Source: Winogradskyella algicola (GTDB lineage: Bacteria > Bacteroidota > Bacteroidia > Flavobacteriales > Flavobacteriaceae). Taken from it: DNA of 64,000 bases. Shown piece by piece: positions 1 to 64,000 of this stretch. The position numbers and the translations under genes were made by a program. Every line of letters begins with the position of its first letter. Positions within the stretch are counted from its first letter, which is position 1. The stretch lies in NCBI RefSeq assembly GCF_005869935.1, contig NZ_SZQF01000005.1, positions 1 to 64,000 of the forward strand, read 5' to 3'. The notes under the pieces are model-generated. The model ran no database searches. It was not told where the DNA came from and was given only the letters and a program-made list of their open reading frames with translations.

Positions 1-1185
1 CAGTATTAGCAGAAGACTCATCTTCAGTACACTCTATAGTGACATCTGCAGGAACATTGATTGTAGGATCCGTAGTATCAACTACTGTGATTGTTTGATC
101 AGCAGATACGCTGTTACCACACTCATCAGTTACGGTCCAAGTACGAACAATAGTTTTTGTATTACCACAAGCAGCCGTCTCTACGTCTGACTCAGTAATG
201 GTTACTGTACCACAAGTATCAGCACCAGTAGCAACACCAGTATTAGCAGAAGACTCATCTTCAGTACACTCTATAGTGACATCTGCAGGAACATTGATTG
301 TAGGATCCGTAGTATCAACTACTGTGATTGTTTGATCAGCAGATACGCTGTTACCACACTCATCCGTTACCGTCCAAGTTCTAACAATAGTTTTCGTATT
401 ACCACAAGCTGCAGTTTCCACATCTGATTCTGTAATGGTTACTGTACCACAAGTATCAGCACCAGTAGCAACACCAGTATTAGCAGACGACTCATCTTCA
501 GTACACTCAATTGTAATATCAGCAGGAACATTGATTGTAGGATCCGTAGTATCAACCACAGTAATGGTTTGGTCAGCAGACACGCTATTACCACACTCAT
601 CCGTTACCGTCCAAGTTCTAACAATAGTTTTCGTATTACCACAAGCTGCAGTCTCTACGTCTGATTCAGTAATGGTTACCGTACCACAAGTATCTGCACC
701 AGTAGCAACACCAGTATTAGCAGAAGACTCATCTTCAGTACACTCTATAGTGACATCCGCAGGAACATTGATTGTAGGATCAGTAGTATCAACAACCGTA
801 ATCGTTTGATCAGCAGACACGCTGTTACCACAAGCATCCGTAGCTGTCCATGTTCTTGTTATAGTTTTAGTATTACCACAAGCTGCTACTTCTACATCGC
901 TGAAAGTTACATTAGGAACTGCGCAATCATCAGTTGCGGTTGCAGTGCCAGTACTAGCAGGTGAAGTATCGTCAGTACATTCTACTGAAGTATCGGCAGG
1001 AATTGTTAATACAGGGTCGACTGTATCAATAATAGAATAAGTAGCTGTAGTATTTGCCGTGTTACCACACTCATCAATAGCAGTAAATGTTACCGTAATA
1101 GCACCATTAGCACAATCTACGTCAGTATTAGCACCATAGTCATTAGACCATGTCACAGTGCCACAAGTATCATTAGCCGTTGCAC
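1..1185 (-). repeat. 237-nt (79-aa) HYR-type tandem repeats, cluster 1
   Basis: Units begin at 1, 238, 475, 712 and 949, an exact 237-nt period (79 codons). The first four are nearly identical at nucleotide level; the fifth keeps the phase but has diverged. The array continues past the left window edge. Each unit encodes one cysteine-bearing HYR-like module, so unit gain or loss keeps the reading frame. Confidence 0.9.
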
Positions 1186-4078
1186 CTGCATTATTAGCAA
1201 GCCATGCTTCTAATGTACCATCAGGTGTCACACCACATTGAATAACAATATTATCTGTATTTGTATTATCTATAGTCGGTGGAGTAGTATCAACCACTGT
1301 AATCGTTTGATCAGCAGATACTGAATTACCACACTCATCAGTTACGGTCCATGTTCTAACAATAGTTTTTGTATTACCACAAGCGGCAGTCTCAACATCT
1401 GATTCGGTAATGGTAACTGTACTACAAGTATCTGCACCAGTAGCAACACCAGTATTAGCAGAAGACTCATCTTCAGTACACTCTATAGTGACATCTGCAG
1501 GAACATTGATTGTAGGATCCGTAGTATCAACAACCGTAATAGTTTGGTCAGCAGATACTGAATTACCACATGCATCTGTAGCTGTCCATGTTCTTGTTAT
1601 AGTTTTAGTATTACCACAAGCCGCAGTTTCAACATCCGATTCGGTAATGGTTACTGTACCACAAGTATCTGCACCAGTAGCAACACCAGTATTGGCAGAG
1701 GACTCATCTTCAGTACACTCTATAGTCACATCTGCAGGAATATTGATTGTAGGATCAGTAGTATCGACAACCGTAATAATTTGAGTTGCTGTTGCTGTAT
1801 TAGTACAATTGTCTGTAATGGTAAATGTTCTGGTTACTTCTAGTGGACAGTTGCCGGTTGACGTAATGTTATCAATGTAAGTTATTGAAGCTATATTAAA
1901 ATCATCAGATGCAGTATAATTAGGATTTGAAGCAAAAACTGATTGAATATCACTAGAAGGTGTATCACTGTATTCAAATACAGCATTTGTGTTTGTTATG
2001 TCGTTTTCAGAACAACCTTCAATTGTAATAGAAGCAGGAACAGAAATCATAGGATCCTCAGTGTCGTCCACATTTACTGTGTCAGAAATAGTTGTAGTAC
2101 AACCGTTAGCATCAGTAATTAGAATAGAATAGGTGCCAGCAGCTAAATTTTCAAAAATACCACTAGATTGACTAGTTGATCCATTATCTATTGAGTAAGA
2201 ATAAGGTGGAATACCACCAGTAGCTTCAGCAGAAATACTTCCATTAGTTTCACCAGTACAATCAATATTTGTAACTCTTACTATAGAACCGCTTACTACT
2301 TCGTTAGGTTCCTGAACAGTTGACTGATTGGTGACAGAACATCCATTTGCGTCTGTAACTGTTACATTATAAGTACCAGCAACTAAGTTATTCTGGTCTT
2401 CATCAGTTGAGCCGTTGTTCCATAAAATTGAATATGGGGCAGTACCACCAGCAATTGTTAAATCAATTGCACCAGTAGCTTCACCATAGCATAGAATATC
2501 TGTTGTAGAAGTTATTGTTGATGTTAATTCTTGTGCAGGTTGACTAATTGTGAAATCATCAGAAATCATACAACCGTTTGCGTCTGTAACGGTTACTGTA
2601 TAAGTCCCGGCAACAACATTTATTAAATCTTCAGTTGTTGCAGAATTACTCCAAGAGTATGTATACGGAGCTTTACCACCTGCAACAGTTATATCTATTG
2701 CGCCAGTTGCATCTGAATTACATACTACGTTAGTTACGGTACCATTTAATTCAAGATTTTCAATTATAATAGGATTACTTCCAAAAGGAGAAAGACATCC
2801 CACATATTTATTTCTTACCCATAAACTATAAGTTCCTTCGGTAAGAGAGGAGAATACGTTTGAATCTTGATAATTTGATCCAGCGTCGATTGAATATTCA
2901 TACTCAGGACCAAGAGGACTTTCAACAGTTAAAACAAAGTCATTAGTTCCATTACAACTAATACTGTAAGTTGGTGCTGGTGGTGTAGCAATATAAGATA
3001 GTGTTACGGTACCTGTGTCACAAACACTCGTATTAGGTGCTGGTAAACATACTTCATAATCAAATACTACATCACCCACAAAACCAGGAGAAGGAACATA
3101 GGTATATGATCCATCTGAGTTTAAAGTGAATGATTGTCCAGCAGGTGTTGGTCCAGAAACTAAAGAATAGGTAGAACCACTTGGTACATTGTTTTGTTTA
3201 TCAAGATCATCGCTATACGTTTCATCAACACAGTTAACTTTTGTCTGATCTACAGCATATTTTTGTAAAATGAAAAATTTACCGTCACCATGATCTCTTG
3301 TAGCTCCAATAAATTCTATTTTAGTTATATTAGAACCTGTTGGTGCAATATCATCTAAATAGAAAAGACCAATAGCTATGGTTTGCCCATTTTCATTACA
3401 ACGTCCAGATCTCCAATAATCAGATTGAGGTAGTGGTGGTCCAAAAGTACAGTTTGTGTAATTACCTTGGTTTCGCACAAATGTTTGCCCTAGTTTCTGT
3501 TCAACACCTCCACCCGCAGGAATTCCCCAAGCTTCGATGTAAAAACAATTGTTACCACCTCTTTCAGTTACAGCTAATACACCCCCTTCATTAGAAGGAA
3601 TAGCCGGACTGTAAAAAATAGTTTGTTTTTGAGCATCTGTGGTTGCAGCTGCAGCAAAATTTGTACAAATATTTCTACCGTTTGGATTTGCATTGAAATA
3701 GTGATTTAAATTTTTATCTCTAAAAGCAGTTATAGCATTTGACACCCAATTTGGGTCACTACTGTTTCCACCAACATTATTACCATTTTGCTTAATTCCA
3801 TTAGGATTATGACCATCAGGACCTAACCTTGTCATTTCATAACTCGTAGGTACAACAAACGTTTTGTAAATGGTACCATCAATCGTAATTGATTGGATAG
3901 TTGCAGGATCACTATTGTTAGATTGTGTATCTTCCCATTGAAAAGTGACACCTGTCTGGATAGAAGGTGATTGCTGGGCAAAAAACACATTTGGTAGTAT
4001 AACTAGTAATACGATGAGTATACATTTAGCCACACTTAAGCCTGAAATACAATTGTATTTGTTTCTCATACTATACAT
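1..4078 (-). CDS. Giant secreted repeat protein (SprB-like and HYR-like repeats), 5' part only
   Basis: The minus frame is open from an ATG at 4078 to the window edge, so about 1359 N-terminal residues are seen and the C-terminus is missing. Residues 1-34 form a signal peptide (hydrophobic ILIVLLVILPNVFFA, then QQ). Residues about 40-280 are a unique domain. Near residues 300-350 there is a cadherin/Ig-like stretch ending DYEVCLPAP. Residues about 450-655 hold three SprB-type repeats, each ending GTYxVxxTDANGC. From about 666 to the edge run HYR-type modules with the signature VVDTTDPTI then VPADVTIEC, with regularly spaced cysteines. This architecture is typical of T9SS-secreted surface adhesins of Flavobacteriia; a type B sorting domain is expected past the edge but is not visible. 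A second ATG at 4069 is an alternative start. Function as an adhesin is inferred from architecture only. Confidence 0.88.
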   Translation of the reverse strand, partial: MYSMRNKYNCISGLSVAKCILIVLLVILPNVFFAQQSPSIQTGVTFQWEDTQSNNSDPATIQSITIDGTIYKTFVVPTSYEMTRLGPDGHNPNGIKQNGNNVGGNSSDPNWVSNAITAFRDKNLNHYFNANPNGRNICTNFAAAATTDAQKQTIFYSPAIPSNEGGVLAVTERGGNNCFYIEAWGIPAGGGVEQKLGQTFVRNQGNYTNCTFGPPLPQSDYWRSGRCNENGQTIAIGLFYLDDIAPTGSNITKIEFIGATRDHGDGKFFILQKYAVDQTKVNCVDETYSDDLDKQNNVPSGSTYSLVSGPTPAGQSFTLNSDGSYTYVPSPGFVGDVVFDYEVCLPAPNTSVCDTGTVTLSYIATPPAPTYSISCNGTNDFVLTVESPLGPEYEYSIDAGSNYQDSNVFSSLTEGTYSLWVRNKYVGCLSPFGSNPIIIENLELNGTVTNVVCNSDATGAIDITVAGGKAPYTYSWSNSATTEDLINVVAGTYTVTVTDANGCMISDDFTISQPAQELTSTITSTTDILCYGEATGAIDLTIAGGTAPYSILWNNGSTDEDQNNLVAGTYNVTVTDANGCSVTNQSTVQEPNEVVSGSIVRVTNIDCTGETNGSISAEATGGIPPYSYSIDNGSTSQSSGIFENLAAGTYSILITDANGCTTTISDTVNVDDTEDPMISVPASITIEGCSENDITNTNAVFEYSDTPSSDIQSVFASNPNYTASDDFNIASITYIDNITSTGNCPLEVTRTFTITDNCTNTATATQIITVVDTTDPTINIPADVTIECTEDESSANTGVATGADTCGTVTITESDVETAACGNTKTITRTWTATDACGNSVSADQTITVVDTTDPTINVPADVTIECTEDESSANTGVATGADTCSTVTITESDVETAACGNTKTIVRTWTVTDECGNSVSADQTITVVDTTPPTIDNTNTDNIVIQCGVTPDGTLEAWLANNAGATANDTCGTVTWSNDYGANTDVDCANGAITVTFTAIDECGNTANTTATYSIIDTVDPVLTIPADTSVECTDDTSPASTGTATATDDCAVPNVTFSDVEVAACGNTKTITRTWTATDACGNSVSADQTITVVDTTDPTINVPADVTIECTEDESSANTGVATGADTCGTVTITESDVETAACGNTKTIVRTWTVTDECGNSVSADQTITVVDTTDPTINVPADITIECTEDESSANTGVATGADTCGTVTITESDVETAACGNTKTIVRTWTVTDECGNSVSADQTITVVDTTDPTINVPADVTIECTEDESSANTGVATGADTCGTVTITESDVETAACGNTKTIVRTWTVTDECGNSVSADQTITVVDTTDPTINVPADVTIECTEDESSANT
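1280..1790 (-). repeat. 237-nt HYR-type tandem repeats, cluster 2
   Basis: The same unit reappears in phase at 1450 and 1687, with a partial copy from about 1280. It is separated from cluster 1 by a divergent module of about 264 nt, so the array is interrupted rather than continuous. Similarity fades after about 1785. Confidence 0.85.
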
Positions 4079-4399
4079 AATAACTTATAAAGTCTATGCA
4101 GCACTAAATTTTAGATGATGATACACTTTCAAACAATGATAGCACACACCATTTAATATCTAAGCAACATTTTTGTTTTGTTAATTGCAAAAAAAATAGA
4201 GGGAAGTATTACTAATGCAAATGAAATCTTGAATGGATTAATATATTTTTGATTTGGGGTCATTTACATTAATTTTACAAAAACAAAAGAACTTATATCT
4301 TAAATCTTAAACAAACATTAGAGTTAAAGCGCCAAAATAGTCGTTAAAACGGAAATATGCAACATTTTATCGAAAAAAAATGCATTTAATCGAAACACA
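4079..4399. other. Divergent intergenic region
   Basis: This 321-bp AT-rich spacer lies between the divergent adhesin and polyphosphate operon starts and should carry both promoters. I saw no convincing ORF, RNA or hairpin, and no exact TAnnTTTG box at a sensible distance from either start. Confidence 0.5.
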
Positions 4400-4888
4400 A
4401 TGAAATCAATTACACTCGTAAGACACGGAAAATCGTCATGGGAATTTGATGTTTCAGACACACTAAGACCATTAAAAAATAGAGGAATTAATGATGCAAA
4501 ATTAGTTGCTAATCAGTTTGTTAAGAGTAATGAATTGCCAGACTTTATATACTCAAGTCCAGCGGTTAGAGCCTTTTCAACATGTAAGATATTTTTAGAG
4601 GTATTCAACTTGTCAGAAGATTCTGTTATTGTTAAAGACGATTTATATGATTTTGGAGGTGAAAGTGTCATAAACTTTATCAAAAGATTACCCAATAATT
4701 ATAATTTGGTTATGATATTTGGGCACAACCATGCTTTTACGTCTATTGCTAATATATTTGGTGATAAATTTATAGATAATCTCCCAACAAGTGGATTAAT
4801 TAAACTTAATTTTGATATTTCTTATTGGAAAGAATTAAGACAAGGAACAACCGAACTAATAATAATTCCAAAGGAATTAAAAGTATGA
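4400..4888 (+). CDS. SixA-like phosphohistidine phosphatase
   Basis: A 162-aa protein of the histidine phosphatase superfamily, small like SixA. The catalytic LVRHGKSSW motif places the nucleophile at His9 (R8-H9-G10), and the second catalytic histidine is His109 in IFGHNHAF. SixA proteins remove phosphate from phosphohistidine proteins. It is the first gene of a polyphosphate operon: its TGA overlaps the ppk1 ATG as ATGA at 4885-4888, implying translational coupling. The family is clear; the substrate is not known. Because PPK1 works through a phosphohistidine intermediate, a link to PPK1 is a reasonable guess and no more. Confidence 0.85.
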   Translation: MKSITLVRHGKSSWEFDVSDTLRPLKNRGINDAKLVANQFVKSNELPDFIYSSPAVRAFSTCKIFLEVFNLSEDSVIVKDDLYDFGGESVINFIKRLPNNYNLVMIFGHNHAFTSIANIFGDKFIDNLPTSGLIKLNFDISYWKELRQGTTELIIIPKELKV

Positions 4889-6939
4889 CAAAACATAAGA
4901 ATACCTACATTAATAGAGAGTTAAGTTGGTTACAATTTAATGCGCGTGTACTACAAGAAGCAGCAGACGAAACAGTACCTTTAATTGAGCGTCTCCGGTT
5001 TTTGGGTATTTTCTCAAATAATCTAGACGAATTTTTTAAAGTGAGATATGCTACCGTAAAACGAATTTATGATGCTGGTAAAGGTGGTAAGAGCGAGTTA
5101 GGTGGTATTAAAGCAGGTGAACTACTCGAAGAAATTACTAAGGTAGTTATCGATCAGCAAAGAGAAAGTGTTGAGATATTGAATAAAATAGAGCAAGAAC
5201 TTGAAAGCGAAAATATATTTATCATTAATGAAACCGAAATAGACAGCGACCATCATGAATTTATAAAGAACTATTTCTATCAAGAAATCAGCCCAGCCTT
5301 GGTAGTAATAATTTTAGATGAAGATATAGCGTTACCGGAGCTAAAGGATAGTGCAGGTTATTTAACAATAACGATGTCTAATTCTAATGGAAAAGATCAG
5401 TATGCACTTATTGAGATTTCCAAAAGCATGGAGCGTTTCATTGTTTTACCAAATAGAGGTGAAGCCAACTACATTATAATGGTAGATGACGTTATTCGTT
5501 ATTGTTTAGATGAAATTTTCAACATTTTTAAATACGATTCGATTTCGTCACATATGATAAAAATTACTAGAGATGGTGAGTTAGATTTTGACAGTGATTT
5601 AAGTAAGAGTTTTGTAGATAAATTGTCGCGTAGTGTAAAAGGCAGACAAAGTGGTGATCCTGTAAGATTTGTACACGATAAAAACATAGAACCAGATACG
5701 TTAAACTTTTTGTTAGAACGTATGGAGATTGACACTAAGGATAGTATAATTCCCGGTGGTCGTTATCATAATCGTAGAGACTATATGGATTTTCCTAGTT
5801 TGGGAAGAACCGATCTGCTCTATGATAGAATTAAACCTTTACCAGTAAAGGGATTAAGCTTACAAGAAAGTATTTTTACTACAGTAGCTAAGAAGGATTA
5901 CTTAGTTTACACTCCTTATCATACCTTTTCATATGTAGTTAAGTTTTTACGAGAAGCAGCTCTAGATCCAAAGGTAAGAACTATAAAAATTACAATTTAC
6001 AGATTGGCACAAATATCTCATGTGGCGAGTTCACTCATTAATGCAGCTAAAAATGGTAAAGATGTTACTGTCTCTATAGAACTTAGAGCACGTTTTGACG
6101 AAGAAGCTAACATTAATTATGCTGAACAAATGCAAGATGCAGGTGTTAAGATGTTGTTTGGTGTTCCTGGATTAAAAGTGCATAGCAAAATGTGTGTTAT
6201 AGAACGCGAAGAAGAGCATAAGTTAAAGCGTTATGGATTTATAAGTACAGGTAACTTTAACGAATCTACAGCTAAGTTTTATACAGATTTTACACTTCTT
6301 ACAGCCAACGCTAAAATTCTAAAAGACATAAATAAAGTATTTAACTTTTTAGAAGTTAATTATATAGTTAATAGATATAAACACATAATTGCTTCACCAC
6401 ATTACACTAAAACAAAATTATTCTCTTTGATAGATAAAGAGATTGAAAATGCGAAAAATGGCAAAGTAGCTTACATAAAACTAAAAATGAATAGTATTAG
6501 CAGCTATAAAATGGTAGACAAATTGTATGAGGCGAGTAGAGCAGGTGTAAAAATACAAATGATAGTTAGAGGTTTATGTTGTTTAGTGCCTGGTGTTAAA
6601 GGAATGAGCGAGAATATTGAAATCATTAGTATTATAGATAAATTTTTAGAGCATACGCGTTTATATGTATTTTCTAATAATAATGATCCTTTAGTATATA
6701 TATCATCAGCAGATTGGATGACTAGAAATATAGAGCACAGAGTAGAAGTGAGTTGCCCAATTTACGATGAGGATATAAAACAAGAATTACAAGATTTATT
6801 TGAGATTTGTTGGAATGATAATGTAAAAGCTCGTCATATTAACGAAACACAAGACAACACGTATCGCAGAAATAATAATACAAAAATCAGAGCTCAGTTC
6901 GATACGTACAATTATTACCTAAAAAAGTTAGAAGGATAA
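4885..6939 (+). CDS. ppk1: Polyphosphate kinase 1
   Basis: A 684-aa protein of usual PPK1 length. It reversibly makes polyphosphate from ATP terminal phosphate. The N-terminal domain begins with the typical INRELSWLQFNARVL. The phospholipase-D-like C-terminal domains carry the phosphohistidine candidate His433 (GLKVHSKMCV) and the second histidine His590 (LEHTRLYVFS). The frame is open from 4825, but ATG 4885 is chosen because it overlaps the sixA stop (ATGA), follows an AAGGAA-type ribosome site, and puts INRELSW at the normal distance from the start. The ppx gene begins 2 nt after the stop, so synthesis and degradation enzymes share an operon. Confidence 0.95.
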   Translation: MTKHKNTYINRELSWLQFNARVLQEAADETVPLIERLRFLGIFSNNLDEFFKVRYATVKRIYDAGKGGKSELGGIKAGELLEEITKVVIDQQRESVEILNKIEQELESENIFIINETEIDSDHHEFIKNYFYQEISPALVVIILDEDIALPELKDSAGYLTITMSNSNGKDQYALIEISKSMERFIVLPNRGEANYIIMVDDVIRYCLDEIFNIFKYDSISSHMIKITRDGELDFDSDLSKSFVDKLSRSVKGRQSGDPVRFVHDKNIEPDTLNFLLERMEIDTKDSIIPGGRYHNRRDYMDFPSLGRTDLLYDRIKPLPVKGLSLQESIFTTVAKKDYLVYTPYHTFSYVVKFLREAALDPKVRTIKITIYRLAQISHVASSLINAAKNGKDVTVSIELRARFDEEANINYAEQMQDAGVKMLFGVPGLKVHSKMCVIEREEEHKLKRYGFISTGNFNESTAKFYTDFTLLTANAKILKDINKVFNFLEVNYIVNRYKHIIASPHYTKTKLFSLIDKEIENAKNGKVAYIKLKMNSISSYKMVDKLYEASRAGVKIQMIVRGLCCLVPGVKGMSENIEIISIIDKFLEHTRLYVFSNNNDPLVYISSADWMTRNIEHRVEVSCPIYDEDIKQELQDLFEICWNDNVKARHINETQDNTYRRNNNTKIRAQFDTYNYYLKKLEG

Positions 6940-6940
6940 T

Positions 6941-7846
6941 ATGCTGAAGATTCAAAAATACGCTGCTATAGATATTGGTTCTAATGCAGTAAGATTATTA
7001 ATTTCAAATATCATAGAACAAAGTGGTAAACCCACTGTGTTTAAGAAAAATTCATTAGTTCGTGTCCCAATTAGACTAGGTGCAGATGTATTTATTAATG
7101 GTAAAATATCAAAATACAATCAAGAACGAATGATAGATACTATGAAAGCATTTAGTTTATTAATGAAATCTCATGGCGTAGTTCGTTACAAAGCATGTGC
7201 TACGTCTGCTATGCGAGAGGCTAATAATAGTGTAGCTTTATCTAAAAAGATTATAGAAAGCTGTGGAATCAGCATCGATATAATTGATGGAGAGGAAGAA
7301 GCAGCTATTATTGCAGCAACAGATTTAAGTACTTATATTGATGAAAACAAGACTTATCTGTACGTAGATGTAGGTGGTGGTAGTACAGAGTTTTCAATTA
7401 TACATAATGGCAGTAAAGTTAAATCTAAGTCTTTTAAAGTTGGTACTGTAAGACTTCTAAATGATATAGTTACTAGAGAAACCTGGAATGAACTAGAACA
7501 ATGGATTAAAGAAAATGCATCGGTTTATGATAAAATAGATTTAATAGGTTCTGGTGGAAATATCAATAAAATATTTAAAATCTCCGGTAAGCAGCTTGGT
7601 AAACCGTTGACCTATTTCTACTTAAGTAACTATTACCATACCTTACAACAGTATTCGTACGAAGAACGTATTACAGAACTAAATTTAAACCAAGACAGAG
7701 CAGATGTTATTATACCGGCAACAAGGATATACTTATCAGCTATGAAATGGAGTGGTGCTAAAGATATTTACGTACCAAAAATTGGATTATCAGACGGTAT
7801 TATTAAAAGTATCTATTATGAAACTGTTTCTAGTGTCGTTGTATAG
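6941..7846 (+). CDS. ppx: Ppx/GppA family exopolyphosphatase
   Basis: A 301-aa ASKHA-fold phosphatase. The phosphate-binding loops are AAIDIGSNAVRLLI near the N-terminus and YVDVGGGSTEFS in the middle. The family hydrolyses terminal phosphate of polyphosphate or pppGpp. It has only the two core domains and lacks the C-terminal HD-type extension of the roughly 500-aa enterobacterial enzymes, as is common in Bacteroidota. It starts 2 nt after ppk1. Polyphosphatase is more likely than pppGpp hydrolysis because of the operon. Confidence 0.88.
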   Translation: MLKIQKYAAIDIGSNAVRLLISNIIEQSGKPTVFKKNSLVRVPIRLGADVFINGKISKYNQERMIDTMKAFSLLMKSHGVVRYKACATSAMREANNSVALSKKIIESCGISIDIIDGEEEAAIIAATDLSTYIDENKTYLYVDVGGGSTEFSIIHNGSKVKSKSFKVGTVRLLNDIVTRETWNELEQWIKENASVYDKIDLIGSGGNINKIFKISGKQLGKPLTYFYLSNYYHTLQQYSYEERITELNLNQDRADVIIPATRIYLSAMKWSGAKDIYVPKIGLSDGIIKSIYYETVSSVVV

Positions 7847-7952
7847 TAATTAGGTTGAAAATTACCGTTCAACTACTTTTTTTCTGCTAAAATCTATACA
7901 TTTACAGCAATTTTAGAATTTAATTTATATTCGCTGTCTCAAATTGAAGATT

Positions 7953-8486
7953 ATGAAAAAATTTTTACTTGCCTCATTATTAGTATGCCTTACAACAATT
8001 TGTGTGGCTCAAGAAGTGCGTTATGGTGTAAGAGGCGCACTAAATGTGTCTAATCTAGATTTTGATCCAGATGCAACTTTTGAAAATAAACACAGGAACG
8101 GCTTCGCCTTTGCAGGTTTTGTTGAGTATGGCTTTTCTGAAGAGTTAGCTTTGCATACAGAGTTGCAGTGGTCTGCAGAAGGTGGAAAAGATGAAGATCT
8201 AAGAGCAGATTACATACAAATGCCAATTTTATTAAAATTGTCTACCTCTGATAGATTGTCTTTTATGGCAGGACCACAAGTAGCGTTAAAAACATGGCAA
8301 AACAATGATGGTTTTTCAACATTTGCTTTTTCTGGAGTTATTGGTGCAGAATATATGATAACTGATGAGTTATTTGTTGATGCAAGATTTTCTTATGGAT
8401 TAACAAACATCTTAGATGAAGATGATCTACCCAATCTAGAAGCTAAAAACCATGTAATGCAATTTGGTTTTGGGATAAAGATTTAA
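7953..8486 (+). CDS. Outer-membrane beta-barrel protein (PorT/OmpW-like size)
   Basis: A 177-aa protein with an N-terminal signal peptide (KKFLLASLLVCLTTICVAQ) and alternating hydrophobic strands rich in aromatic and Gly residues, ending in MQFGFGIKI, typical of small 8-strand outer-membrane barrels of Bacteroidota. The frame opens with TTG at 7944, but ATG 7953 gives the normal MKK signal start. A TACATTTA sequence upstream resembles a -7 box. It is a single gene and converges on the T9SS gene at a shared terminator. Specific function unknown. Confidence 0.75.
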   Translation: MKKFLLASLLVCLTTICVAQEVRYGVRGALNVSNLDFDPDATFENKHRNGFAFAGFVEYGFSEELALHTELQWSAEGGKDEDLRADYIQMPILLKLSTSDRLSFMAGPQVALKTWQNNDGFSTFAFSGVIGAEYMITDELFVDARFSYGLTNILDEDDLPNLEAKNHVMQFGFGIKI

Positions 8487-8510
8487 AAAGAAAAATTTAA
8501 ATAATTTTTG

Positions 8511-8541
8511 AAGGCTTTAACCTATGGTTAAGGCCTTTATT
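8511..8541. terminator. Bidirectional intrinsic terminator
   Basis: A 12-bp stem AAGGCTTTAACC / GGTTAAGGCCTT (one G-U pair) with a TAT loop is followed by a T-rich run. It sits between the convergent genes ending at 8486 and 8537. Confidence 0.8.
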
Positions 8542-9658
8542 TTTTTATAAACTTTAGAGTTTTAGTTGAAGAATCCTCAATGACGAAATTAATGAAGTAA
8601 ACACCAGAAACCACATTTTCAACATTAATAGAATTACTATTCAGAATAGATGACTTTACTTGTTTACCATCGATGGCGTATATGGTGTACTGTAAGTTTT
8701 CTGATAAAAGCTGATTGTCTATATTAAGCAAAAGCTCGTCTTCAACAGGGTTTTGTAGTAAAGAAATAGCATATTGATTCACATTATATTCATCTAAGGA
8801 TAAAGTGGTATCACCAAAAATTAATCTTGCACCTAGTAAATCAGTTAGAATTAATGTGGAACCATTATCAATAATTTCAAATTCGAAGAAGTTTGTAGTG
8901 TCATTTCCCAGTATTTCAAAATATATCCCTTCATAGGCTTGCGTAGCACAAGCGGATAAGGTTTCAACAAATTCAGTAATATTAAGATTGTTTGCTCCAT
9001 TAAATGAGACACCATACTTAGCATTAAACACTTCACATTCACCAACACCATCTAGTTCAGGCAAAAATGGTAATGGTACAAAAATTTCATTGGTTAAGTT
9101 AAGATATGGAAAATCACCTTCAGGTATATCAATAATAGGGTTTCCAGGAATATCTATATGATGCAACCACCATGTTGATACTAGTAAAGTGGTTGGTGCT
9201 TGTTTTCCAAATACCAACGAATTTCCATCTGTATTTGTTAAGGTTAAAACTTGGTCATCTCCCGTTCCTGTGATTGAATACGTTTGTATACAATCTAAAC
9301 CACCATTACAATTTAATTCATTATAATAAAGTTCCTCATAAATAGCATAAGGTGCAGTATAACAATCATCTGTAAATGTAGCAGAAATATTAACTGTGAT
9401 TTCATCAGTATCTACTGAATACGAGCCATTAGAAGCATTACAACCATGACCAGAACTAAAACTTAAAGTTCCTGGTAAATCACCTGAACCGTTTGTGAAT
9501 TCAAGACTAAAAACATTATAGCTATTAAAATAGTTAGGGTGAGTTACACCTTCTTTAACTATATAGTCTAAATACCAAGTACCTATTAAATCAGTTTGAC
9601 CATGAGAACTAAAACTGATAAAGGTGAAGAAGCTAATTAAAGCGTAAATGTGTTTCAT
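8537..9658 (-). CDS. T9SS type A sorted protein with two META-like domains
   Basis: A 373-aa secreted protein. A signal peptide ending FSSHGQ is followed by two related domains (about residues 24-155 and 156-285). Each has a W-x-L opening (GTWYLDYI; STWWLHHI), a Cys-containing central strand and a closing LTLTN-x-LVFG or LILTD-x-LIFG motif, resembling the META/HslJ-type fold. The last 80 residues form a T9SS type A sorting domain (SLLQNPVEDELLLNI; NVENVVSGVYFINF; KTLKFIKK end). It should be exported by Sec, then T9SS, and anchored or released at the surface. The duplicated fold assignment is by pattern only. Confidence 0.8.
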   Translation of the reverse strand: MKHIYALISFFTFISFSSHGQTDLIGTWYLDYIVKEGVTHPNYFNSYNVFSLEFTNGSGDLPGTLSFSSGHGCNASNGSYSVDTDEITVNISATFTDDCYTAPYAIYEELYYNELNCNGGLDCIQTYSITGTGDDQVLTLTNTDGNSLVFGKQAPTTLLVSTWWLHHIDIPGNPIIDIPEGDFPYLNLTNEIFVPLPFLPELDGVGECEVFNAKYGVSFNGANNLNITEFVETLSACATQAYEGIYFEILGNDTTNFFEFEIIDNGSTLILTDLLGARLIFGDTTLSLDEYNVNQYAISLLQNPVEDELLLNIDNQLLSENLQYTIYAIDGKQVKSSILNSNSINVENVVSGVYFINFVIEDSSTKTLKFIKK

Positions 9659-9696
9659 GGAAATTAGAGCTAATTATAACACCAATTTATAAAATA

Positions 9697-10278
9697 TTAT
9701 CCATGTACAGTTTCTTTTTTACCTAAATCTTTCATGATGTCTGCTTCATATTCAAGGAGTTGTTGCCATTTTTGATCAACCTCTTTTCTTTCACCGTATT
9801 GCCTTGCGAAGTTTAAGAACATGGTATAGTGGTTGGCTTCACTAATCATTAATTTCCTATAAAATTTAGCCAGCTTTTTATCTTCAAGTTCTTCAGAGAG
9901 TAATCTAAAACGTTCACAGCTACGCGCTTCAATTAAAGCTGCATAGAGCAATCTATGCACTAATTGTGTGGTTCTACTTCCACCTTTTGGAAAAAACTTC
10001 AATAAAGCTAATACATACTCATCTTTACGATCTCTACCTAGTGTCCAGCCACGTTCTAAGATAAGGTCGTGAACCATTTTAAAATGACTCATTTCTTCCT
10101 CAACTAAGTCAATCATTTCTTGGACCAGCTCTGTGTATTCAGGGAATCCTACGATCAATGAAATAGCAGTACTAGCCGCTTTCTGCTCACAATAAGCGTG
10201 GTCAGTTAATATTTCTTCAATATTTTTTTCTACAATATTTACCCATCTTGGGTCTGTTGGGAGTTTAAGACCTAACAT
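9697..10278 (-). CDS. miaE: tRNA 2-methylthio-N6-isopentenyladenosine hydroxylase
   Basis: A 193-aa ferritin-like diiron protein. Ligand pairs are visible as EEEMSHFKMVH (ExxH), EARSCERF and SEANHYTMF (ExxH). MiaE hydroxylates the isopentenyl group of ms2i6A37 in tRNA using O2. Length and the LGLKLPTDPRW start fit the family. It is the last gene of the dnaX-lipoprotein-miaE run, 4 nt after the lipoprotein gene. No clear terminator follows. Confidence 0.92.
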   Translation of the reverse strand: MLGLKLPTDPRWVNIVEKNIEEILTDHAYCEQKAASTAISLIVGFPEYTELVQEMIDLVEEEMSHFKMVHDLILERGWTLGRDRKDEYVLALLKFFPKGGSRTTQLVHRLLYAALIEARSCERFRLLSEELEDKKLAKFYRKLMISEANHYTMFLNFARQYGERKEVDQKWQQLLEYEADIMKDLGKKETVHG

Positions 10279-10282
10279 AGTT

Positions 10283-10867
10283 TTAATAGTTTTCAGTTTG
10301 AATGAAGTTTGCTTTTCCTTTGTCGTTAATCAATATTTTGAGATGGGATACCTTATCAGTTTCAGGTATTGCATATACTACATCTATAACTACTGTGTTG
10401 GTATAGCTTGGGTCATCATCTACTTGTATAGCGTTTAATATAGCAAGTTTATCAAAGTTATAAAACTCTGAACCTTTTACCAGATTAGGATTAAATTTAA
10501 ACGCTTTATTCGCTTTTTGCTTATCGAAACTTTTGTCGTAGATAACCTTACTATTTTTTTCAACTAAAATATCAAACTTAAAATTTCGATAATATGTTTG
10601 ATAATTAATAGTGTCTTTTATTTTAGTAAAGAGAACGCTGTTATCCATATCAGTATAGGCTTTTATCTTAACTCTAAAGCCATTGCTGAGTGTAGTGTCA
10701 ACTTGGTGTTCTGTATAATTCTCAGGTTTATAAATATCGACTTGTATAGATACCGTTTTTTTAAATTCTTCAATATCTTCTACTAAAGCCTGATTCTTGG
10801 TTATGCGTCCTTCACAGCTAATAAAACCAAGAGTAACAATTAAAAGTAAAAAAAGTAAGTTTCTCAT
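10283..10867 (-). CDS. Lipoprotein of unknown function
   Basis: A 194-aa protein with a lipoprotein signal (LLFLLLIVTLGFISC; lipid Cys18). The body is beta-rich and lysine-rich, with no catalytic motif that I recognise. It lies 4 nt downstream of dnaX and 4 nt upstream of miaE and is probably co-transcribed with both; nothing ties it functionally to either. Confidence 0.7.
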   Translation of the reverse strand: MRNLLFLLLIVTLGFISCEGRITKNQALVEDIEEFKKTVSIQVDIYKPENYTEHQVDTTLSNGFRVKIKAYTDMDNSVLFTKIKDTINYQTYYRNFKFDILVEKNSKVIYDKSFDKQKANKAFKFNPNLVKGSEFYNFDKLAILNAIQVDDDPSYTNTVVIDVVYAIPETDKVSHLKILINDKGKANFIQTENY

Positions 10868-10871
10868 AAGC

Positions 10872-12596
10872 TTATATGTCTAATCCGAAGGTTTGCTTCA
10901 GTAATTCTATATTTGGATTCTTTTCTTTTAGCTTTTCGTATTTTTCTCTTGGTGTAAAGGCATATTTTTTTGCAACTTCCTCATTTACAGTAATGTCTAA
11001 ATGAAGATCATAGTTTTTTAATGTTTTGCGTAAATAGGCGAGAAGCGGGAATTGCGCACGTTCTAACTCTATTTTGTTAGTATTGTTTGAATATGTGAGA
11101 TGAATTGCGGTGTCCTTTAGTTTAGGCTTATCCATTTGCAGTATGGAAGCTAATATTTTTTCACCTTTTTTAGACACTGAAGCTGTGTAATTATTCCAGG
11201 CTTCTGTTAGTGCGTCTTGAGACACAGGTTCTTTTGGTAAATCTTCTTCATCAATAACAACATCTAATTGCCGTATTTGATGTTCTTTTTTTTCTCTAAT
11301 ACTTTTTAATGATAAGCCAGAAGTTGATTTTTTAGCTTTATCGATTGATATTTTTGGAATTGTAATAGGCTCTGAAACTGCTGTAAGTGTTTCTTTCTTT
11401 TCTTCTTTTTTCTCAACCTTTGGTTGTTGAACTGTAGGTTTAGATTCTTCAGTTGGTTTATTAACAGGAATTGGTGTAATACCTTTTGTCTGAAAATAAG
11501 AAGGTGGAATTATGAAATGTCTGTCATTTTTTTTTTCTCCATCAAAGGTGATAGAGGCTAATTGCATAAGTGTTAATTCAACAAGTAATCTTTGGTTTTT
11601 ACTTGACTTGTATTTTAAATCACAATCATTAGCAAGTTCAATGCCTTTTAGAAGGAAGGTGTTTGATGTTTTTCGAGATTGCTCTACATATTTTTGTTTG
11701 GTTTCCTCTCCGACTTCTAATAAATCAATGGTGGCTTGATTTTTACATACCATTAAATCTCTAAAATGTGAAGCCAAACCAGCTATATAATGATGACCAT
11801 CAAAACCTTTAGATAATATGGTATTAAACTGCACCAGTAAATCTGGAATTTTGTTTTCTAAGATTAAATCTGTGCTGTTAAAATACGTTTCGTAATCTAA
11901 TACATTAAGGTTTTCGGTAACCGCTTGTCTGGTTAGATTTTTACCAGAAAAACTTACAACTCTATCAAAAATAGATAAAGCATCGCGCATGGCTCCATCA
12001 GCTTTTTGAGCTATAATATGTAAGGCATCGTCTTCTGCTTTTACACCTTGTTCTTCTGCTATGTATTTTAAGTATTCTTTTGCATCAGTTACAGTAATAC
12101 GTTTAAAATCAAATATTTGACATCTTGATAGAATCGTTGGAATAATTTTGTGCTTTTCTGTTGTTGCAAGGATAAATATGCAGTGTTTAGGTGGCTCTTC
12201 TAAAGTCTTTAGAAAGGCGTTAAAAGCAGCTTGAGAAAGCATGTGTACCTCGTCTATGATATACACTTTATATTTACCAACCTGAGGAGGAATCCTTACT
12301 TGGTCGGTTAAGTTTCTGATATCATCAACCGAATTATTAGAAGCTGCATCTAACTCAAAAATATTAAAGGCAAAATCTTCATTTTCGCTGGTATTACCAT
12401 CGCTATTAATCATCTTAGCCAAAATACGAGCACATGTCGTTTTGCCTACACCTCGAGGACCTGTAAATAGCAAGGCTTGGGCTAAATGGTTGTTTTCAAT
12501 AGCATTAAGAAGCGTATTTGTAATAGCTTGTTGGCCTACAACATCCTTAAAGGTTTGTGGTCTGTATTTACGTGCCGATACTACGAAATGCTCCAT
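10872..12596 (-). CDS. dnaX: DNA polymerase III subunit gamma/tau
   Basis: A 574-aa clamp-loader ATPase. Walker A is GPRGVGKT (residues 46-53), Walker B VYIIDEVHML, and sensor 1 ILATTEKHK with the SRC motif (ILSRCQ). The frame is open to 12635, but ATG 12596 starts the conserved MEHFVVSARKYRPQTF and a TAAATTTG -7 box lies at 12622-12615, inside the longer ORF. The usual four-cysteine zinc module after Walker A is absent (only one Cys, in TTCAR). The Lys/Glu/Pro-rich stretch after residue 370 is the tau linker, followed by a C-terminal tau-like domain. No slippery A-run for a gamma frameshift was identified. Confidence 0.95.
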   Translation of the reverse strand: MEHFVVSARKYRPQTFKDVVGQQAITNTLLNAIENNHLAQALLFTGPRGVGKTTCARILAKMINSDGNTSENEDFAFNIFELDAASNNSVDDIRNLTDQVRIPPQVGKYKVYIIDEVHMLSQAAFNAFLKTLEEPPKHCIFILATTEKHKIIPTILSRCQIFDFKRITVTDAKEYLKYIAEEQGVKAEDDALHIIAQKADGAMRDALSIFDRVVSFSGKNLTRQAVTENLNVLDYETYFNSTDLILENKIPDLLVQFNTILSKGFDGHHYIAGLASHFRDLMVCKNQATIDLLEVGEETKQKYVEQSRKTSNTFLLKGIELANDCDLKYKSSKNQRLLVELTLMQLASITFDGEKKNDRHFIIPPSYFQTKGITPIPVNKPTEESKPTVQQPKVEKKEEKKETLTAVSEPITIPKISIDKAKKSTSGLSLKSIREKKEHQIRQLDVVIDEEDLPKEPVSQDALTEAWNNYTASVSKKGEKILASILQMDKPKLKDTAIHLTYSNNTNKIELERAQFPLLAYLRKTLKNYDLHLDITVNEEVAKKYAFTPREKYEKLKEKNPNIELLKQTFGLDI

Positions 12597-12614
12597 TGAA
12601 AAGTAACTGAAACA

Positions 12615-12622
12615 CAAATTTA
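12615..12622 (-). promoter_or_regulatory. Candidate -7 box for dnaX
   Basis: Minus strand reads TAAATTTG, matching the Bacteroidota consensus TAnnTTTG, 18 nt before the chosen ATG. A clear -33 TTTG was not found. Confidence 0.4.
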
Positions 12623-12690
12623 AGAATAACCACAAAATAGCAATTTCTCTAGATTAAAATTTAATAGGAGTTATTAACAATTTATGTAAT

Positions 12691-13010
12691 TTTGACGGCT
12701 AGTAAATCGCCTTATCGATTCTAATTTAATTAGGGTAGGAAAGTCCGAACACCATAGTGCAAGCATAGTGGCTAACGGCCACCAGCCGAGAGGCTAGGAA
12801 AAGTGCAACAGAAAGAATGTACAGGTAATGCTGTAGTGAAATCAGGTAAACTCTATGCGGTGCAATGTCATGTATACCAACGTTTGAGGGCTGCACGTTC
12901 GATGTTGGCGGGTAGGCAGCTAAAGTTTGCTGGTAACAGTAAACGTAGATAAATGATAAGGGTTGGGACTATAAAGGTCTCAATACAGAATTCGGCTTAT
13001 AGGTTTGCTT
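12691..13010 (+). ncRNA. rnpB: RNase P RNA
   Basis: Class A RNase P RNA, the catalytic RNA that matures tRNA 5' ends. Hallmarks seen: the universal block AGGAAAGTCCGAACACC near 12736, CAGCCGAGAGGCTAGG, GTGCAACAGAAAG, GTGAAATCAGGTAAACTC, and the 3' block ATACAGAATTCGGCTTATAGG near 12983-13003. Length of about 320 nt fits. Ends are approximate because the P1 helix is not obvious by eye. It is divergent from dnaX and followed by an intrinsic terminator. Confidence 0.95.
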
Positions 13011-13017
13011 ATTATAA

Positions 13018-13055
13018 ACAAGCTTCATGAAATATCATGGAGCTTTGTTTTTTTG
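13018..13055 (+). terminator. rnpB intrinsic terminator
   Basis: Stem ACAAGCTTCATGA / TCATGGAGCTTTGT with an AATA loop (one bulge, one G-U), followed by a run of T. Confidence 0.8.
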
Positions 13056-13206
13056 GAGTCTCTTGTGATTACTTTGTGTCAGAGCTACTTCACAAAATAC
13101 ACAAAAATGACTCAAAGTATCTCAAAGATTAATTTTATCTATTTAAATTTTTTCAACTACTTATTGGTAAGTAATATGATTATTTAGATTGCAATGAAGA
13201 TTTTAT

Positions 13207-13230
13207 GCCAAATGCCCATTATGGGCTTTC
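13207..13230 (-). terminator. Short hairpin containing the rsmD stop codon
   Basis: GCCCA-TTA-TGGGC forms a perfect 5-bp stem whose loop is the rsmD TAA. No strong U-run follows, so termination is uncertain. The surrounding 23 nt recur almost unchanged at 29525-29547. Confidence 0.4.
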
Positions 13231-13758
13231 AAAAAAACTAAACATATTACCACCATATTTTTTTGAATGGGAGTAGTGCTTTAAATGGCTTAAATCTGTA
13301 TGTTTAGAGTGCTCTATTATTAAAAGTCCTTCTTCTTGAAGTAGTTTATTTTCAAAGACTAATTCTAGGATTTTTGAGAATAATTCAACATTAAAATCAT
13401 AAGGCGGATCAGCAAAAATTATACTGTATTGTTGGTTGTTGTTTTCTAAAAATTTAAAAACATCACTTTTTATAGTTGTTATAGGCATTTCAAATGCTTC
13501 AGCAGTGGTATTTATAAATTTTATGCAGCCAAAATGGTCATCTACACTTGTAATTTGTTCTGTACCTCTCGATGCAAATTCGTAACTTATGTTTCCTGTA
13601 CCAGAAAATAAATCTAATACAGAAATGTCGTCAAAATAATATTGATTATTTAGGATATTAAATAAGGCTTCTTTAGCCATATCTGTTGTAGGACGAACCG
13701 GTAATTTTACAGGTGCTACAATTTTTCTGCCTTTATATGTTCCAGAAATTATACGCAT
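13219..13758 (-). CDS. rsmD: 16S rRNA (guanine966-N2)-methyltransferase
   Basis: A 179-aa Rossmann methyltransferase of RsmD size. Motifs: RIISGTYKGRKI start, RPTTDMAKEALFNIL, SAM-binding DLFSGTGNIS and catalytic FADPPYDF. It methylates N2 of G966 in 16S rRNA. The start overlaps the DUF3822 stop by 1 nt (coupled), an arrangement common in Bacteroidota. Confidence 0.93.
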   Translation of the reverse strand: MRIISGTYKGRKIVAPVKLPVRPTTDMAKEALFNILNNQYYFDDISVLDLFSGTGNISYEFASRGTEQITSVDDHFGCIKFINTTAEAFEMPITTIKSDVFKFLENNNQQYSIIFADPPYDFNVELFSKILELVFENKLLQEEGLLIIEHSKHTDLSHLKHYSHSKKYGGNMFSFFESP

Positions 13759-14564
13759 TAAAAGGTATTTAATATCAAGTAATGATGGTGTAGTTGGTCT
13801 TTATCAACCTTTTCTGAAAAGTTATAATTATAATTAAGCTTTTCAAACTCTACATGCCTTACATATGTATATAACAATTTATATAATTCATCATTTTTAT
13901 CTACGCTACCACTTAAATGAATTACTGTAGTTTCTGCATCGAGCTTTAGTTGTTCGAAAACAAAGAGAACATAGTAAATAAAATCTTCTTTGCTATGATA
14001 TTCGAAAACATTAAACAGTTGAAGTTTTTTATTTTCCACAACAGCGACCTCAATCATGGTAGTATTTACATGAAGATATACTTCTGGACTATTACTTTCA
14101 TTAGCTTTTTGTAAAACAGAATCTAATAATACTGTAGAAGAGTGTTTGTAGGTGAACTCGCCAAAGGTTTCAAAAATATAATTGTTGATGTTAATGTAAG
14201 GTATATATACGTTTACGCTCTTATTTACTGCAATTTCATCATGGGTAATGAAATCTGTTTTTAAGATTTTTGTATTGAATTTTAAATAGTCGGCTTTATT
14301 GCTTTCGTCATAAAGTTCTTTAGGAACTAAAGTAGATAATTCATTTTGATGTATAACTGTAATTGTGTCAAACTCATCAGAAAATACAGAGTTGGCACTC
14401 AATTCTGTTTTTAGACGATTTAAAACATCAAAAGGGTTTAGCTTATGATGAAACTGTATGCTATTTAGAAACTCAATTGTATTGGTAGTTCTGTTTAGTA
14501 TACAAAAAGAAAGCCCATTCAAATTAACTTGAATGGACAGCTCTTTAATGTTATTTTTATTCAA
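13758..14564 (-). CDS. DUF3822 family protein
   Basis: A 268-aa protein with an ASKHA-like feel: ELSIQVNLNGLSFCIL near the start and a second acidic strand VYLHVNTTMIEVAVVE near the middle. It matches the DUF3822 family that sits beside rsmD in Bacteroidota. Function unknown. It lies 2 nt after the upstream membrane-protein gene and overlaps rsmD by 1 nt. Confidence 0.75.
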   Translation of the reverse strand: MNKNNIKELSIQVNLNGLSFCILNRTTNTIEFLNSIQFHHKLNPFDVLNRLKTELSANSVFSDEFDTITVIHQNELSTLVPKELYDESNKADYLKFNTKILKTDFITHDEIAVNKSVNVYIPYININNYIFETFGEFTYKHSSTVLLDSVLQKANESNSPEVYLHVNTTMIEVAVVENKKLQLFNVFEYHSKEDFIYYVLFVFEQLKLDAETTVIHLSGSVDKNDELYKLLYTYVRHVEFEKLNYNYNFSEKVDKDQLHHHYLILNTF

Positions 14565-14566
14565 AA

Positions 14567-15289
14567 TTATTCTTTTGTTGAAAGATCTTTACCCCAATTT
14601 CCGCTGGTGTTAACTTCTTCCATAGAACCAATTTTTACGGTTTCACCTTTAACACCTGCTATAGAAACAGCTTGTTTTTCTTTTTCAATTAGATATTGTT
14701 CCTGGCCATCTAAAACAATTGCTTTATCAACACTTGCTTCAAAAACTGGAATTTCTTCTATCTTACCTGCCTCTAATTTAAATTTAGCACCAGCTTTACC
14801 AACACCAACATCAGCTAGTTTTTTATATCGTGTATCACCTTTAAAAATTGAATCTTTAACATTCCAATAATCTAACGTATCTATTAAAGTAATAGTTTTA
14901 AATGTTTCTACACCACCGAAAGCACGTGTACGTTCCTCGTCTAAAACCGTACTGTCTCTTCTTTGGGTAATAGGAATACTATCGTTTTCTATGAAACTTA
15001 TAAGCTTATCAAAACTACCAGCATACTCGCCTTTTACTTCTTTGTAAGCTATCTGAGAATCTCTAATGTCTACTAATCTATCAATTACAACTTTGTAACG
15101 TTCAACTTTCAACTGATTGAATTGTATTTCCTTGTAAACTGACATAAAGGTGATGTACCCAAGAAAAATAATGAGTGCCCATAGTACCAGATTAATTACT
15201 GGTTTTAATTTTCTAGGAACAAATTTGTCAATTAACCATACAATTAAAATAGTTAAAAGAATAATACCAATTATTGCTGCAATTACCAT
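14567..15289 (-). CDS. Membrane-anchored protein of unknown function
   Basis: A 240-aa protein with two N-terminal transmembrane segments (about residues 3-20 and 33-52: IIGIILLTILIVWLI; LVLWALIIFLGYITF), then a soluble region opening with a helix (KVERYKVVIDRLVDIRDSQ), probably periplasmic. The soluble part resembles proteins conserved upstream of DUF3822-rsmD in flavobacteria, but I do not recognise a named domain. A TAGATTTG -7 box at 15329-15322 supports this as the first gene of the three-gene operon. Confidence 0.7.
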   Translation of the reverse strand: MVIAAIIGIILLTILIVWLIDKFVPRKLKPVINLVLWALIIFLGYITFMSVYKEIQFNQLKVERYKVVIDRLVDIRDSQIAYKEVKGEYAGSFDKLISFIENDSIPITQRRDSTVLDEERTRAFGGVETFKTITLIDTLDYWNVKDSIFKGDTRYKKLADVGVGKAGAKFKLEAGKIEEIPVFEASVDKAIVLDGQEQYLIEKEKQAVSIAGVKGETVKIGSMEEVNTSGNWGKDLSTKE

Positions 15290-15321
15290 TTTTTAGTTTT
15301 ATTTATTAATTAGCTGTCTCG

Positions 15322-15329
15322 CAAATCTA
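15322..15329 (-). promoter_or_regulatory. Candidate -7 box for the DUF3822-rsmD operon
   Basis: Minus strand reads TAGATTTG (TAnnTTTG), 32 nt before the ATG at 15289. Confidence 0.4.
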
Positions 15330-15437
15330 CAATTTTTTTTTATTGAGAAAAACTATCTAAATAAAAATCATTCAAATTTAAGATAGGTTTTTTATGAAGT
15401 TATAATAATGGTATATTGCTCATAATTTAATTTTTAT

Positions 15438-16880
15438 ATGATTACAAATGCTTCTGCATTTTACACACTCTTAAAGTCTAAGTTTCCATTTGCACCTACT
15501 ACCAAGCAAGACAAGGTATTAATGCAATTGTCTCAGTTTATTTTTAATAAATCTTCAAACGATATTTATTTGCTGAGAGGCTATGCAGGTACCGGAAAAA
15601 CAAGTATTATTGGTACAATTGTAAATAACCTATGGCAGGCAAAAAAAAGTGCAGTTTTGTTAGCGCCAACAGGTAGAGCAGCAAAGGTCATCTCTAACTA
15701 TTCGAAAAAGGAAGCTTTCACAATACATAAAAAGATATATTTCCCTAAAAAAGAAAAAGGCGGAGGTGTTAAGTTCGTAATGCAGCCTAACAAGCATAGA
15801 AATACCATATTTATTGTAGATGAAGCGTCTATGATACCAGACACTCCATCAGACTCTAAATTATTTGAAAACGGGTCGTTGTTAGATGATTTAATGCAAT
15901 ACGTATACTCTGGTCATCAATGTAAGCTTCTATTAATAGGTGATAAAGCACAGTTACCACCTGTTAAATCTGATTTAAGTCCTGCATTAGACTCAGATAA
16001 ATTAAGTTTAAATTATAACAAGGATGTTTCTGGTGTTGAGTTAGATGAAGTTGTACGTCAAGAGCAAGATTCTGGTATTTTAGAAAATGCTACTGAGTTG
16101 AGAGCCACATTGGAATCTGGATTTTATGAGAGCTTTAAATTCAACGTTAAACCATATAAAGATATTGTTAGATTAGTTGATGGTTACGAAATTATGGATG
16201 CCATAAATGATGCTTACAGTAGTAATGGTTACGAAGAAACTGCAATTATTGTTCGTAGTAATAAACGAGCCAATCTTTACAACAAACAGATTAGAGAACG
16301 TATTCTATTTAATGAGAGTGAATTATCCGCAGGCGATTACCTTATGGTGGTTAAGAACAACTACTTTTGGATAAAGCCAACAACAGAAGCTGGCTTTATT
16401 GCCAATGGCGATATTATTGAAGTTTTGGAAATCTTTAGTATTAAAGAATTATACGGTTTTAAATTTGCAGAAGTAAAAGTAAAAATGGTAGATTATCCAC
16501 GTATGCGACCTTTTGAAACCGTTTTACTTTTAGATACAATTAATGCTGAAAGTGCGTCGTTAAGTTATGATGAATCTAATAGATTGTATCAAGAAGTTGC
16601 TAAAGACTATGCCAATGAATCTAGTAATTATAAACGATTTTTAGGTGTTAAGAACAATAAATATTTTAATGCACTTCAGGTTAAATTTTCTTACGCAATA
16701 ACCTGTCATAAATCGCAAGGTGGACAATGGAACACCATTTTTGTAGAACAACCATATTTACCAAACGGTATGGATAAAGATTACTTACGCTGGTTGTACA
16801 CAGCAGTAACAAGAGCCAAAGAGAAACTTTATCTTATAGGTTTTAAAGATGAAATGTTTATTGAAAACGACAGTAATTAA
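15438..16880 (+). CDS. RecD-like ATP-dependent DNA helicase
   Basis: A 480-aa SF1 helicase. Walker A GYAGTGKT (residues 48-55), Walker B IFIVDEASMI, motif III LLIGDKAQLPP, and a UvrD_C_2-type end (ITCHKSQGGQW, LRWLYTAVTRAKEKLYLIG). It is much shorter than RecD2 (over 700 aa) and lacks its N-terminal helix-hairpin-helix region, so it is a stand-alone helicase core. It precedes kdsB by 40 nt with a -7 box between them, so the two may be transcribed separately. Role probably in DNA repair or recombination. Confidence 0.85.
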   Translation: MITNASAFYTLLKSKFPFAPTTKQDKVLMQLSQFIFNKSSNDIYLLRGYAGTGKTSIIGTIVNNLWQAKKSAVLLAPTGRAAKVISNYSKKEAFTIHKKIYFPKKEKGGGVKFVMQPNKHRNTIFIVDEASMIPDTPSDSKLFENGSLLDDLMQYVYSGHQCKLLLIGDKAQLPPVKSDLSPALDSDKLSLNYNKDVSGVELDEVVRQEQDSGILENATELRATLESGFYESFKFNVKPYKDIVRLVDGYEIMDAINDAYSSNGYEETAIIVRSNKRANLYNKQIRERILFNESELSAGDYLMVVKNNYFWIKPTTEAGFIANGDIIEVLEIFSIKELYGFKFAEVKVKMVDYPRMRPFETVLLLDTINAESASLSYDESNRLYQEVAKDYANESSNYKRFLGVKNNKYFNALQVKFSYAITCHKSQGGQWNTIFVEQPYLPNGMDKDYLRWLYTAVTRAKEKLYLIGFKDEMFIENDSN

Positions 16881-16892
16881 GAGATAAAACTT

Positions 16893-16900
16893 TATTTTTG
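16893..16900 (+). promoter_or_regulatory. Candidate -7 box for kdsB
   Basis: TATTTTTG (TAnnTTTG) lies 20 nt before the kdsB ATG in the spacer after the helicase gene. Confidence 0.4.
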
Positions 16901-16920
16901 AATACAGATAAAGCAGATAT

Positions 16921-17649
16921 ATGAAGATTATATCCATGATTCCTGCACGCTACAGTGCTTCCCGTTTTCCAGGCAAATTAATGCAAAATTTAGCCGGAAA
17001 ATCAGTAATACTCAGAACATACGAAGCTACAGTTGCTACAAATCTTTTTAGTGAAGTCTACGTTGTAACTGACAGTGATATCATTTACAATGAAATTGTT
17101 AGCAATGGCGGCAAAGCTATAATGAGCCTAAAAGAACATGAGTCTGGAAGTGATAGAATAGCTGAAGCTGTGGCTAATGTAGATTGTGATATCGTTGTAA
17201 ACGTACAGGGAGATGAACCATTTACAGAGGCAGAAAGCTTAAGAAAAGTATTAGAAGTTTTTAAAGATGATACCAAGAATGAAGTTGACTTAGCCTCTTT
17301 AATGGTAGAGATAACGGATTGGGAAGAAATTAATAATCCCAATACGGTGAAGGTTATTGTAGATCAGAATAATTTTGCTTTATATTTTTCAAGAAGTCCA
17401 ATTCCATTTCCTAGAGATAAAGAAGCAGGAGCGCGTTATTTTAAGCATAAAGGCATTTATGCCTTTAGAAAACAAGCATTATTAGATTTCACCGTTTTAC
17501 CGATGCAATTTATTGAGGCTACTGAAAAAATTGAATGCATTCGATATTTAGAATATGGTAAAAAAATTAAAATGGTAGAAACTGAAGTGCAAGGAGTTGA
17601 GATTGATACACCAGAAGATTTAGAAAGAGCGAAAAAATTGTGGAAATAG
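16921..17649 (+). CDS. kdsB: 3-deoxy-manno-octulosonate cytidylyltransferase
   Basis: A 242-aa nucleotidyltransferase of normal KdsB length. Motifs: [16 protein letters not shown] (CTP loop), [19 protein letters not shown] and GIYAFRK. It activates Kdo (or 8-amino-Kdo, in strains that make it) as CMP-sugar for lipid A decoration. The 3' end overlaps the HAD gene by 10 nt. Confidence 0.95.
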
Positions 17650-18350
17650 ACTATAGCAACATAAAAGTAATTGGCTTTGATGCTGATGACACCCTTTGGG
17701 TAAACGAGACCTATTTTAGAGAGGCTGAGGAGAAAGTTGGTCATTTGTTATCTCATTACGAGACACCTAATAAAATAGACCAAGAACTTTTTAGAATGGA
17801 GATAAAAAATCTTCCAACTTATGGCTATGGTGTAAAGGGTTTTGTATTGTCTATGATAGAGTTGGCCATTGAGTTATCTAATGGTAGAGTTTCTAACGAG
17901 ATAATTTCTAAGATTTTAGATATTGGTAAAGACATGATTAATAAGCCAATTGAATTACTAGATGGTGTTGAAGAGGTTTTAAAAACCTTATCAAAAGATT
18001 ACAGATTAATCCTAGCAACAAAAGGAGATTTGTTAGATCAAGAACGTAAACTAGAAAAATCTGGTTTGTTAGAGTATTTTCATCATATTGAAGTATTAAG
18101 CGAGAAACAAGAAGCCAACTACGAAAAACTATTGACACATTTAGATATACAGCCATCAGAATTTTTGATGATAGGCAATTCGTTAAAATCTGACATTTTG
18201 CCATTGGTAAATATTGGTGCAGAGGCTATACACGTTCCTTTTCATACCACTTGGCAACACGAAAAAGTGAGTAAAAATGAGACTAATGGCTTAGAGTATA
18301 AAACTGTAGAAAGTCTAAAAGAGATATTAAATTACATAAAAACTAAATAA
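17640..18350 (+). CDS. HAD family hydrolase
   Basis: A 236-aa HAD phosphatase with motif [10 protein letters not shown] (nucleophile Asp), motif II ILATKG, and motif [17 protein letters not shown] at 17640 is chosen: it overlaps kdsB by 10 nt, and no ATG precedes motif I. It sits between kdsB and the KdnB-like gene, so a sugar-phosphate substrate is possible. It does not look like the short tetrameric KdsC. Confidence 0.82.
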
Positions 18351-18364
18351 ACAAACTAAGTTTT

Positions 18365-18372
18365 TATTTTTG
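18365..18372 (+). promoter_or_regulatory. Candidate -7 box for the KdnB-like gene
   Basis: TATTTTTG (TAnnTTTG) lies 18 nt before the ATG at 18391, in the 40-nt gap after the HAD gene. Confidence 0.35.
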
Positions 18373-18390
18373 TTAAAGATTTAAAAGTAA

Positions 18391-19473
18391 ATGATATATA
18401 AAAATTATCCAATGGTGTCCAGAGTTGTTTTCGGACGCGGAAGTTTTAATCAGTTAGATGAAATTTTAGCGCCTAAACGTAGCGGACGAAATGCACCATT
18501 CATATATTATGTAGATGATGTCTTCAAGGGCAATCATTGGTTAACCTCTAGAATTACTTTATCATATAAAGACAAGATCATTTACGTACCAACTAAAGAA
18601 GAGCCTAAAACATCTCAGATAGATCAGTTGGTAGAGGATATTATTTTAGAGTACAGCGAGCTACCATCTGGTATTATTGGTATTGGAGGTGGTATTGTAA
18701 TGGATATTGCTAAAGCAGTCTCTCTAATGTTAACCAACAAAGGTCAGTCTAAAGATTATCAGGGCTGGGATTTAATTAAAAATCCTGCAATATATCACGT
18801 TGGTATTCCAACTATTTCTGGTACTGGAGCAGAAGTTTCTAGAACAACAATACTTACTGGTCCAGAACGTAAATTAGGTATTAACAGTGACTACACACCT
18901 TTTGACCAAGTTATTCTAGATCCTGAATTAACTAGAGACGTTCCTAAAAACCAGTGGTTTTATACTGGTATGGACTGTTTTGTGCATTGTGTAGAATCGC
19001 TCAATGGTACATTTTTAAATGCGTTTAGTCAGAGTTATGGCGAAAAAGCTTTTGAGCTTTGCCAAGAAATATTTTTAGGTGATGACTTATCTGAAGAAGA
19101 ATCTCAAGATAAGTTAATGATGGCATCGTGGCATGGTGGCATGAGCATAGCATACTCTCAAGTAGGTGTGGCACATGCTATGAGTTACGGGTTAAGTTAC
19201 TTACTTGGTGTTAAGCATGGTATAGGTAACTGTATCGTTTTTGATCATTTAGAAGCATATTATCCAGATGGTGTTGCTATGTTTAAAAAAATGAAAGAAA
19301 AGCACAGCATCAGTTTGCCTCAAGGTATTTGTGCAGACTTAGATGAAGAGCAGTTTAATATTATGATAGATGTAGCATTAAGTTTAGAACCTTTATGGGA
19401 AAATGCTTTGGGTAAGAACTGGAAAACTAAGATCACCAGAGATACACTTTTAGAGCTTTACAAAAAGATGTAA
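18391..19473 (+). CDS. Iron-type alcohol dehydrogenase, KdnB-like (Kdo 8-oxidase)
   Basis: A 360-aa member of the iron-ADH/dehydroquinate synthase superfamily. NAD-binding GIGGGIVMDIAKAVSLM, then TISGTGAEVSRT. Metal-ligand candidates are in GMDCFVHCVESL, VGVAHAMSYGLS and VKHGIGNC. Linkage to kdsB and the sequence pattern point to KdnB, which oxidises C8 of Kdo so that KdnA can aminate it to Kdo8N. No aminotransferase follows; the next gene is an acyltransferase 2 nt away. Superfamily certain, KdnB identity probable. Confidence 0.75.
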   Translation: MIYKNYPMVSRVVFGRGSFNQLDEILAPKRSGRNAPFIYYVDDVFKGNHWLTSRITLSYKDKIIYVPTKEEPKTSQIDQLVEDIILEYSELPSGIIGIGGGIVMDIAKAVSLMLTNKGQSKDYQGWDLIKNPAIYHVGIPTISGTGAEVSRTTILTGPERKLGINSDYTPFDQVILDPELTRDVPKNQWFYTGMDCFVHCVESLNGTFLNAFSQSYGEKAFELCQEIFLGDDLSEEESQDKLMMASWHGGMSIAYSQVGVAHAMSYGLSYLLGVKHGIGNCIVFDHLEAYYPDGVAMFKKMKEKHSISLPQGICADLDEEQFNIMIDVALSLEPLWENALGKNWKTKITRDTLLELYKKM

Positions 19474-19474
19474 G

Positions 19475-20023
19475 ATGCGTTGGCTGGCCAAATTCATTTA
19501 TTTTAAACTTTTGGGCTGGAAAGTCGTTGGTAACACTAATTTTTCTAAAGACACAATAAAAAAGGCGGTTATTATTGCTGTACCTCATACTAGCTGGCAC
19601 GACTTTTATATTGGTATTTTATTACGTAAAATAGCAGGTGTTAAGACTAACTTCGTAGCTAAGAAAGAGTTATTTAGATGGCCGTTTGGTTACTATTTTA
19701 GAGCTGTTGGTGGTAAGGCTTTAGACCGAACTTCTGGTCAAAATAAAGTTGAAGCTATTGCAGATTTATTTAAAGATGAAGAAGAGTTTAGACTCACTCT
19801 AGCACCTGAGGGAACGCGTAAAAAAGTTACAACGTGGAAAACAGGATTTTACTACATTGCTAAAGCAGCTAATGTACCAATCATTATGTTTACACTAGAT
19901 TTTAAAAATAAACAAAATAAAGTTTCTGAGCCTTTTTATCCTACTGACGATGCTGAAGAAGATTTTAAATTAATGAAAGCGTTTTACCAAGGGGTAGAAG
20001 GTAAAGTAAAAGATTACAGCTAA
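19475..20023 (+). CDS. 1-acylglycerol-3-phosphate acyltransferase family protein (PlsC-like)
   Basis: A 182-aa protein with the acyltransferase motif H-x4-D as PHTSWHDF (His38, Asp43), a substrate-binding stretch PFGYYFRAVGGKALDR and APEGTRKK. Family members acylate lysophospholipids or related lipids at the inner membrane. It is shorter than PlsC proper (about 240 aa) and lacks a strong N-terminal membrane helix. It starts 2 nt after the KdnB-like gene, so a role in envelope lipid assembly is likely. Confidence 0.85.
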   Translation: MRWLAKFIYFKLLGWKVVGNTNFSKDTIKKAVIIAVPHTSWHDFYIGILLRKIAGVKTNFVAKKELFRWPFGYYFRAVGGKALDRTSGQNKVEAIADLFKDEEEFRLTLAPEGTRKKVTTWKTGFYYIAKAANVPIIMFTLDFKNKQNKVSEPFYPTDDAEEDFKLMKAFYQGVEGKVKDYS

Positions 20024-20106
20024 AGTTTTGGCATAAGATTTGTTCTATACATAATGCAATGAAACATAGAGTAAACTTTTAAGTCCCTAAAAAGAAACAT
20101 TGCCTC

Positions 20107-20145
20107 AAAAAAAAGCTGTCAAATTAATTTGATAGCTTTTTTTCT
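20107..20145. terminator. Bidirectional intrinsic terminator
   Basis: AAGCTGTCAAAT-TA-ATTTGATAGCTT forms a 12-bp stem with one mismatch, flanked by A8 and T7. It serves both convergent genes; the stop codon of the SnoaL-like gene lies inside the stem-loop. Confidence 0.85.
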
Positions 20146-20588
20146 GTCATAAACTTAATGAGAAGATAATTGGTTTGAGATTGCAATTTTTTTCTGAAAA
20201 AACCAGTGCCACCAAGAAGCCAACCTTTAAATCCAATAGCTTGTTTAGCCCAATTATGAAGGCTAAAGTTGTCGGTATGTTTAATAATTAACCCATCTTT
20301 AAATTCGAATGTGGCATCAATTTTATTATGAACTTTTCTTCCGGTCTTACTAAAGGTATAATAAGCTTCCCAATGAGCTGAATTATCTGTAATGTTTGAA
20401 GTTTCAATCTTAAAATCTTTTCCTTTTTGAGATTCGCAAAGCATCTGCCACATGGCATTGGCTTGTTCACCTTTTAATACACCAAAAGCAGGATCTTCAA
20501 AAATAATGTCTTCATGATAATATGACGCCATCTTTTTGGCATCTAATTCATGAAATGCCTGGTAAAATTTAGATATTAAGTCTTTCAT
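20124..20588 (-). CDS. SnoaL/NTF2-like family protein
   Basis: A 154-aa NTF2-fold protein: helix ISKFYQAFHELDAKKMASYY, then HEDIIFEDPAFG, then beta strands (AHWEAYYTFSKTG; NKIDATFEFKDGLI) and DNFSLHNWAKQAIG. Such folds include small-molecule isomerases and binding proteins; the substrate cannot be inferred. It is monocistronic, and its stop lies inside the bidirectional terminator at 20107-20145. Confidence 0.8.
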   Translation of the reverse strand: MKDLISKFYQAFHELDAKKMASYYHEDIIFEDPAFGVLKGEQANAMWQMLCESQKGKDFKIETSNITDNSAHWEAYYTFSKTGRKVHNKIDATFEFKDGLIIKHTDNFSLHNWAKQAIGFKGWLLGGTGFFRKKLQSQTNYLLIKFMTEKKLSN

Positions 20589-20793
20589 GTTTAGGTTATT
20601 TGCTTTTTTAATCTTTTAGAAAACCTACTTTATCATAATTACGTAGGTAAAGTATAAACAAAAAATTTATTTAATTAACAGATTAAAAATCTCATAATAT
20701 CCCAATTTATGAAATAATGCTTTAGCATCGGTTTTATCGGTGTATTTATCTAACAATTAATATTTTTTGAGTTTTAAAATTGTTATGAGAAAG

Positions 20794-20827
20794 AAAAAGG
20801 CTTCCTTTTTAGGAAGCCTTTTTTATA
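20794..20827. terminator. Bidirectional intrinsic terminator
   Basis: AAAAAGGCTTCC-TTTTT-GGAAGCCTTTTT, a perfect long stem with A and T runs on both sides, placed 3' of the bicarbonate transporter gene. Confidence 0.88.
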
Positions 20828-20829
20828 AT

Positions 20830-21801
20830 CTAAAATATAGAACACATCTGTATAATACATAGATACAGAGGCATTCCTAATGTGATATTAAATGGAAATG
20901 TAATTGCCAATGCCATTGGTAAATACAAGCTAGGATTTGCTTTTGGTACTGCTATTCGCATAGCAGCAGGTACTGCTATGTAAGACGCACTGGCGGCCAG
21001 TATTGCAAATAATAACCTGTTGCCTTCACTTTGGGTAAATGCAGAACTTATGACTGCTACTAAACTTCCGTTTATTATTGGAATAACAATTGCAAAAGTA
21101 AGTGCAAACCACCCTTTTTTGATAAATGCAGATAGCTCTTTGCCACTAGTTATTCCCATATCTAGCAGAAATACAGCTAAAAATCCTTTGAAGATGTCTG
21201 TTGTAAATGGTTTTATTCCTTCTGCTTGTTGTTCACTTGCTAAAAATCCAACAACTAAGCTTCCCAAAATTAATAGTACACTACCGTTGGTTAATGCATG
21301 TTTAGCAACCTTACCCATAGACATTTTAATGGTATTTTCTTTATCGTAAATAGATATAAGTAATAGACCAATAATTATGGATGGTGCTTCCATTAAAGCC
21401 ATTACAGCTACCATATGACCACCAAAGGTTATTTGCTCTATCTCTAAAAAAGAAATGGCCGTTACAAAGGTTACAGCACTTACTGAACCGTAAGAAGCGG
21501 CAATAGCACCAGCATTTGCTACACTAAATTTACGTCTTAGAATAAAGTAGGTATAAACAGGCACAACTATGGCTAAGAAAATGCCAAATAAAAGCGACCA
21601 AATTATTTCTAAATTGAGGTCGCTGTGAGAGAGTTCTTGTCCGCCTTTAAAACCAATTGATAAAAGCAAATAGAGCGAAATAAATTTTGAGGAATTGGGA
21701 GGTATTTCCAAATCACTTTTTAGCTGTACCGCGATGATTCCAAGAAAAAAGAACAGTAATGCAGGATTTGTTAAATTATCAAATAATAGGTGTAAATCCA
21801 T
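20830..21801 (-). CDS. sbtA: Sodium-dependent bicarbonate transporter, SbtA family
   Basis: A 323-aa inner-membrane protein with about ten transmembrane segments, opening NPALLFFFLGIIAVQLKSDL and LLLSIGFKGGQELS and repeating the pattern in the second half (FLAVFLLDMGITSGKELSAF), the inverted duplication typical of SbtA. The family imports bicarbonate with Na+ in cyanobacteria, and homologues occur in marine flavobacteria, where they are thought to support anaplerotic carbon uptake. It is the last gene of a three-gene minus-strand run facing a LysR regulator. Substrate inferred from family. Confidence 0.88.
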   Translation of the reverse strand: MDLHLLFDNLTNPALLFFFLGIIAVQLKSDLEIPPNSSKFISLYLLLSIGFKGGQELSHSDLNLEIIWSLLFGIFLAIVVPVYTYFILRRKFSVANAGAIAASYGSVSAVTFVTAISFLEIEQITFGGHMVAVMALMEAPSIIIGLLLISIYDKENTIKMSMGKVAKHALTNGSVLLILGSLVVGFLASEQQAEGIKPFTTDIFKGFLAVFLLDMGITSGKELSAFIKKGWFALTFAIVIPIINGSLVAVISSAFTQSEGNRLLFAILAASASYIAVPAAMRIAVPKANPSLYLPMALAITFPFNITLGMPLYLCIIQMCSIF

Positions 21802-21843
21802 TGTTGATTAATTTCAGAGACTGATATAAAAAAGTGATTTGTG

Positions 21844-22155
21844 TTACTTTATAAATGAAATATTTAGAGTCCCATTAATAACTACATTATAGCCTTCTTT
21901 TCTTGCAATAGATATGTAGTCTTTCGCTATCTGTTTTTCGTTTAATAGTTCTTCTATTCTATTATTTTCGTAAGTGATGTCAGCATCTTCCTGGCCTTCG
22001 CATACTCTTAATTTTTGCAGTTTATGAAAATTCACTTTTTGTTCAATAAGAACATTTACTAAATGATTAGCCTCAGATGGTGTAAATAAACCTTCTACTA
22101 GGTTAACCTCTTGAGTAGCTTTTTCTACGCTGTTTTTTGTGTTTGTGTTTGACAT
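21844..22155 (-). CDS. Small conserved protein linked to sbtA
   Basis: A 103-aa soluble, acidic protein with no signal peptide. The core EGLFTPSEANHLVNVLIEQK followed by NFHKLQKLR, then a helical stretch, resembles a small domain seen in other Bacteroidota proteins, without known function. It is not PII-like, so it is not an SbtB homologue by eye. It lies 42 nt upstream of sbtA and 12 nt downstream of the two-helix membrane protein. A regulatory or accessory role to SbtA is only inferred from position. Confidence 0.65.
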   Translation of the reverse strand: MSNTNTKNSVEKATQEVNLVEGLFTPSEANHLVNVLIEQKVNFHKLQKLRVCEGQEDADITYENNRIEELLNEKQIAKDYISIARKEGYNVVINGTLNISFIK

Positions 22156-22167
22156 AATAATTATTAG

Positions 22168-22392
22168 TTAGTGTGATTTGATTTCTGTTAATTTTATAAT
22201 GCAAATGCACGATATAATAAAGGCGCATATAGCAAGGTGTTCCATAAAAATGTTACCATTAATGTAGGATAAAGTGATAAGGCCAGATAAAATTAAAAAT
22301 GTTAAGGCCACTTTAATCTTTGTTTTTTGCGATGCTTTTTTATCGTCCACCGCTACTTCTTTCATAGAAGTATTAGTCTCTATTCTTTCCAT
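22168..22392 (-). CDS. Small two-helix membrane protein
   Basis: A 74-aa protein: charged N-terminus (about 27 residues), then two hydrophobic segments (VALTFLILSGLITLSYI; HLAICAFIISCICII) and a short tail. First gene of the sbtA run and divergent from the LysR gene. No family recognised. Confidence 0.6.
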   Translation of the reverse strand: MERIETNTSMKEVAVDDKKASQKTKIKVALTFLILSGLITLSYINGNIFMEHLAICAFIISCICIIKLTEIKSH

Positions 22393-22495
22393 ATTAGCAA
22401 TCTTAATTATTTATTAATTTTTTCAGGAGCAAAATTGTGACATTTTTTTTATTTATTTTTATATATATTTTTAATCATACACATAACTATATTTT
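22393..22495. promoter_or_regulatory. Divergent control region between sbtA run and LysR regulator
   Basis: A 103-bp AT-rich spacer between divergent starts. LysR regulators usually bind such a spacer to control both sides; no clear T-N11-A palindrome or exact TAnnTTTG box was found by eye. Confidence 0.35.
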
Positions 22496-23419
22496 ATGAA
22501 TTATACTTTGCACCAACTTCATATTTTTCTTAAAATCACACAATTAAAGAGTATAACTAAGGCTTCTGAAGCCTTGTTTTTGAGTCAGCCTGCAGTTTCA
22601 ATACAACTTAAAAAATTTCAGGATCAATTTTCTATTCCATTAACAGAGGTAGTTGGCAGACAGCTCTATGTTACAGATTTTGGTTGGGAGATAGCAGAAG
22701 CCGCAGAAAAAATTCTTAATGAAGTTCAGGCCATTAATTATAAAACTATGTCTTTTAAAGGCCAGGTTGCTGGTCGACTAAAAATATCTGTTGTATCTAC
22801 CGGAAAATATGTTATGCCTTATTTTCTGTCTGATTTTACAAATAAAAATAGTGGAGTAGATCTCGTTATGGATGTTACAAATAAAACCAGTGTTATTAAA
22901 AGTTTAGAAGACAATGAAGTAGATTTTTCTTTGGTTTCCGTTATACCAGATCAACTTAACTTAAATAGGGTAGAACTAATGGAAAATAGATTGTATTTGG
23001 TAGGCGGAACAAAGGAAAAATTTAATAGAAAAGTATCTAAGAATAAGATTTTTGAAACTTATCCGATGCTTTATAGAGAAGAAGGTTCCGCAACTCGTAA
23101 TGCCATGGAAACCTTTATAGCTAGCCATAATATTAATACTCCAAAGCGCATGGAACTTACCTCGAATGAGGCATTAAAACAAGCGGTAATAGCAGGTTTG
23201 GGTTATTCTATAATGCCATTGATTGGTATTAAAAATGAACTTAAAAATGGAGATTTAAAAATTATACCATTCAAGGGCTTACCCATAACTACCAATTGGA
23301 ATCTAGTTTGGCAAAGATCTAAAAACCTCTCACCTGTAGCGCAAGCATATCTAGACTTCATTAACAGCGAAAAAGAGCGAATTATAAAAGAGAATTTTGA
23401 TTGGTATGAGGCCTACTAA
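22496..23419 (+). CDS. LysR family transcriptional regulator (CbbR/CmpR-like)
   Basis: A 307-aa LysR protein. The winged HTH is at residues about 5-62 (LHIFLKITQLKSITKASEAL, LSQPAVSIQLKKFQ), followed by a periplasmic-binding-like effector domain (LKISVVSTGKYVMPYFL; EALKQAVIAGLGYSIMP). The position divergent from an SbtA operon, and resemblance to regulators of CO2 uptake, suggest inorganic-carbon-responsive control. Its stop overlaps the convergent acyltransferase gene by 4 nt. Confidence 0.88.
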   Translation: MNYTLHQLHIFLKITQLKSITKASEALFLSQPAVSIQLKKFQDQFSIPLTEVVGRQLYVTDFGWEIAEAAEKILNEVQAINYKTMSFKGQVAGRLKISVVSTGKYVMPYFLSDFTNKNSGVDLVMDVTNKTSVIKSLEDNEVDFSLVSVIPDQLNLNRVELMENRLYLVGGTKEKFNRKVSKNKIFETYPMLYREEGSATRNAMETFIASHNINTPKRMELTSNEALKQAVIAGLGYSIMPLIGIKNELKNGDLKIIPFKGLPITTNWNLVWQRSKNLSPVAQAYLDFINSEKERIIKENFDWYEAY

Positions 23420-24510
23420 ATCCGTTTTATTTTTTCGACAATGTTACGGATGCTGTTGTATAAAAACGCATTGGTTTTAACATAGTAAAATGAAATAAAA
23501 CAAACAGTAGTTAAAAATATTATTGCTCCAATTATAGCTTGCCATGGCAGTAATGTCTTTCCAATTAATTGATGTAATCCTATGCCTGTAAAACTTCCGT
23601 ATATTATTATAAAGTGAATTACATAAATGGATAAGGTTTTTTGTCCAATCCTTAGTAATAAAGGTTGTTTTATATAATCTTCAACCGCATAGAATATTGC
23701 AAATAACAGAAGTACATTGCCTAATCGAATAAAGAGATAGTTGTAATATGCAACATCTTTTAAAAGTTCTAATTCCGTTATAAAATAGAGTTGCATTAAT
23801 AACCAGCCCGATTTAAATATTAGAAAGAGTCCACATACAACAAAGCCAATTATAATACCTAATTTAAATTTTGGTCGTTCTAAATATCTATAAAATAGCG
23901 TAGCTATAAAGGCACCAAAAGCAACATAACCAAACCATGGGATGATATTAAAAACAGAGCCGTAATCTTTAGTTAGCCAATTAGCGAAAACCTTTGGCAC
24001 ATCTGGTATATCTAAATATCGGTAAAGTGGTTCTGTTAGAAATATGGTAAATCCTAAAAGGCACATTACTATTGAAAAAAGTAATGTCTTTTTAAAGGTT
24101 AGTTTATAAATACCTACAATTAATATTAATGACAAACCTATGCATTGTAATACATCAACAAGCAAAAAATATGGCGAATTAAAATTACCATAAAGCCATT
24201 GAAAAATAGGTGCACGTAATAGGTAACCTATGCCAATTAGTAATAAACCTCGATACAATCCTTTTTTCATTCTAAAGGTTGCATTTCCACTTCGTTTAGC
24301 CTTGATGAGAAGGTATGAAAATATCAATCCAGAGATTGTAAAAAACGTAGGTGCAGTAATACCTCTAAAGTATTTCCATACTGTAAATACCATACTACTA
24401 TCATCTCTGTACGATACATCTAAAAGCGTATCTATAAAATGACCTTGTAACATCATTAAGATAGCAAAGGCTCTTACTGCATCAATAAAATAAAGACGTT
24501 TTTTATTCAA
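23416..24510 (-). CDS. DUF1624/heparan-alpha-glucosaminide acetyltransferase-like membrane protein
   Basis: A 364-aa protein with about ten transmembrane segments. The N-terminal signature is RLYFIDAVRAFAILMMLQGH with TAPTFFTISGLIFSYLL, as in DUF1624/acyltransferase-3-like proteins that transfer acetyl groups to sugars across the membrane. The conserved His is in LQGHFID. Acceptor unknown; cell-surface glycan acetylation is a reasonable guess. It starts 38 nt after the next minus-strand gene. Confidence 0.8.
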   Translation of the reverse strand: MNKKRLYFIDAVRAFAILMMLQGHFIDTLLDVSYRDDSSMVFTVWKYFRGITAPTFFTISGLIFSYLLIKAKRSGNATFRMKKGLYRGLLLIGIGYLLRAPIFQWLYGNFNSPYFLLVDVLQCIGLSLILIVGIYKLTFKKTLLFSIVMCLLGFTIFLTEPLYRYLDIPDVPKVFANWLTKDYGSVFNIIPWFGYVAFGAFIATLFYRYLERPKFKLGIIIGFVVCGLFLIFKSGWLLMQLYFITELELLKDVAYYNYLFIRLGNVLLLFAIFYAVEDYIKQPLLLRIGQKTLSIYVIHFIIIYGSFTGIGLHQLIGKTLLPWQAIIGAIIFLTTVCFISFYYVKTNAFLYNSIRNIVEKIKRI

Positions 24511-24548
24511 TTTTTGATTGGTTGAGTAAAAAACATAAATTTAGTACA

Positions 24549-25109
24549 TTAATTAGAAATAAAATCATCGATTAATCCTTTATAGAAATTAATAATTGGT
24601 AATAATACTTCTAATTTTGCATCAAAGGATAATGGAAATTCAGTAGTTATTTTAAAATGATTTTTTGTTCTATATCCTTTTATTATTTGTGAAAATTGAG
24701 ATTTTCTTGCAATAGATTCTAATTCAATATTCAACAACATTTTTTCTAATGATTGTTTTAATTTTTTATCAGACGTTACAATCTTTAAAATATTAGATTT
24801 GTTATTAAAAATCCTCCAAAAATGACTTTGTGCATAAATTTTAAAAGATGAAATGGTAGTCTCTTTTAACTCAGAAACAATATGACCTAACTTTAAATCG
24901 CCTACTTCATAAGAAATATAAATAGTGTGACTTTTATATGGTAAATCAAGAGTAAATGACTTAACCCTTAAATTATCATTGTAATCTGTCATTGGTGCAA
25001 AAGTTATGAGTTTAGAATAACCAGGCTCATATTTAATTTTAAGTGCTACACCTTCTTGAATTGCAAGATCTTGGAATTGTTTTTCAAAAATATTTTTATT
25101 GATTTTCAT
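24549..25109 (-). CDS. Hypothetical protein
   Basis: A 186-aa soluble protein with no signal peptide or membrane segment, rich in Lys, Ile and Phe. The middle (YISYEVGDLKLGHIVSELKE) and C-terminus (FPLSFDAKLEVLLPIINFYK) are the most structured parts. I recognise no domain. It lies downstream of the YebC terminator and may have its own promoter. Base composition matches the neighbours. Confidence 0.6.
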   Translation of the reverse strand: MKINKNIFEKQFQDLAIQEGVALKIKYEPGYSKLITFAPMTDYNDNLRVKSFTLDLPYKSHTIYISYEVGDLKLGHIVSELKETTISSFKIYAQSHFWRIFNNKSNILKIVTSDKKLKQSLEKMLLNIELESIARKSQFSQIIKGYRTKNHFKITTEFPLSFDAKLEVLLPIINFYKGLIDDFISN

Positions 25110-25172
25110 TTCTTTGTAAGAAAAGATATGTTCTATGATTACTACTGGAAGATAACTGTTTTTCTAAAGCAT

Positions 25173-25194
25173 AAAAAAGAGGGCAGAAGCCCTC
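25173..25194 (-). terminator. Intrinsic terminator after yebC
   Basis: On the minus strand GAGGGC-TTCT-GCCCTC forms a perfect 6-bp GC-rich stem followed by six T, 26 nt after the yebC stop. Confidence 0.9.
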
Positions 25195-25219
25195 AATCAA
25201 TATTTTAATCAATAAAAAA

Positions 25220-25966
25220 CTATTCCGCAGTTTCTTCCATGGTATGATATACGTTTTGTACATCATCATCTTCTTCAAGTTTTTCTAGAAGTTTTTCTAC
25301 ATCTTCTGCTTGTTCTGCTGTTAGTTTCTTGGTTACTTGTGGTATACGCTCAAAACCAGAAGAGATGATTTCAATATTATTTTCCTCTAAATAGGATTGT
25401 ATATTTCCAAAACTTTCAAAAGGTGCATAAATTATTACACTTTTTACTTCATTTCCATCTTCATCCTCATCTGTATCTTCAAAGATTTCCTCAACACCAA
25501 AATCTATAAGTTCTAATTCTAGCTCTTCTAGGTCTAAATCCTCACCTTTTATTTTAAAGTTGCAGGTATGATCAAACATAAATACCACAGAGCCAGATGT
25601 ACCTAAACTACCATCACACTTATTAAAATAACTGCGTACATTGGCTACTGTACGTGTGTTGTTATCTGTTGCTGTTTCTATAAGTATGGCAATGCCATGT
25701 TGCGCATAACCTTCAAAAATGACTTCTTTATAATCGCCTTGACTTTTATCTGATGCACGCTTTATAGCACGCTCAATGTTATCTTTTGGCATGTTTACAG
25801 ACTTGGCATTCTGTATTACTGCTCTTAGACGAGAGTTGCTGTCTGGATCTGGACCACCTTCTTTTACTGCCATAACGATATCTTTACCTATACGAGTAAA
25901 TGCCTTACTCATGGCAGACCATCGTTTCATTTTTCTTGCTTTTCTAAATTCAAAAGCTCTTCCCAT
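25220..25966 (-). CDS. yebC: YebC/PmpR family (TACO1-like) protein
   Basis: A 248-aa protein of full family length. Opening MGRAFEFRKARKMKRWSAMS, then KAFTRIGKDI, MPKDNIERAIKRA and IFEGYAQHG. The family was annotated as DNA-binding regulators; more recent work on YebC/TACO1 supports a translation factor role at proline-rich stretches. Single gene with its own terminator. Confidence 0.93.
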   Translation of the reverse strand: MGRAFEFRKARKMKRWSAMSKAFTRIGKDIVMAVKEGGPDPDSNSRLRAVIQNAKSVNMPKDNIERAIKRASDKSQGDYKEVIFEGYAQHGIAILIETATDNNTRTVANVRSYFNKCDGSLGTSGSVVFMFDHTCNFKIKGEDLDLEELELELIDFGVEEIFEDTDEDEDGNEVKSVIIYAPFESFGNIQSYLEENNIEIISSGFERIPQVTKKLTAEQAEDVEKLLEKLEEDDDVQNVYHTMEETAE

Positions 25967-26064
25967 TTAAAATATATTTTTTGTTCCTATTATAGCTTCG
26001 GAAACTGATTTGTATGTAATTTTATTCCTTATTTGATAAGGCAAGCAAATTTAAAAATATTAAA

Positions 26065-27090
26065 TTAATCATTTGGAATATGCTTGCTCAAAAAGTTTTG
26101 ATTAGTATTGTTTAGGTTATTGATAACTGTCTGCCTTTTATTATTAAGCTCGTCATTAAGTTTATTGTAGATCTTAACTTTCTTATTAAAATCATTAACC
26201 ATGTTATTATAACCATCTATCTGTTCTTTGGTGCGCTTTCTTTGTGGTGTTTTTTCTAATGCGGCCTGTGTTTTTTGTAAATCTTCGTTTAGCACTAAAA
26301 ACTCTACAATTTGTGGCATTTTGTTCTCAGCTTCATCTATAAAAAAATCGAATGCTTTTTTTGTTGTATTTGCAATAGACTTGTCGTTTTTATAATGTTC
26401 TACAGTTTTTAAAATTTCTAAACCTTCTTTTGCACTTTCAGATAATGCATTTGCATTTTGTTGTATAGCATTTGCATCACCATTATTTAAAGCTTCAATT
26501 AGATAAACTTCGTTAATGTATACTTTAAAATAGATGAGATACATTTTTTTGTAATGCTTGAAAACTTCGTTAGAAATAGTCATGTTTTTACTTAAATCAG
26601 ACTCGTTTTCTATAATATTTATTTTATGATTTTTAGCGAAAGTGTAGTAATTGGTCTCATATTCTGCCTGAATTTCCTCCATCTTTTTGTCTGCCATTTC
26701 TTGTGCTAGCATATAGGCTTCCATAGCATCGTAAGATTGCTCTGCTACAGCTTTCATATCTATAATTTTTGCATAATCATCGTTCAGCATGTTCTTACTG
26801 AATTGTAATCGTTTTAAAAGTTGATTTTTAAACTCATTACCATCATAACCAGGTGCTTTTTTAATTTTATCTATAGCCTTATCTAAAGTTTTTAGAAGAT
26901 TTTTTCTTTTGTTTTCAATGTTTCTATCACTTCTACTGTGTGCAATAGATTTTGTGTATTTCCACATTTTTTTTGTAATACCTTCTTGTTGTTCACTTAC
27001 AAATTCTAAGTATTGTAATGCATTGTCAAAGGTTTGAGCAGATAAGCTAATAGCAAAAAAGAAAAGGGCAATGGTAAATATTTGTTTCAT
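26065..27090 (-). CDS. Secreted coiled-coil-rich protein of unknown function
   Basis: A 341-aa protein with a signal peptide (IFTIALFFFAISLSAQ) and an almost all-helical Lys/Asn/Glu-rich body with two long coiled-coil-like parts (about residues 30-150 and 255-335). It resembles the LIC11966-type surface proteins in size and helix content, but that assignment is weak. It is 15 nt downstream of the Prc protease gene, so it may be a periplasmic partner or substrate adaptor. Confidence 0.6.
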   Translation of the reverse strand: MKQIFTIALFFFAISLSAQTFDNALQYLEFVSEQQEGITKKMWKYTKSIAHSRSDRNIENKRKNLLKTLDKAIDKIKKAPGYDGNEFKNQLLKRLQFSKNMLNDDYAKIIDMKAVAEQSYDAMEAYMLAQEMADKKMEEIQAEYETNYYTFAKNHKINIIENESDLSKNMTISNEVFKHYKKMYLIYFKVYINEVYLIEALNNGDANAIQQNANALSESAKEGLEILKTVEHYKNDKSIANTTKKAFDFFIDEAENKMPQIVEFLVLNEDLQKTQAALEKTPQRKRTKEQIDGYNNMVNDFNKKVKIYNKLNDELNNKRQTVINNLNNTNQNFLSKHIPND

Positions 27091-27105
27091 TGTAATGAAT
27101 TGAAA

Positions 27106-29145
27106 TTAAAGATGTAATATATCATTTATTATATAGAAAGCTTCTTGAATATGAGGATCTTTTGAGATTTTATCGCGTAACTCATTATTTAGTTTTTTAT
27201 CCTCTTCATTATAGCTTAAAATGTCATTTGTAGACCTTGTGTTTAAAACTTGGTAAATAGATTTGTTATTTTCTACCGCTATGCTATAAGCATTCCATGC
27301 TTCATTATATTTTTTATTATCATTGAAAACAAACGCTAACGATAGTGGGTAATTGCCAGTTCTATTTACATAATCGTTAATAAATATATGGTTAAATGTC
27401 TTGATTGTATCAAATATACTGTCGTTTTCTATTCGTTTTTGGCTTTTACCAACAATAGAACTATAGTCTTTTTTAGGTTTAGGTCTGTGTTTTAATGTAA
27501 CATCTGTAGCGGTATTTTCTAGACTAAAGTCTTTATACTTTTCTTGTGTTTTGTAATTGTCATAAATACCAGGAAGTGTAATATTAGGAACAATACCTAG
27601 ATTTTGGTGACTTTTGCCAGTAACTCTAAAAAATTGTCCCATAGTCAGCTTTAAGAAATTAGTTTCTTTATTATCTAAAACAGGAACAATTAACTGCGAT
27701 GTTGCCTTACCATGTGTAGTACCACCAACTATAATAGCTCTGTTATAATCTTGCATAGCACCTGCAAAAAACTCTGAAGCAGAAGCGCTAAATTGATCTA
27801 CTAAAATAACAATAGGTTTGTTAAATATACTACCACGATTAGGATCTCTTATGGTGTAGTTCTCTTCGTTTCTAACTTTAGAAATAGCTACAGGGCCTCT
27901 ATCTATAAACATACCAGAAAGATCAGCAGCTTCCTTCATAGAACCACCACCATTAAACCGCAAATCAATGATAATACCAGAAATATTTTCTTTTTGAAGT
28001 TTATAAATCTGCTTTGCAACATCGTTAGCTACTCCCAAACCATTTATAGATTCGGTATCTGTATAAAAACTTGGGATTTGAATATAGCCAATGTTCACCG
28101 TTTCGGATAAAACAAAACCTGTGATAGAATTGCCTTCTACTTCTAAACTGCTTTTACCTAATTTAATGGATTTAATTTGCCCATTTTTCTTTTTTATTCT
28201 GAAAGTGATTTCATCAATGTTGTCATCATTAATAAAACTAGTAATGGTTTCGTTTGAAAGGCAATAACTCTCTATGGTTCCTCTTTTACTGGTTAAAGAT
28301 AATATGACATCATTAATCTCAAACTCACCATTTTTAAATGCAGTACTTCCTGGAGAGATATATGAAATAACAATATCACCATTATTGTTTTTTGTGGTTT
28401 CTATACCGAAGGACAGTTGAGAATTAGAAACGGATTTTTCAAATTGCGTTTTGTCTGAAGCACTTAAGTATGCGGAATTGGGATCTTGGTATTTAGCTAA
28501 AGCATCTAAAAAAGAAACTTCAACAAAGCGATTAATGCCTCCTAAACTATTTTCAAATTCTTGAAGAAGGCATATCTCATTATCAATAACCTTTGGTTTT
28601 ATGGCTTTTTCTAATTCCTTAAAGTTTGAGATTATATCTTCTAAAATAGAATCATTCTCTACCAATTTTCTGAGAATTCTATAACGTACTCTTTTGCTCC
28701 AATACTTTTTTAGAGCATTTGTATCTTTAAAATAATTATAGTTTTTATCAGATTTATAGTATAGACTATCTGTACCAGAATAGTCTAAATTTTCATTTTT
28801 AAGTGTTTCTAAAAACGTCTTTGATGCAGCAATACGGTTTGATAATACTTCTGAATAACGTTTAATAAAATCACATTGTTTATTGTTGATAAAGTCATCA
28901 AACATAAATTCATCTGCTTTAAAACTTTCTATGTCAGATTGAAGAAAAAAGCGTTGATGTTCATCTATTTTATTTAAGAATAACTTAAAGACTCCTTTAG
29001 AAAGGCTGTCATTAACTGCTTTTGGGCTGTAGTGTGAATCTGCAATAATGGTGTTTACCGCTTGTAAATCTTTACAAAAAGAAACATTTTGAGCCTGAAG
29101 ACAACTAGAAATAAATAGAATTAAAGCAGTAAAATAAAATTTCAT
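27106..29145 (-). CDS. Carboxy-terminal processing peptidase (S41, Prc-like)
   Basis: A 679-aa periplasmic protease with a signal peptide (LILFISSCLQAQ). The N-terminal helical domain is followed by a PDZ domain (about residues 235-330; SPGSTAFKNGEFEINDVILS), the S41 core (IIDLRFNGGGSMKEA) and a C-terminal DUF3340-like helical part. The Ser-Lys dyad is probably Ser455 (FSASASEFFAGAM) and Lys480 (GGTTHGKATSQ), with the 25-residue spacing of E. coli Prc. It trims C-termini of envelope proteins. It lies 21 nt after the pterin dehydratase gene. Confidence 0.9.
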   Translation of the reverse strand: MKFYFTALILFISSCLQAQNVSFCKDLQAVNTIIADSHYSPKAVNDSLSKGVFKLFLNKIDEHQRFFLQSDIESFKADEFMFDDFINNKQCDFIKRYSEVLSNRIAASKTFLETLKNENLDYSGTDSLYYKSDKNYNYFKDTNALKKYWSKRVRYRILRKLVENDSILEDIISNFKELEKAIKPKVIDNEICLLQEFENSLGGINRFVEVSFLDALAKYQDPNSAYLSASDKTQFEKSVSNSQLSFGIETTKNNNGDIVISYISPGSTAFKNGEFEINDVILSLTSKRGTIESYCLSNETITSFINDDNIDEITFRIKKKNGQIKSIKLGKSSLEVEGNSITGFVLSETVNIGYIQIPSFYTDTESINGLGVANDVAKQIYKLQKENISGIIIDLRFNGGGSMKEAADLSGMFIDRGPVAISKVRNEENYTIRDPNRGSIFNKPIVILVDQFSASASEFFAGAMQDYNRAIIVGGTTHGKATSQLIVPVLDNKETNFLKLTMGQFFRVTGKSHQNLGIVPNITLPGIYDNYKTQEKYKDFSLENTATDVTLKHRPKPKKDYSSIVGKSQKRIENDSIFDTIKTFNHIFINDYVNRTGNYPLSLAFVFNDNKKYNEAWNAYSIAVENNKSIYQVLNTRSTNDILSYNEEDKKLNNELRDKISKDPHIQEAFYIINDILHL

Positions 29146-29166
29146 AGCGAAGAATGCTGATAGGTA

Positions 29167-29454
29167 TTATTCATCAGCTTCTACAATAGCTTCTATGGCT
29201 TCAGCTAGGTCAAAATCTTTTTGTGTTACACCATCAGCATCATGCGTAGATAACGAAATATTTAAAACATTATAAACATTGCTCCAATTTGGGTGGTGAT
29301 TTAAGGCCTCACATTCAAAAGCAATCCTGCTCATGGCACTAAAGCAATCTTTAAAGTTGTCAAATTCTAATTCTACATGTATGGCGTTATCATAATATTC
29401 CCATTCTGGAAAACGTAGTAATTTCTTTTCTATAGTAGCTTTGTCTAATTTCAT
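29167..29454 (-). CDS. phhB: 4a-hydroxytetrahydrobiopterin dehydratase
   Basis: A 95-aa pterin-4a-carbinolamine dehydratase. The active-site block ALNHHPNWSNVYN and the later STHDADGVTQKD carry the conserved histidines. It recycles the pterin cofactor after aromatic amino acid hydroxylation; no hydroxylase gene is in this window. Normal family length. First of a minus-strand run with prc and the coiled-coil protein. Confidence 0.92.
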   Translation of the reverse strand: MKLDKATIEKKLLRFPEWEYYDNAIHVELEFDNFKDCFSAMSRIAFECEALNHHPNWSNVYNVLNISLSTHDADGVTQKDFDLAEAIEAIVEADE

Positions 29455-29524
29455 CTAATTAAAAATTTGTAAAACCTATGGTACATTTATTTCATTACTA
29501 TGGTGAGCATAACTTTTATTTATC

Positions 29525-29547
29525 AAATGCCCATTATAGGCTTTCAT
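29525..29547. repeat. Second copy of a 23-nt near-palindrome
   Basis: This stretch matches the rsmD 3' hairpin (13208-13230) except one base that breaks one pair of the stem (GCCCA-TTA-TAGGC). Only two copies were seen in the window. Confidence 0.5.
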
Positions 29548-29605
29548 AGGTTGAATTAATAATTTATTAGTCGAAATTTAAGAAAATACCGTAAAGTAGT
29601 CAAGA

Positions 29606-30436
29606 TTATTTTATAAGTTCTTCTAAAACCTTGTCGCTAGTAATCTGAAGATGCTTCGGTAATTTATTAAATTTTGGTAAAACGGCAAGGTAACGGTCGT
29701 CATTCGTAGTGTAAACATGTTTCAATGATACTTTTTTAGGGCTAATTGCTTCTAAAATTTGCTTTACGAATTCATCATGATGTACTAAATCTGTACTTCC
29801 TAAATGAAATATCCCATACTTCTCACGGTTAATGATATAATGAATTTGCTGCGTTACTTTTTTATCCAAGGTAACATTCATTATTAAGTTGGGAAAGATT
29901 TCAACCGATTCGTTTTCAGAAATAAATAGTTTCATTTCCTGAATTCTTGGACATTGCTGCCCAAAAACCATAGGTAATCTCAATATCGCTACTTGCTTCT
30001 TAGGTAAGCGAAGTAACATGTTCTCTATTTTTATTTTGAAATGACCATAGATACTATGACTTAGCGTTTTGTCTAACTCGTAACTTGGATATTTACTATA
30101 AGCATCAAATACATTAGCAGAGGACAAGAAAATGATTTTTGTGCCATTCTCTAATGCATACTCAGCGATGTGTTGATGTGTAATGGTCTGTGCATTAAAA
30201 TCGCCTCTTATGGCTGAAATAACAATTGTGGGTTTTGTAGCTTCTAAAATTTCGTAAACATCATCTTCTTCTACATTATAATTGAAGAATTGCTTATTGC
30301 TCTCAAAAATCTTTTTTGGAGTTCTATTGGTGCCAAAGGTTTTAAAATAGGGTCCTAGCTCTTTGTAAATTGCATTACCGATGTATCCACTAGCACCAAG
30401 AATAAGGATTCTGTGTTTGTTTAAATTCTTCTTCAT
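29606..30436 (-). CDS. NAD-dependent epimerase/RmlD-like SDR protein
   Basis: A 276-aa extended short-chain dehydrogenase. NAD-binding ILILGASGYIGNAIY, then SSANVF, catalytic YGHFK (Y-x3-K) and ILRLPMVFG. Closest in layout to RmlD (dTDP-4-dehydrorhamnose reductase) but there are no sugar-nucleotide genes nearby, so the substrate is open. It is 28 nt downstream of gcvT. Confidence 0.8.
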   Translation of the reverse strand: MKKNLNKHRILILGASGYIGNAIYKELGPYFKTFGTNRTPKKIFESNKQFFNYNVEEDDVYEILEATKPTIVISAIRGDFNAQTITHQHIAEYALENGTKIIFLSSANVFDAYSKYPSYELDKTLSHSIYGHFKIKIENMLLRLPKKQVAILRLPMVFGQQCPRIQEMKLFISENESVEIFPNLIMNVTLDKKVTQQIHYIINREKYGIFHLGSTDLVHHDEFVKQILEAISPKKVSLKHVYTTNDDRYLAVLPKFNKLPKHLQITSDKVLEELIK

Positions 30437-30464
30437 TAATGTCCTTCAACCTATTTAAAACCAA

Positions 30465-31547
30465 CTACCCTTTATAAAACGGTAATTTTACAACCGTTGC
30501 AGGAATAGCCTTTTTACGCACCTGAATATTTATCTTACTATCTACTTTAGAGAACACTTTAGGTACATAACCCAAGCCAATGCCAATCCCTAAGCTAGGG
30601 CTCATTGTCCCAGAAGTAACATTACCAATTATGTTTCCATTGTTATCTACTATGTCATAACCATGACGTGGAATTCCTCTTTCATCTAACTTAAAAGCGA
30701 CTAATTTGCGCTCTGGTGTGCGTTCTTTTTCTGCTTGTAAGGCTTCACTGTTTGTAAATTCTTTGTTGAATTTACAAATCCAACTCAAACCAGCTTCAAT
30801 TGGCGACGTAGTATCATCTATATCATTTCCATATAAACAATAACCCATTTCTAAGCGTAATGTGTCTCTTGCTGCTAAGCCAATTGGTTTAATGCCAAAG
30901 TCAGCACCAGCTTCTAATACTTTATCCCAAATTTGCTTTACTTCAGAGTTTTTACAATAAATCTCAAAACCACCACTTCCAGTATAACCTGTAGCGGAGA
31001 TAATGACATGCTCTATACCTGCAAAATCACCAACCACAAAATTGTAGAATTTAATAGCAGATAAATCATGACTTGATAATGACTGCATAGCTTCAACAGC
31101 TTTTGGACCTTGAATTGCTAAAAGTGAATAATCTTCACTTAAATCTCGCATATCTGCACCAACATCATTTTTTGACGAAATCCAATTCCAGTCTTTTTCA
31201 ATATTACTAGCATTAACAACAAGTAGATAAGTTTCGTCTTTAACCTTGTATATGATCAGATCATCTACAATGCCACCATCATCATTTGGTAAACAACTGT
31301 ATTGCGCTTTTCCTATTTCTAATTTTGAAGCGTCATTACTCGATACTTTTTGAATAAGCTCTAAAGCATGTGGGCCTTCAATTAAAAATTCACCCATATG
31401 AGACACATCAAAAACACCAACAGCTTTACGTACAGTTTCGTGTTCTATGTTTACACCTTCATATTGTACAGGCATATTGTATCCTGCAAAAGGAACCATT
31501 TTAGCACCTAAAGCAATGTGAGTTTCTGTTAAAGCAGTATTCTTCAT
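30465..31547 (-). CDS. gcvT: Glycine cleavage system T protein (aminomethyltransferase)
   Basis: A 360-aa GcvT of normal length. Motifs: [40 protein letters not shown] (folate binding) and [16 protein letters not shown]. It transfers the methylene from the H-protein aminomethyl group to tetrahydrofolate. The frame could open at TTG 31550, but ATG 31547 is preferred; a TATTTTTG -7 box lies at 31574-31567. No glycine riboswitch seen upstream. gcvH and gcvP are not in the window. Confidence 0.95.
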
Positions 31548-31566
31548 CAATTGTATATTTTATTTC

Positions 31567-31574
31567 CAAAAATA
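31567..31574 (-). promoter_or_regulatory. Candidate -7 box for gcvT
   Basis: Minus strand reads TATTTTTG (TAnnTTTG), 19 nt before the ATG at 31547 and downstream of the terminator of the previous gene. Confidence 0.4.
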
Positions 31575-31635
31575 GGATTATGGTTGGTTTTAAAAAGTTG
31601 CGCTAAATTAAAGAATTTTTATGGCTTATTATCAT

Positions 31636-31667
31636 AAAAAAAGCCACCAAATTTCGGTAGCTTTTTT
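31636..31667 (-). terminator. Intrinsic terminator after the OMP gene
   Basis: AAAAAGCCACC-AAATTTC-GGTAGCTTTTTT, one C/A mismatch, with A and T runs on both sides. It separates the barrel gene from gcvT. Confidence 0.75.
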
Positions 31668-31684
31668 GATATATTTTTTAATAG

Positions 31685-32161
31685 TTAGAACTGATATCTA
31701 ATACCCAAGGCAATATCAAAATCTAAGTCATCTCTAAAGTCTCCAAAGCCAAGTTCTGGTCTAAAATCTAATGATAGTAATAGAGGAATATCAAAATTAT
31801 ATTCTATACCTATGTCACCAGCTACAAAGACAAATGTTTCATCATCAAAATCGCCATCATCAAAGCTGTAAGAGCCTAAGCCTCCACCAGCACCAGCATA
31901 CCAGTTAAAGTTTCCATCTAATTGCCAAACCCATTGATACAAACCAGTTAGTTTAAAGCCATCGTAATCATTTCCACTTCTCCATCCCAAGTCTGCTTCT
32001 AGTCGATTGTTATCACCAAGAGCGCGCTGATATGATATTTCTGCACCAAAGCCATCGCTATCTCCAAGTCTAAGACCGATAGCGTTATCAGCAATTTCTT
32101 GAGCGCTAGCAGCAAAAGTAAAACTTGTAAAAACTGTAAGTAATAAAATTATTTTTTTCAT
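31685..32161 (-). CDS. Small outer-membrane beta-barrel protein
   Basis: A 158-aa protein with a signal peptide (KKIILLLTVFTSFTFAASAQ) and about eight amphipathic strands rich in Gly and Asp (AIGLRLGDSDGFGAEISYQ; WYAGAGGGLGSYSF), ending DIALGIRYQF with the terminal aromatic of outer-membrane barrels. Function unknown. Monocistronic with its own terminator. Confidence 0.75.
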   Translation of the reverse strand: MKKIILLLTVFTSFTFAASAQEIADNAIGLRLGDSDGFGAEISYQRALGDNNRLEADLGWRSGNDYDGFKLTGLYQWVWQLDGNFNWYAGAGGGLGSYSFDDGDFDDETFVFVAGDIGIEYNFDIPLLLSLDFRPELGFGDFRDDLDFDIALGIRYQF

Positions 32162-32306
32162 AAGAATTTTAAGTTTTAGTGTTTATATTTCAAAAAAGTT
32201 GTTTCGTTGTCTCTGACTATAACGACGAAATTATGTTAAAATTGAGTTTGAACAATGATATTTAAGACAACATTAATAATCGTTAATGTTGAATATTTGA
32301 ATTAAC

Positions 32307-35243
32307 ATGGCTGCAAATTTAGAATCACATTTACAGATCTTAAGCAAGAATTTAGAGGGCGAATTTTACTTTGATGATTTAATGTTAAAGCTTTATGCGA
32401 CCGATGCATCAGTATATAGAATGCTACCAACAGCTGTGGCATTGCCTAAAACAATAGCAGATATTAAAAAGCTTATTGCATTTGCAAATACCCATAAAAT
32501 AGGACTTATACCCAGAACTGCTGGAACTTCTCTTGCAGGGCAAGTCGTGGGTAAAGGTATTATAGTAGATGTCTCTAAGTATTTTACTAAAATTATAAAT
32601 ATCAATGAGGTTAAAAAAACTGTCACAGTTCAACCTGGTGTGGTTAGAGACCAACTAAATAATTATCTAATGCCATTCGGATTGTTTTTTGGACCTAATA
32701 CCTCCACATCAAATCGTTGTATGATTGGTGGCATGGTAGGTAATAATTCTTCAGGAACTACATCTATTCAGTATGGTGTAACACGAGATAAAGTCCTTAG
32801 TTTAAAAACGCTTTTAAGTGATGGGAGTGAAGCTACCTTTGAGACAATAACAAGAGATGATTTTCTTCAAAAAACAAAAGAAAGTACTCTTGAAGGGCAT
32901 ATTTACAAATCAATTTATGAAGAATTAAAATCAGAATCTGTACAAAAACAGATTAAGGAAAACTTCCCTAAAGCCAGTATTCATAGAAGAAATACAGGTT
33001 ATGCGATTGATGAATTAATTAAATCTGAAGTTTTCTCTAATTCGGCATCTGAGCGTAGTCAAAGTTCAAAATTCAACATGTGCAAATTGCTAGCAGGAAG
33101 TGAAGGTACGCTTGCATTTACAACAGAAATAACACTACAATTAGATGACTTACCACCCAAGAATAGTGCTATGGTAGCTTTTCATTTTGAAAGCATAGCA
33201 AATTGTATGAAGGCTGTAAAACCATTAATGCAACACAATTTGCATACTTGTGAGATGATGGATGACACTATATTAAATCTCACAAAGCATAATAAAATGC
33301 AGCAAGAAAACAGAGTATTTATAGAAGGAAATCCTACAGCTATTTTAATGTGCGAGCTAAAAGCTGAAACTCAAGGCGCATTAGATCTTGAAATTAAAAA
33401 CCTTGTAAAGACAGCTGATGAGCTTGGTTTAAGTTATGCAGCACCAATCCTTAAAGGAGAAAACATAGCCAAAGCCATAGAATTACGTAAAGCCGGTTTA
33501 GGACTTTTAGGTAACATGATTGGTGATAAAAAAGCAGTGGCTTGTATTGAAGATACTGCTGTGGCTTTAGATGATTTGGATGCTTACATTGAAGAGTTCA
33601 CAACTCTTATGAAATCATATAACCAAAACGCAGTGTACTATGCGCATGCTGGTGCTGGTGAATTGCATTTGCGACCAATTTTAGATTTAAAACAGTCTAA
33701 GGATGTTAAATTGTTTAGAGCTATAACCACTGATGTAGCCAAACTTGTAAAGAAATATCAAGGCTCAATGTCTGGCGAACATGGTGATGGAATTGTGCGT
33801 GCAGAGTTTATTCCTTTAATGATTGGTGAAGCAAATTATCAATTATTAAAACGGATAAAATTAGCTTTTGATGTTGATAATATTTTTAATCCTGGAAAAA
33901 TTGTAGATGCTTTTCCGATGGATAAAAATTTACGGTACGAAACTGATAGAGAAGAACGACAAATAGAAACGTTTTTAGATTTTTCGCACTCCAAAGGTAT
34001 TCTTCGTGAAGCCGAAAAATGCAATGGCTCTGGTGATTGTAGAAAATTACCAGAGTTTGGTGGAGTAATGTGTCCGAGTTACAGAGCTACACGAAACGAA
34101 AAAGATACCACAAGAGCGCGAGCTAATGCGTTACGTGAGTATTTAACAAATTCTGAAAAGCAAAATAAATTTAACCATCAAGAATTAAAAGATGTTTTTA
34201 GCCTTTGCCTAAGCTGTAAAGCATGTGCGAGCGAATGTCCAAGTAGTGTAGATGTTGCAAGCTTAAAAGCCGAATTTTTATATCAATATCAAAAAGAAAA
34301 CGGAGTAACTTTTAAAGATAAGTTTTATGCCAATGCAACTAAGTATAACAGAATGGCATCTCGTTTTCCTAGTTTAGCTAATGTATTATTTACAACAAAA
34401 TTTATACGAGGTTTTATGAATGCTTCTTTAGATCTTCATCCTAAAAGAAGTTTGCCTTTGTTTTCTAAATCATTTTCTAAATGGGCTAAAAAGAAATCAT
34501 TTCTTGTACGAAACCCAATTAAAGAAGTTTACTTGTTTGTAGATGAGTTTAGTAACTCTTTAGAATTTGATATAGTTTTAGATCTTAAAGTATTACTTTT
34601 TAATTTAGGGTATAATGTTATAGATATAAGCCATTTAGAAAGTGGTAGAAGTTTTTTGTCTAAAGGGTTTTTAAAAGAGGCTAAGGCTATAGCTGATAAG
34701 AATATAACGTTCTTTAAAAATTGTATTAATGACGATTTTCCTTTGATAGGTATAGAACCTTCAGCCATATTAACATTTAAAGATGAATACTTAAAATTAG
34801 CAGATGATAAAACGGCAGCAAAATCTATTGCAGATCGTACTTTTTTGATAGAAGAGTTCATTCAAAATGAAATTGAAATAGGTAACATTACTTCCAATGA
34901 ATTTACCAAAGAAAGCAAAACGATTAAATTTCATGGCCATTGCTATCAAAAGGCGTCAGGTAATCAAAAATCAAGTTTCGATATTCTTAATTTACCAAAA
35001 AATTACAAAGTTACCATAATACCAAGTGGCTGCTGTGGAATGGCAGGTAGTTTCGGCTATGAAAAAGATAACTATGAAATTAGTATGCAAATAGGCGAGC
35101 AAACGTTGTTTCCTGCTGTAAGAAAAGCGACAAATGATACTATAATTGCAGCAAATGGCACAAGTTGTAGACATCAAATAAAAGATGGTACAGGACGTGT
35201 TGCTAAGCATCCTGTTTCAATTCTTAGAGAAGCTTTAGTTTAA
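32307..35243 (+). CDS. FAD-linked oxidase with Fe-S C-terminal half (YdiJ/D-2-hydroxyacid dehydrogenase-like)
   Basis: A 978-aa fusion. Residues about 40-260 form a FAD-binding type 4 domain (GLIPRTAGTSLAGQ; MIGGMVGNNSSG) and about 290-555 the FAD-oxidase C domain (HAGAGELHLRP; GEHGDGIVRAEF). Cysteine motifs follow: CNGSGDC near 571, CLSCKACASECPSS near 634, and a CCG-type GCCGMAGSFG near 909. This is the layout of E. coli YdiJ (about 1018 aa), a D-2-hydroxyglutarate dehydrogenase; D-lactate is the other common substrate. It ends overlapping the convergent LpxH-like gene by 9 nt. Confidence 0.88.
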   Translation: MAANLESHLQILSKNLEGEFYFDDLMLKLYATDASVYRMLPTAVALPKTIADIKKLIAFANTHKIGLIPRTAGTSLAGQVVGKGIIVDVSKYFTKIININEVKKTVTVQPGVVRDQLNNYLMPFGLFFGPNTSTSNRCMIGGMVGNNSSGTTSIQYGVTRDKVLSLKTLLSDGSEATFETITRDDFLQKTKESTLEGHIYKSIYEELKSESVQKQIKENFPKASIHRRNTGYAIDELIKSEVFSNSASERSQSSKFNMCKLLAGSEGTLAFTTEITLQLDDLPPKNSAMVAFHFESIANCMKAVKPLMQHNLHTCEMMDDTILNLTKHNKMQQENRVFIEGNPTAILMCELKAETQGALDLEIKNLVKTADELGLSYAAPILKGENIAKAIELRKAGLGLLGNMIGDKKAVACIEDTAVALDDLDAYIEEFTTLMKSYNQNAVYYAHAGAGELHLRPILDLKQSKDVKLFRAITTDVAKLVKKYQGSMSGEHGDGIVRAEFIPLMIGEANYQLLKRIKLAFDVDNIFNPGKIVDAFPMDKNLRYETDREERQIETFLDFSHSKGILREAEKCNGSGDCRKLPEFGGVMCPSYRATRNEKDTTRARANALREYLTNSEKQNKFNHQELKDVFSLCLSCKACASECPSSVDVASLKAEFLYQYQKENGVTFKDKFYANATKYNRMASRFPSLANVLFTTKFIRGFMNASLDLHPKRSLPLFSKSFSKWAKKKSFLVRNPIKEVYLFVDEFSNSLEFDIVLDLKVLLFNLGYNVIDISHLESGRSFLSKGFLKEAKAIADKNITFFKNCINDDFPLIGIEPSAILTFKDEYLKLADDKTAAKSIADRTFLIEEFIQNEIEIGNITSNEFTKESKTIKFHGHCYQKASGNQKSSFDILNLPKNYKVTIIPSGCCGMAGSFGYEKDNYEISMQIGEQTLFPAVRKATNDTIIAANGTSCRHQIKDGTGRVAKHPVSILREALV

Positions 35244-36086
35244 CTTTTTCTTTTTGGGTTGCTCTACAATGGTAATGGCAGCAATAAGATCTTTAACATC
35301 CATATCCTTTAGATCTTCGTCGGCAAAGAAAGGAGAGAGTTTATCGTTATTGTAGTTATAGACTTTCCAGCGTTTAAATTGATACTCCAATGCCGTAAAA
35401 TTCTCTACCCAATCACCAGAGTTTAAATAGGTGGTTTTACCGTGCTTGTTTTCTTTAATAAGCATTTTTGGCTGATGTATATGACCGCAAACCACATAAT
35501 CATAACCATTTTCTATCGCAAGATCAGTAGCAACTTTTTCAAAGTCATTTATATACTTCACAGCACCTTTAACACTGTTTTTAATGCGTTTAGAAAGGGA
35601 ATATCGCTCTTTTCCAAGCTTCTCTAATCCCCAATTCACCACGCTATTCATTAAAATTAAAAGGTCGTATCCCCAACCACCAAGCTTGGCAAGCCATTTA
35701 GCATTTTGTATAGAAATGTCAAAAACATCACCATGAAAAAACCATGCCTTTTTACCATCTAAATCAAGTACAAGTTTGTTTACAATAGAGATGTTTCCGA
35801 TGGCTGTATCGGTAAATTTTCTTAGCATCTCATCATGATTGCCTGTAATGTAAATTACTTCAGTGCCATTTGCCGCAAAGTCCATGATTTTTTTAATGAC
35901 ACTTAAATGAGATTTTGGAAAGTAACGTTTTTTAAATTGCCAGATATCAACAATATCACCGTTAAGAATTAACTTCTTAGGCTCAATACTGTTTAAGTAG
36001 GTTAAAAGTTGTTTGGCTTGGCAGCCAAACGTTCCTAAATGAACATCTGATATTACCGCTATTTCTACTTTTCTCTTTAAATTCAA
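35235..36086 (-). CDS. Metallophosphoesterase, LpxH-like UDP-2,3-diacylglucosamine hydrolase
   Basis: A 283-aa calcineurin-like phosphoesterase. Metal motifs in order: ISDVHLGT, LNGDIVDIW, ITGNHDEM, FHGDVFD and VVCGHIHQPK. The WQFKKRYFP stretch and overall layout fit the LpxH-like branch of Bacteroidota that cleaves UDP-2,3-diacylglucosamine in lipid A synthesis. Substrate inferred. The Lys-rich tail (EQPKKKKLN) overlaps the convergent dehydrogenase gene by 9 nt. Confidence 0.82.
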   Translation of the reverse strand: MNLKRKVEIAVISDVHLGTFGCQAKQLLTYLNSIEPKKLILNGDIVDIWQFKKRYFPKSHLSVIKKIMDFAANGTEVIYITGNHDEMLRKFTDTAIGNISIVNKLVLDLDGKKAWFFHGDVFDISIQNAKWLAKLGGWGYDLLILMNSVVNWGLEKLGKERYSLSKRIKNSVKGAVKYINDFEKVATDLAIENGYDYVVCGHIHQPKMLIKENKHGKTTYLNSGDWVENFTALEYQFKRWKVYNYNNDKLSPFFADEDLKDMDVKDLIAAITIVEQPKKKKLN

Positions 36087-36293
36087 GGCTAAAAATCAAT
36101 GCTACAAATTACATCTATAGTTATTAACTGATTGTAATGAGATAATTAACTAACTATGAGCAAACTGTTACGAAATTGTTATGAGAAAAGGTGTTTTAAA
36201 CCTCTAAATTTAAAGTTGGCAGATGCCTCAAAAAACAGTTGATGATTTTTGTTTCTCTAATAATACATTTACATTAGCGTAAAATAAGAATTA

Positions 36294-37364
36294 ATGGCAG
36301 GAAATTCTTTCGGAAAACTATTTAAACTCACCACTTTTGGTGAATCTCATGGTGTTGCAATAGGTGGAATAATTGATGGATGTCCATCGGGTTTAAAATT
36401 AGATTTTGAGGCAATTCAAAACGAATTAAATAGACGTAAACCAGGACAGTCTAAAATTGTAACGCAACGTAAAGAACCAGATACAGTAGAATTTTTGTCT
36501 GGTATTTTTGAAGGCGTAACAACAGGAACTCCAATAGGTTTTGTAATAAAAAACACCAACCAAAAATCAAAAGATTATTCGCATATCAAAGATGTGTATA
36601 GACCAAGTCATGCAGACTACACTTACGATAAAAAATACGGTGTAAGAGATTACAGAGGCGGAGGAAGAAGTTCTGCACGTGAAACAGCAAGTAGAGTAGT
36701 GGCTGGTGCTATTGCTAAACAAATGTTATCCTCAATAAAGATTAATGCTTTTACGTCTTCTGTTGGTGATATTTTTATAGATAAACCTTATCAGGATTTA
36801 GATTTTAGTAAAATTGAATCTAATATCATCCGTTGTCCTGACGAAACTTCGGCAGAAAAAATGATTAGCAAGGTTCAAGAAGTAAGAAAAAAGGGCGATA
36901 CTATTGGTGGCACTGTAACTTGCGTATTACAAAATGTACCAGCAGGATTGGGCGAGCCTGTTTTTGACAAACTACACGCTGAGCTAGGCAAAGCCATGTT
37001 ATCGATAAACGCAGTAAAAGGCTTTGAGTATGGAAGTGGTTTCTGTGGTGCAAAAATGATTGGTAGCGAACATAACGATAAGTTTAATGAGGATGGCTCA
37101 ACACAAACTAACTTGTCTGGCGGTATACAGGGTGGTATTAGTAACGGTATGGACATTTACTTTAGAGTTGCCTTTAAGCCAGTTGCTACAACCTTACAAA
37201 AACAAGAAACCATAAATAGCAAAGGAGAAACTGTTGAAATGCAAGGCAAGGGACGTCATGACCCTTGTGTGGTACCAAGAGCTGTGCCCATTGTAGAAGC
37301 AATGGCTACTTTGGTTTTAGCAGATTATGTACTCCTTCGTAGGCAGGAGTCTAAAGACTGGTAA
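36294..37364 (+). CDS. aroC: Chorismate synthase
   Basis: A 356-aa FMN-dependent enzyme that makes chorismate from EPSP. Motifs: [55 protein letters not shown] and the C-terminal [19 protein letters not shown]. The last codons after ADYVLLR lie in a palindromic sequence (37331-37350) and read RQESKDW, unlike a typical AroC end, so the C-terminal tail may derive from a short repeat insertion. Confidence 0.96.
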
Positions 37365-37438
37365 TGAATTTTTGCGGAAGCAGACATTTAAGAAAATAAA
37401 AGTAAGTTTAATTAAAAAGATTCCTGCATTCGCAGGAA
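37331..37438. repeat. Two related TCCTnCnTnCG...AGGA palindromes
   Basis: ACTCCTTCGTAGGCAGGAGT (37331-37350, inside the aroC 3' end) and TTCCTGC-ATTC-GCAGGAA (37421-37438, ending 6 nt before the symporter ATG) share the same imperfect palindrome. The second is a perfect 7-bp stem with a 4-nt loop. They look like members of a short dispersed palindromic family. Confidence 0.55.
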
Positions 37439-37444
37439 GTATAT

Positions 37445-38770
37445 ATGAAGAAACTAGCATTACACTGGAAGATTATTATAGGAATGATTCTGGGAATTAT
37501 TTTCGGATTCATCATGAATGCTGTGAGTGGTCAGCAATTTGTTACAGATTGGGTAGCACCTTTTGGAACAATATTTATTAATCTTTTAAAATTAATCGCT
37601 GTTCCTTTGATATTAGCATCATTAATAAAAGGTATCTCAGATTTAAAAGACATTTCTAAAATTAGAGATATGGGTTTGCGCACTATCACCATCTATATTG
37701 GCACAACTTTGGTCGCCATTATTATAGGATTGTCCATAGTGAATGCTGTACAACCTGGAACTGGTATGCCAGAAGATACCATTGAGAAAATAAAGGAAAA
37801 ATACGAAAATGATGCAGGTGTTACAGATAAGTTAACCAAAGCTAGTGCCCAAAAGGATGCAGGTCCGCTTCAAGCTTTGGTTGATATTTTTCCAAGTAAT
37901 ATCTTTCAAGCCATGGGTGAGGCAAAAATGTTACAGGTTATATTTTTTGCGCTATTTGTAGGAATTTGTTTGCTTTTAATTGGTGATGAGAAAGCCAAAC
38001 CCATGATAGATATTTTTGATTCGCTCAATGAAGTCGTCATGAAAATGGTAGACCTGATTATGTTGTTTGCGCCTTATGCAGTATTTGCGCTTATGGCAAA
38101 TGTTATTATTGCATTTGATGATACCGAAATATTATTGAAACTACTTCAATATGCATTATGTGTTGTGGTAGGTTTGTTATTAATGATTTGTTTCTATCTG
38201 CTATTAGTGAAGATTTTTACAAAAAAATCGCCAATGTGGTTTCTTAATAAAATTAGTCCGGCTCAGTTATTAGCATTTTCAACAAGTAGTAGTGCAGCTA
38301 CACTTCCTGTAACTATGGAGCGTGTTGAAGAACATCTCGGTGTAGACAAAGAAGTTTCTGGTTTTGTTTTGCCAGTTGGCGCAACTGTTAATATGGATGG
38401 AACTAGTTTATACCAAGGTATAGCGGCAGTGTTTATTATGCAAGTTATTTGGCCCGAAGGGTTAACCTTTACTAATCAGTTGGTTATTGTATTAACAGCG
38501 CTATTAGCATCAATTGGTAGTGCAGCGGTACCAAGTGCAGGTATGGTGATGTTGGTGATAGTTTTAGAGTCGATTGGTTTTCCTGCTGAACTACTTCCCA
38601 TAGGACTCGCGTTAATATTTGCAGTAGACAGACCGTTAGATATGTGTAGAACAGTAGTAAATGTTACTGGAGATGCTACTGTCTCTATGATGGTTGCTAA
38701 ATCTTTAGGTAAACTTCATGACGACCCTAAGCCGAAGGAATGGGATGATAATTATAAAAAAGTAAAATAA
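37445..38770 (+). CDS. Dicarboxylate/amino acid:cation symporter
   Basis: A 441-aa DAACS (GltP/GltT) family protein with about eight transmembrane helices and two re-entrant loops. Signature motifs: FSTSSSAATLPVTMERVEE (HP1), PVGATVNMDGTSLYQG (TM7), SIGSAAVPSAGMVML (HP2) and DRPLDMCRTVVNVTGDA (TM8, substrate Asp/Arg region). It imports glutamate, aspartate or C4-dicarboxylates with Na+ or H+. A hairpin (37421-37438) just upstream of the ATG may hide the ribosome site. Confidence 0.93.
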   Translation: MKKLALHWKIIIGMILGIIFGFIMNAVSGQQFVTDWVAPFGTIFINLLKLIAVPLILASLIKGISDLKDISKIRDMGLRTITIYIGTTLVAIIIGLSIVNAVQPGTGMPEDTIEKIKEKYENDAGVTDKLTKASAQKDAGPLQALVDIFPSNIFQAMGEAKMLQVIFFALFVGICLLLIGDEKAKPMIDIFDSLNEVVMKMVDLIMLFAPYAVFALMANVIIAFDDTEILLKLLQYALCVVVGLLLMICFYLLLVKIFTKKSPMWFLNKISPAQLLAFSTSSSAATLPVTMERVEEHLGVDKEVSGFVLPVGATVNMDGTSLYQGIAAVFIMQVIWPEGLTFTNQLVIVLTALLASIGSAAVPSAGMVMLVIVLESIGFPAELLPIGLALIFAVDRPLDMCRTVVNVTGDATVSMMVAKSLGKLHDDPKPKEWDDNYKKVK

Positions 38771-38831
38771 GTTTGCTAATTATAATTTCATTAAATTAGA
38801 CAGTCCATTAACCAACAATACATAGATTTAG

Positions 38832-39869
38832 ATGAATATTTGCTTTATAATGTATCCTTGGGACAAAGTAGATCCCGAAAATGATACTAGTCTTGCCTTG
38901 ATAAAAGAGTGCTCTAAAAGAGGTCATGGCGTAGCCATGTGCACTCCAGCCAACTTAACAATTAGAGATAGTGTTACTAATGCTTTTTGTAATGTTATTG
39001 GTAGAATGGATAAGGTGCCCTCAACCCTCAAATCATTCTATAATAAAGTGAAATTAAGAGAAGAAATGCTGCCGCTAGCAGGATTTGATGCTATTTTTTT
39101 TAGAGCAAATCCACCTTTAGATCCCATAATGCTCAATTTTTTGGATTCAGTAAAAGATGATGTATTCATTATAAATTCTTTAGAAGGCATGCGTGAGGCC
39201 AATAATAAGCTATATACTGCTGCATTTGGAGATGCGCACAGTAATATCATTCCTAATACGCATGTTTCAAAAAATAAAAAGTATTTGGTGCGTCAGATTA
39301 AGGAATCTAAGGCAGATAAAATGATTATAAAACCTCTAAATGGATTTGGAGGTTCAGGAGTTATTCTGATAGAAAAGTCAGCTATGAGCAATATTAATTC
39401 GCTTTTAGATTTCTATATATCTAATTCCGATGGCACTTCTAACTATGTCATCTTACAAGATTATATTGAAGGCGCTGACCAAGGCGATGTAAGGATTTTA
39501 ATGCTGAATGGAGAGCCTGTTGGTGCTATGAAACGTGTTCCTGGTTCTGACGATCATCGTTCTAACGTCTCAGCAGGAGGGAGCGTACAAAAGCATACAC
39601 TTACTAAGGCAGAGAAGGCACTATGCAAACAAATAGGACCAAAACTGGTTAAAGATGGTTTATACTTTGTGGGTATAGATGTTATTGGAGGTAAATTGGT
39701 TGAAGTTAATGTAATGTCGCCAGGCGGAATTACCTACATCAATAAAGTGTACAAGAATAAGATTAAGGTTGAAGAAAAGGTTATTGACTTCTTAGAAAGT
39801 AAGGTGCTAGATCAACTTCAAGCTTTTGACAGACGTACAAGGCTTCGTAAGGCGGTTGATGAAGCTTGA
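38832..39869 (+). CDS. GshB-like ATP-grasp ligase
   Basis: A 345-aa protein aligned by eye along its whole length to prokaryotic glutathione synthase: FFRANPPLDPIM (E. coli RKDPPFD), INSLEGMREANNKLYTA, ATP-grasp IIKPLNGFGGSGVILI, GDVRILMLNGEPVGA, NVSAGGSV and FVGIDVIGGKLVEVNVMSP. The segment after NVMSP reads GGITYINKVY where E. coli GshB has a CIREI-type sequence, so substrate choice may differ. No gshA is adjacent. Downstream genes encode a TerB-like protein, an amidohydrolase and a DUF1704 peptidase, so ligation of amino acids to something other than gamma-glutamylcysteine is plausible. Confidence 0.85.
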   Translation: MNICFIMYPWDKVDPENDTSLALIKECSKRGHGVAMCTPANLTIRDSVTNAFCNVIGRMDKVPSTLKSFYNKVKLREEMLPLAGFDAIFFRANPPLDPIMLNFLDSVKDDVFIINSLEGMREANNKLYTAAFGDAHSNIIPNTHVSKNKKYLVRQIKESKADKMIIKPLNGFGGSGVILIEKSAMSNINSLLDFYISNSDGTSNYVILQDYIEGADQGDVRILMLNGEPVGAMKRVPGSDDHRSNVSAGGSVQKHTLTKAEKALCKQIGPKLVKDGLYFVGIDVIGGKLVEVNVMSPGGITYINKVYKNKIKVEEKVIDFLESKVLDQLQAFDRRTRLRKAVDEA

Positions 39870-39931
39870 GTTTTATCTGCTAATTATATAGCGAAAAATT
39901 AATCCGAAAAACTTATTTTCAAGATAAAAGT

Positions 39932-40267
39932 ATGAAAACAATCGACTGGACGAGAGACGAACTTGTGGCATATATTTTATTATTTGCTGCAAACTCAGAC
40001 TTTAAAGAAAACAATAAAGAACGCAATGTCATTATTTCTAAAGTAGATATGAAAACCTTTTCAGAAATTCATGAAGAGTTTGATAAGGATAACGACTACC
40101 AAGGCATTCAAAAAATAATGACTAGTCTTACACAGCATAATTACGATAGAGAAGATGTAGAAATCCTTCTAGAGGATATAAAAACGCTGTTTTTTTCAGA
40201 TGGCGATTTTAATATTAATGAACGCATTATGCTGAAATCTTTAGAACGACTCTTCAAGACTTTATAA
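39932..40267 (+). CDS. Small acidic helical protein, TerB-like
   Basis: A 111-aa soluble protein. Helices with acidic residues at TerB-like positions are visible (LLFAANSDFKENNKERNVI; ETLFFSDGDFNINERIML-type end with DGDFNINE), as in TerB domains, which bind metal. It starts 62 nt after the ligase gene; its TAA overlaps the next ATG by 1 nt, so it is coupled to the amidohydrolase. TerB assignment is by pattern and moderate. Confidence 0.7.
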   Translation: MKTIDWTRDELVAYILLFAANSDFKENNKERNVIISKVDMKTFSEIHEEFDKDNDYQGIQKIMTSLTQHNYDREDVEILLEDIKTLFFSDGDFNINERIMLKSLERLFKTL

Positions 40268-41097
40268 TGGAGCGACTTTCAATAAATGCTATTGTAGCTA
40301 AAATAGAAACAGAAGAAACATTTCATGCAGTTTCTGATGATTATTCTTTTACTTTAAAAGTAGATGATTATGTGCCTTATGTATGCGGAGCAGTACACGA
40401 TGGACACCAATTTAGACAAGACCTTTGGGATAATTGCTTGCACTCAGCGTATGATAGGTGGTATGAAGAAGATCCTGAAACCAAAAACATGGTTATTTCT
40501 CATCCCATACTAATTTCTGGTTGCGATTCACGTTTCGAATATGATCTTAATAGAGATCCAAGCAACGCCGTTTTTGATACTGCTTGGGGAAAACAACTTT
40601 GGAAGCATCCTTTACCAAAAACCGAAAAAACCAAAAGTCTGCAGAAGCATGCTAATTTTTATAAAATTGTAAAAGCATTAATCTCCAAGATTGAAGAAAA
40701 GTTTGGTGTGTGCATAGTTTACGATATGCATAGTTATAATTGGCAACGTTGGGATAGGGAAGTGCCAACATGGAATTTAGGAACCTCTAATATTGATAAC
40801 AATCGCTTTGGTGAAGAAGTGGAATCTTGGCGATGTATGCTAGAAAGTATCGAGTTGCCTAATGATATAAAGCAAACCGCCAAGATTAACGATACTTTTC
40901 AAGGAAATGGATATTTCTTAAAATTCATTACCAATACTTTTGAAAATACTTTAGTTTTGGCAACCGAAATAGCTAAGGTGTATTGCGATGAATATAAACA
41001 GATAATTTATCCCGAAGTTGTTGCTGCTGTAGAACAGCAATTAAAGACACTTATACCGAAGCATGCAGACGAATTTTACACAAAGTTTAAGGCCTAA
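40267..41097 (+). CDS. N-formylglutamate amidohydrolase family protein
   Basis: A 276-aa FGase-family zinc amidohydrolase. Motifs: VCGAVHDGHQFR (metal His-x3-His region), SGCDSRFEYDLNR (Arg and Tyr for substrate carboxylate), VYDMHSYNW (metal and catalytic Asp/His) and GTSNIDNNRFGEE. The classic enzyme frees glutamate from N-formylglutamate in histidine degradation, but no hut genes are here. Start and stop both overlap neighbours by 1 nt (40267 and 41097), so it is locked into the ligase/peptidase operon and may act on an N-acyl or gamma-glutamyl product made there. Confidence 0.85.
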   Translation: MERLSINAIVAKIETEETFHAVSDDYSFTLKVDDYVPYVCGAVHDGHQFRQDLWDNCLHSAYDRWYEEDPETKNMVISHPILISGCDSRFEYDLNRDPSNAVFDTAWGKQLWKHPLPKTEKTKSLQKHANFYKIVKALISKIEEKFGVCIVYDMHSYNWQRWDREVPTWNLGTSNIDNNRFGEEVESWRCMLESIELPNDIKQTAKINDTFQGNGYFLKFITNTFENTLVLATEIAKVYCDEYKQIIYPEVVAAVEQQLKTLIPKHADEFYTKFKA

Positions 41098-42257
41098 TGT
41101 CCCAGATTAAGACTACAGAAGAGTTTCAAGATTTATTTGATATTGATGCTAATCTTAACAGGTTGGTAAAGAACATTGAACTACTCAATTATATCAACCC
41201 TCAGAATATTGCTGCAGAAAAGAAAAAGTTCTATTCAGCAAAATTTAATTACGAGCCAGAGTTTAATTATCCAAAAATGCGATTTAATGGTTACAAATTA
41301 CATCGCTTATTTTTTTCGCAACGTTTAGAACGTATAGAAGATGAAGACATTAGGCAATTATATGAAGACATTATTTACGAATATTCTGGTTTAATAGAAT
41401 GTATAGAAACTATTGGTCAAGGTCGTAAGTTTTATTTTAATAGTCTTAAGAGTTTTGGTACTCCAACAGAAAAAGATATTGAAAACGCAAAGTTTATTCT
41501 ACGCTTTGATGATTCTGAGTTTGATGAGGAAATGCTCCCTATGTATAACGCGAGTGAAGCTAGAGATTATTTTGCTGAATTTTCTAAGCGCTACGATTTT
41601 AAATACAACATAAAGATTTCTAATAATCTTTCTGCAGCTGCCATGGTTTTGAATAATACGCAAACTTTAGTACTAAGAAAAAGTCATAAATACAGTTTAA
41701 ATCAGCTTAAAGTATTAACAAATCACGAGATTGGAGTACATATGGTAACGACTTTTAATGCACTAGAACAGCCATTAAAAATATTTTCTAATGGTTTACC
41801 AAACAATGTTGAAACTCAAGAAGGTTTGGCAGTGTATTCTGAATTTATGAGCGGTTGCTTAACTATTGAACGGTTAAAAGAGTTGGCATTTAGGGTTATT
41901 GCTGTAGACAGCCTAAATAAAGGGTATAATTTTGCTGACACATTCCATTTGTTACACAACCAACATAAGCTAAATCGAGATAAAGCCTTTGCAATTACAT
42001 TAAGAGTACACAGAGGTGGTGGATTTACAAAGGATCATCTATACCTTAAAGGCATTAGAAATATTTACAAATACGCTAAAGCTGGAAATGATCTAGGTAT
42101 CTTGTTGACAGGTAAAGTCAGTCAGGAATACATACCGAATATGAACAAACTTATTGATTTGGGCTTAGCAGTTAAACCAAAGTATTTTACAGATGCTTAT
42201 GTGGTAAATGACAATACCAATCCCAACTTGGATTTTATTTTGAAGAGTCTTAAGTAA
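41097..42257 (+). CDS. DUF1704 (QEGLA motif) putative zinc carboxypeptidase
   Basis: A 386-aa protein of the family named flavohemoglobin expression-modulating QEGLA motif. The metal site is H210-E211-I-G-V-H215 (HExxxH) and the QEGLA glutamate is E242, in VETQEGLAVYSEF. The animal members of DUF1704 (MATCAP/TMCP) are tubulin tyrosine carboxypeptidases, so a C-terminal residue-trimming activity is predicted. C-terminal region has RVHRGGGFTKDHLYL. Start overlaps the amidohydrolase stop by 1 nt. Last gene of the operon. Confidence 0.85.
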   Translation: MSQIKTTEEFQDLFDIDANLNRLVKNIELLNYINPQNIAAEKKKFYSAKFNYEPEFNYPKMRFNGYKLHRLFFSQRLERIEDEDIRQLYEDIIYEYSGLIECIETIGQGRKFYFNSLKSFGTPTEKDIENAKFILRFDDSEFDEEMLPMYNASEARDYFAEFSKRYDFKYNIKISNNLSAAAMVLNNTQTLVLRKSHKYSLNQLKVLTNHEIGVHMVTTFNALEQPLKIFSNGLPNNVETQEGLAVYSEFMSGCLTIERLKELAFRVIAVDSLNKGYNFADTFHLLHNQHKLNRDKAFAITLRVHRGGGFTKDHLYLKGIRNIYKYAKAGNDLGILLTGKVSQEYIPNMNKLIDLGLAVKPKYFTDAYVVNDNTNPNLDFILKSLK

Positions 42258-42633
42258 AAACCTCAAAGCTAAATACTTTCTATCCTTATTTTAAGATACC
42301 TAAAAGAAGTTAGACATATTTCTTTAAGGAATTTAACTTGTTCCTAACTAACAGAAGTTAGGGTTAAACTGAAAATTATCTTGCCTTGAGGCTTAAAATT
42401 ACTAAGATTAAAACCATTAACTTAAAAAAGCTCGCAACCAAAAGTATCTTAAACTATGTTTTTAGAAAACCAATATTTAGTAAGATTTTGCTTTCAGTAA
42501 GTAAATGGTGTTTCTCAATGAGTATGCTATCATGTCATAGAAGATATGTGCATTTTTAACATTTAGAACAATAATAATGGGTTTATATCGAGTTTTTTTA
42601 ATTAGACAAAGTTGATTGTTTTATTTTTGAGTA
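42258..42633. other. Intergenic region after the DUF1704 gene
   Basis: About 375 nt with no ORF that looks real on either strand and no terminator directly after 42257. A candidate promoter and small RNA follow at 42622-42762. Confidence 0.5.
42622..42629 (+). promoter_or_regulatory. Candidate -7 box for an orphan transcript
   Basis: TATTTTTG (TAnnTTTG) in an intergenic region, 101 nt before an intrinsic terminator and far from any plus-strand gene start. Confidence 0.35.
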
Positions 42634-42762
42634 AACAAATTGTGCTATTAACCAATTCGAATTTCCCTCAAAACGAATTGAATTTTGTTTGAGTTAAATT
42701 AGTTTTAAGTAAGTTGTTAATTTAAAGAAGGCCTTTTAGAATTTATTTTAAAAGGCTTTTTT
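42634..42762 (+). ncRNA. Candidate small RNA
   Basis: Between the -7 box at 42622 and the terminator at 42731 there is foldable sequence: an outer stem TTAAC/GTTAA (42648-42652 with 42693-42697) and an inner stem CAATTCG/CGAATTG (42653-42659 with 42674-42680). Length about 129 nt. No ORF of note. Not a known RNA family that I recognise. Confidence 0.3.
42731..42762 (+). terminator. Intrinsic terminator
   Basis: GCCTTTTA / TAAAAGGC stem (42731-42738 with 42749-42756), with further A-T pairing in the loop, followed by T6. It lies 470 nt beyond the DUF1704 stop, so it may end a separate transcript; in the other direction the U-run is weak. Confidence 0.7.
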
Positions 42763-43183
42763 ACATCAAGAATTTAGCTTTTAACTCGGGTGTAGGTATC
42801 ATACATGCATCTTTCTTTCCGTACCATTTGTATCGATTTTTAGCTACAAAGTCATAGACCCAATTTCTAATAAACGTAGGTACGAGAAAAAATATAGCCA
42901 TCAATTTTGTCGGAAAACTAAGTTGTTTTGCAACATGCAAAGCTGCGGTAGATTTATGATAAACCTTTTGCTCTGATGGATTATAAAGTAAAATAGAGTC
43001 TACTTTATTAGTGTCTATTTTAAATTGAGATGTTATAGACTTTCCAATATCGCTTTGGAGTGGTGCAAACAAGAACTTATTCTTTGTATCGCGTTTAATC
43101 ACATACAAAACACTGCTGTTGCAAAGGTTGCATACACCATCAAAAAGTATAAGTTGCTTATTTTTTGGCACATCGTTTACCAT
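42761..43183 (-). CDS. DCC1-like thiol-disulfide oxidoreductase family protein (DUF393)
   Basis: A 140-aa protein with the family signature ILFDGVCNLCNSSVLYV; the C-x-x-C pair is Cys18/Cys21, in a thioredoxin-like setting. DUF393 proteins are predicted redox proteins of unknown partner. A TATCTTTG -7 box lies at 43195-43188, only 4 nt before the ATG, so the mRNA may be leaderless. No other Met precedes the CxxC motif. Confidence 0.85.
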   Translation of the reverse strand: MVNDVPKNKQLILFDGVCNLCNSSVLYVIKRDTKNKFLFAPLQSDIGKSITSQFKIDTNKVDSILLYNPSEQKVYHKSTAALHVAKQLSFPTKLMAIFFLVPTFIRNWVYDFVAKNRYKWYGKKDACMIPTPELKAKFLM

Positions 43184-43187
43184 ATTG

Positions 43188-43195
43188 CAAAGATA
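43188..43195 (-). promoter_or_regulatory. Candidate -7 box for the DCC1-like gene
   Basis: Minus strand reads TATCTTTG (TAnnTTTG), 4 nt before the ATG; transcription would begin at or next to the start codon. Confidence 0.35.
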
Positions 43196-43243
43196 AGGTT
43201 TAGAACAGTTTTTGAGATTGGTATTAACAAGGTCTTAAGGCTA

Positions 43244-45409
43244 TTATTTTTTTGCCTGAACTAGCTCCAATAAATTAAGGCTTACGTTAGTTGTAAACAT
43301 ACCATAATTAACGATTGCTTTACCTTTTTCAATGTCTTCAATATTTCCTATTGCCTTTCCATCGTGCATTCGCACACGGTCTCCAACCTTTAATATTGGT
43401 TTTGGCTTTTCTACAACCACTTCTTTCTTTTTGACATCTTTCTTCTTTTTACGTATAACTTCGACTTTTTTTTCAGCCTCTTGTTTTATCTGCTTTTCTT
43501 TGGCTTTTTCAGCTCGCTTTTGTTTAGCAGACATTTTTTTACGCTTAGCATTTTCGATTTGTACTAGGCGAAATAACTCAGACATCAATTCTCGCTTTCG
43601 TTTATTTTCAAGAAATTTTTCTGCGAGATCGTTAACTTTTTGTCCGAGATAAATTAACCGTTGATTACTATCATACAATTCTTGAAAGCTTTCTAACTTC
43701 TTTTGAATCTTTTCATTAGTTGCTTCAAGTTTTTCAGCTTCAGAAAGCTTCTTTTTTTCGTTTTCTTTCAGAGAGCGCTCAGTACGTTCTAGCTTACTGC
43801 GCTCTTTTTGCAGTTTAGCAATTGTAGCATCAAACCTTACTTTGCCTCGTTCTATCTTCTTTTTTGATTTGTTGATTAAACTGTATGGAATACCATTTTT
43901 CTGCGCTACTTCAAAGGTAAAAGAACTTCCTGCTTGTCCTGTAACAAGCTTGTACATAGGTTCTAAACTCTTTTCATTAAAAAGCATATTGGCGTTTTGC
44001 ATGTGTGGCAATTCATTAGCCAATAATTTTAAGTTAGAGTAGTGAGTTGTAATTATTCCGAAAGCTTCACGTTCGTAAAAAACTTCCAAGAATGTTTCAG
44101 CTAAAGCACCACCAAGTTCAGGATCACTACCAGTACCAAATTCATCTATTAAAAAAAGCGTTTTTTTATTGACTTTCTTTAAGAAATAATTCATTTGTTT
44201 TAACCTATAGCTGTAAGTGCTGAGATGATTTTCGATGGATTGATTATCTCCAATATCACTCACTACACGATCAAAAAGACAAGCTACACTGCGCTCATGA
44301 ACAGTAATAAGCATACCGCTTTGCAACATAACTTGTAATAAACCAACCGTTTTTAGCGTAATACTTTTACCACCAGCATTTGGGCCAGAAATAACGATGA
44401 TTCTATTGTCACTAGATAACGCAACTGTCTGTGGAAAAGTTTTCTCACCTTTTTCATTATTTGTTAAATAGAGTAGTGGGTGATAGGCATCTTTTAAGAA
44501 CAGTTTGCGTTCACTGCTGATTTCTGGTAATATGGCATTCATGCTTCTAGCGTATTTAGCCTTTGCAGAAATGACATCTATCTTAGTTAAAAATGTTTGA
44601 TAATCGTTTAATAGTGGAAGAAAGAGCCTAATGTAATCAGTTAATTCCTTCAGAATTTTGATGACTTCTTCTTTTTCTTCGTATTCTAAATTGTTGAGTT
44701 CTCTGGTATATTGTAAGGTTGTTTCTGGTTCTATATAGACTATACTTCCAGTTTTACTACCTCCCATTATAGCACCTTTCACCTTTCTTCTGTACATTGC
44801 TTTTACTGCAAGCACACGTCTGTTATCTACAACAGACTCCCTAATGTCATCGAGGTAATCTAAGCCATGATATCTTGAAAGTGCTGATGAAAAACTACTA
44901 TTAATTTTTCCTTTAAGCTTACCGATTTCTTGTCTTAATGTAGAAAGCTGTGGTGATGCATTATCTTTAATATCCCCAAAACGATCTACAACAGCATCAA
45001 CCTGTTCTATAATAGCCGTAGTAACTTCAATATGAGTACTGTATTGATGTAATTTTGGATAGTATTCTTTAAACTTTTCTAAAAACTTAACAATTGCATT
45101 AGACGTTAGTGACATACTAACGAGCTTTTGCAAACTCGTCACTTCTAAATAAGTGTTTTCAATATTTAGAAGTTTAATTTCTTTTGAAATCGGATCAAAC
45201 CCATGATTAGGAATTCGGTTATCATTATCAAAAGAAGACAGGTACTCATTGACGTACTCTAGCTCACGCAGCAATTGTGTTTCAACCTCAATAGGTCGTA
45301 TATTTAATACAGCCTCTTTACCTAACGCTGTTATGGTGTGTTCGGAAATTTGTTCTAAAACCGTGAAAAACTCAAGGTCTTTCAGGGTTTTTTCATGAAT
45401 ACGTATCAT
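43244..45409 (-). CDS. mutS2: MutS2 family protein without Smr domain
   Basis: A 721-aa MutS-like ATPase. Core and clamp helices precede Walker A SGPNAGGKSITLKTVG (near residue 340), Walker B TLFLIDEFGTGSDPELGGAL and the ABC signature region; a long Lys/Glu coiled coil (about 515-650) follows. It ends after a KOW-like stretch (ILKVGDRVRMHDGKAIGNI) at ELVQAKK. The C-terminal Smr nuclease domain found in the roughly 780-aa MutS2 of Firmicutes is missing. MutS2 acts in recombination control and, in some bacteria, at collided ribosomes. A TAAATTTG box lies 24 nt upstream. Confidence 0.92.
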   Translation of the reverse strand: MIRIHEKTLKDLEFFTVLEQISEHTITALGKEAVLNIRPIEVETQLLRELEYVNEYLSSFDNDNRIPNHGFDPISKEIKLLNIENTYLEVTSLQKLVSMSLTSNAIVKFLEKFKEYYPKLHQYSTHIEVTTAIIEQVDAVVDRFGDIKDNASPQLSTLRQEIGKLKGKINSSFSSALSRYHGLDYLDDIRESVVDNRRVLAVKAMYRRKVKGAIMGGSKTGSIVYIEPETTLQYTRELNNLEYEEKEEVIKILKELTDYIRLFLPLLNDYQTFLTKIDVISAKAKYARSMNAILPEISSERKLFLKDAYHPLLYLTNNEKGEKTFPQTVALSSDNRIIVISGPNAGGKSITLKTVGLLQVMLQSGMLITVHERSVACLFDRVVSDIGDNQSIENHLSTYSYRLKQMNYFLKKVNKKTLFLIDEFGTGSDPELGGALAETFLEVFYEREAFGIITTHYSNLKLLANELPHMQNANMLFNEKSLEPMYKLVTGQAGSSFTFEVAQKNGIPYSLINKSKKKIERGKVRFDATIAKLQKERSKLERTERSLKENEKKKLSEAEKLEATNEKIQKKLESFQELYDSNQRLIYLGQKVNDLAEKFLENKRKRELMSELFRLVQIENAKRKKMSAKQKRAEKAKEKQIKQEAEKKVEVIRKKKKDVKKKEVVVEKPKPILKVGDRVRMHDGKAIGNIEDIEKGKAIVNYGMFTTNVSLNLLELVQAKK

Positions 45410-45433
45410 GAGGTTTTTTTAATTTTAGAATTG

Positions 45434-45441
45434 CAAATTTA
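45434..45441 (-). promoter_or_regulatory. Candidate -7 box for mutS2
   Basis: Minus strand reads TAAATTTG (TAnnTTTG), 24 nt before the mutS2 ATG at 45409. Confidence 0.4.
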
Positions 45442-45534
45442 GGTTAAAAGTAGCGATATGCCTAATGCCATGGAAAACTGATAATGTATAAAACAGCGTT
45501 AAAAAAGTGTTTTCTAATGATCCAGTCATCTTAT

Positions 45535-45570
45535 AAAAAAATCGCCTAAAACAGTTTAGACGATTTTTAA
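45535..45570 (-). terminator. Intrinsic terminator after the prohibitin-like gene
   Basis: AAAAATCGCCTAAA-ACAG-TTTAGACGATTTTT: 13-bp stem with one mismatch, A and T runs at both ends, 19 nt after the prohibitin-like stop. Confidence 0.85.
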
Positions 45571-45589
45571 ATATTAATGATAAACGCTT

Positions 45590-46399
45590 TTATTTTTGTT
45601 TATCATCGATAATTAATGGTGTTTGGCCATCGGTTACGATAATTTTAGCATTTGGTGAATTGCTAAGTTTTTCAAAAGCTTGGATTGCTCGCAAGCGAAG
45701 CAACAATTCATTTAGTCCAACGCTTAGTTCTTGATTGGCTTTTGCCTTTCCCTTCGCAGCTATTATATTTGCTTGTGCTTCACCGTCAGCTTCAATAAGT
45801 TTACGCTCATTTTCTAAACGCTCTCTTTCTAGTACAAATTGCATTTGTTGTGCTTGTTGTTCTGCGGTTAGTTTTTGTTCTATAGCCGTGGATAACGATT
45901 GAGGGAGAACGATCCGTTTCATCAATACTTGCTCAATTATAATACCTTTCTCTTCTAACGTTTGATTAATCATACTTTTAACTTCATCCTCTATAGAGGC
46001 TCTGTTACCTGTATGCATATCTTTTGCCATAAACCTCGCACTAACATCAGCTAATGCAGAACGAAAAACAGGAGCAATTAATTCTTGTTCGTAATTCATT
46101 CCAACATTTTCAAGTAAGTTAGTCACCTCACTCGATTTTACTCGATACAGAATTGACATTTCCGACCCAATGGTTAAGCCTTCTTTAGACGGTATATCCA
46201 AATTGATTTTAAGGTTAACAATTCGTGTTGGTATTTTAATGTAGGTTGCCACTAAAGGATTATAAATCCTAGCGGTTTGTGTGATAGGTTTTCCAATGAG
46301 TTTTCCTTGTCGACGCTTTACGGCAACTTCATCTTGGCGTACGACAACACACGAACTAAACAAAAACAGGAACAGGAATAAGTAATAGTAGACTTTCAT
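45590..46399 (-). CDS. Prohibitin/SPFH family lipoprotein
   Basis: A 269-aa SPFH-domain protein. The N-terminus is a lipoprotein signal (YYLFLFLFLFSSC; Cys17). The SPFH core runs about residues 20-190 (VAVKRRQGKLIGKP; MSILYRVKSSEVTNLLENV), with a helical Glu/Ala/Gln-rich tail (EQKLTAEQQAQQMQFVLERE) that would oligomerise. Family members form membrane-associated ring assemblies. The lipid anchor, instead of the usual transmembrane helix, suggests periplasmic facing. Monocistronic. Confidence 0.87.
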   Translation of the reverse strand: MKVYYYLFLFLFLFSSCVVVRQDEVAVKRRQGKLIGKPITQTARIYNPLVATYIKIPTRIVNLKINLDIPSKEGLTIGSEMSILYRVKSSEVTNLLENVGMNYEQELIAPVFRSALADVSARFMAKDMHTGNRASIEDEVKSMINQTLEEKGIIIEQVLMKRIVLPQSLSTAIEQKLTAEQQAQQMQFVLERERLENERKLIEADGEAQANIIAAKGKAKANQELSVGLNELLLRLRAIQAFEKLSNSPNAKIIVTDGQTPLIIDDKQK

Positions 46400-46534
46400 A
46401 GTTTTTTTATTTTAAAGATAATTATAATGTCACTTTTTTGTTTTGTGTTTAATTTAATATTAACACACCCTTATGTTTTTTTGTAAGTTTTTAACAAATT
46501 TGAATTGAGTTAAAATGCTAAGCAAGGCTTACAT

Positions 46535-46542
46535 TATATTTG
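46535..46542 (+). promoter_or_regulatory. Candidate -7 box for ung
   Basis: TATATTTG (TAnnTTTG) lies 5 nt before the preferred ung ATG (46548), which would make the mRNA leaderless; it is downstream of the alternative ATG at 46515. Confidence 0.35.
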
Positions 46543-46547
46543 TATTT

Positions 46548-47222
46548 ATGGACGTAGCTATAAACGATAATTGGAAAAAACATCTAAATTCTGAGTTCAA
46601 TAAACCTTATTTTAAAAATTTGGTAGAATTTGTGAAAAATGAATACAAGAATCATATCTGCTACCCAAAGGGTTCAGAGATTTTTAATGCTTTTAATCAT
46701 TGCTCATTTGATGACACCAAAGTAGTTATTATAGGTCAAGATCCTTACCATGGTATTGGGCAAGCCAATGGTTTATGCTTTTCTGTTAATGATGGTATTA
46801 CTCATCCACCTTCATTAATTAATATTTTTAAAGAAATAGAAACAGATTTAAGTATTCCGTATCCTAAAAGTGGTAATCTCATGCCTTGGGCAGACCAAGG
46901 TGTTTTATTATTAAACGCTACACTTACAGTTAGAGCGCACCAAGCAGGAAGTCACCAAAATAAGGGCTGGGAACAATTTACAGACGCTGTTATTAAACTC
47001 ATAAGTGAGAAAAAACAAAATGTAGTATTCTTACTTTGGGGCGGTTTTGCTAAAAAGAAAAAGAAATTAATTGATAAGTCTTCTCATTCAATTTTAGAAA
47101 CAGGACATCCATCTCCATTGAGCGCTAACAGAGGTTATTGGTTTGGCAATAAACATTTTAGTAAAACTAACTACCTGTTGCAGCAAATTGACCAATCGGT
47201 AATTGATTGGAAACTAGAGTAG
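46548..47222 (+). CDS. ung: Uracil-DNA glycosylase
   Basis: A 224-aa family 1 UDG of usual length. Motifs: VVIIGQDPYHGIGQANGLCFSV (catalytic Asp), LLLNATLTVRAHQAGSH, FLLWGGFAKKK and GHPSPLSANRG (catalytic His). It excises uracil from DNA. The frame opens at 46515, but ATG 46548 begins the usual MDVAINDNWKKHL and the extra 11 residues (MLSKAYIIFVF) are not family-like. The last 56 nt overlap an antisense mini-gene. Confidence 0.95.
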   Translation: MDVAINDNWKKHLNSEFNKPYFKNLVEFVKNEYKNHICYPKGSEIFNAFNHCSFDDTKVVIIGQDPYHGIGQANGLCFSVNDGITHPPSLINIFKEIETDLSIPYPKSGNLMPWADQGVLLLNATLTVRAHQAGSHQNKGWEQFTDAVIKLISEKKQNVVFLLWGGFAKKKKKLIDKSSHSILETGHPSPLSANRGYWFGNKHFSKTNYLLQQIDQSVIDWKLE

Positions 47223-47358
47223 GTGTAGGTTTTTGAACACGTAAAATACGTGGCTTTTTGTTTTCAACTTTCTTAGTAGTCTTATTGCAACTGAATATTA
47301 GTAATAAAAAGTTAATAGCAACTAAAAAGGATAGAATCAGAGTAATTGTTAGAATCAT
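47167..47358 (-). CDS. Small membrane protein antisense to the ung 3' end
   Basis: A 63-aa protein: one transmembrane segment (ILTITLILSFLVAINFLLLIF), a Cys, then a Lys/Pro-rich tail ending FAATGS. A TACATTTG -7 box at 47407-47400 precedes it. The final 18 codons overlap ung tail-to-tail. It reminds me of small flavobacterial proteins with similar tails, but I cannot confirm that. It may be real rather than a shadow because most of it lies outside ung. Confidence 0.6.
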   Translation of the reverse strand: MILTITLILSFLVAINFLLLIFSCNKTTKKVENKKPRILRVQKPTPTLVSNQLPIGQFAATGS

Positions 47359-47399
47359 ATTAGTCTTTTTCTTGTGTTAATAGCTTTGATTTGGTTAAA

Positions 47400-47407
47400 C
47401 AAATGTA
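47400..47407 (-). promoter_or_regulatory. Candidate -7 box for the small membrane protein
   Basis: Minus strand reads TACATTTG (TAnnTTTG), 41 nt before the ATG at 47358. Confidence 0.4.
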
Positions 47408-47573
47408 ACTAAAAATTTGAAATACTGAAAGTTATGAACAAAAAGTGTAAGATTTAACTTTAAATCTTTTAACAAAAATTAACGTCATTAGTCGATGTTT
47501 ACTGGTGGTTCAGCGATTTTTACAATACACTTTTAATTTTTGAATTTTGTTCATTCATAGTTAAATGAAACCA

Positions 47574-48428
47574 TTAAAACTTGTAAACCAACTCTAAATA
47601 ATCAACTTTTTTTGGAATAATATCTAAATTAAAAAGCTGTTCTTGTACATTGTTAATAGTCTTTTTATCTATTAATTCTTGAGACCATTCGGTTAGAGAT
47701 AGCCACTCTTGGACATCTTCTATTTCTTGATCGTAACGATTAGCAATTGTTCTATCTATACTTGGTATAGATTTAAAATCTGAAGTCGTAGTATTGATGA
47801 TGTCTAAAATAGTTTTAAGTTCATCTTCATTATCTTTTATAAACTCATCTCTAACAGCTATAACAAAACATGGCCATGGAGAAGGACATTCACCTATTCG
47901 TCTAAAAACACCATCATCAACTAATGGTTTAGTCGTAAATTTTTCCCACATAAAATAGTCTGCATCACCATTAGTTAAACCTTCAACAGCTCCTGTGAGG
48001 TTTTTTATAACTTCAAAATTAAGATCAGTCTCTAAATTCCAATTGTTATTTTTTGCATTGATATAAGCCATTAAATGAGAACCAGACCCATAGCGACTAA
48101 TAGCAGCTCTTGTTCCTTTAATATCATCTGTTGTCTTAAAGTTAGATTTATCAGCAACGTGAATTCCCCAAATCAAAGGTGTCTCTACAAAAGTCTGAAC
48201 AATACTTGATGGATTGCCAGCAATGATATCCTTAATTATCCCTTCTGTAAGAATGACTGCAATATCAATATCTCCGGTGCGAAGAGCTTTGCACATTGCT
48301 CCGGTTCCACCATAATAATCATGCCAACGTAGATTAATATCTTCAGCTTTGTATTCGCCATTTTTAAGAGTGAGGTACCATGCTAAATTAAAGTGTTCTG
48401 GAACTCCACCTATGTTTACTTTCTTCAT
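47574..48428 (-). CDS. SsuA/THI5-like substrate-binding domain protein, apparently cytoplasmic
   Basis: A 284-aa protein with a type II periplasmic-binding fold: VNIGGVPEHFNLAWYLTLK, RWHDYYGGTGAMCKAL, GDIDIAVILTEGIIKDII and SRYGSGSHLMAYI. It begins directly with the first strand, with no signal peptide and no lipobox, and no ABC permease or ATPase is nearby, so it is not a standard transporter part. The frame could start at GTG 48440, but ATG 48428 is better placed. A CCCAC-TTTT-GTGGG hairpin lies just upstream. Ligand unknown. Confidence 0.75.
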   Translation of the reverse strand: MKKVNIGGVPEHFNLAWYLTLKNGEYKAEDINLRWHDYYGGTGAMCKALRTGDIDIAVILTEGIIKDIIAGNPSSIVQTFVETPLIWGIHVADKSNFKTTDDIKGTRAAISRYGSGSHLMAYINAKNNNWNLETDLNFEVIKNLTGAVEGLTNGDADYFMWEKFTTKPLVDDGVFRRIGECPSPWPCFVIAVRDEFIKDNEDELKTILDIINTTTSDFKSIPSIDRTIANRYDQEIEDVQEWLSLTEWSQELIDKKTINNVQEQLFNLDIIPKKVDYLELVYKF

Positions 48429-48434
48429 GCTAAT

Positions 48435-48449
48435 GCCCACAAAAGTGGG
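48435..48449 (-). promoter_or_regulatory. Hairpin just upstream of the THI5-like gene
   Basis: ACCCAC-TTTT-GTGGG(C) on the minus strand ends about 6 nt before the ATG at 48428. It has no U-run, so it is more likely to affect translation than termination. No riboswitch signature seen. Confidence 0.35.
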
Positions 48450-48512
48450 TATCTGATTAAATTATACTTTTATTTAGCCACTACGATAGATAAGGCCTGT
48501 GCCACAATATTT

Positions 48513-49385
48513 TTAAATATTAACAATTCGCTCTAGTGCGTACACTATTAACTTTTCTACTGTCTTTTTAGGATCTTTACTAAAATCGCCAGTAGCTCTG
48601 TTAGCAATAATGGCATTTAATGATAGTGCTTCATGTCCTAACAACTTAGATAATCCATATATAACGGAAGTCTCCATTTCAAAGTTGGTAATCCGGAATT
48701 CTTTGTAGTTAAAGTTGTCTAGTTTCTCGTTTAAACCAGCGTCATGCAGTGGCAATCGTAAAACACGTCCTTGTGGTCCATAGAAACCTCCTGCAGTACC
48801 TGTCATTCCTTTAAAAACTTTGTCGCTTTCAAAATATTTTTCCAAGTATTTACTGTTGTTAATAATGATGGGTCTTGCTTTGTTTTTATCCCAATTGGTA
48901 TGCTCTATAAATGCATCTTCGATTTCTGGATTACTAATACCATCAATCTGATAAAAATGAAGCATTCCATTGATATCCAAACCATGCGTACTCATTACAA
49001 AAGCATCAACAGGTATATCTGCTTGTAAAGAGCCAGAAGTACCAACTCTAATAATGTTTAGACTAGTGAGTTGGGTTTTTGGTTTACGAGTTTTAAGGTC
49101 AATATTTACTAAGGCATCTAGCTCATTGAGTACTATATCAATATTGTCTGGGCCAATTCCGGTAGAGAGCACCGTAATTCTACGATCTTTATAGTAACCT
49201 GTTTGGGTTTTAAACTCTCGTTTTTGTGTGCTAAATTCTATACTATCAAAATATTTAGTAATTTTTTCAACACGGTCTTGATCACCAACAAAAATGATGG
49301 TGTCCGAGATATTTTCTGGTTTTAAATTTAGATGGTAAACGCTACCGTCTGGATTTAAAATTAATTCTGAGTCTTTAATCGACAT
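48513..49385 (-). CDS. Nucleoside phosphorylase (uridine phosphorylase-like)
   Basis: A 290-aa PNP/UDP-family protein: FVGDQDRVEKITKYF, VLSTGIGPDNIDIVLNELDA, IIRVGTSGSLQADIPV and FEMETSVIYGLSKLLGH, with the nucleobase/ribose-binding Glu-Met-Glu. It splits nucleosides by phosphorolysis. The start overlaps the DUF1835 gene by 11 nt. Uridine is the likeliest substrate from the sequence style, not proven. Confidence 0.85.
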   Translation of the reverse strand: MSIKDSELILNPDGSVYHLNLKPENISDTIIFVGDQDRVEKITKYFDSIEFSTQKREFKTQTGYYKDRRITVLSTGIGPDNIDIVLNELDALVNIDLKTRKPKTQLTSLNIIRVGTSGSLQADIPVDAFVMSTHGLDINGMLHFYQIDGISNPEIEDAFIEHTNWDKNKARPIIINNSKYLEKYFESDKVFKGMTGTAGGFYGPQGRVLRLPLHDAGLNEKLDNFNYKEFRITNFEMETSVIYGLSKLLGHEALSLNAIIANRATGDFSKDPKKTVEKLIVYALERIVNI

Positions 49386-50316
49386 GAAGTATGGTCTTAA
49401 TAAGTTTATTCTGGTCTACGCTAAACTGAAATTCTAAACGTTTTACACCACCGTAGGTCATGTTGTTATTAACTTCAGTGGCAAAATTATGTTGTCTTAG
49501 TAAGGCTTCGTGGCCTTTTCGGTTGAGTTTTAAACTGTTTTCATCTTCTTCAAAAAAGATACTTAATTTATCTATTAATCTACGGTGTTGGGTGTCACCA
49601 AACCCATAATAGCCTTGATAATTAAGGCTGTAACCTAATAAATGATGCCTAGATTTAATATCGTTATCTCTTACTAATCTTAGTATATTATCTTCAAGTA
49701 CGCTAAGACCACTTTTTTGATGTGGAAAACGTTTTAAATGTGCTTTTAAACAACTGCTCATGTATTTAAAGCTAGACTCCTTTACGATGTATGGTTTCAA
49801 GATATTATGGTCTTTACCACAATATGTTCGCCAGAGTGTAATGGCAAGCTCTATGTCTTCGTTATTTAATTTTATGCGTTTATCGTAATGATCTAATAAT
49901 TGAGTTTGGGTGAGTTCGCCTAATCCTTTAAGGTTTTTTTCTCCTTCAACACGACCACTACAAATGAGATAAAGAGGTTTCCTTATTTCCTTTTGGTGCA
50001 AAAGATTCAAAACACCTAATAAGTTAATATGACAAAACAAATCGTACTCAAACCATAGATGAATTTCATCATATCTACTAGCATTATCTAATTTAGACAA
50101 CTCTTTTTGAAGTTCATCTTCATCAACTTCAATATCATAGTAGTCTTTTAAGAACTCACTTCTTAGCTCAAAGAACGCTACCGAGTCAATTTTAGGAATT
50201 GTTGGACCTTCGCACAACATCTCTTGCCATGTTAAAATTTCATCTTTAAAATCTAGTTCTCTTAGATATTCTGTTAGCACACTACCATTGGTGATATGAA
50301 GAATTTCCTTAGACAT
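49375..50316 (-). CDS. DUF1835 domain protein
   Basis: A 313-aa soluble protein with a family-typical opening EILHITNGSVLTEYLRELDF, EILTWQEMLCEGPT and HLWFEYDLFCHINLLGVL, and a winged-helix-like C-terminal part (LLRQHNFATEVNNNMTYGGV). Function unknown. It is 5 nt after the SUI1-type factor and overlaps the nucleoside phosphorylase. Confidence 0.8.
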   Translation of the reverse strand: MSKEILHITNGSVLTEYLRELDFKDEILTWQEMLCEGPTIPKIDSVAFFELRSEFLKDYYDIEVDEDELQKELSKLDNASRYDEIHLWFEYDLFCHINLLGVLNLLHQKEIRKPLYLICSGRVEGEKNLKGLGELTQTQLLDHYDKRIKLNNEDIELAITLWRTYCGKDHNILKPYIVKESSFKYMSSCLKAHLKRFPHQKSGLSVLEDNILRLVRDNDIKSRHHLLGYSLNYQGYYGFGDTQHRRLIDKLSIFFEEDENSLKLNRKGHEALLRQHNFATEVNNNMTYGGVKRLEFQFSVDQNKLIKTILHVD

Positions 50317-50321
50317 AAAAA

Positions 50322-50651
50322 TTAACCTCCAACACGTTTTACGTTAAATCCTTTGTCCTTAAGAATGGTCATAATCTTATCTCTATAATCTCCTTGTATG
50401 ATAATTTTGTCATCCTTAAAACTACCACCAACACTAAGCTTAGTTTTAAGCTCTTTTGCTAGTTTTTTAAAATCTTCCGCGGCGCCAGTATAGCCTTCTA
50501 AAATTGTGATGGGTTTTCCTTTGCGTTTTTCGTATTTGCAAATTATAGGATCGTCCTGTAACCAAATGTCACTTTGCACATCAGTTTGTTCTTCTGATGG
50601 CTCAGGTTTATGATCTGGAAAAAGATTTTTGAGTTGATCTTGTAAATCCAT
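50322..50651 (-). CDS. SUI1/YciH family translation initiation factor
   Basis: A 109-aa protein. After an acidic N-terminal 50 residues comes the SUI1 (eIF1-like) domain: KPITILEGYTGAAEDFKKL, KTKLSVGGSFKDDKIIIQGD and ILKDKGFNVKRVGG. Bacterial YciH is thought to influence initiation fidelity. Start and the upstream oxygenase stop overlap by 1 nt. Confidence 0.9.
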   Translation of the reverse strand: MDLQDQLKNLFPDHKPEPSEEQTDVQSDIWLQDDPIICKYEKRKGKPITILEGYTGAAEDFKKLAKELKTKLSVGGSFKDDKIIIQGDYRDKIMTILKDKGFNVKRVGG

Positions 50652-51601
50652 TATTTTTTAATCAATCCAAGTTCTACTAAACGTTTGTTTAAAAACTCAC
50701 CAGCAGTGATGTCTTCGTATAATTTTGGATTTTCTTCATCTATACAACTATCTAAAACATCTAATTTCATTTCACTGATTGGATGCATAAAGAAAGGAAT
50801 AGAATAGCGTGATGTGCCCCAAAGTTCTCTGGGTGGATTGACAACACGGTGAATAGTAGATTTTAATTTATTATTTGAATGCCTAGATAGCATATCACCA
50901 ACATTGATCATAAGTTCATCTGGTTCTGCTATGGCATCTAACCATTCACCATCATGACGCTGCACTTGCAGGCCACGCCCTTGAGCACCCATTAAAAGTG
51001 TAATTAGGTTAATGTCACCATGAGCAGCTGCTCTTACAGCATTCTTAGGTTCTTCAGTAATTGGTGGATAATGAATTGGTCTTAAAATAGAATTTCCATT
51101 ATGGATGTAATTATCGAAATAAGTTTCTTCCAATCCTAGGTGTAATGCTAAAGCACGAAGTACATATTTAGCTGTCTTCTCTAACATTTGGTAAGTTTCT
51201 TTACCAACCTTATTAAATTCAGGAAGTTCTTTCACTTCAACATTTTCAGGATATTCCTTTTTGCGCTCTTCATCATCTTCAACATATTGTCCAAAATGCC
51301 AAAACTCTTTAAGATCACCTTCCTTTTTACCTTTAGCACTTTCTTTTCCGAAAGAGACATAGCCTCTTTGGCCTCCAATACCAGGTATCTCATAGCTTTC
51401 CTTAACTTCAAGAGGTAAATCAAAAAAGTTTTTAACTTCCTTGTAAAGCCTATCAACTAATTCATCATCTAAGAAATGTCCTTTTAAGGCTACAAAGCCT
51501 ATATCTTGATATGCTTTACCAATTTCGTCAATAAATTTTTGTTTTCTATTTGGGTCGTCCGAAAGGAAATCCTTTAAATCTACGCTAGGTATTCTATCCA
51601 T
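50651..51601 (-). CDS. 2-oxoglutarate/Fe(II) oxygenase, isopenicillin N synthase family
   Basis: A 316-aa non-haem iron oxygenase. N-terminal DIOX_N (IPSVDLKDFL; IGFVALKGHF) and a C-terminal catalytic jelly roll with AAHGDINLITLL (H-x-D), HRVVNPPRE (second His) and RYSIPFF (2-oxoglutarate Arg/Ser). The frame extends to 51634, but ATG 51601 gives the family-type start, and the -7 box TACTTTTG at 51639-51632 overlaps the longer start. Substrate unknown. First gene of the minus-strand run down to the THI5-like gene. Confidence 0.9.
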   Translation of the reverse strand: MDRIPSVDLKDFLSDDPNRKQKFIDEIGKAYQDIGFVALKGHFLDDELVDRLYKEVKNFFDLPLEVKESYEIPGIGGQRGYVSFGKESAKGKKEGDLKEFWHFGQYVEDDEERKKEYPENVEVKELPEFNKVGKETYQMLEKTAKYVLRALALHLGLEETYFDNYIHNGNSILRPIHYPPITEEPKNAVRAAAHGDINLITLLMGAQGRGLQVQRHDGEWLDAIAEPDELMINVGDMLSRHSNNKLKSTIHRVVNPPRELWGTSRYSIPFFMHPISEMKLDVLDSCIDEENPKLYEDITAGEFLNKRLVELGLIKK

Positions 51602-51631
51602 TGGAATTTTATTTAAAATATTGTCAATATA

Positions 51632-51639
51632 CAAAAGTA
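51632..51639 (-). promoter_or_regulatory. Candidate -7 box for the oxygenase operon
   Basis: Minus strand reads TACTTTTG (TAnnTTTG), 30 nt before the ATG at 51601; it excludes the longer start at 51634. Confidence 0.45.
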
Positions 51640-51715
51640 ATTAAATAGTCGTAAAATGTGAATATCTAGTGAAGACATTTATATTGTTGACTCCCTATTA
51701 TTAAAGCATTTTATT

Positions 51716-51723
51716 TACATTTG
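51716..51723 (+). promoter_or_regulatory. Candidate -7 box for the fused E1 gene
   Basis: TACATTTG (TAnnTTTG), 20 nt before the ATG at 51744. A TTGTTG lies about 27 nt further upstream, a little too far for an ideal -33 element. Confidence 0.45.
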
Positions 51724-51743
51724 AACCTCTAGAATTATAATAT

Positions 51744-53744
51744 ATGCCAACAATAACAAAAAGCAATATAGACTACGATAAGCGCAATCTAAGTGATAAA
51801 GTATTACTAAAACTATATTACAACATGTTGAGACCTCGACTTATAGAGGAAAAAATGCTCATATTGCTAAGACAAGGAAAAATATCTAAATGGTTTTCTG
51901 GTATCGGACAAGAGGCAATTTCGGTCGGTGTAACTATGGCTCTAAAGCCAAACGAGTATATATTACCAATGCACAGAAATCTTGGCGTTTTTACCACCAG
52001 AGAGATTCCACTTCATCGTTTATTTTGTCAATGGCAAGGTAAGGCCAGTGGTTTTACAAAAGGAAGAGATCGCTCATTTCATTTTGGTACGCAAGAGTAC
52101 AATATTGTTGGTATGATTTCTCATTTAGGACCTCAACTTGGTGTAGCAGATGGTATTGCTTTGGCTAATCTATTGAAAAACAATGGGCAAGTAACTGCTG
52201 TTTTTACAGGTGAAGGTGGAACTAGTGAAGGTGACTTTCATGAGGCATTAAATGTCGCTTCGGTATGGCAATTACCAGTAATTTTCTGTATTGAGAATAA
52301 TGGCTACGGTTTATCAACACCAACAAATGAGCAATATTTCTGTAAACACCTTGCAGATAGAGGCAAAGGATATGGTATAGAGTCTTTTATATTAGATGGC
52401 AACAATATTATTGAGACCTATTCTAAAGTTAAAAAGTTAGCAGAGAGCATAAGAAAACGACCAAGGCCAATATTAATTGAGTTTAAAACCTTTAGACGTA
52501 GAGGTCATGAAGAAGCCAGTGGTACAAAATATGTTCCGAAGGAATTAATGGAAGAGTGGGAAGCAAAAGATCCTATTGAAAACTTTAGAAGCTATTTGTT
52601 CAGTAAAAAGATCCTTTCTGCTGAAATTGATGATAAATATGTAACTGTAATTAAGTCTGAAATTGACGCTTCTCTTGAATCTGCATATGCAGAAGCTGAA
52701 ATAACACCCAATGAAAGTGTTGAATTAGATGATGTGTATCAATCATTTAATTATGAGGAATTTAAACCAAATAATGAATTAAAAGAACAACGTCTAATAG
52801 ATGCTATTTCTGAAGGTTTAAAACAATCTATGGAAAAGCACTCTGACTTGGTGATTATGGGACAAGACATAGCTGAGTATGGAGGTGTTTTTAAAATTAC
52901 TGAAGGTTTTGTAGAACAGTTTGGTAAAGACAGAGTTAGAAATACACCTATTTGTGAATCTGCAATTGTTGAGGCAGGCATGGGGCTTTCTATTGCTGGT
53001 ATGAAGGCTGTAGTAGAAATGCAATTCTCAGATTTTGTAACATCTGGTTTTAATCCCATTGTAAACTATTTAGCAAAGTCGCATTATCGTTGGAAACAAA
53101 ATGCAGATGTTGTTATTAGGATGCCTTGTGGAGCAGGTGTTGCTGCAGGTCCTTTTCACTCACAAACCAATGAAGCTTGGTTTACTAAAACACCAGGTCT
53201 TAAAGTAGTTTATCCTGCGTTTCCTTATGACGCTAAAGGTTTGTTAACTACAGCTATTAATGATCCAAATCCTGTGCTGTTCTTTGAGCACAAAGCATTG
53301 TATAGAAGTATAAGACAAGATGTACCAACAAATTATTACACGTTGCCTTTTGGTAAAGCAGCATTGTTAAAAGAAGGTAACGATGTTTCAATTATAACTT
53401 ATGGCGCAGGTGTTCATTGGGCTTTAGAAACTTTAGAAAATAATACTGATATATCTGCAGATTTAATTGATTTAAGAACACTCCAACCATTAGATGAAGA
53501 CGCTATTATCAGTTCTGTAAAAAAGACTGGAAAAGCAATTATTCTTCAGGAAGATAGTATGTTTGGTGGTATTGCTAGCGATATTTCTGCAATGTTAATG
53601 GAAGATTGTTTTGAATATTTAGACGCTCCAGTAAAGCGTGTTGCAAGTATGGAAACACCAATACCTTTTGCACCACAATTAGAGCAACAATATTTGGCCA
53701 AAGGAAAGTTTGAAGAGGTTTTGAGAGAGTTACTAAACTACTAA
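51744..53744 (+). CDS. Fused 2-oxoacid (branched-chain) dehydrogenase E1 alpha-beta
   Basis: A 666-aa single-chain E1. Residues about 15-300 are the alpha part with thiamine-diphosphate binding GEGGTSEGDFHEALN and IENNGYGLSTP; about 340-666 are the beta part (VIMGQDIAEYGGVFKITEGF; FSDFVTSGFNPI; RMPCGAGVAAGPFHSQTNEA). It decarboxylates branched-chain 2-oxoacids (or pyruvate-like acids) for an E2 lipoyl partner that is not in this window. Alpha-beta fusion is usual in Bacteroidota. Own -7 box and a strong terminator. Confidence 0.92.
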   Translation: MPTITKSNIDYDKRNLSDKVLLKLYYNMLRPRLIEEKMLILLRQGKISKWFSGIGQEAISVGVTMALKPNEYILPMHRNLGVFTTREIPLHRLFCQWQGKASGFTKGRDRSFHFGTQEYNIVGMISHLGPQLGVADGIALANLLKNNGQVTAVFTGEGGTSEGDFHEALNVASVWQLPVIFCIENNGYGLSTPTNEQYFCKHLADRGKGYGIESFILDGNNIIETYSKVKKLAESIRKRPRPILIEFKTFRRRGHEEASGTKYVPKELMEEWEAKDPIENFRSYLFSKKILSAEIDDKYVTVIKSEIDASLESAYAEAEITPNESVELDDVYQSFNYEEFKPNNELKEQRLIDAISEGLKQSMEKHSDLVIMGQDIAEYGGVFKITEGFVEQFGKDRVRNTPICESAIVEAGMGLSIAGMKAVVEMQFSDFVTSGFNPIVNYLAKSHYRWKQNADVVIRMPCGAGVAAGPFHSQTNEAWFTKTPGLKVVYPAFPYDAKGLLTTAINDPNPVLFFEHKALYRSIRQDVPTNYYTLPFGKAALLKEGNDVSIITYGAGVHWALETLENNTDISADLIDLRTLQPLDEDAIISSVKKTGKAIILQEDSMFGGIASDISAMLMEDCFEYLDAPVKRVASMETPIPFAPQLEQQYLAKGKFEEVLRELLNY

Positions 53745-53747
53745 ATT

Positions 53748-53782
53748 AAAAAAACCAACACTAGTACAGTGTTGGTTTTTTA
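53748..53782. terminator. Strong bidirectional intrinsic terminator
   Basis: AAAAAACCAACACT-AGTAC-AGTGTTGGTTTTTT: a perfect 14-bp stem with A and T runs on both sides. It ends the E1 gene and would also end a minus-strand transcript from the tiny ORFs at 53800-54005. Confidence 0.92.
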
Positions 53783-53799
53783 GTTTAATGTACTTAGGT

Positions 53800-53883
53800 T
53801 AAAAGTCCACTTCATAATTTAATGTTTTCTAAGTCATCATCTAAACTGTGAGATGTATTGACAATTTTTGATAAGGCTTTCAT
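53800..53883 (-). CDS. Very small ORF (27 aa), acidic C-terminus
   Basis: ATG 53883 to TAA 53800. The peptide starts MKALSKIVNTSHSL, followed by DDDLENINYEVDF: a basic start and a strongly acidic end. It lies 35 nt downstream of a second tiny ORF on the same strand and 17 nt before a strong terminator. No homologue recognised. Shortness makes chance possible; the tandem layout in an otherwise empty gap and ordinary codons argue for a real gene. Confidence 0.4.
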
Positions 53884-53918
53884 AATTGATTTGATTTAAT
53901 GATTGATGAATTACGTTA

Positions 53919-54005
53919 TTATCTATAACGTCTTTTACTGTTCCAAGTGTAACTTCTTGTTTCTGTAGTTGTACTTGTTAATTGATTGTTGTTTAAAGTT
54001 CTCAT
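53919..54005 (-). CDS. Very small ORF (28 aa), Thr-rich with basic C-terminus
   Basis: ATG 54005 to TAA 53919. The peptide starts MRTLNNNQLTSTTTETRS and ends YTWNSKRRYR. It is polar, with no membrane segment, and its Arg-rich end contrasts with the acidic end of the next small ORF. No exact -7 box upstream (TA-n4-TTTG near 54053-54044). Function unknown. Confidence 0.4.
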   Translation of the reverse strand: MRTLNNNQLTSTTTETRSYTWNSKRRYR

Positions 54006-54125
54006 GATTTATTGTTTTTTAATTGATTACATCTAATAGACGACCAAAAAAATAAAATGTTACACTGTTATGTACTAGTCTGTTACAGTTTAACAGTTTT
54101 TAACTTTATACGTATCTTTAGTTTT

Positions 54126-54536
54126 ATGAAAGTTAAAGTTCTTGTGATCCTTTGTTGTCTTTTATACATAGGTTGTAATAAAGTTGTGGAACAAGATTGC
54201 GCTTCAAAATCTTTTGTAGTGACTGCTACTGCATACAATTCGCTTGCTTATCAAACAAACTCTAATCCAAATATTACTGCCTTTGGTGATAGTCTAAAAC
54301 CTGGATTAAGATATATTGCTGTGTCTAGAGATTTACTCGATTCTGGTTTAGTACACAATACACGCGTAAAGATTGAAGGTTTTGATAGTCTCTTTACTGT
54401 AAAGGACAAAATGAATAGACGTTGGCGAAAACGTATAGATATTTACATGGGCAACGATGTACTCAAAGCTAAAAAATGGGGCAAAAAAAAGGTAAACATT
54501 GAGTATTGCATCAAAGACAATGACACTTTGCTCTAA
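54126..54536 (+). CDS. 3D-domain (RlpA/MltA-like double-psi barrel) lipoprotein
   Basis: A 136-aa lipoprotein (LVILCCLLYIGC; lipid Cys17). The rest is a small double-psi beta-barrel with VTATAYNSLAYQT at its start and FTVKDKMNRRWRKRIDIYMG at its end, where the Asp residues of the 3D motif sit. Such domains bind or cut peptidoglycan. The frame opens at 54057, but ATG 54126 gives a clean lipoprotein signal. Its stop overlaps the convergent exbD gene by 4 nt. Confidence 0.82.
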   Translation: MKVKVLVILCCLLYIGCNKVVEQDCASKSFVVTATAYNSLAYQTNSNPNITAFGDSLKPGLRYIAVSRDLLDSGLVHNTRVKIEGFDSLFTVKDKMNRRWRKRIDIYMGNDVLKAKKWGKKKVNIEYCIKDNDTLL

Positions 54537-55099
54537 TTCCTTTTCACCATAACCTCAGAAACAATAAAGGGATATGCTTTCTTTACAGTTATTAATTCTT
54601 CATCTGTAATTTGACTTGGTGTTTTATTAAACTTCGCCTCAATATATCGAGCTCTTAAGTCGTAGTAAGCTTTTGTAATTTCATCTTGTATAGAAATAAA
54701 CAATTCATATTTGGTTAAAGCATCATGGCTCAATGAAATAACTGCTTCTCTGGGATGATCAGATCCTGTTGATAGTTTTTCGCCATCACAATAATCACAT
54801 TCAGATGCTCCATTATTATCTACAAATCCTTTTACAATGGCTTTAACTTCTTCAAGTTTTACCACATTATCTTCTATATAGATTTCTTGATTATGATTCA
54901 ATACAATTCTTAAAAGATTACGTTCATTAATGTCTTTTAAGCACTTTTCAATATTTGGACAATCACTAGGCAATTGTCTTAATAAGCCTTTATCAGCTGA
55001 AATGGTCGTTGTTACTAAAAAGAAAATAAGTAACAGAAAGGCAATGTCTGCCATAGATCCTGCGTTGACCGTCGCAGAATGTCTTCGAAATGATTTCAT
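54533..55099 (-). CDS. ExbD/TolR family biopolymer transport protein
   Basis: A 188-aa single-pass inner-membrane protein. The signature is NAGSMADIAFLLLIFFLVTTTI, with the proton-relay Asp in MADIAF. The periplasmic part is longer than classic ExbD (about 140 aa) and has four cysteines in two pairs (DCPNIEKC; ECDYC). ExbD works with ExbB and TonB or TolA to energise the outer membrane; neither partner is adjacent. Confidence 0.88.
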   Translation of the reverse strand: MKSFRRHSATVNAGSMADIAFLLLIFFLVTTTISADKGLLRQLPSDCPNIEKCLKDINERNLLRIVLNHNQEIYIEDNVVKLEEVKAIVKGFVDNNGASECDYCDGEKLSTGSDHPREAVISLSHDALTKYELFISIQDEITKAYYDLRARYIEAKFNKTPSQITDEELITVKKAYPFIVSEVMVKRN

Positions 55100-55201
55100 A
55101 ATGTGAATATTTAAAATGTTAATATTTTCTTAAGCACAAGAACAGTACCAATCTTGTTAAAGGTTATTAACAATGCATAACAAAAACACTTACAATATGT
55201 T

Positions 55202-55209
55202 ATTTTTGC
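55202..55209 (+). promoter_or_regulatory. Candidate -7 box for the helicase gene
   Basis: TATTTTTG (TAnnTTTG), 29 nt before the ATG at 55239. Confidence 0.4.
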
Positions 55210-55238
55210 AAAATTAACCTTAGAGTAAAAAAAACTTT

Positions 55239-56747
55239 ATGTCTACAGGCACCATTAAAGATACTACATCAGAAAAGCGACTTTACGATTATCAAATCAA
55301 AGATTTGTATCGCATTTTTGATGTTATGGCAGAAGAAGCAGACAACTTTAATTTGCTCTACCAATTGCCAACAGGTGGTGGTAAAACAGTAATCTTTTCT
55401 GAAATTGTTAGACGCTACATAGAAAAACACAATAAAAAGGTAGTAATCCTAACGCATAGAATAGAGTTGTGTAAGCAAACATCGAATGTGCTTTCTGGTT
55501 TTAACGTTAAGAACAAGGTTATTAATAGTAAGGTAAAAACATTGCCAGACCAAGACGAGTATCAGTGTTTTGTGGCCATGGTTGAAACATTAAATAACCG
55601 TTTGTCTGATAATGACTTTCAATTAAAAAATGTTGGATTGGTTATTATTGATGAGGCTCATTATAACTCGTTTAGAAAGCTGTTTAAATTCTTTGAACAC
55701 TGTTTTATTCTTGGTGTTACCGCAACACCTCTTAGTAGTAATATAAAGCTACCAATGAAGGATAATTACGATAGGCTAATTGTAGGTGATGATATTGCTA
55801 CTTTAATCAGTAATGGATTTTTGGCAAGCGCAGACGTATATCATTATGATGTAGGCTTAACATCTTTAAAGATTGGTATTAATGGCGACTACACGGTTAA
55901 ATCCTCTGAGGCTTTATACACCAATTCTTTAATGCAGACTAAACTGCTTTCTGCATATGAAGAGTTAGCAAAAGGAAAAAAAACCTTGATTTTTAATAAC
56001 GGAATTTACACGTCTAAGGAAGTTTACTATACCTTTAAAAAAGCTGGTTATAATGTTCGGCATTTAGACAATACTGCTAGTAAGCAAGAACGAAAAGATA
56101 TTCTTAAGTGGTTTAAACACACACCAGACGCAGTTTTAACCTCTGTAAGTATATTAACAACTGGTTTTGATGAGCCTTCTGTAGAGTCAATAATTCTAAA
56201 CAGAGCTACACGATCGTTAACGCTATATTTTCAGATGATTGGTCGTGGCAGTCGTATCTATAAAGACCGTAAAACGTTTCAGGTTATAGACTTAGGTAAT
56301 AACGTATCGCGCTTTGGTCCTTGGAGTCAACCCGTAGATTGGCAACATATTTTTAAATATCCAGATTTATATCTCGAAAACATCATAGACGATGAAGCTT
56401 TAGAACGCGATTTTGTCTATGTTATGCCAGATACATTGAAAGAGAAATTTAAAAACTCAGATAATCTTGAGTTTAATGTTAAGGCTCAGTACAAAGATGT
56501 TATTGGTTCTGGTAAAAAATCGTTTACAGTTATAGAACGCTCTATAGAACAACATTCTAAAATCTGTATTGAGAATAGTGAGGATGTATATGATGCAAGA
56601 GACTTGGTAAAATTACTACAAGATGAAATTGCATATCGTATAAAACAATACTGCTATTGTATTATGAACAGCACAGACAACTATAAAGATTGGTTGTTTG
56701 AAGAATATAACCGTAAATTACGCATTAGCTTCAACGGTAAGTTTTAA
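55239..56747 (+). CDS. DEAD/DEAH-type SF2 helicase
   Basis: A 502-aa SF2 helicase. Motif I LPTGGGKTVIF, Ia LTHRIELCKQ, II IIDEAHYNS (DEAH), III VTATPL, then TSVSILTTGFDEP and motif VI QMIGRGSRIYK. After the core (about residue 365) a roughly 135-aa C-terminal part ends in helices with a YCYC cluster. It resembles the RadD/type III restriction-like ATPase group. Stand-alone gene; no methylase or nuclease partner nearby, so DNA repair is a better guess than defence. Confidence 0.87.
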   Translation: MSTGTIKDTTSEKRLYDYQIKDLYRIFDVMAEEADNFNLLYQLPTGGGKTVIFSEIVRRYIEKHNKKVVILTHRIELCKQTSNVLSGFNVKNKVINSKVKTLPDQDEYQCFVAMVETLNNRLSDNDFQLKNVGLVIIDEAHYNSFRKLFKFFEHCFILGVTATPLSSNIKLPMKDNYDRLIVGDDIATLISNGFLASADVYHYDVGLTSLKIGINGDYTVKSSEALYTNSLMQTKLLSAYEELAKGKKTLIFNNGIYTSKEVYYTFKKAGYNVRHLDNTASKQERKDILKWFKHTPDAVLTSVSILTTGFDEPSVESIILNRATRSLTLYFQMIGRGSRIYKDRKTFQVIDLGNNVSRFGPWSQPVDWQHIFKYPDLYLENIIDDEALERDFVYVMPDTLKEKFKNSDNLEFNVKAQYKDVIGSGKKSFTVIERSIEQHSKICIENSEDVYDARDLVKLLQDEIAYRIKQYCYCIMNSTDNYKDWLFEEYNRKLRISFNGKF

Positions 56748-56845
56748 CGTTTTTTTTTAAGGAAATACATTTTTATACGTTTATTTTGAAGTAGGTATGG
56801 TTTTTGTACCACAAGTTTAGGATTATTTATTTCGTCTAAATTTTA

Positions 56846-57586
56846 GTGAAAACTTTAAAGCACATATTAGTCTTATTTTGTCTTCTATTTGGTACATCGA
56901 TTTATGCGCAAGTACCAGATAAAGAAAACAAAACCATTCGCATTCCTGCAGAACCTTCTGAAACCAAAAAAGATTCGCTTCCTACTAAAATAAAGGTAGC
57001 ACCTAAGCTCGATAATAAAGAAGAGAAGGCAGGAGGAAAAGAGGATGAAAAGAAGAAATTTATTATAAAAAAATCAGACAAGCCTTTTTCAATGACAGAT
57101 GAAGATGGCCTTAAGAGTCCTGCTGAAATCTTTGAGAAGCGTTGGAGCAAAGACTTGGAGAAAGGTGGAGTTATAAAGACTATGTCAGATCAGTTTTTAG
57201 GCGAGCATAATGTAGACACAAAATTTGTAAATATCATTTGTAGAGATCATCAATATCCAGATGGTGACCGTGTAAGAATTTATGTTAATGATATCGTTGT
57301 TCAGCAAAACTTGTTGCTAAGAAGTAGTTATAGACGTGTTGAGATAGATTTAGCTCAAGGCAAAAATACTGTTGAGATTGAAGCACTGAATCAAGGTGAT
57401 TCTGGTCCTAACACTGCAGAGTTTATTGTTTATGACGACCAAGGCAAATTAATTTCATCCAAAGAGTGGAATTTGCTAACAGGAGTAAAGGCTATCATTG
57501 TATTTAACAATGAAAAAGCAGTAATCAAAGAAAAAACTGAAGAAGAAAAAGCTGCCGAAAAAGAAGAAACAGCCTCTAATAACTAA
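56846..57586 (+). CDS. Secreted charged protein of unknown function
   Basis: A 246-aa protein with a signal peptide (LKHILVLFCLLFGTSIYAQ). Lys/Glu-rich linkers at residues about 25-85 and 230-246 flank a compact beta domain (NIICRDHQYPDGDRVRIYVN; RRVEIDLAQGKNTVEIEALN). The start is GTG at 56846; no ATG is available before the signal peptide. The central domain looks like a small beta-sandwich. No family name assigned. Its end overlaps the convergent pseudouridine synthase gene by 11 nt. Confidence 0.7.
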   Translation: MKTLKHILVLFCLLFGTSIYAQVPDKENKTIRIPAEPSETKKDSLPTKIKVAPKLDNKEEKAGGKEDEKKKFIIKKSDKPFSMTDEDGLKSPAEIFEKRWSKDLEKGGVIKTMSDQFLGEHNVDTKFVNIICRDHQYPDGDRVRIYVNDIVVQQNLLLRSSYRRVEIDLAQGKNTVEIEALNQGDSGPNTAEFIVYDDQGKLISSKEWNLLTGVKAIIVFNNEKAVIKEKTEEEKAAEKEETASNN

Positions 57587-58136
57587 TCGTTTTAATTTCT
57601 CCTGGTTTCATTGTTTCTAATTTATAATTTCCAATTCTAACTCTTACCAAACGTAGCGTAGGGAAACCAATTTTTGCTGTCATTTTACGTACTTGTCTAA
57701 ACTTACCTTCCGTTAAAACTATTTTTAACCAAGATGTTGGTCCATGCTTTTCATCTCTTACAAAGCGATTCAAAATATGAGATGTATCTTCTAGTAGTTC
57801 CGCATGGCAAGGTTTAGTTACATAAGACTGTCCGTTTACAGAAATTTCTATACCATTTTTTATAGTATCTATTTGTGCTTGAGTAATCGTTCCATCAACC
57901 ATGACATGATATTCCTTTTCAATTTTAGAACTGGTAATATAATTACTGAATTTCCCGTCTGTAGTGAGAAGTAATAAACCTTCAGATTTTTCATCTAATC
58001 GGCCAACGGCCATGGTATTTTTAGGAAGATCGAATAACTCAGACAATAACTTTTTATTTCTTCGCTTGTTTTGATTGTTTACAAACTGACTTAAGTAACC
58101 ATAAGGTTTGTATATTTTATAATAACTGTCTTCCAT
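57576..58136 (-). CDS. rRNA large-subunit pseudouridine synthase (RluE-like)
   Basis: A 186-aa RsuA/RluE-family enzyme without an S4 domain. Motifs: YKIYKPYGYLSQF, AVGRLDEKSEGLLLLT (catalytic Asp) and LTEGKFRQVRKM. It makes pseudouridine in rRNA. The frame extends to 58157, but ATG 58136 overlaps the DUF1853 stop by 1 nt (TAATG) and gives the family-like start; the extra residues MFYNLVV are not conserved-looking. Confidence 0.9.
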   Translation of the reverse strand: MEDSYYKIYKPYGYLSQFVNNQNKRRNKKLLSELFDLPKNTMAVGRLDEKSEGLLLLTTDGKFSNYITSSKIEKEYHVMVDGTITQAQIDTIKNGIEISVNGQSYVTKPCHAELLEDTSHILNRFVRDEKHGPTSWLKIVLTEGKFRQVRKMTAKIGFPTLRLVRVRIGNYKLETMKPGEIKTISY

Positions 58137-58951
58137 TACCACCAGGTTATAAAACATTTTGAGAGTTGATTATTTTCATTCTTAAGCCAACAAAGTGGAG
58201 ACTGTTTTTTATCAATGTAAACCCGCAAAAGAGGCAGAGCATCATCAAAATTTAGCCATTCAACATTTGCTTTAGGTTCTACTAGCCAATCTAATTTACT
58301 CGGAATATAAAAATGATTGTTTTTTAATACGTCAATGTTATTAAAGTGTACAAAAAAACCTGTAACACATTCTTCATTTAACGCACAAAAATCTATTTTC
58401 TTTTTATCAAGCGGCACAAACAACTGTGCTTTAAAATTTACAAACTGTTCAAAATTTTGACTATCAAAACCTAATGTTTTCAATAGTTTTTTGGTTTCTG
58501 GTTTATAAAGTAGAGGAAGTTGTTTGTTAATTAGTTTTTTAAGTTTCAGCATTAAGCTATCGGTTCGGTTTGGTCCAATCCAGTAATCTAAAGGATTTGA
58601 ATATTCCTGTGTGTCATCATACAAATAGAATTTATATGCAATCTCTAAGTGTATTGGTTTTTCGTTTTTAAGTAGTAATACATCAAGCTCTCCAATAGTT
58701 TGCTTATTGTTTTTAATCTGAAAATTTTCAGCAATAAATTCTATTCCTTCAATTTGTTGTAATTGAAATGCCGTAAAGATCTCAATCCACTTTCCTAATC
58801 GTAATTTTTTCTGATGCCTTTCAGTATTGTACATACTTCGGCTCGATGATATTTTGAATTGCATTAGAGATTCTACAGCATCAAAATCCCAAAGTAATGG
58901 AGTATTCTGAAAACCTTTAAACCTATCTGTAAAATCGAATCCTTTTTGCAA
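58136..58951 (-). CDS. DUF1853 family protein
   Basis: A 271-aa protein. The middle contains TIGELDVLLL and IHLEIAYKFYLY, a D-x(n)-E-x-A/K pattern that looks like a PD-(D/E)XK nuclease core, as in DUF1853. Then NPLDYWIGPNRTDSLMLKL. Function unknown. It is coupled to the RluE-like gene by a 1-nt overlap. Confidence 0.8.
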   Translation of the reverse strand: MQKGFDFTDRFKGFQNTPLLWDFDAVESLMQFKISSSRSMYNTERHQKKLRLGKWIEIFTAFQLQQIEGIEFIAENFQIKNNKQTIGELDVLLLKNEKPIHLEIAYKFYLYDDTQEYSNPLDYWIGPNRTDSLMLKLKKLINKQLPLLYKPETKKLLKTLGFDSQNFEQFVNFKAQLFVPLDKKKIDFCALNEECVTGFFVHFNNIDVLKNNHFYIPSKLDWLVEPKANVEWLNFDDALPLLRVYIDKKQSPLCWLKNENNQLSKCFITWW

Positions 58952-59087
58952 TTAAATAATTTCTTTTCCTATTAAACGATACAAAAATATCGAAAACCTA
59001 ACTTATATCATGTTTTTTCTTTTGTATGAGAAGTACCTTTAAGGGTATAATTTTCAAGGAGTTTTAATATTCAAAATCTTATGACAT

Positions 59088-61208
59088 ATGAAAGTATTCG
59101 ATAACAAACACATTAAAAATGTGGCATTTGTTGGTGCGCATCGCTCTGGCAAAACCACATTATCTGAGACCATGCTTTTTGAGGCAGGTTTAATAAATAG
59201 AAGAGGTACAGTAGAGCAACAAAATACAGTTTCCGATTATCATGAATTTGAGCACCGCAGAGGTGCTTCTGTTTTTGCAACACCTTTGCATACAGAATGG
59301 CGTAACTACAAGATTAATATTATAGACACACCTGGTTTAGACGATTTTATTGGCGAAATTATGTCGTCAATTAGAGTTGCAGATACCATTGTTACTGTTA
59401 TTAATGCGAAGCATGGTGCTGACATTGGTACAGAAATTATATGGAATTATGTAGATAAATACCATAAGCCTACGCTCTTTGTTATTAATAAAATTGACAG
59501 TGAAAAAGCCAATTTTGAACAGAGTTTTAAAAGTTTAAAAGAGCTAGTTGGTAACAACGCTGTTTTAGTTCAATATCCAATTAAAATAGATGGCGCACAA
59601 TGCATCATAGATGTTCTGAAAATGAAATGCTACAAGTTTGGGCCAGAAGGTGGCAAGCCAGAAAAACTGCCAATTCCTGAAGATCAACTCGATTACGCCA
59701 ATAAACTTCATAATGAGCTCGTAGAGAAAGCAGCCGAAAATGATGAAGAATTAATGGAGTTATATTTTGAAAAAGGAACACTTAATGAAGAAGAACTTCG
59801 TAAAGGCATTAAGTTAGGCATGCTTAATCATGACTTTTTTCCTGTATTCTGTGTTTCTGCATTAAAAGATATGGGTACCGGAAGACTTATGGGCTTTATA
59901 GATAATGTAGCACCAGCTGCCGCAGATTTAAAACCAGAGCAAACCTTAGAAGGCGACTTAGTAAAACCTGAAATTGGTGCAGACACATCATTGTTTGTCT
60001 TTAAAACGATTTATCAACCAAATTTTGGACAGATTACCTTTTTTAAAGTGAAATCTGGTGAGGTTAATGTAAACGATAAGTTGTTTAACACTAGAACAGG
60101 TGAAAGCGAAACACTCAATCAGTTGTACATTATGGATGGTAAAGAAAAACATTCGGTACAAAAACTAACCACTGGTGATATTGGTGCAACGACAAAATTA
60201 AAATACACGGAAACCAATGACACTTTAGCATTAAAAGCAGAAGCAGGAACCATTAAACCGATTAAATTTCCACAACCACGATTAGTAAAAGCCGTTTTTG
60301 CTGAAAATCCAAGTGAAGAAGAGAAATTGAGTGAGGCGCTTAAACGAATTCATAGTCAGGATTTAACAGTAGATTTAAGCTATAACAACGAAACGCATCA
60401 GACATTAGTAGGTACACAAGGTGAGCTTCATCTAGCAACGTTAACTTGGATTTTAGAACATATCTACGATGTAAAAGCAAGATTTGAATCACCAAAAATT
60501 TCATATCGCGAAACCATTCAAAGAAGTGCTACAGCCAATTACAGACACAAAAAGCAGAGTGGTGGTTCTGGACAGTTTGGACAAGTTCATTTAAAAATTG
60601 AGCCGTATTACGAAGGAATGCCAGAACCTGAAGGTTTTTCAATAAGAGGTAGAGAAGAAGTAGACTTGCCTTGGGATGGTAAACTGGTATTTTACAATTG
60701 CATTGTTGGTGGAGTTATAGATCAACGTTATTTGCCTTCAATAATGAAAGGTATTCTAGAAGTTATGGAATCTGGACCGTTGACTAAATCTTACATTAGA
60801 GATATAAGAGTTATGGTGTATGACGGAAAAATGCACGCAGTAGATTCTAATGATATATCGTTTAAAATTGCTGGTGCTCATGCCTTTAAAGAAGCCTTTT
60901 TAAATGCTAATCCCAAGCTTTTAGAACCAATAGATCAGATGACATTGAGAGTACCAGAGCAAATGGTGGGTAATGTAATGACAGAGCTACAGAGCAGAAG
61001 AGCAATGATTCAAGGTATAGAGACGGAGTTTAATTATCAAATTCTAAAATGTACTATTCCTTCTGCCGAATTAACAGACTTCTCTACACAATTACGTTCA
61101 TTAACACAAGGTAGAGCAACCTATTCAACAAAGTTTGAAGGTTATGCATCAGTACCAAATCACATACAAAAAGAATTAGTAAAACAACAAGAATTAATAA
61201 CCACATAA
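59088..61208 (+). CDS. EF-G paralogue (EF-G2-like translation GTPase)
   Basis: A 706-aa translational GTPase with all EF-G domains. P-loop FVGAHRSGKTTLSE, switch I HRRGASVFATP (ERGITI in canonical EF-G), IIDTPGLDDF, FVINKIDSEK, domain IV SGGSGQFGQVHLKIEP and domain V RSRRAMIQGIETE-type end. The altered switch I and GAHRSGKTT loop fit the accessory EF-G lineage and not the main fusA in the str operon. Role may be recycling, stress or a specialised step. A coiled-coil gene follows 12 nt later. Confidence 0.88.
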   Translation: MKVFDNKHIKNVAFVGAHRSGKTTLSETMLFEAGLINRRGTVEQQNTVSDYHEFEHRRGASVFATPLHTEWRNYKINIIDTPGLDDFIGEIMSSIRVADTIVTVINAKHGADIGTEIIWNYVDKYHKPTLFVINKIDSEKANFEQSFKSLKELVGNNAVLVQYPIKIDGAQCIIDVLKMKCYKFGPEGGKPEKLPIPEDQLDYANKLHNELVEKAAENDEELMELYFEKGTLNEEELRKGIKLGMLNHDFFPVFCVSALKDMGTGRLMGFIDNVAPAAADLKPEQTLEGDLVKPEIGADTSLFVFKTIYQPNFGQITFFKVKSGEVNVNDKLFNTRTGESETLNQLYIMDGKEKHSVQKLTTGDIGATTKLKYTETNDTLALKAEAGTIKPIKFPQPRLVKAVFAENPSEEEKLSEALKRIHSQDLTVDLSYNNETHQTLVGTQGELHLATLTWILEHIYDVKARFESPKISYRETIQRSATANYRHKKQSGGSGQFGQVHLKIEPYYEGMPEPEGFSIRGREEVDLPWDGKLVFYNCIVGGVIDQRYLPSIMKGILEVMESGPLTKSYIRDIRVMVYDGKMHAVDSNDISFKIAGAHAFKEAFLNANPKLLEPIDQMTLRVPEQMVGNVMTELQSRRAMIQGIETEFNYQILKCTIPSAELTDFSTQLRSLTQGRATYSTKFEGYASVPNHIQKELVKQQELITT

Positions 61209-61220
61209 TACTATTGAGAT

Positions 61221-61601
61221 ATGCACAGTAAAGTAATGTATTTAAGCGATTTAAAGTTTAATATAGAAACATGGAAACGAGAGTTGAGATTTCATTTTAA
61301 TGAGATGGATACCTTTCAAGAAAAATTAGAAGAAGCAGTAGCTAGAATTGAAGACCCAATAGCTTTGAAAAAGTTAGAAGTTTTTCAAAATAGAATAATG
61401 ATAGAGAAAGATGCTATTTCTAAGCTTTTGCATAGATGCCGAAACAAAATGGCAAATATTAACAATGTAGATTTTAATGAAAATATAGATGGCAGACTTC
61501 AGAATGAGCAACACACACTAAGAGAAGATATGCGAACTTACATTAAACTACATTATGATCTTAAGGAAGAAATGATGGACTACTTTTTAGAAGTCCTTTA
61601 G
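61221..61601 (+). CDS. Small helical protein downstream of the EF-G paralogue
   Basis: A 126-aa soluble, almost all-helical protein (ETWKRELRFHFNEMDTFQEK; RIEDPIALKKLEVFQNR) with heptad-like spacing. No domain recognised. It starts 12 nt after EF-G2 and is followed by a terminator, so the two form an operon. A second ATG at residue 6 is possible. Confidence 0.7.
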   Translation: MHSKVMYLSDLKFNIETWKRELRFHFNEMDTFQEKLEEAVARIEDPIALKKLEVFQNRIMIEKDAISKLLHRCRNKMANINNVDFNENIDGRLQNEQHTLREDMRTYIKLHYDLKEEMMDYFLEVL

Positions 61602-61624
61602 TTATATTCATAGCTTAATAATTG

Positions 61625-61655
61625 AAAAGCCACGAATTCTAATCGTGGCTTTTTT
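61625..61655. terminator. Bidirectional intrinsic terminator
   Basis: AAAAGCCACGA-ATTCTAA-TCGTGGCTTTT: perfect 11-bp stem with T and A runs, between the convergent coiled-coil and PorP/SprF genes. Confidence 0.9.
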
Positions 61656-61663
61656 ATTATTTC

Positions 61664-62653
61664 CTATAGTCTATAATAACTTTGGCTAGATCCTTTAGTA
61701 CAAGGACAATTACTAGCACTTTGTAATAAGTTTAGACCAATGGTTATGACGTGTGTACCTGAGTTAAAACCAGATAAATCATTGAATGTGAGCTGGTAAG
61801 AATATGCAAAATAAAGTTTATTATGAAGTATACCAGCCATAGGACCAAGATTTAATGGATCTAAAAACTGGTCATTTAAAAAACGGTAAGATGCACCAAT
61901 CCAATAATAATCACCATTTCTGTTAAACTTTCTATACTTAAAATTTAAATCGGTAGCAGAACGATTATCACTATCAAAAAACTGAAAGAACACAGAGGGT
62001 TCAAACTCAACGTTTTTATTGTGCTTAGGTGTAAAAACATACCCAGAATACACTTGGTAATTTAATAGTAAGCGTGGCTCTATTCCTCCTGTAAATTCAT
62101 CAATATCCTTAGAAACTAAATTGTTAGCATTAAAACTTAAATAAAAGTTATTCCAGCGATAAAGTAATCCAGCATCAAAATTATTGTTATTTATGGCTCT
62201 ATCTCCATTGATAGCAGGATCTAAAATCGGAATTTCATAAGTGGTATTAAAGTTTTCAATATCAATTCTAAAATTATTGATGTTATAAGATAGACCAAGA
62301 GATAAGTATTGCTTAGACTTCCAATCTAAAATTAAGTGATGAGCAAAAGATAACTTAAGCCCTTTTTGACGCGTATTACCATTTTTATCATTATAAGCCG
62401 AAACTCCAATTCCTGAACGATTAGAAATTCTAAAATCAGCATAAATAGATTGATTATCTGGAGCATCTTTAATACCAACCCATTGTGTCAATCCATTAGC
62501 TCTAATTTTTAAATTGTCACCAATACCAGCATACGTTGGTGAAATCACAAAATCGTTATCTGCCAAGTATTGCGTCCAAACTGGTAAGTTAAGCTCTTGG
62601 CTAAAGCCTTGAGCTACCGTTAGGAATAGTATGTATATTAAAATTCTTTTCAT
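61664..62653 (-). CDS. PorP/SprF family type IX secretion membrane protein
   Basis: A 329-aa outer-membrane protein with a signal peptide (ILIYILFLTVAQGFSQ) and the family opening LPVWTQYLADNDFVISPTYA; many amphipathic strands end in HVITIGLNLLQSA. SprF-like proteins are needed for T9SS export of the type B cargo encoded next to them (SprF serves SprB). It begins 31 nt after the large cargo gene. A Cys-containing tail (NCPCTKGSSQSYYRL) is slightly unusual. Confidence 0.92.
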   Translation of the reverse strand: MKRILIYILFLTVAQGFSQELNLPVWTQYLADNDFVISPTYAGIGDNLKIRANGLTQWVGIKDAPDNQSIYADFRISNRSGIGVSAYNDKNGNTRQKGLKLSFAHHLILDWKSKQYLSLGLSYNINNFRIDIENFNTTYEIPILDPAINGDRAINNNNFDAGLLYRWNNFYLSFNANNLVSKDIDEFTGGIEPRLLLNYQVYSGYVFTPKHNKNVEFEPSVFFQFFDSDNRSATDLNFKYRKFNRNGDYYWIGASYRFLNDQFLDPLNLGPMAGILHNKLYFAYSYQLTFNDLSGFNSGTHVITIGLNLLQSASNCPCTKGSSQSYYRL

Positions 62654-62684
62654 CTTAGTAGGTTTAGTTCATTAGATTAAGGGA

Positions 62685-64000
62685 CTATCTGTAAAGGGTA
62701 AAGTGGCCGACAAATTCTTTATTTACATTTGGGTCGTTAGTTTGTACAACAAACCAATAGTCACCAGTAGGTAATTCATGACCGTTGTATCTACCATCCC
62801 AAACTTCGCCAACTCTGTAGGTTGCAATCTTTCGACCATAACGATCAAAAATGTCGAAGGTTAGGTTAGGGTAGTTGTCTACACAACCAGGTGCCCAAGT
62901 ATCATATTCTCCATCTCCATTTGGTGTAAACCAGTTAGGTATACATGGTCCAACAAATTCTAGTTCAATTTCTGCTTCAGCAGTACAGCCAGCACTATCT
63001 GTAACCGTTACAACATAGACGCCAGTTTCTGTAATGGTATAAACATTTGTACTACCATAATTCTCATCATTCATGGTAAAGGTATAATCTCCTGTTCCAC
63101 CAGTTGCACTGGCAATGATTTCATTGAGTTCGCCTTCAGCTAAGGTTAAGGTAATAGGTTCGTAACCTTCAATATCAAATAGTTCTGTTCTTTGTATACA
63201 ACCATTAGTATGTCTTACGTCTATGTAATGTCCTGTTCCTACAGGTACATTTTCAAACACATTGCTTAATTGATAATCACCTCCATCTAAAGAATAATCA
63301 AACTCTGATAATTCTTCATCAGACACATCAAGTATTACAGTTACCATATTACTTTGCGCATTATTCTCACAGGTATATTCTAAGGTAATTTCAGGATTAA
63401 AGACTATAGGCTCAGGGAACGTGATGTTCCATTCAGATTCACAACCTTGAGCATCACGTACATAAACGATGTGGTCACCACCTTCAAGATTAGTAAAGTC
63501 GAATACGGTTTGTGTTGCATTTCCTGTTGTGTAAGGGCCTTCATAACTATCAAGACTTACACTGTATGGTAAATTACCACCATCAATTTCAATACTGAAC
63601 TCGCCATCTGTATCGCCATCACATAATACAGGGAAAAAGGCTTCTGGTAATATGGTAATAACTACTGGTTCTGGATCTATAATGGTGAAGTCAAACGTTA
63701 AATAACAACCTAATTGATCTTGAACAATTAAAGTATACTCACCAGCAGAAAGGTTTTCAAAAGTATTCGTTTCAAAAAACTGATTTAATTGTGGTGAAAT
63801 TGCATATTGAATTGTACCAGTTCCACCAGTAGCAGAAACAATTACAGAGCCATTATTGTTTCCTGCACACGTAATATTGTTAACTTCTATAGTTGCGTCT
63901 AATGCTGTTGTAGGCTCAGTAATTGATATTGGAGCAGATGTTACTTCACAATCTCCACTTTCTACCATGACCACATAGTCACCAGCTACTAATTCTGTAA
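62685..64000 (-). CDS. Large SprB-repeat surface protein with type B T9SS sorting domain, 3' part only
   Basis: The frame is open to the window edge (a GTG at 63974 is internal), so about 438 C-terminal residues are seen. SprB-type repeats are visible (ITCAGNNNGSVIVSATGGTG; LCDGDTDGEFSIEIDGGNLP), each with a YTLIVQDQLGC or HIVYVRDAQGC end. The last 85 residues form the gliding-motility-associated C-terminal domain (NWFTPNGDGEYDTWAPGC; FDIFDRYGRKIATYR; LPTGDYWFVVQTND; FVGHFTLYR end). It is the cargo of the downstream PorP/SprF. Likely a surface adhesin. Confidence 0.92.
   Translation of the reverse strand, partial: TELVAGDYVVMVESGDCEVTSAPISITEPTTALDATIEVNNITCAGNNNGSVIVSATGGTGTIQYAISPQLNQFFETNTFENLSAGEYTLIVQDQLGCYLTFDFTIIDPEPVVITILPEAFFPVLCDGDTDGEFSIEIDGGNLPYSVSLDSYEGPYTTGNATQTVFDFTNLEGGDHIVYVRDAQGCESEWNITFPEPIVFNPEITLEYTCENNAQSNMVTVILDVSDEELSEFDYSLDGGDYQLSNVFENVPVGTGHYIDVRHTNGCIQRTELFDIEGYEPITLTLAEGELNEIIASATGGTGDYTFTMNDENYGSTNVYTITETGVYVVTVTDSAGCTAEAEIELEFVGPCIPNWFTPNGDGEYDTWAPGCVDNYPNLTFDIFDRYGRKIATYRVGEVWDGRYNGHELPTGDYWFVVQTNDPNVNKEFVGHFTLYR

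What the first reader, a model, noticed from the sequence alone, without database searches (positions are those of the whole stretch)
38832..42257. ATP-grasp ligase / TerB-like / amidohydrolase / DUF1704 peptidase operon: a possible build-and-trim peptide system
Four genes are packed with a 62-nt gap and two 1-nt overlaps (40267, 41097). Seen: GshB-type ATP-grasp motifs, FGase-type metal motifs, and a HExxxH plus QEGLA metallopeptidase. Known: animal DUF1704 enzymes (MATCAP/TMCP) remove C-terminal tyrosine from tubulin, and the opposing tubulin tyrosine ligase is an ATP-grasp enzyme. Inferred: the bacterial operon may add residues with the ligase and remove them with the peptidase and amidohydrolase, acting on a peptide, a small metabolite or a protein tail. 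There is no gshA or hut gene nearby, so textbook glutathione or histidine pathways do not explain the set. Related neighbourhoods may already be noted in comparative work on ATP-grasp enzymes.
Basis: partly seen in the sequence, partly recalled or inferred. Interest (0 to 1): 0.72.

Follow-up and report, generated by a model that had tools for sequence, protein, structure and literature searches.

The report
Glutathione-lookalike peptide build-and-trim operon
A conserved bacterial gene set pairs a ligase that databases call glutathione synthase with two hydrolases of metal-dependent families, one related to the animal enzyme that trims tubulin tails, and it likely builds and trims a small peptide other than glutathione.

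Summary
Four tightly packed genes lie at the stated coordinates. The conserved core is three: GshB-like ATP-grasp ligase (GRASP), FGase-type hydrolase and MATCAP/DUF1704, in order and co-directional in 78 of 80 flavobacterial loci. A second arrangement occurs on rhizobial megaplasmids, including Sinorhizobium meliloti 1021 pSymB; Photobacterium has GRASP beside an FGase-MATCAP fusion. In 296 genomes of the phylum the ligase (at least 396 bits) occurs in 15, all among the 16 with MATCAP. The "TerB-like" gene is optional (24 of 80), fused to a sulfurtransferase-like protein in 9 of 80, and no supported TerB. The ligase forms two clades apart from true GshB; 9 of 15 carriers lack both gshA families that were searched with a working control. 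A long MATCAP form carries a predicted degenerate FGase-fold domain. Most likely the set builds and trims a glutamyl, perhaps thiol, peptide; substrate and chemistry are untested. Exceptions exist: lone MATCAP, lone ligase, lone fused hydrolase. A published "GshB" induction at low salt in Photobacterium probably concerns this ligase.

The parts
38832..39869 (+). GRASP1: GshB-like ATP-grasp ligase (PRK12458 clade), 345 aa
   Evidence: PRK12458 458 bits, GSH-S_ATP 186 bits, TIGR01380 234 bits against a cut-off of 299; clade apart from true GshB
39932..40267 (+). Optional small protein, 111 aa ('TerB-like' not supported); in 9 of 80 related loci it is the C-terminal domain of a sulfurtransferase-like protein
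40267..41097 (+). FGase-fold hydrolase, 276 aa; H44, E67, E68, R89, N95, R96, H155, E234 invariant in 15 aligned proteins
41097..42257 (+). MATCAP/DUF1704 metallocarboxypeptidase-family protein, 386 aa (short form)
   Evidence: PF08014 329 bits; HExxxH and QEG invariant; family profile matches human MATCAP 7z5g at E 5.3e-16
37445..38770 (+). SDF-family dicarboxylate/amino-acid symporter upstream, possible accessory
   Evidence: PF00375 419 bits; directly upstream of GRASP in 49 of 76 loci; not labelled in the six rhizobial trio loci L124-L127, L136, L137

Best explanation
This conserved bacterial gene set pairs a GshB-like ATP-grasp ligase, predicted to join an amino acid to a small glutamyl peptide, with an FGase-fold hydrolase and a MATCAP-family protein that likely trim that peptide back, so that the set would build and turn over a peptide that is probably not glutathione. 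Shown: gene identities, conservation of the trio, a distinct ligase clade, conserved residues, FGase-MATCAP fusions. Inferred: (1) the ligase activates a peptide carboxylate with ATP and adds an amino acid, as ATP-grasp ligases do; (2) MATCAP removes C-terminal residues, reading an acidic residue before the cut as human TMCP1 does; (3) the FGase-type enzyme frees an acylated or glutamyl end; (4) in relatives with the sulfurtransferase-like gene the peptide or its partner carries a thiol or persulfide. The two hydrolases probably act together, because they are fused, or MATCAP carries a fused FGase-fold domain, in several lineages.
Against: No substrate, product or activity is known. Of the 16 MATCAP loci, 3 lack an FGase gene (G053, G273, G186) and 1 lacks the ligase (G186). 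One of 80 named loci, L095, has neither ligase nor FGase. Vibrio L122 has the fused hydrolase with no ligase in the 17 kb read, and Ensifer L139 a lone ligase in 11 kb, so the parts can stand apart. Six of 15 carriers, the window's genome included, hold a GCS2 gene. The window's ligase passes one NCBIfam glutathione synthase cut-off (PRK05246: 281 against 272). The window's genome has no full-length sulfurtransferase of this kind, so the thiol link is not general. The absence of PF08886 (0 of 16) had no positive control.
Confidence: 0.42

Rival explanations
1. A writer-eraser system on a protein tail: the ligase adds a residue to the C-terminus of a cellular protein and MATCAP takes it off, as tubulin tyrosine ligase and MATCAP do in animals.
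For: MATCAP family membership; human TMCP1 reads a penultimate Glu on a protein tail (PMC10499314, passages).
Against: The ligase is GshB-like, not TTL-like; GshB acts on small peptides (established knowledge). A second hydrolase of FGase type is not needed. No candidate substrate protein was found; the small-ORF scan beside 80 loci found no conserved precursor in the operon, and proteins elsewhere were not tested.
Confidence: 0.15
2. A glutathione synthase with scavenging hydrolases: the ligase makes glutathione from imported or otherwise made gamma-Glu-Cys and the hydrolases recycle it.
For: Best solved relative by sequence is E. coli GshB (1gsa, 2.4e-38); PRK05246 cut-off passed; source names of relatives are glutathione synthase or synthetase; 6 of 15 carriers hold a GCS2 gene.
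Against: Separate clade from E. coli and two same-phylum true GshB; those two score 408 and 407 bits on TIGR01380 and lie near a GCS2 gene, the window's ligase 234; 9 of 15 carriers lack PF04107 and PF04262; the window genome's GCS2 gene sits with another ATP-grasp gene, a pair present also in G226, which lacks MATCAP.
Confidence: 0.15
3. A degradative set: the two hydrolases break down acylated or glutamyl peptides for nutrition, and the ligase reuses the fragments.
For: Two hydrolases to one ligase; SDF symporter directly upstream in 49 of 76 loci; the FGase family name suggests N-acyl-glutamate hydrolysis.
Against: The ligase tracks MATCAP almost perfectly across the phylum sample, which a purely degradative role would not require. 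Signal peptides and hut genes were not tested.
Confidence: 0.13
4. Carrier-protein biosynthesis like LysW-LysX-LysK: an amino acid is loaded by the ligase on the tail of a carrier, modified, and released by the carboxypeptidase.
For: Same enzyme logic (ATP-grasp plus metallocarboxypeptidase; recalled); RimK and LysX profiles score below cut-off on the ligase.
Against: No conserved small carrier beside 80 loci; the small gene is optional (24 of 80) and its C-terminus varies.
Confidence: 0.08

Closest known systems
Prokaryotic glutathione synthase GshB (TIGR01380; E. coli 1gsa)
   Same: N-terminal and ATP-grasp domains, sequence relationship, 31 shared conserved positions
   Different: Separate clades, 14 differing positions, gshA families missing in 9 of 15 carriers, found with MATCAP in 15 of 15 genomes of the phylum sample
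MATCAP/TMCP tubulin metallocarboxypeptidases (KIAA0895L; 7z5g, 7z6s)
   Different: Bacterial, paired with a ligase and an FGase-type hydrolase; two bacterial forms, short and long
N-formylglutamate amidohydrolase / FGase (PF05013; 2q7s, 2odf)
   Different: HutG equivalog TIGR02017 only 17 bits against 279; fused to MATCAP in several lineages
3-mercaptopyruvate sulfurtransferase (PRK11493), accessory in relatives
   Same: 205 bits to PRK11493 for L022; motif CG[ST]G[ILV]TA in 33 of 34
   Different: Below the 250-bit cut-off; carries the small domain in 9 of 80 loci; absent from the window
Amidoligase/peptidase gene neighbourhoods described by Iyer and colleagues, 2009 (recalled, not read)
   Same: ATP-grasp ligases next to unrelated peptidases (recalled)
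   Different: I could not check whether this exact trio is listed there

Membership tests
Glutathione synthase (GshB) | Passes the equivalog model TIGR01380 | tested here: not met
   233.8 bits against 299; true GshB of G194 and G076 408 and 407
Glutathione synthase (GshB) | Passes the equivalog model PRK05246 | tested here: met
   281 against 272 for the window; two GRASP2 relatives 218 and 213, below
Glutathione synthase (GshB) | Groups with known GshB in a tree | tested here: not met
   Three separate groups, 100/99, 99/99, 100/99, 35 rows, only 3 of them GshB proper; long branches warned of within GRASP2
Glutathione synthase (GshB) | gamma-Glu-Cys supplier (gshA) in the genome | tested here: inconclusive
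   PF04262 0 of 23; PF04107 absent in 9 of 15 carriers but present in 6 incl. the window genome; PF08886 0 of 16 with no positive control
Glutathione synthase (GshB) | Makes glutathione | not testable with these tools
   needs an enzyme assay
MATCAP/TMCP | PF08014 over cut-off with HExxxH and [QE]EG | tested here: met
   329 bits against 27; invariant residues; human motifs HExxxH and EEG (PMC10499314 passages)
MATCAP/TMCP | C-terminal trimming of tubulin tails | not testable with these tools
   needs an assay
TIGR02421 QEGLA family | Passes the curated cut-off | tested here: not met
   313.9 bits against 338.65 for the window; the L021 fusion passes, 381
HutG N-formylglutamate deformylase | Passes TIGR02017 | tested here: not met
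   17.4 bits against 278.75
FGase family PF05013 | Pfam match and fold | tested here: met
TerB | PF05099 over cut-off | tested here: not met
   no match in the window protein; 2 of 11 members at E up to 0.1, best E 0.0082, 16.9 bits against 24.4
Tubulin tyrosine ligase family | PF03133 over cut-off | tested here: not met
   not listed for the window ligase; 15.3 bits against 20.1 for one of two GRASP2 scanned
LysW-type carrier system or RiPP | Conserved small carrier or precursor encoded beside the enzymes | tested here: inconclusive
   none inside the operon among 618 small ORFs from a fixed stretch of 80 loci; carriers elsewhere not searched

The most novel reading that the evidence does not exclude
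Bacteria use a ligase-carboxypeptidase cycle on acidic peptide tails, with the MATCAP eraser already paired with an ATP-grasp writer, and the animal tubulin-tail eraser was recruited from this older peptide cycle; the bacterial cycle makes a new small peptide cofactor that databases file as glutathione.
Probability: 0.15. Interest if true: 0.85.

Novelty: new variant of a known kind. Interest (0 to 1): 0.55.

Why it matters
Proteins close to this ligase carry the name glutathione synthase or synthetase wherever a source named them among the 120 listed, and so do the rhizobial ligases beside MATCAP, so stress papers may credit glutathione for what this set does. It also gives the tubulin-trimming enzyme family a bacterial partner set in which an older substrate could be found, and a laboratory strain, Sinorhizobium meliloti 1021, carries the trio on pSymB.

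Tried and rejected
Glutathione synthase as the plain answer: disfavoured by the tree, model scores and gshA distribution, not excluded. TerB: not supported. HutG: not supported. An operon-encoded precursor peptide: none found; the largest small-ORF cluster, 10 loci, is a hydrophobic peptide some 4 kb downstream on the other strand. That scan used a fixed stretch around position 8500, so in loci cut by contig ends it was partly off target. The long MATCAP's N-terminal part as an unknown domain: a profile comparison hinted at FGase (Prob 45, E 2e-4 in a single comparison) and the structure model supports that fold. Promoter scan: 21 found, 25.0 in shuffles; terminator scan: 5 found, 3.1 in shuffles: nothing usable. 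One phage record with a MATCAP-like frame is marked UNVERIFIED; no ligase or FGase was labelled in its 12.6 kb. Literature: the searches listed no paper that by title or abstract start is on this trio; subscription papers are not held, and the 2009 amidoligase paper, looked up by a DOI from memory, was not held, so prior description is possible. Papers: passages of PMC10308900, PMC3091676, PMC3462692, PMC12612596, PMC4431377 and PMC10499314 (of the last also section 11 whole); PMC12393276 searched, no passage returned; all others in search listings only. My ORF overlap filter dropped some true genes (L030 MATCAP, L124 FGase).
Full report
Observation. Gene 1 is a GshB-like ATP-grasp protein (PRK12458 458 bits, cut-off 408), gene 3 an FGase-family protein (46 bits, cut-off 29), gene 4 a MATCAP/DUF1704 protein (329 bits, cut-off 27). 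Gene 2 has no supported family; 2 of 11 aligned members touch TerB, best E 0.0082, below its cut-off. The nearest named relatives are Winogradskyella species, whose MATCAP is up to 95% identical, so the phylum is taken to be Bacteroidota.

Conservation. A PF08014 search of 296 genomes of the phylum found MATCAP in 16. At those 16 loci the ligase is present in 15 and an FGase gene or fused FGase domain in 13; G186 has a lone, divergent MATCAP (23% identity to the window's), and G053 and G273 lack an FGase gene. Searching the phylum sample again with PRK12458 gave a clear break: 15 genomes at 396 bits or more, all of them MATCAP carriers, then 214.8 and 193.9 bits in two genomes without MATCAP (Fisher 2.6e-24, uncorrected for kinship). 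In the window's family 128 of 249 genomes carry MATCAP. In 80 named loci, the best 80 of 580 confirmed, the order ligase, FGase, MATCAP on one strand holds in 78; of the two misses L060 is cut by a contig end, and L095 truly has SDF followed by MATCAP with neither partner. FGase and MATCAP frames overlap by 4 or 1 nt in 30 of 79.

The small gene and sulfur. 32 of 80 loci hold a two-domain rhodanese-like gene, by the order listing between ligase and FGase; its best model is 3-mercaptopyruvate sulfurtransferase (205 bits, cut-off 250, L022), and 33 of 34 proteins bear CG[ST]G[ILV]TA; that this motif marks mercaptopyruvate enzymes is recalled. The window's small gene is a separate gene in 15 of 80 loci and the C-terminal domain of that rhodanese in 9 of 80. 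The window's genome has no full-length copy of the rhodanese: one match of 62 residues, E 5.4e-4.

Not glutathione synthase, most likely. A maximum-likelihood tree of 35 rows separates GRASP1 (21), GRASP2 (11) and GshB proper (3) with supports 100/99, 99/99 and 100/99. Two GshB proper of the same phylum score 408 and 407 on TIGR01380 and lie one to two ORFs from a GCS2 gene, though they too lack PF04262. The window's ligase scores 234, below 299, though it passes PRK05246 (281 against 272). Among positions where the three GshB agree, 31 are kept in both ligase groups and 14 differ, one of them a gap column (83 and 11 rows). Kept ones include R86, K125, K160, D208, R210, R225, R233, D273, E281 and N283 of E. 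coli, several of which I recall as ATP or metal ligands; differing ones include G234 and T288. PF04262 is absent in 23 of 23 genomes tested and PF04107 in 9 of 15 ligase carriers; PF08886 gave 0 of 16 but no control rang. In the window's genome the GCS2 gene lies beside an RLAN-RimK ATP-grasp gene; a matching pair lies in G226, which lacks MATCAP.

Expression and distribution in print. In Photobacterium damselae at low salt the genes annotated GshB (RS17020, 38.4-fold) and QEGLA protein (RS17025, 27.5-fold) are strongly induced (PMC10308900 passages); the authors discuss the first as glutathione synthetase. A P. damselae protein named glutathione synthetase is 84% identical to Photobacterium L123 GRASP1; that it is RS17020 itself is inferred. 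In Vibrio vulnificus, VV2_1203 (COG3930) and VV2_1204 (glutathione synthetase, COG0189) are neighbouring tags in a table of clade 2-specific genes (PMC3091676 passages); that COG3930 is this MATCAP family is recalled.

Mechanism. The common thread is glutamyl peptides: GshB acts on gamma-Glu-Cys and FGase on N-formyl-Glu (established knowledge), and MATCAP on Glu-rich tails (PMC10499314). I therefore commit to a build-and-trim cycle on a small glutamyl peptide, perhaps a thiol in lineages with the sulfurtransferase-like gene. Every step from ATP use to product is inferred; only conservation, relationships, predicted folds and residues are shown.

Noticed in passing
G000:C44:57500-65500 (L120 1922-5274): A GCS2 gene sits directly after an RLAN-RimK ATP-grasp gene with a 226-aa gene behind; a like-sized row of genes is in G226 (L121). 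Another uncharacterised ligase set.
   Followed up: partly
L131 946-4381, L132 3647-7039: GshB proper in two genomes of the phylum lies with a DNase II-like gene (in two ORFs in L131) and a GCS2 gene, apparently a real glutathione operon.
   Followed up: partly
L122 6687-7046, L123 5622-6026: A DUF413 (MaoP-like) gene lies directly upstream of the fusion or of its ligase in both Vibrionaceae records.
   Followed up: no
L017 6931-8205: A lone, divergent MATCAP without ligase or FGase in G186.
   Followed up: no
L095 6553-9137: Flagellimonas hadalis has SDF followed directly by MATCAP, with ligase and FGase missing.
   Followed up: partly
L135 5152-6657: A MATCAP-like frame in an UNVERIFIED record of Pseudomonas phage Y1.
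   Followed up: partly
window 42761-43183: DCC1-like thiol-disulfide oxidoreductase gene on the opposite strand, labelled in 54 of 80 related loci; probably family synteny.
   Followed up: partly
window 12699-13015: Bacterial RNase P RNA class A, 196.7 bits.
   Followed up: no
window 32307-35243: 978-aa protein that by eye reads like a fused FAD-linked oxidase and iron-sulfur domain protein; not scanned.
   Followed up: no
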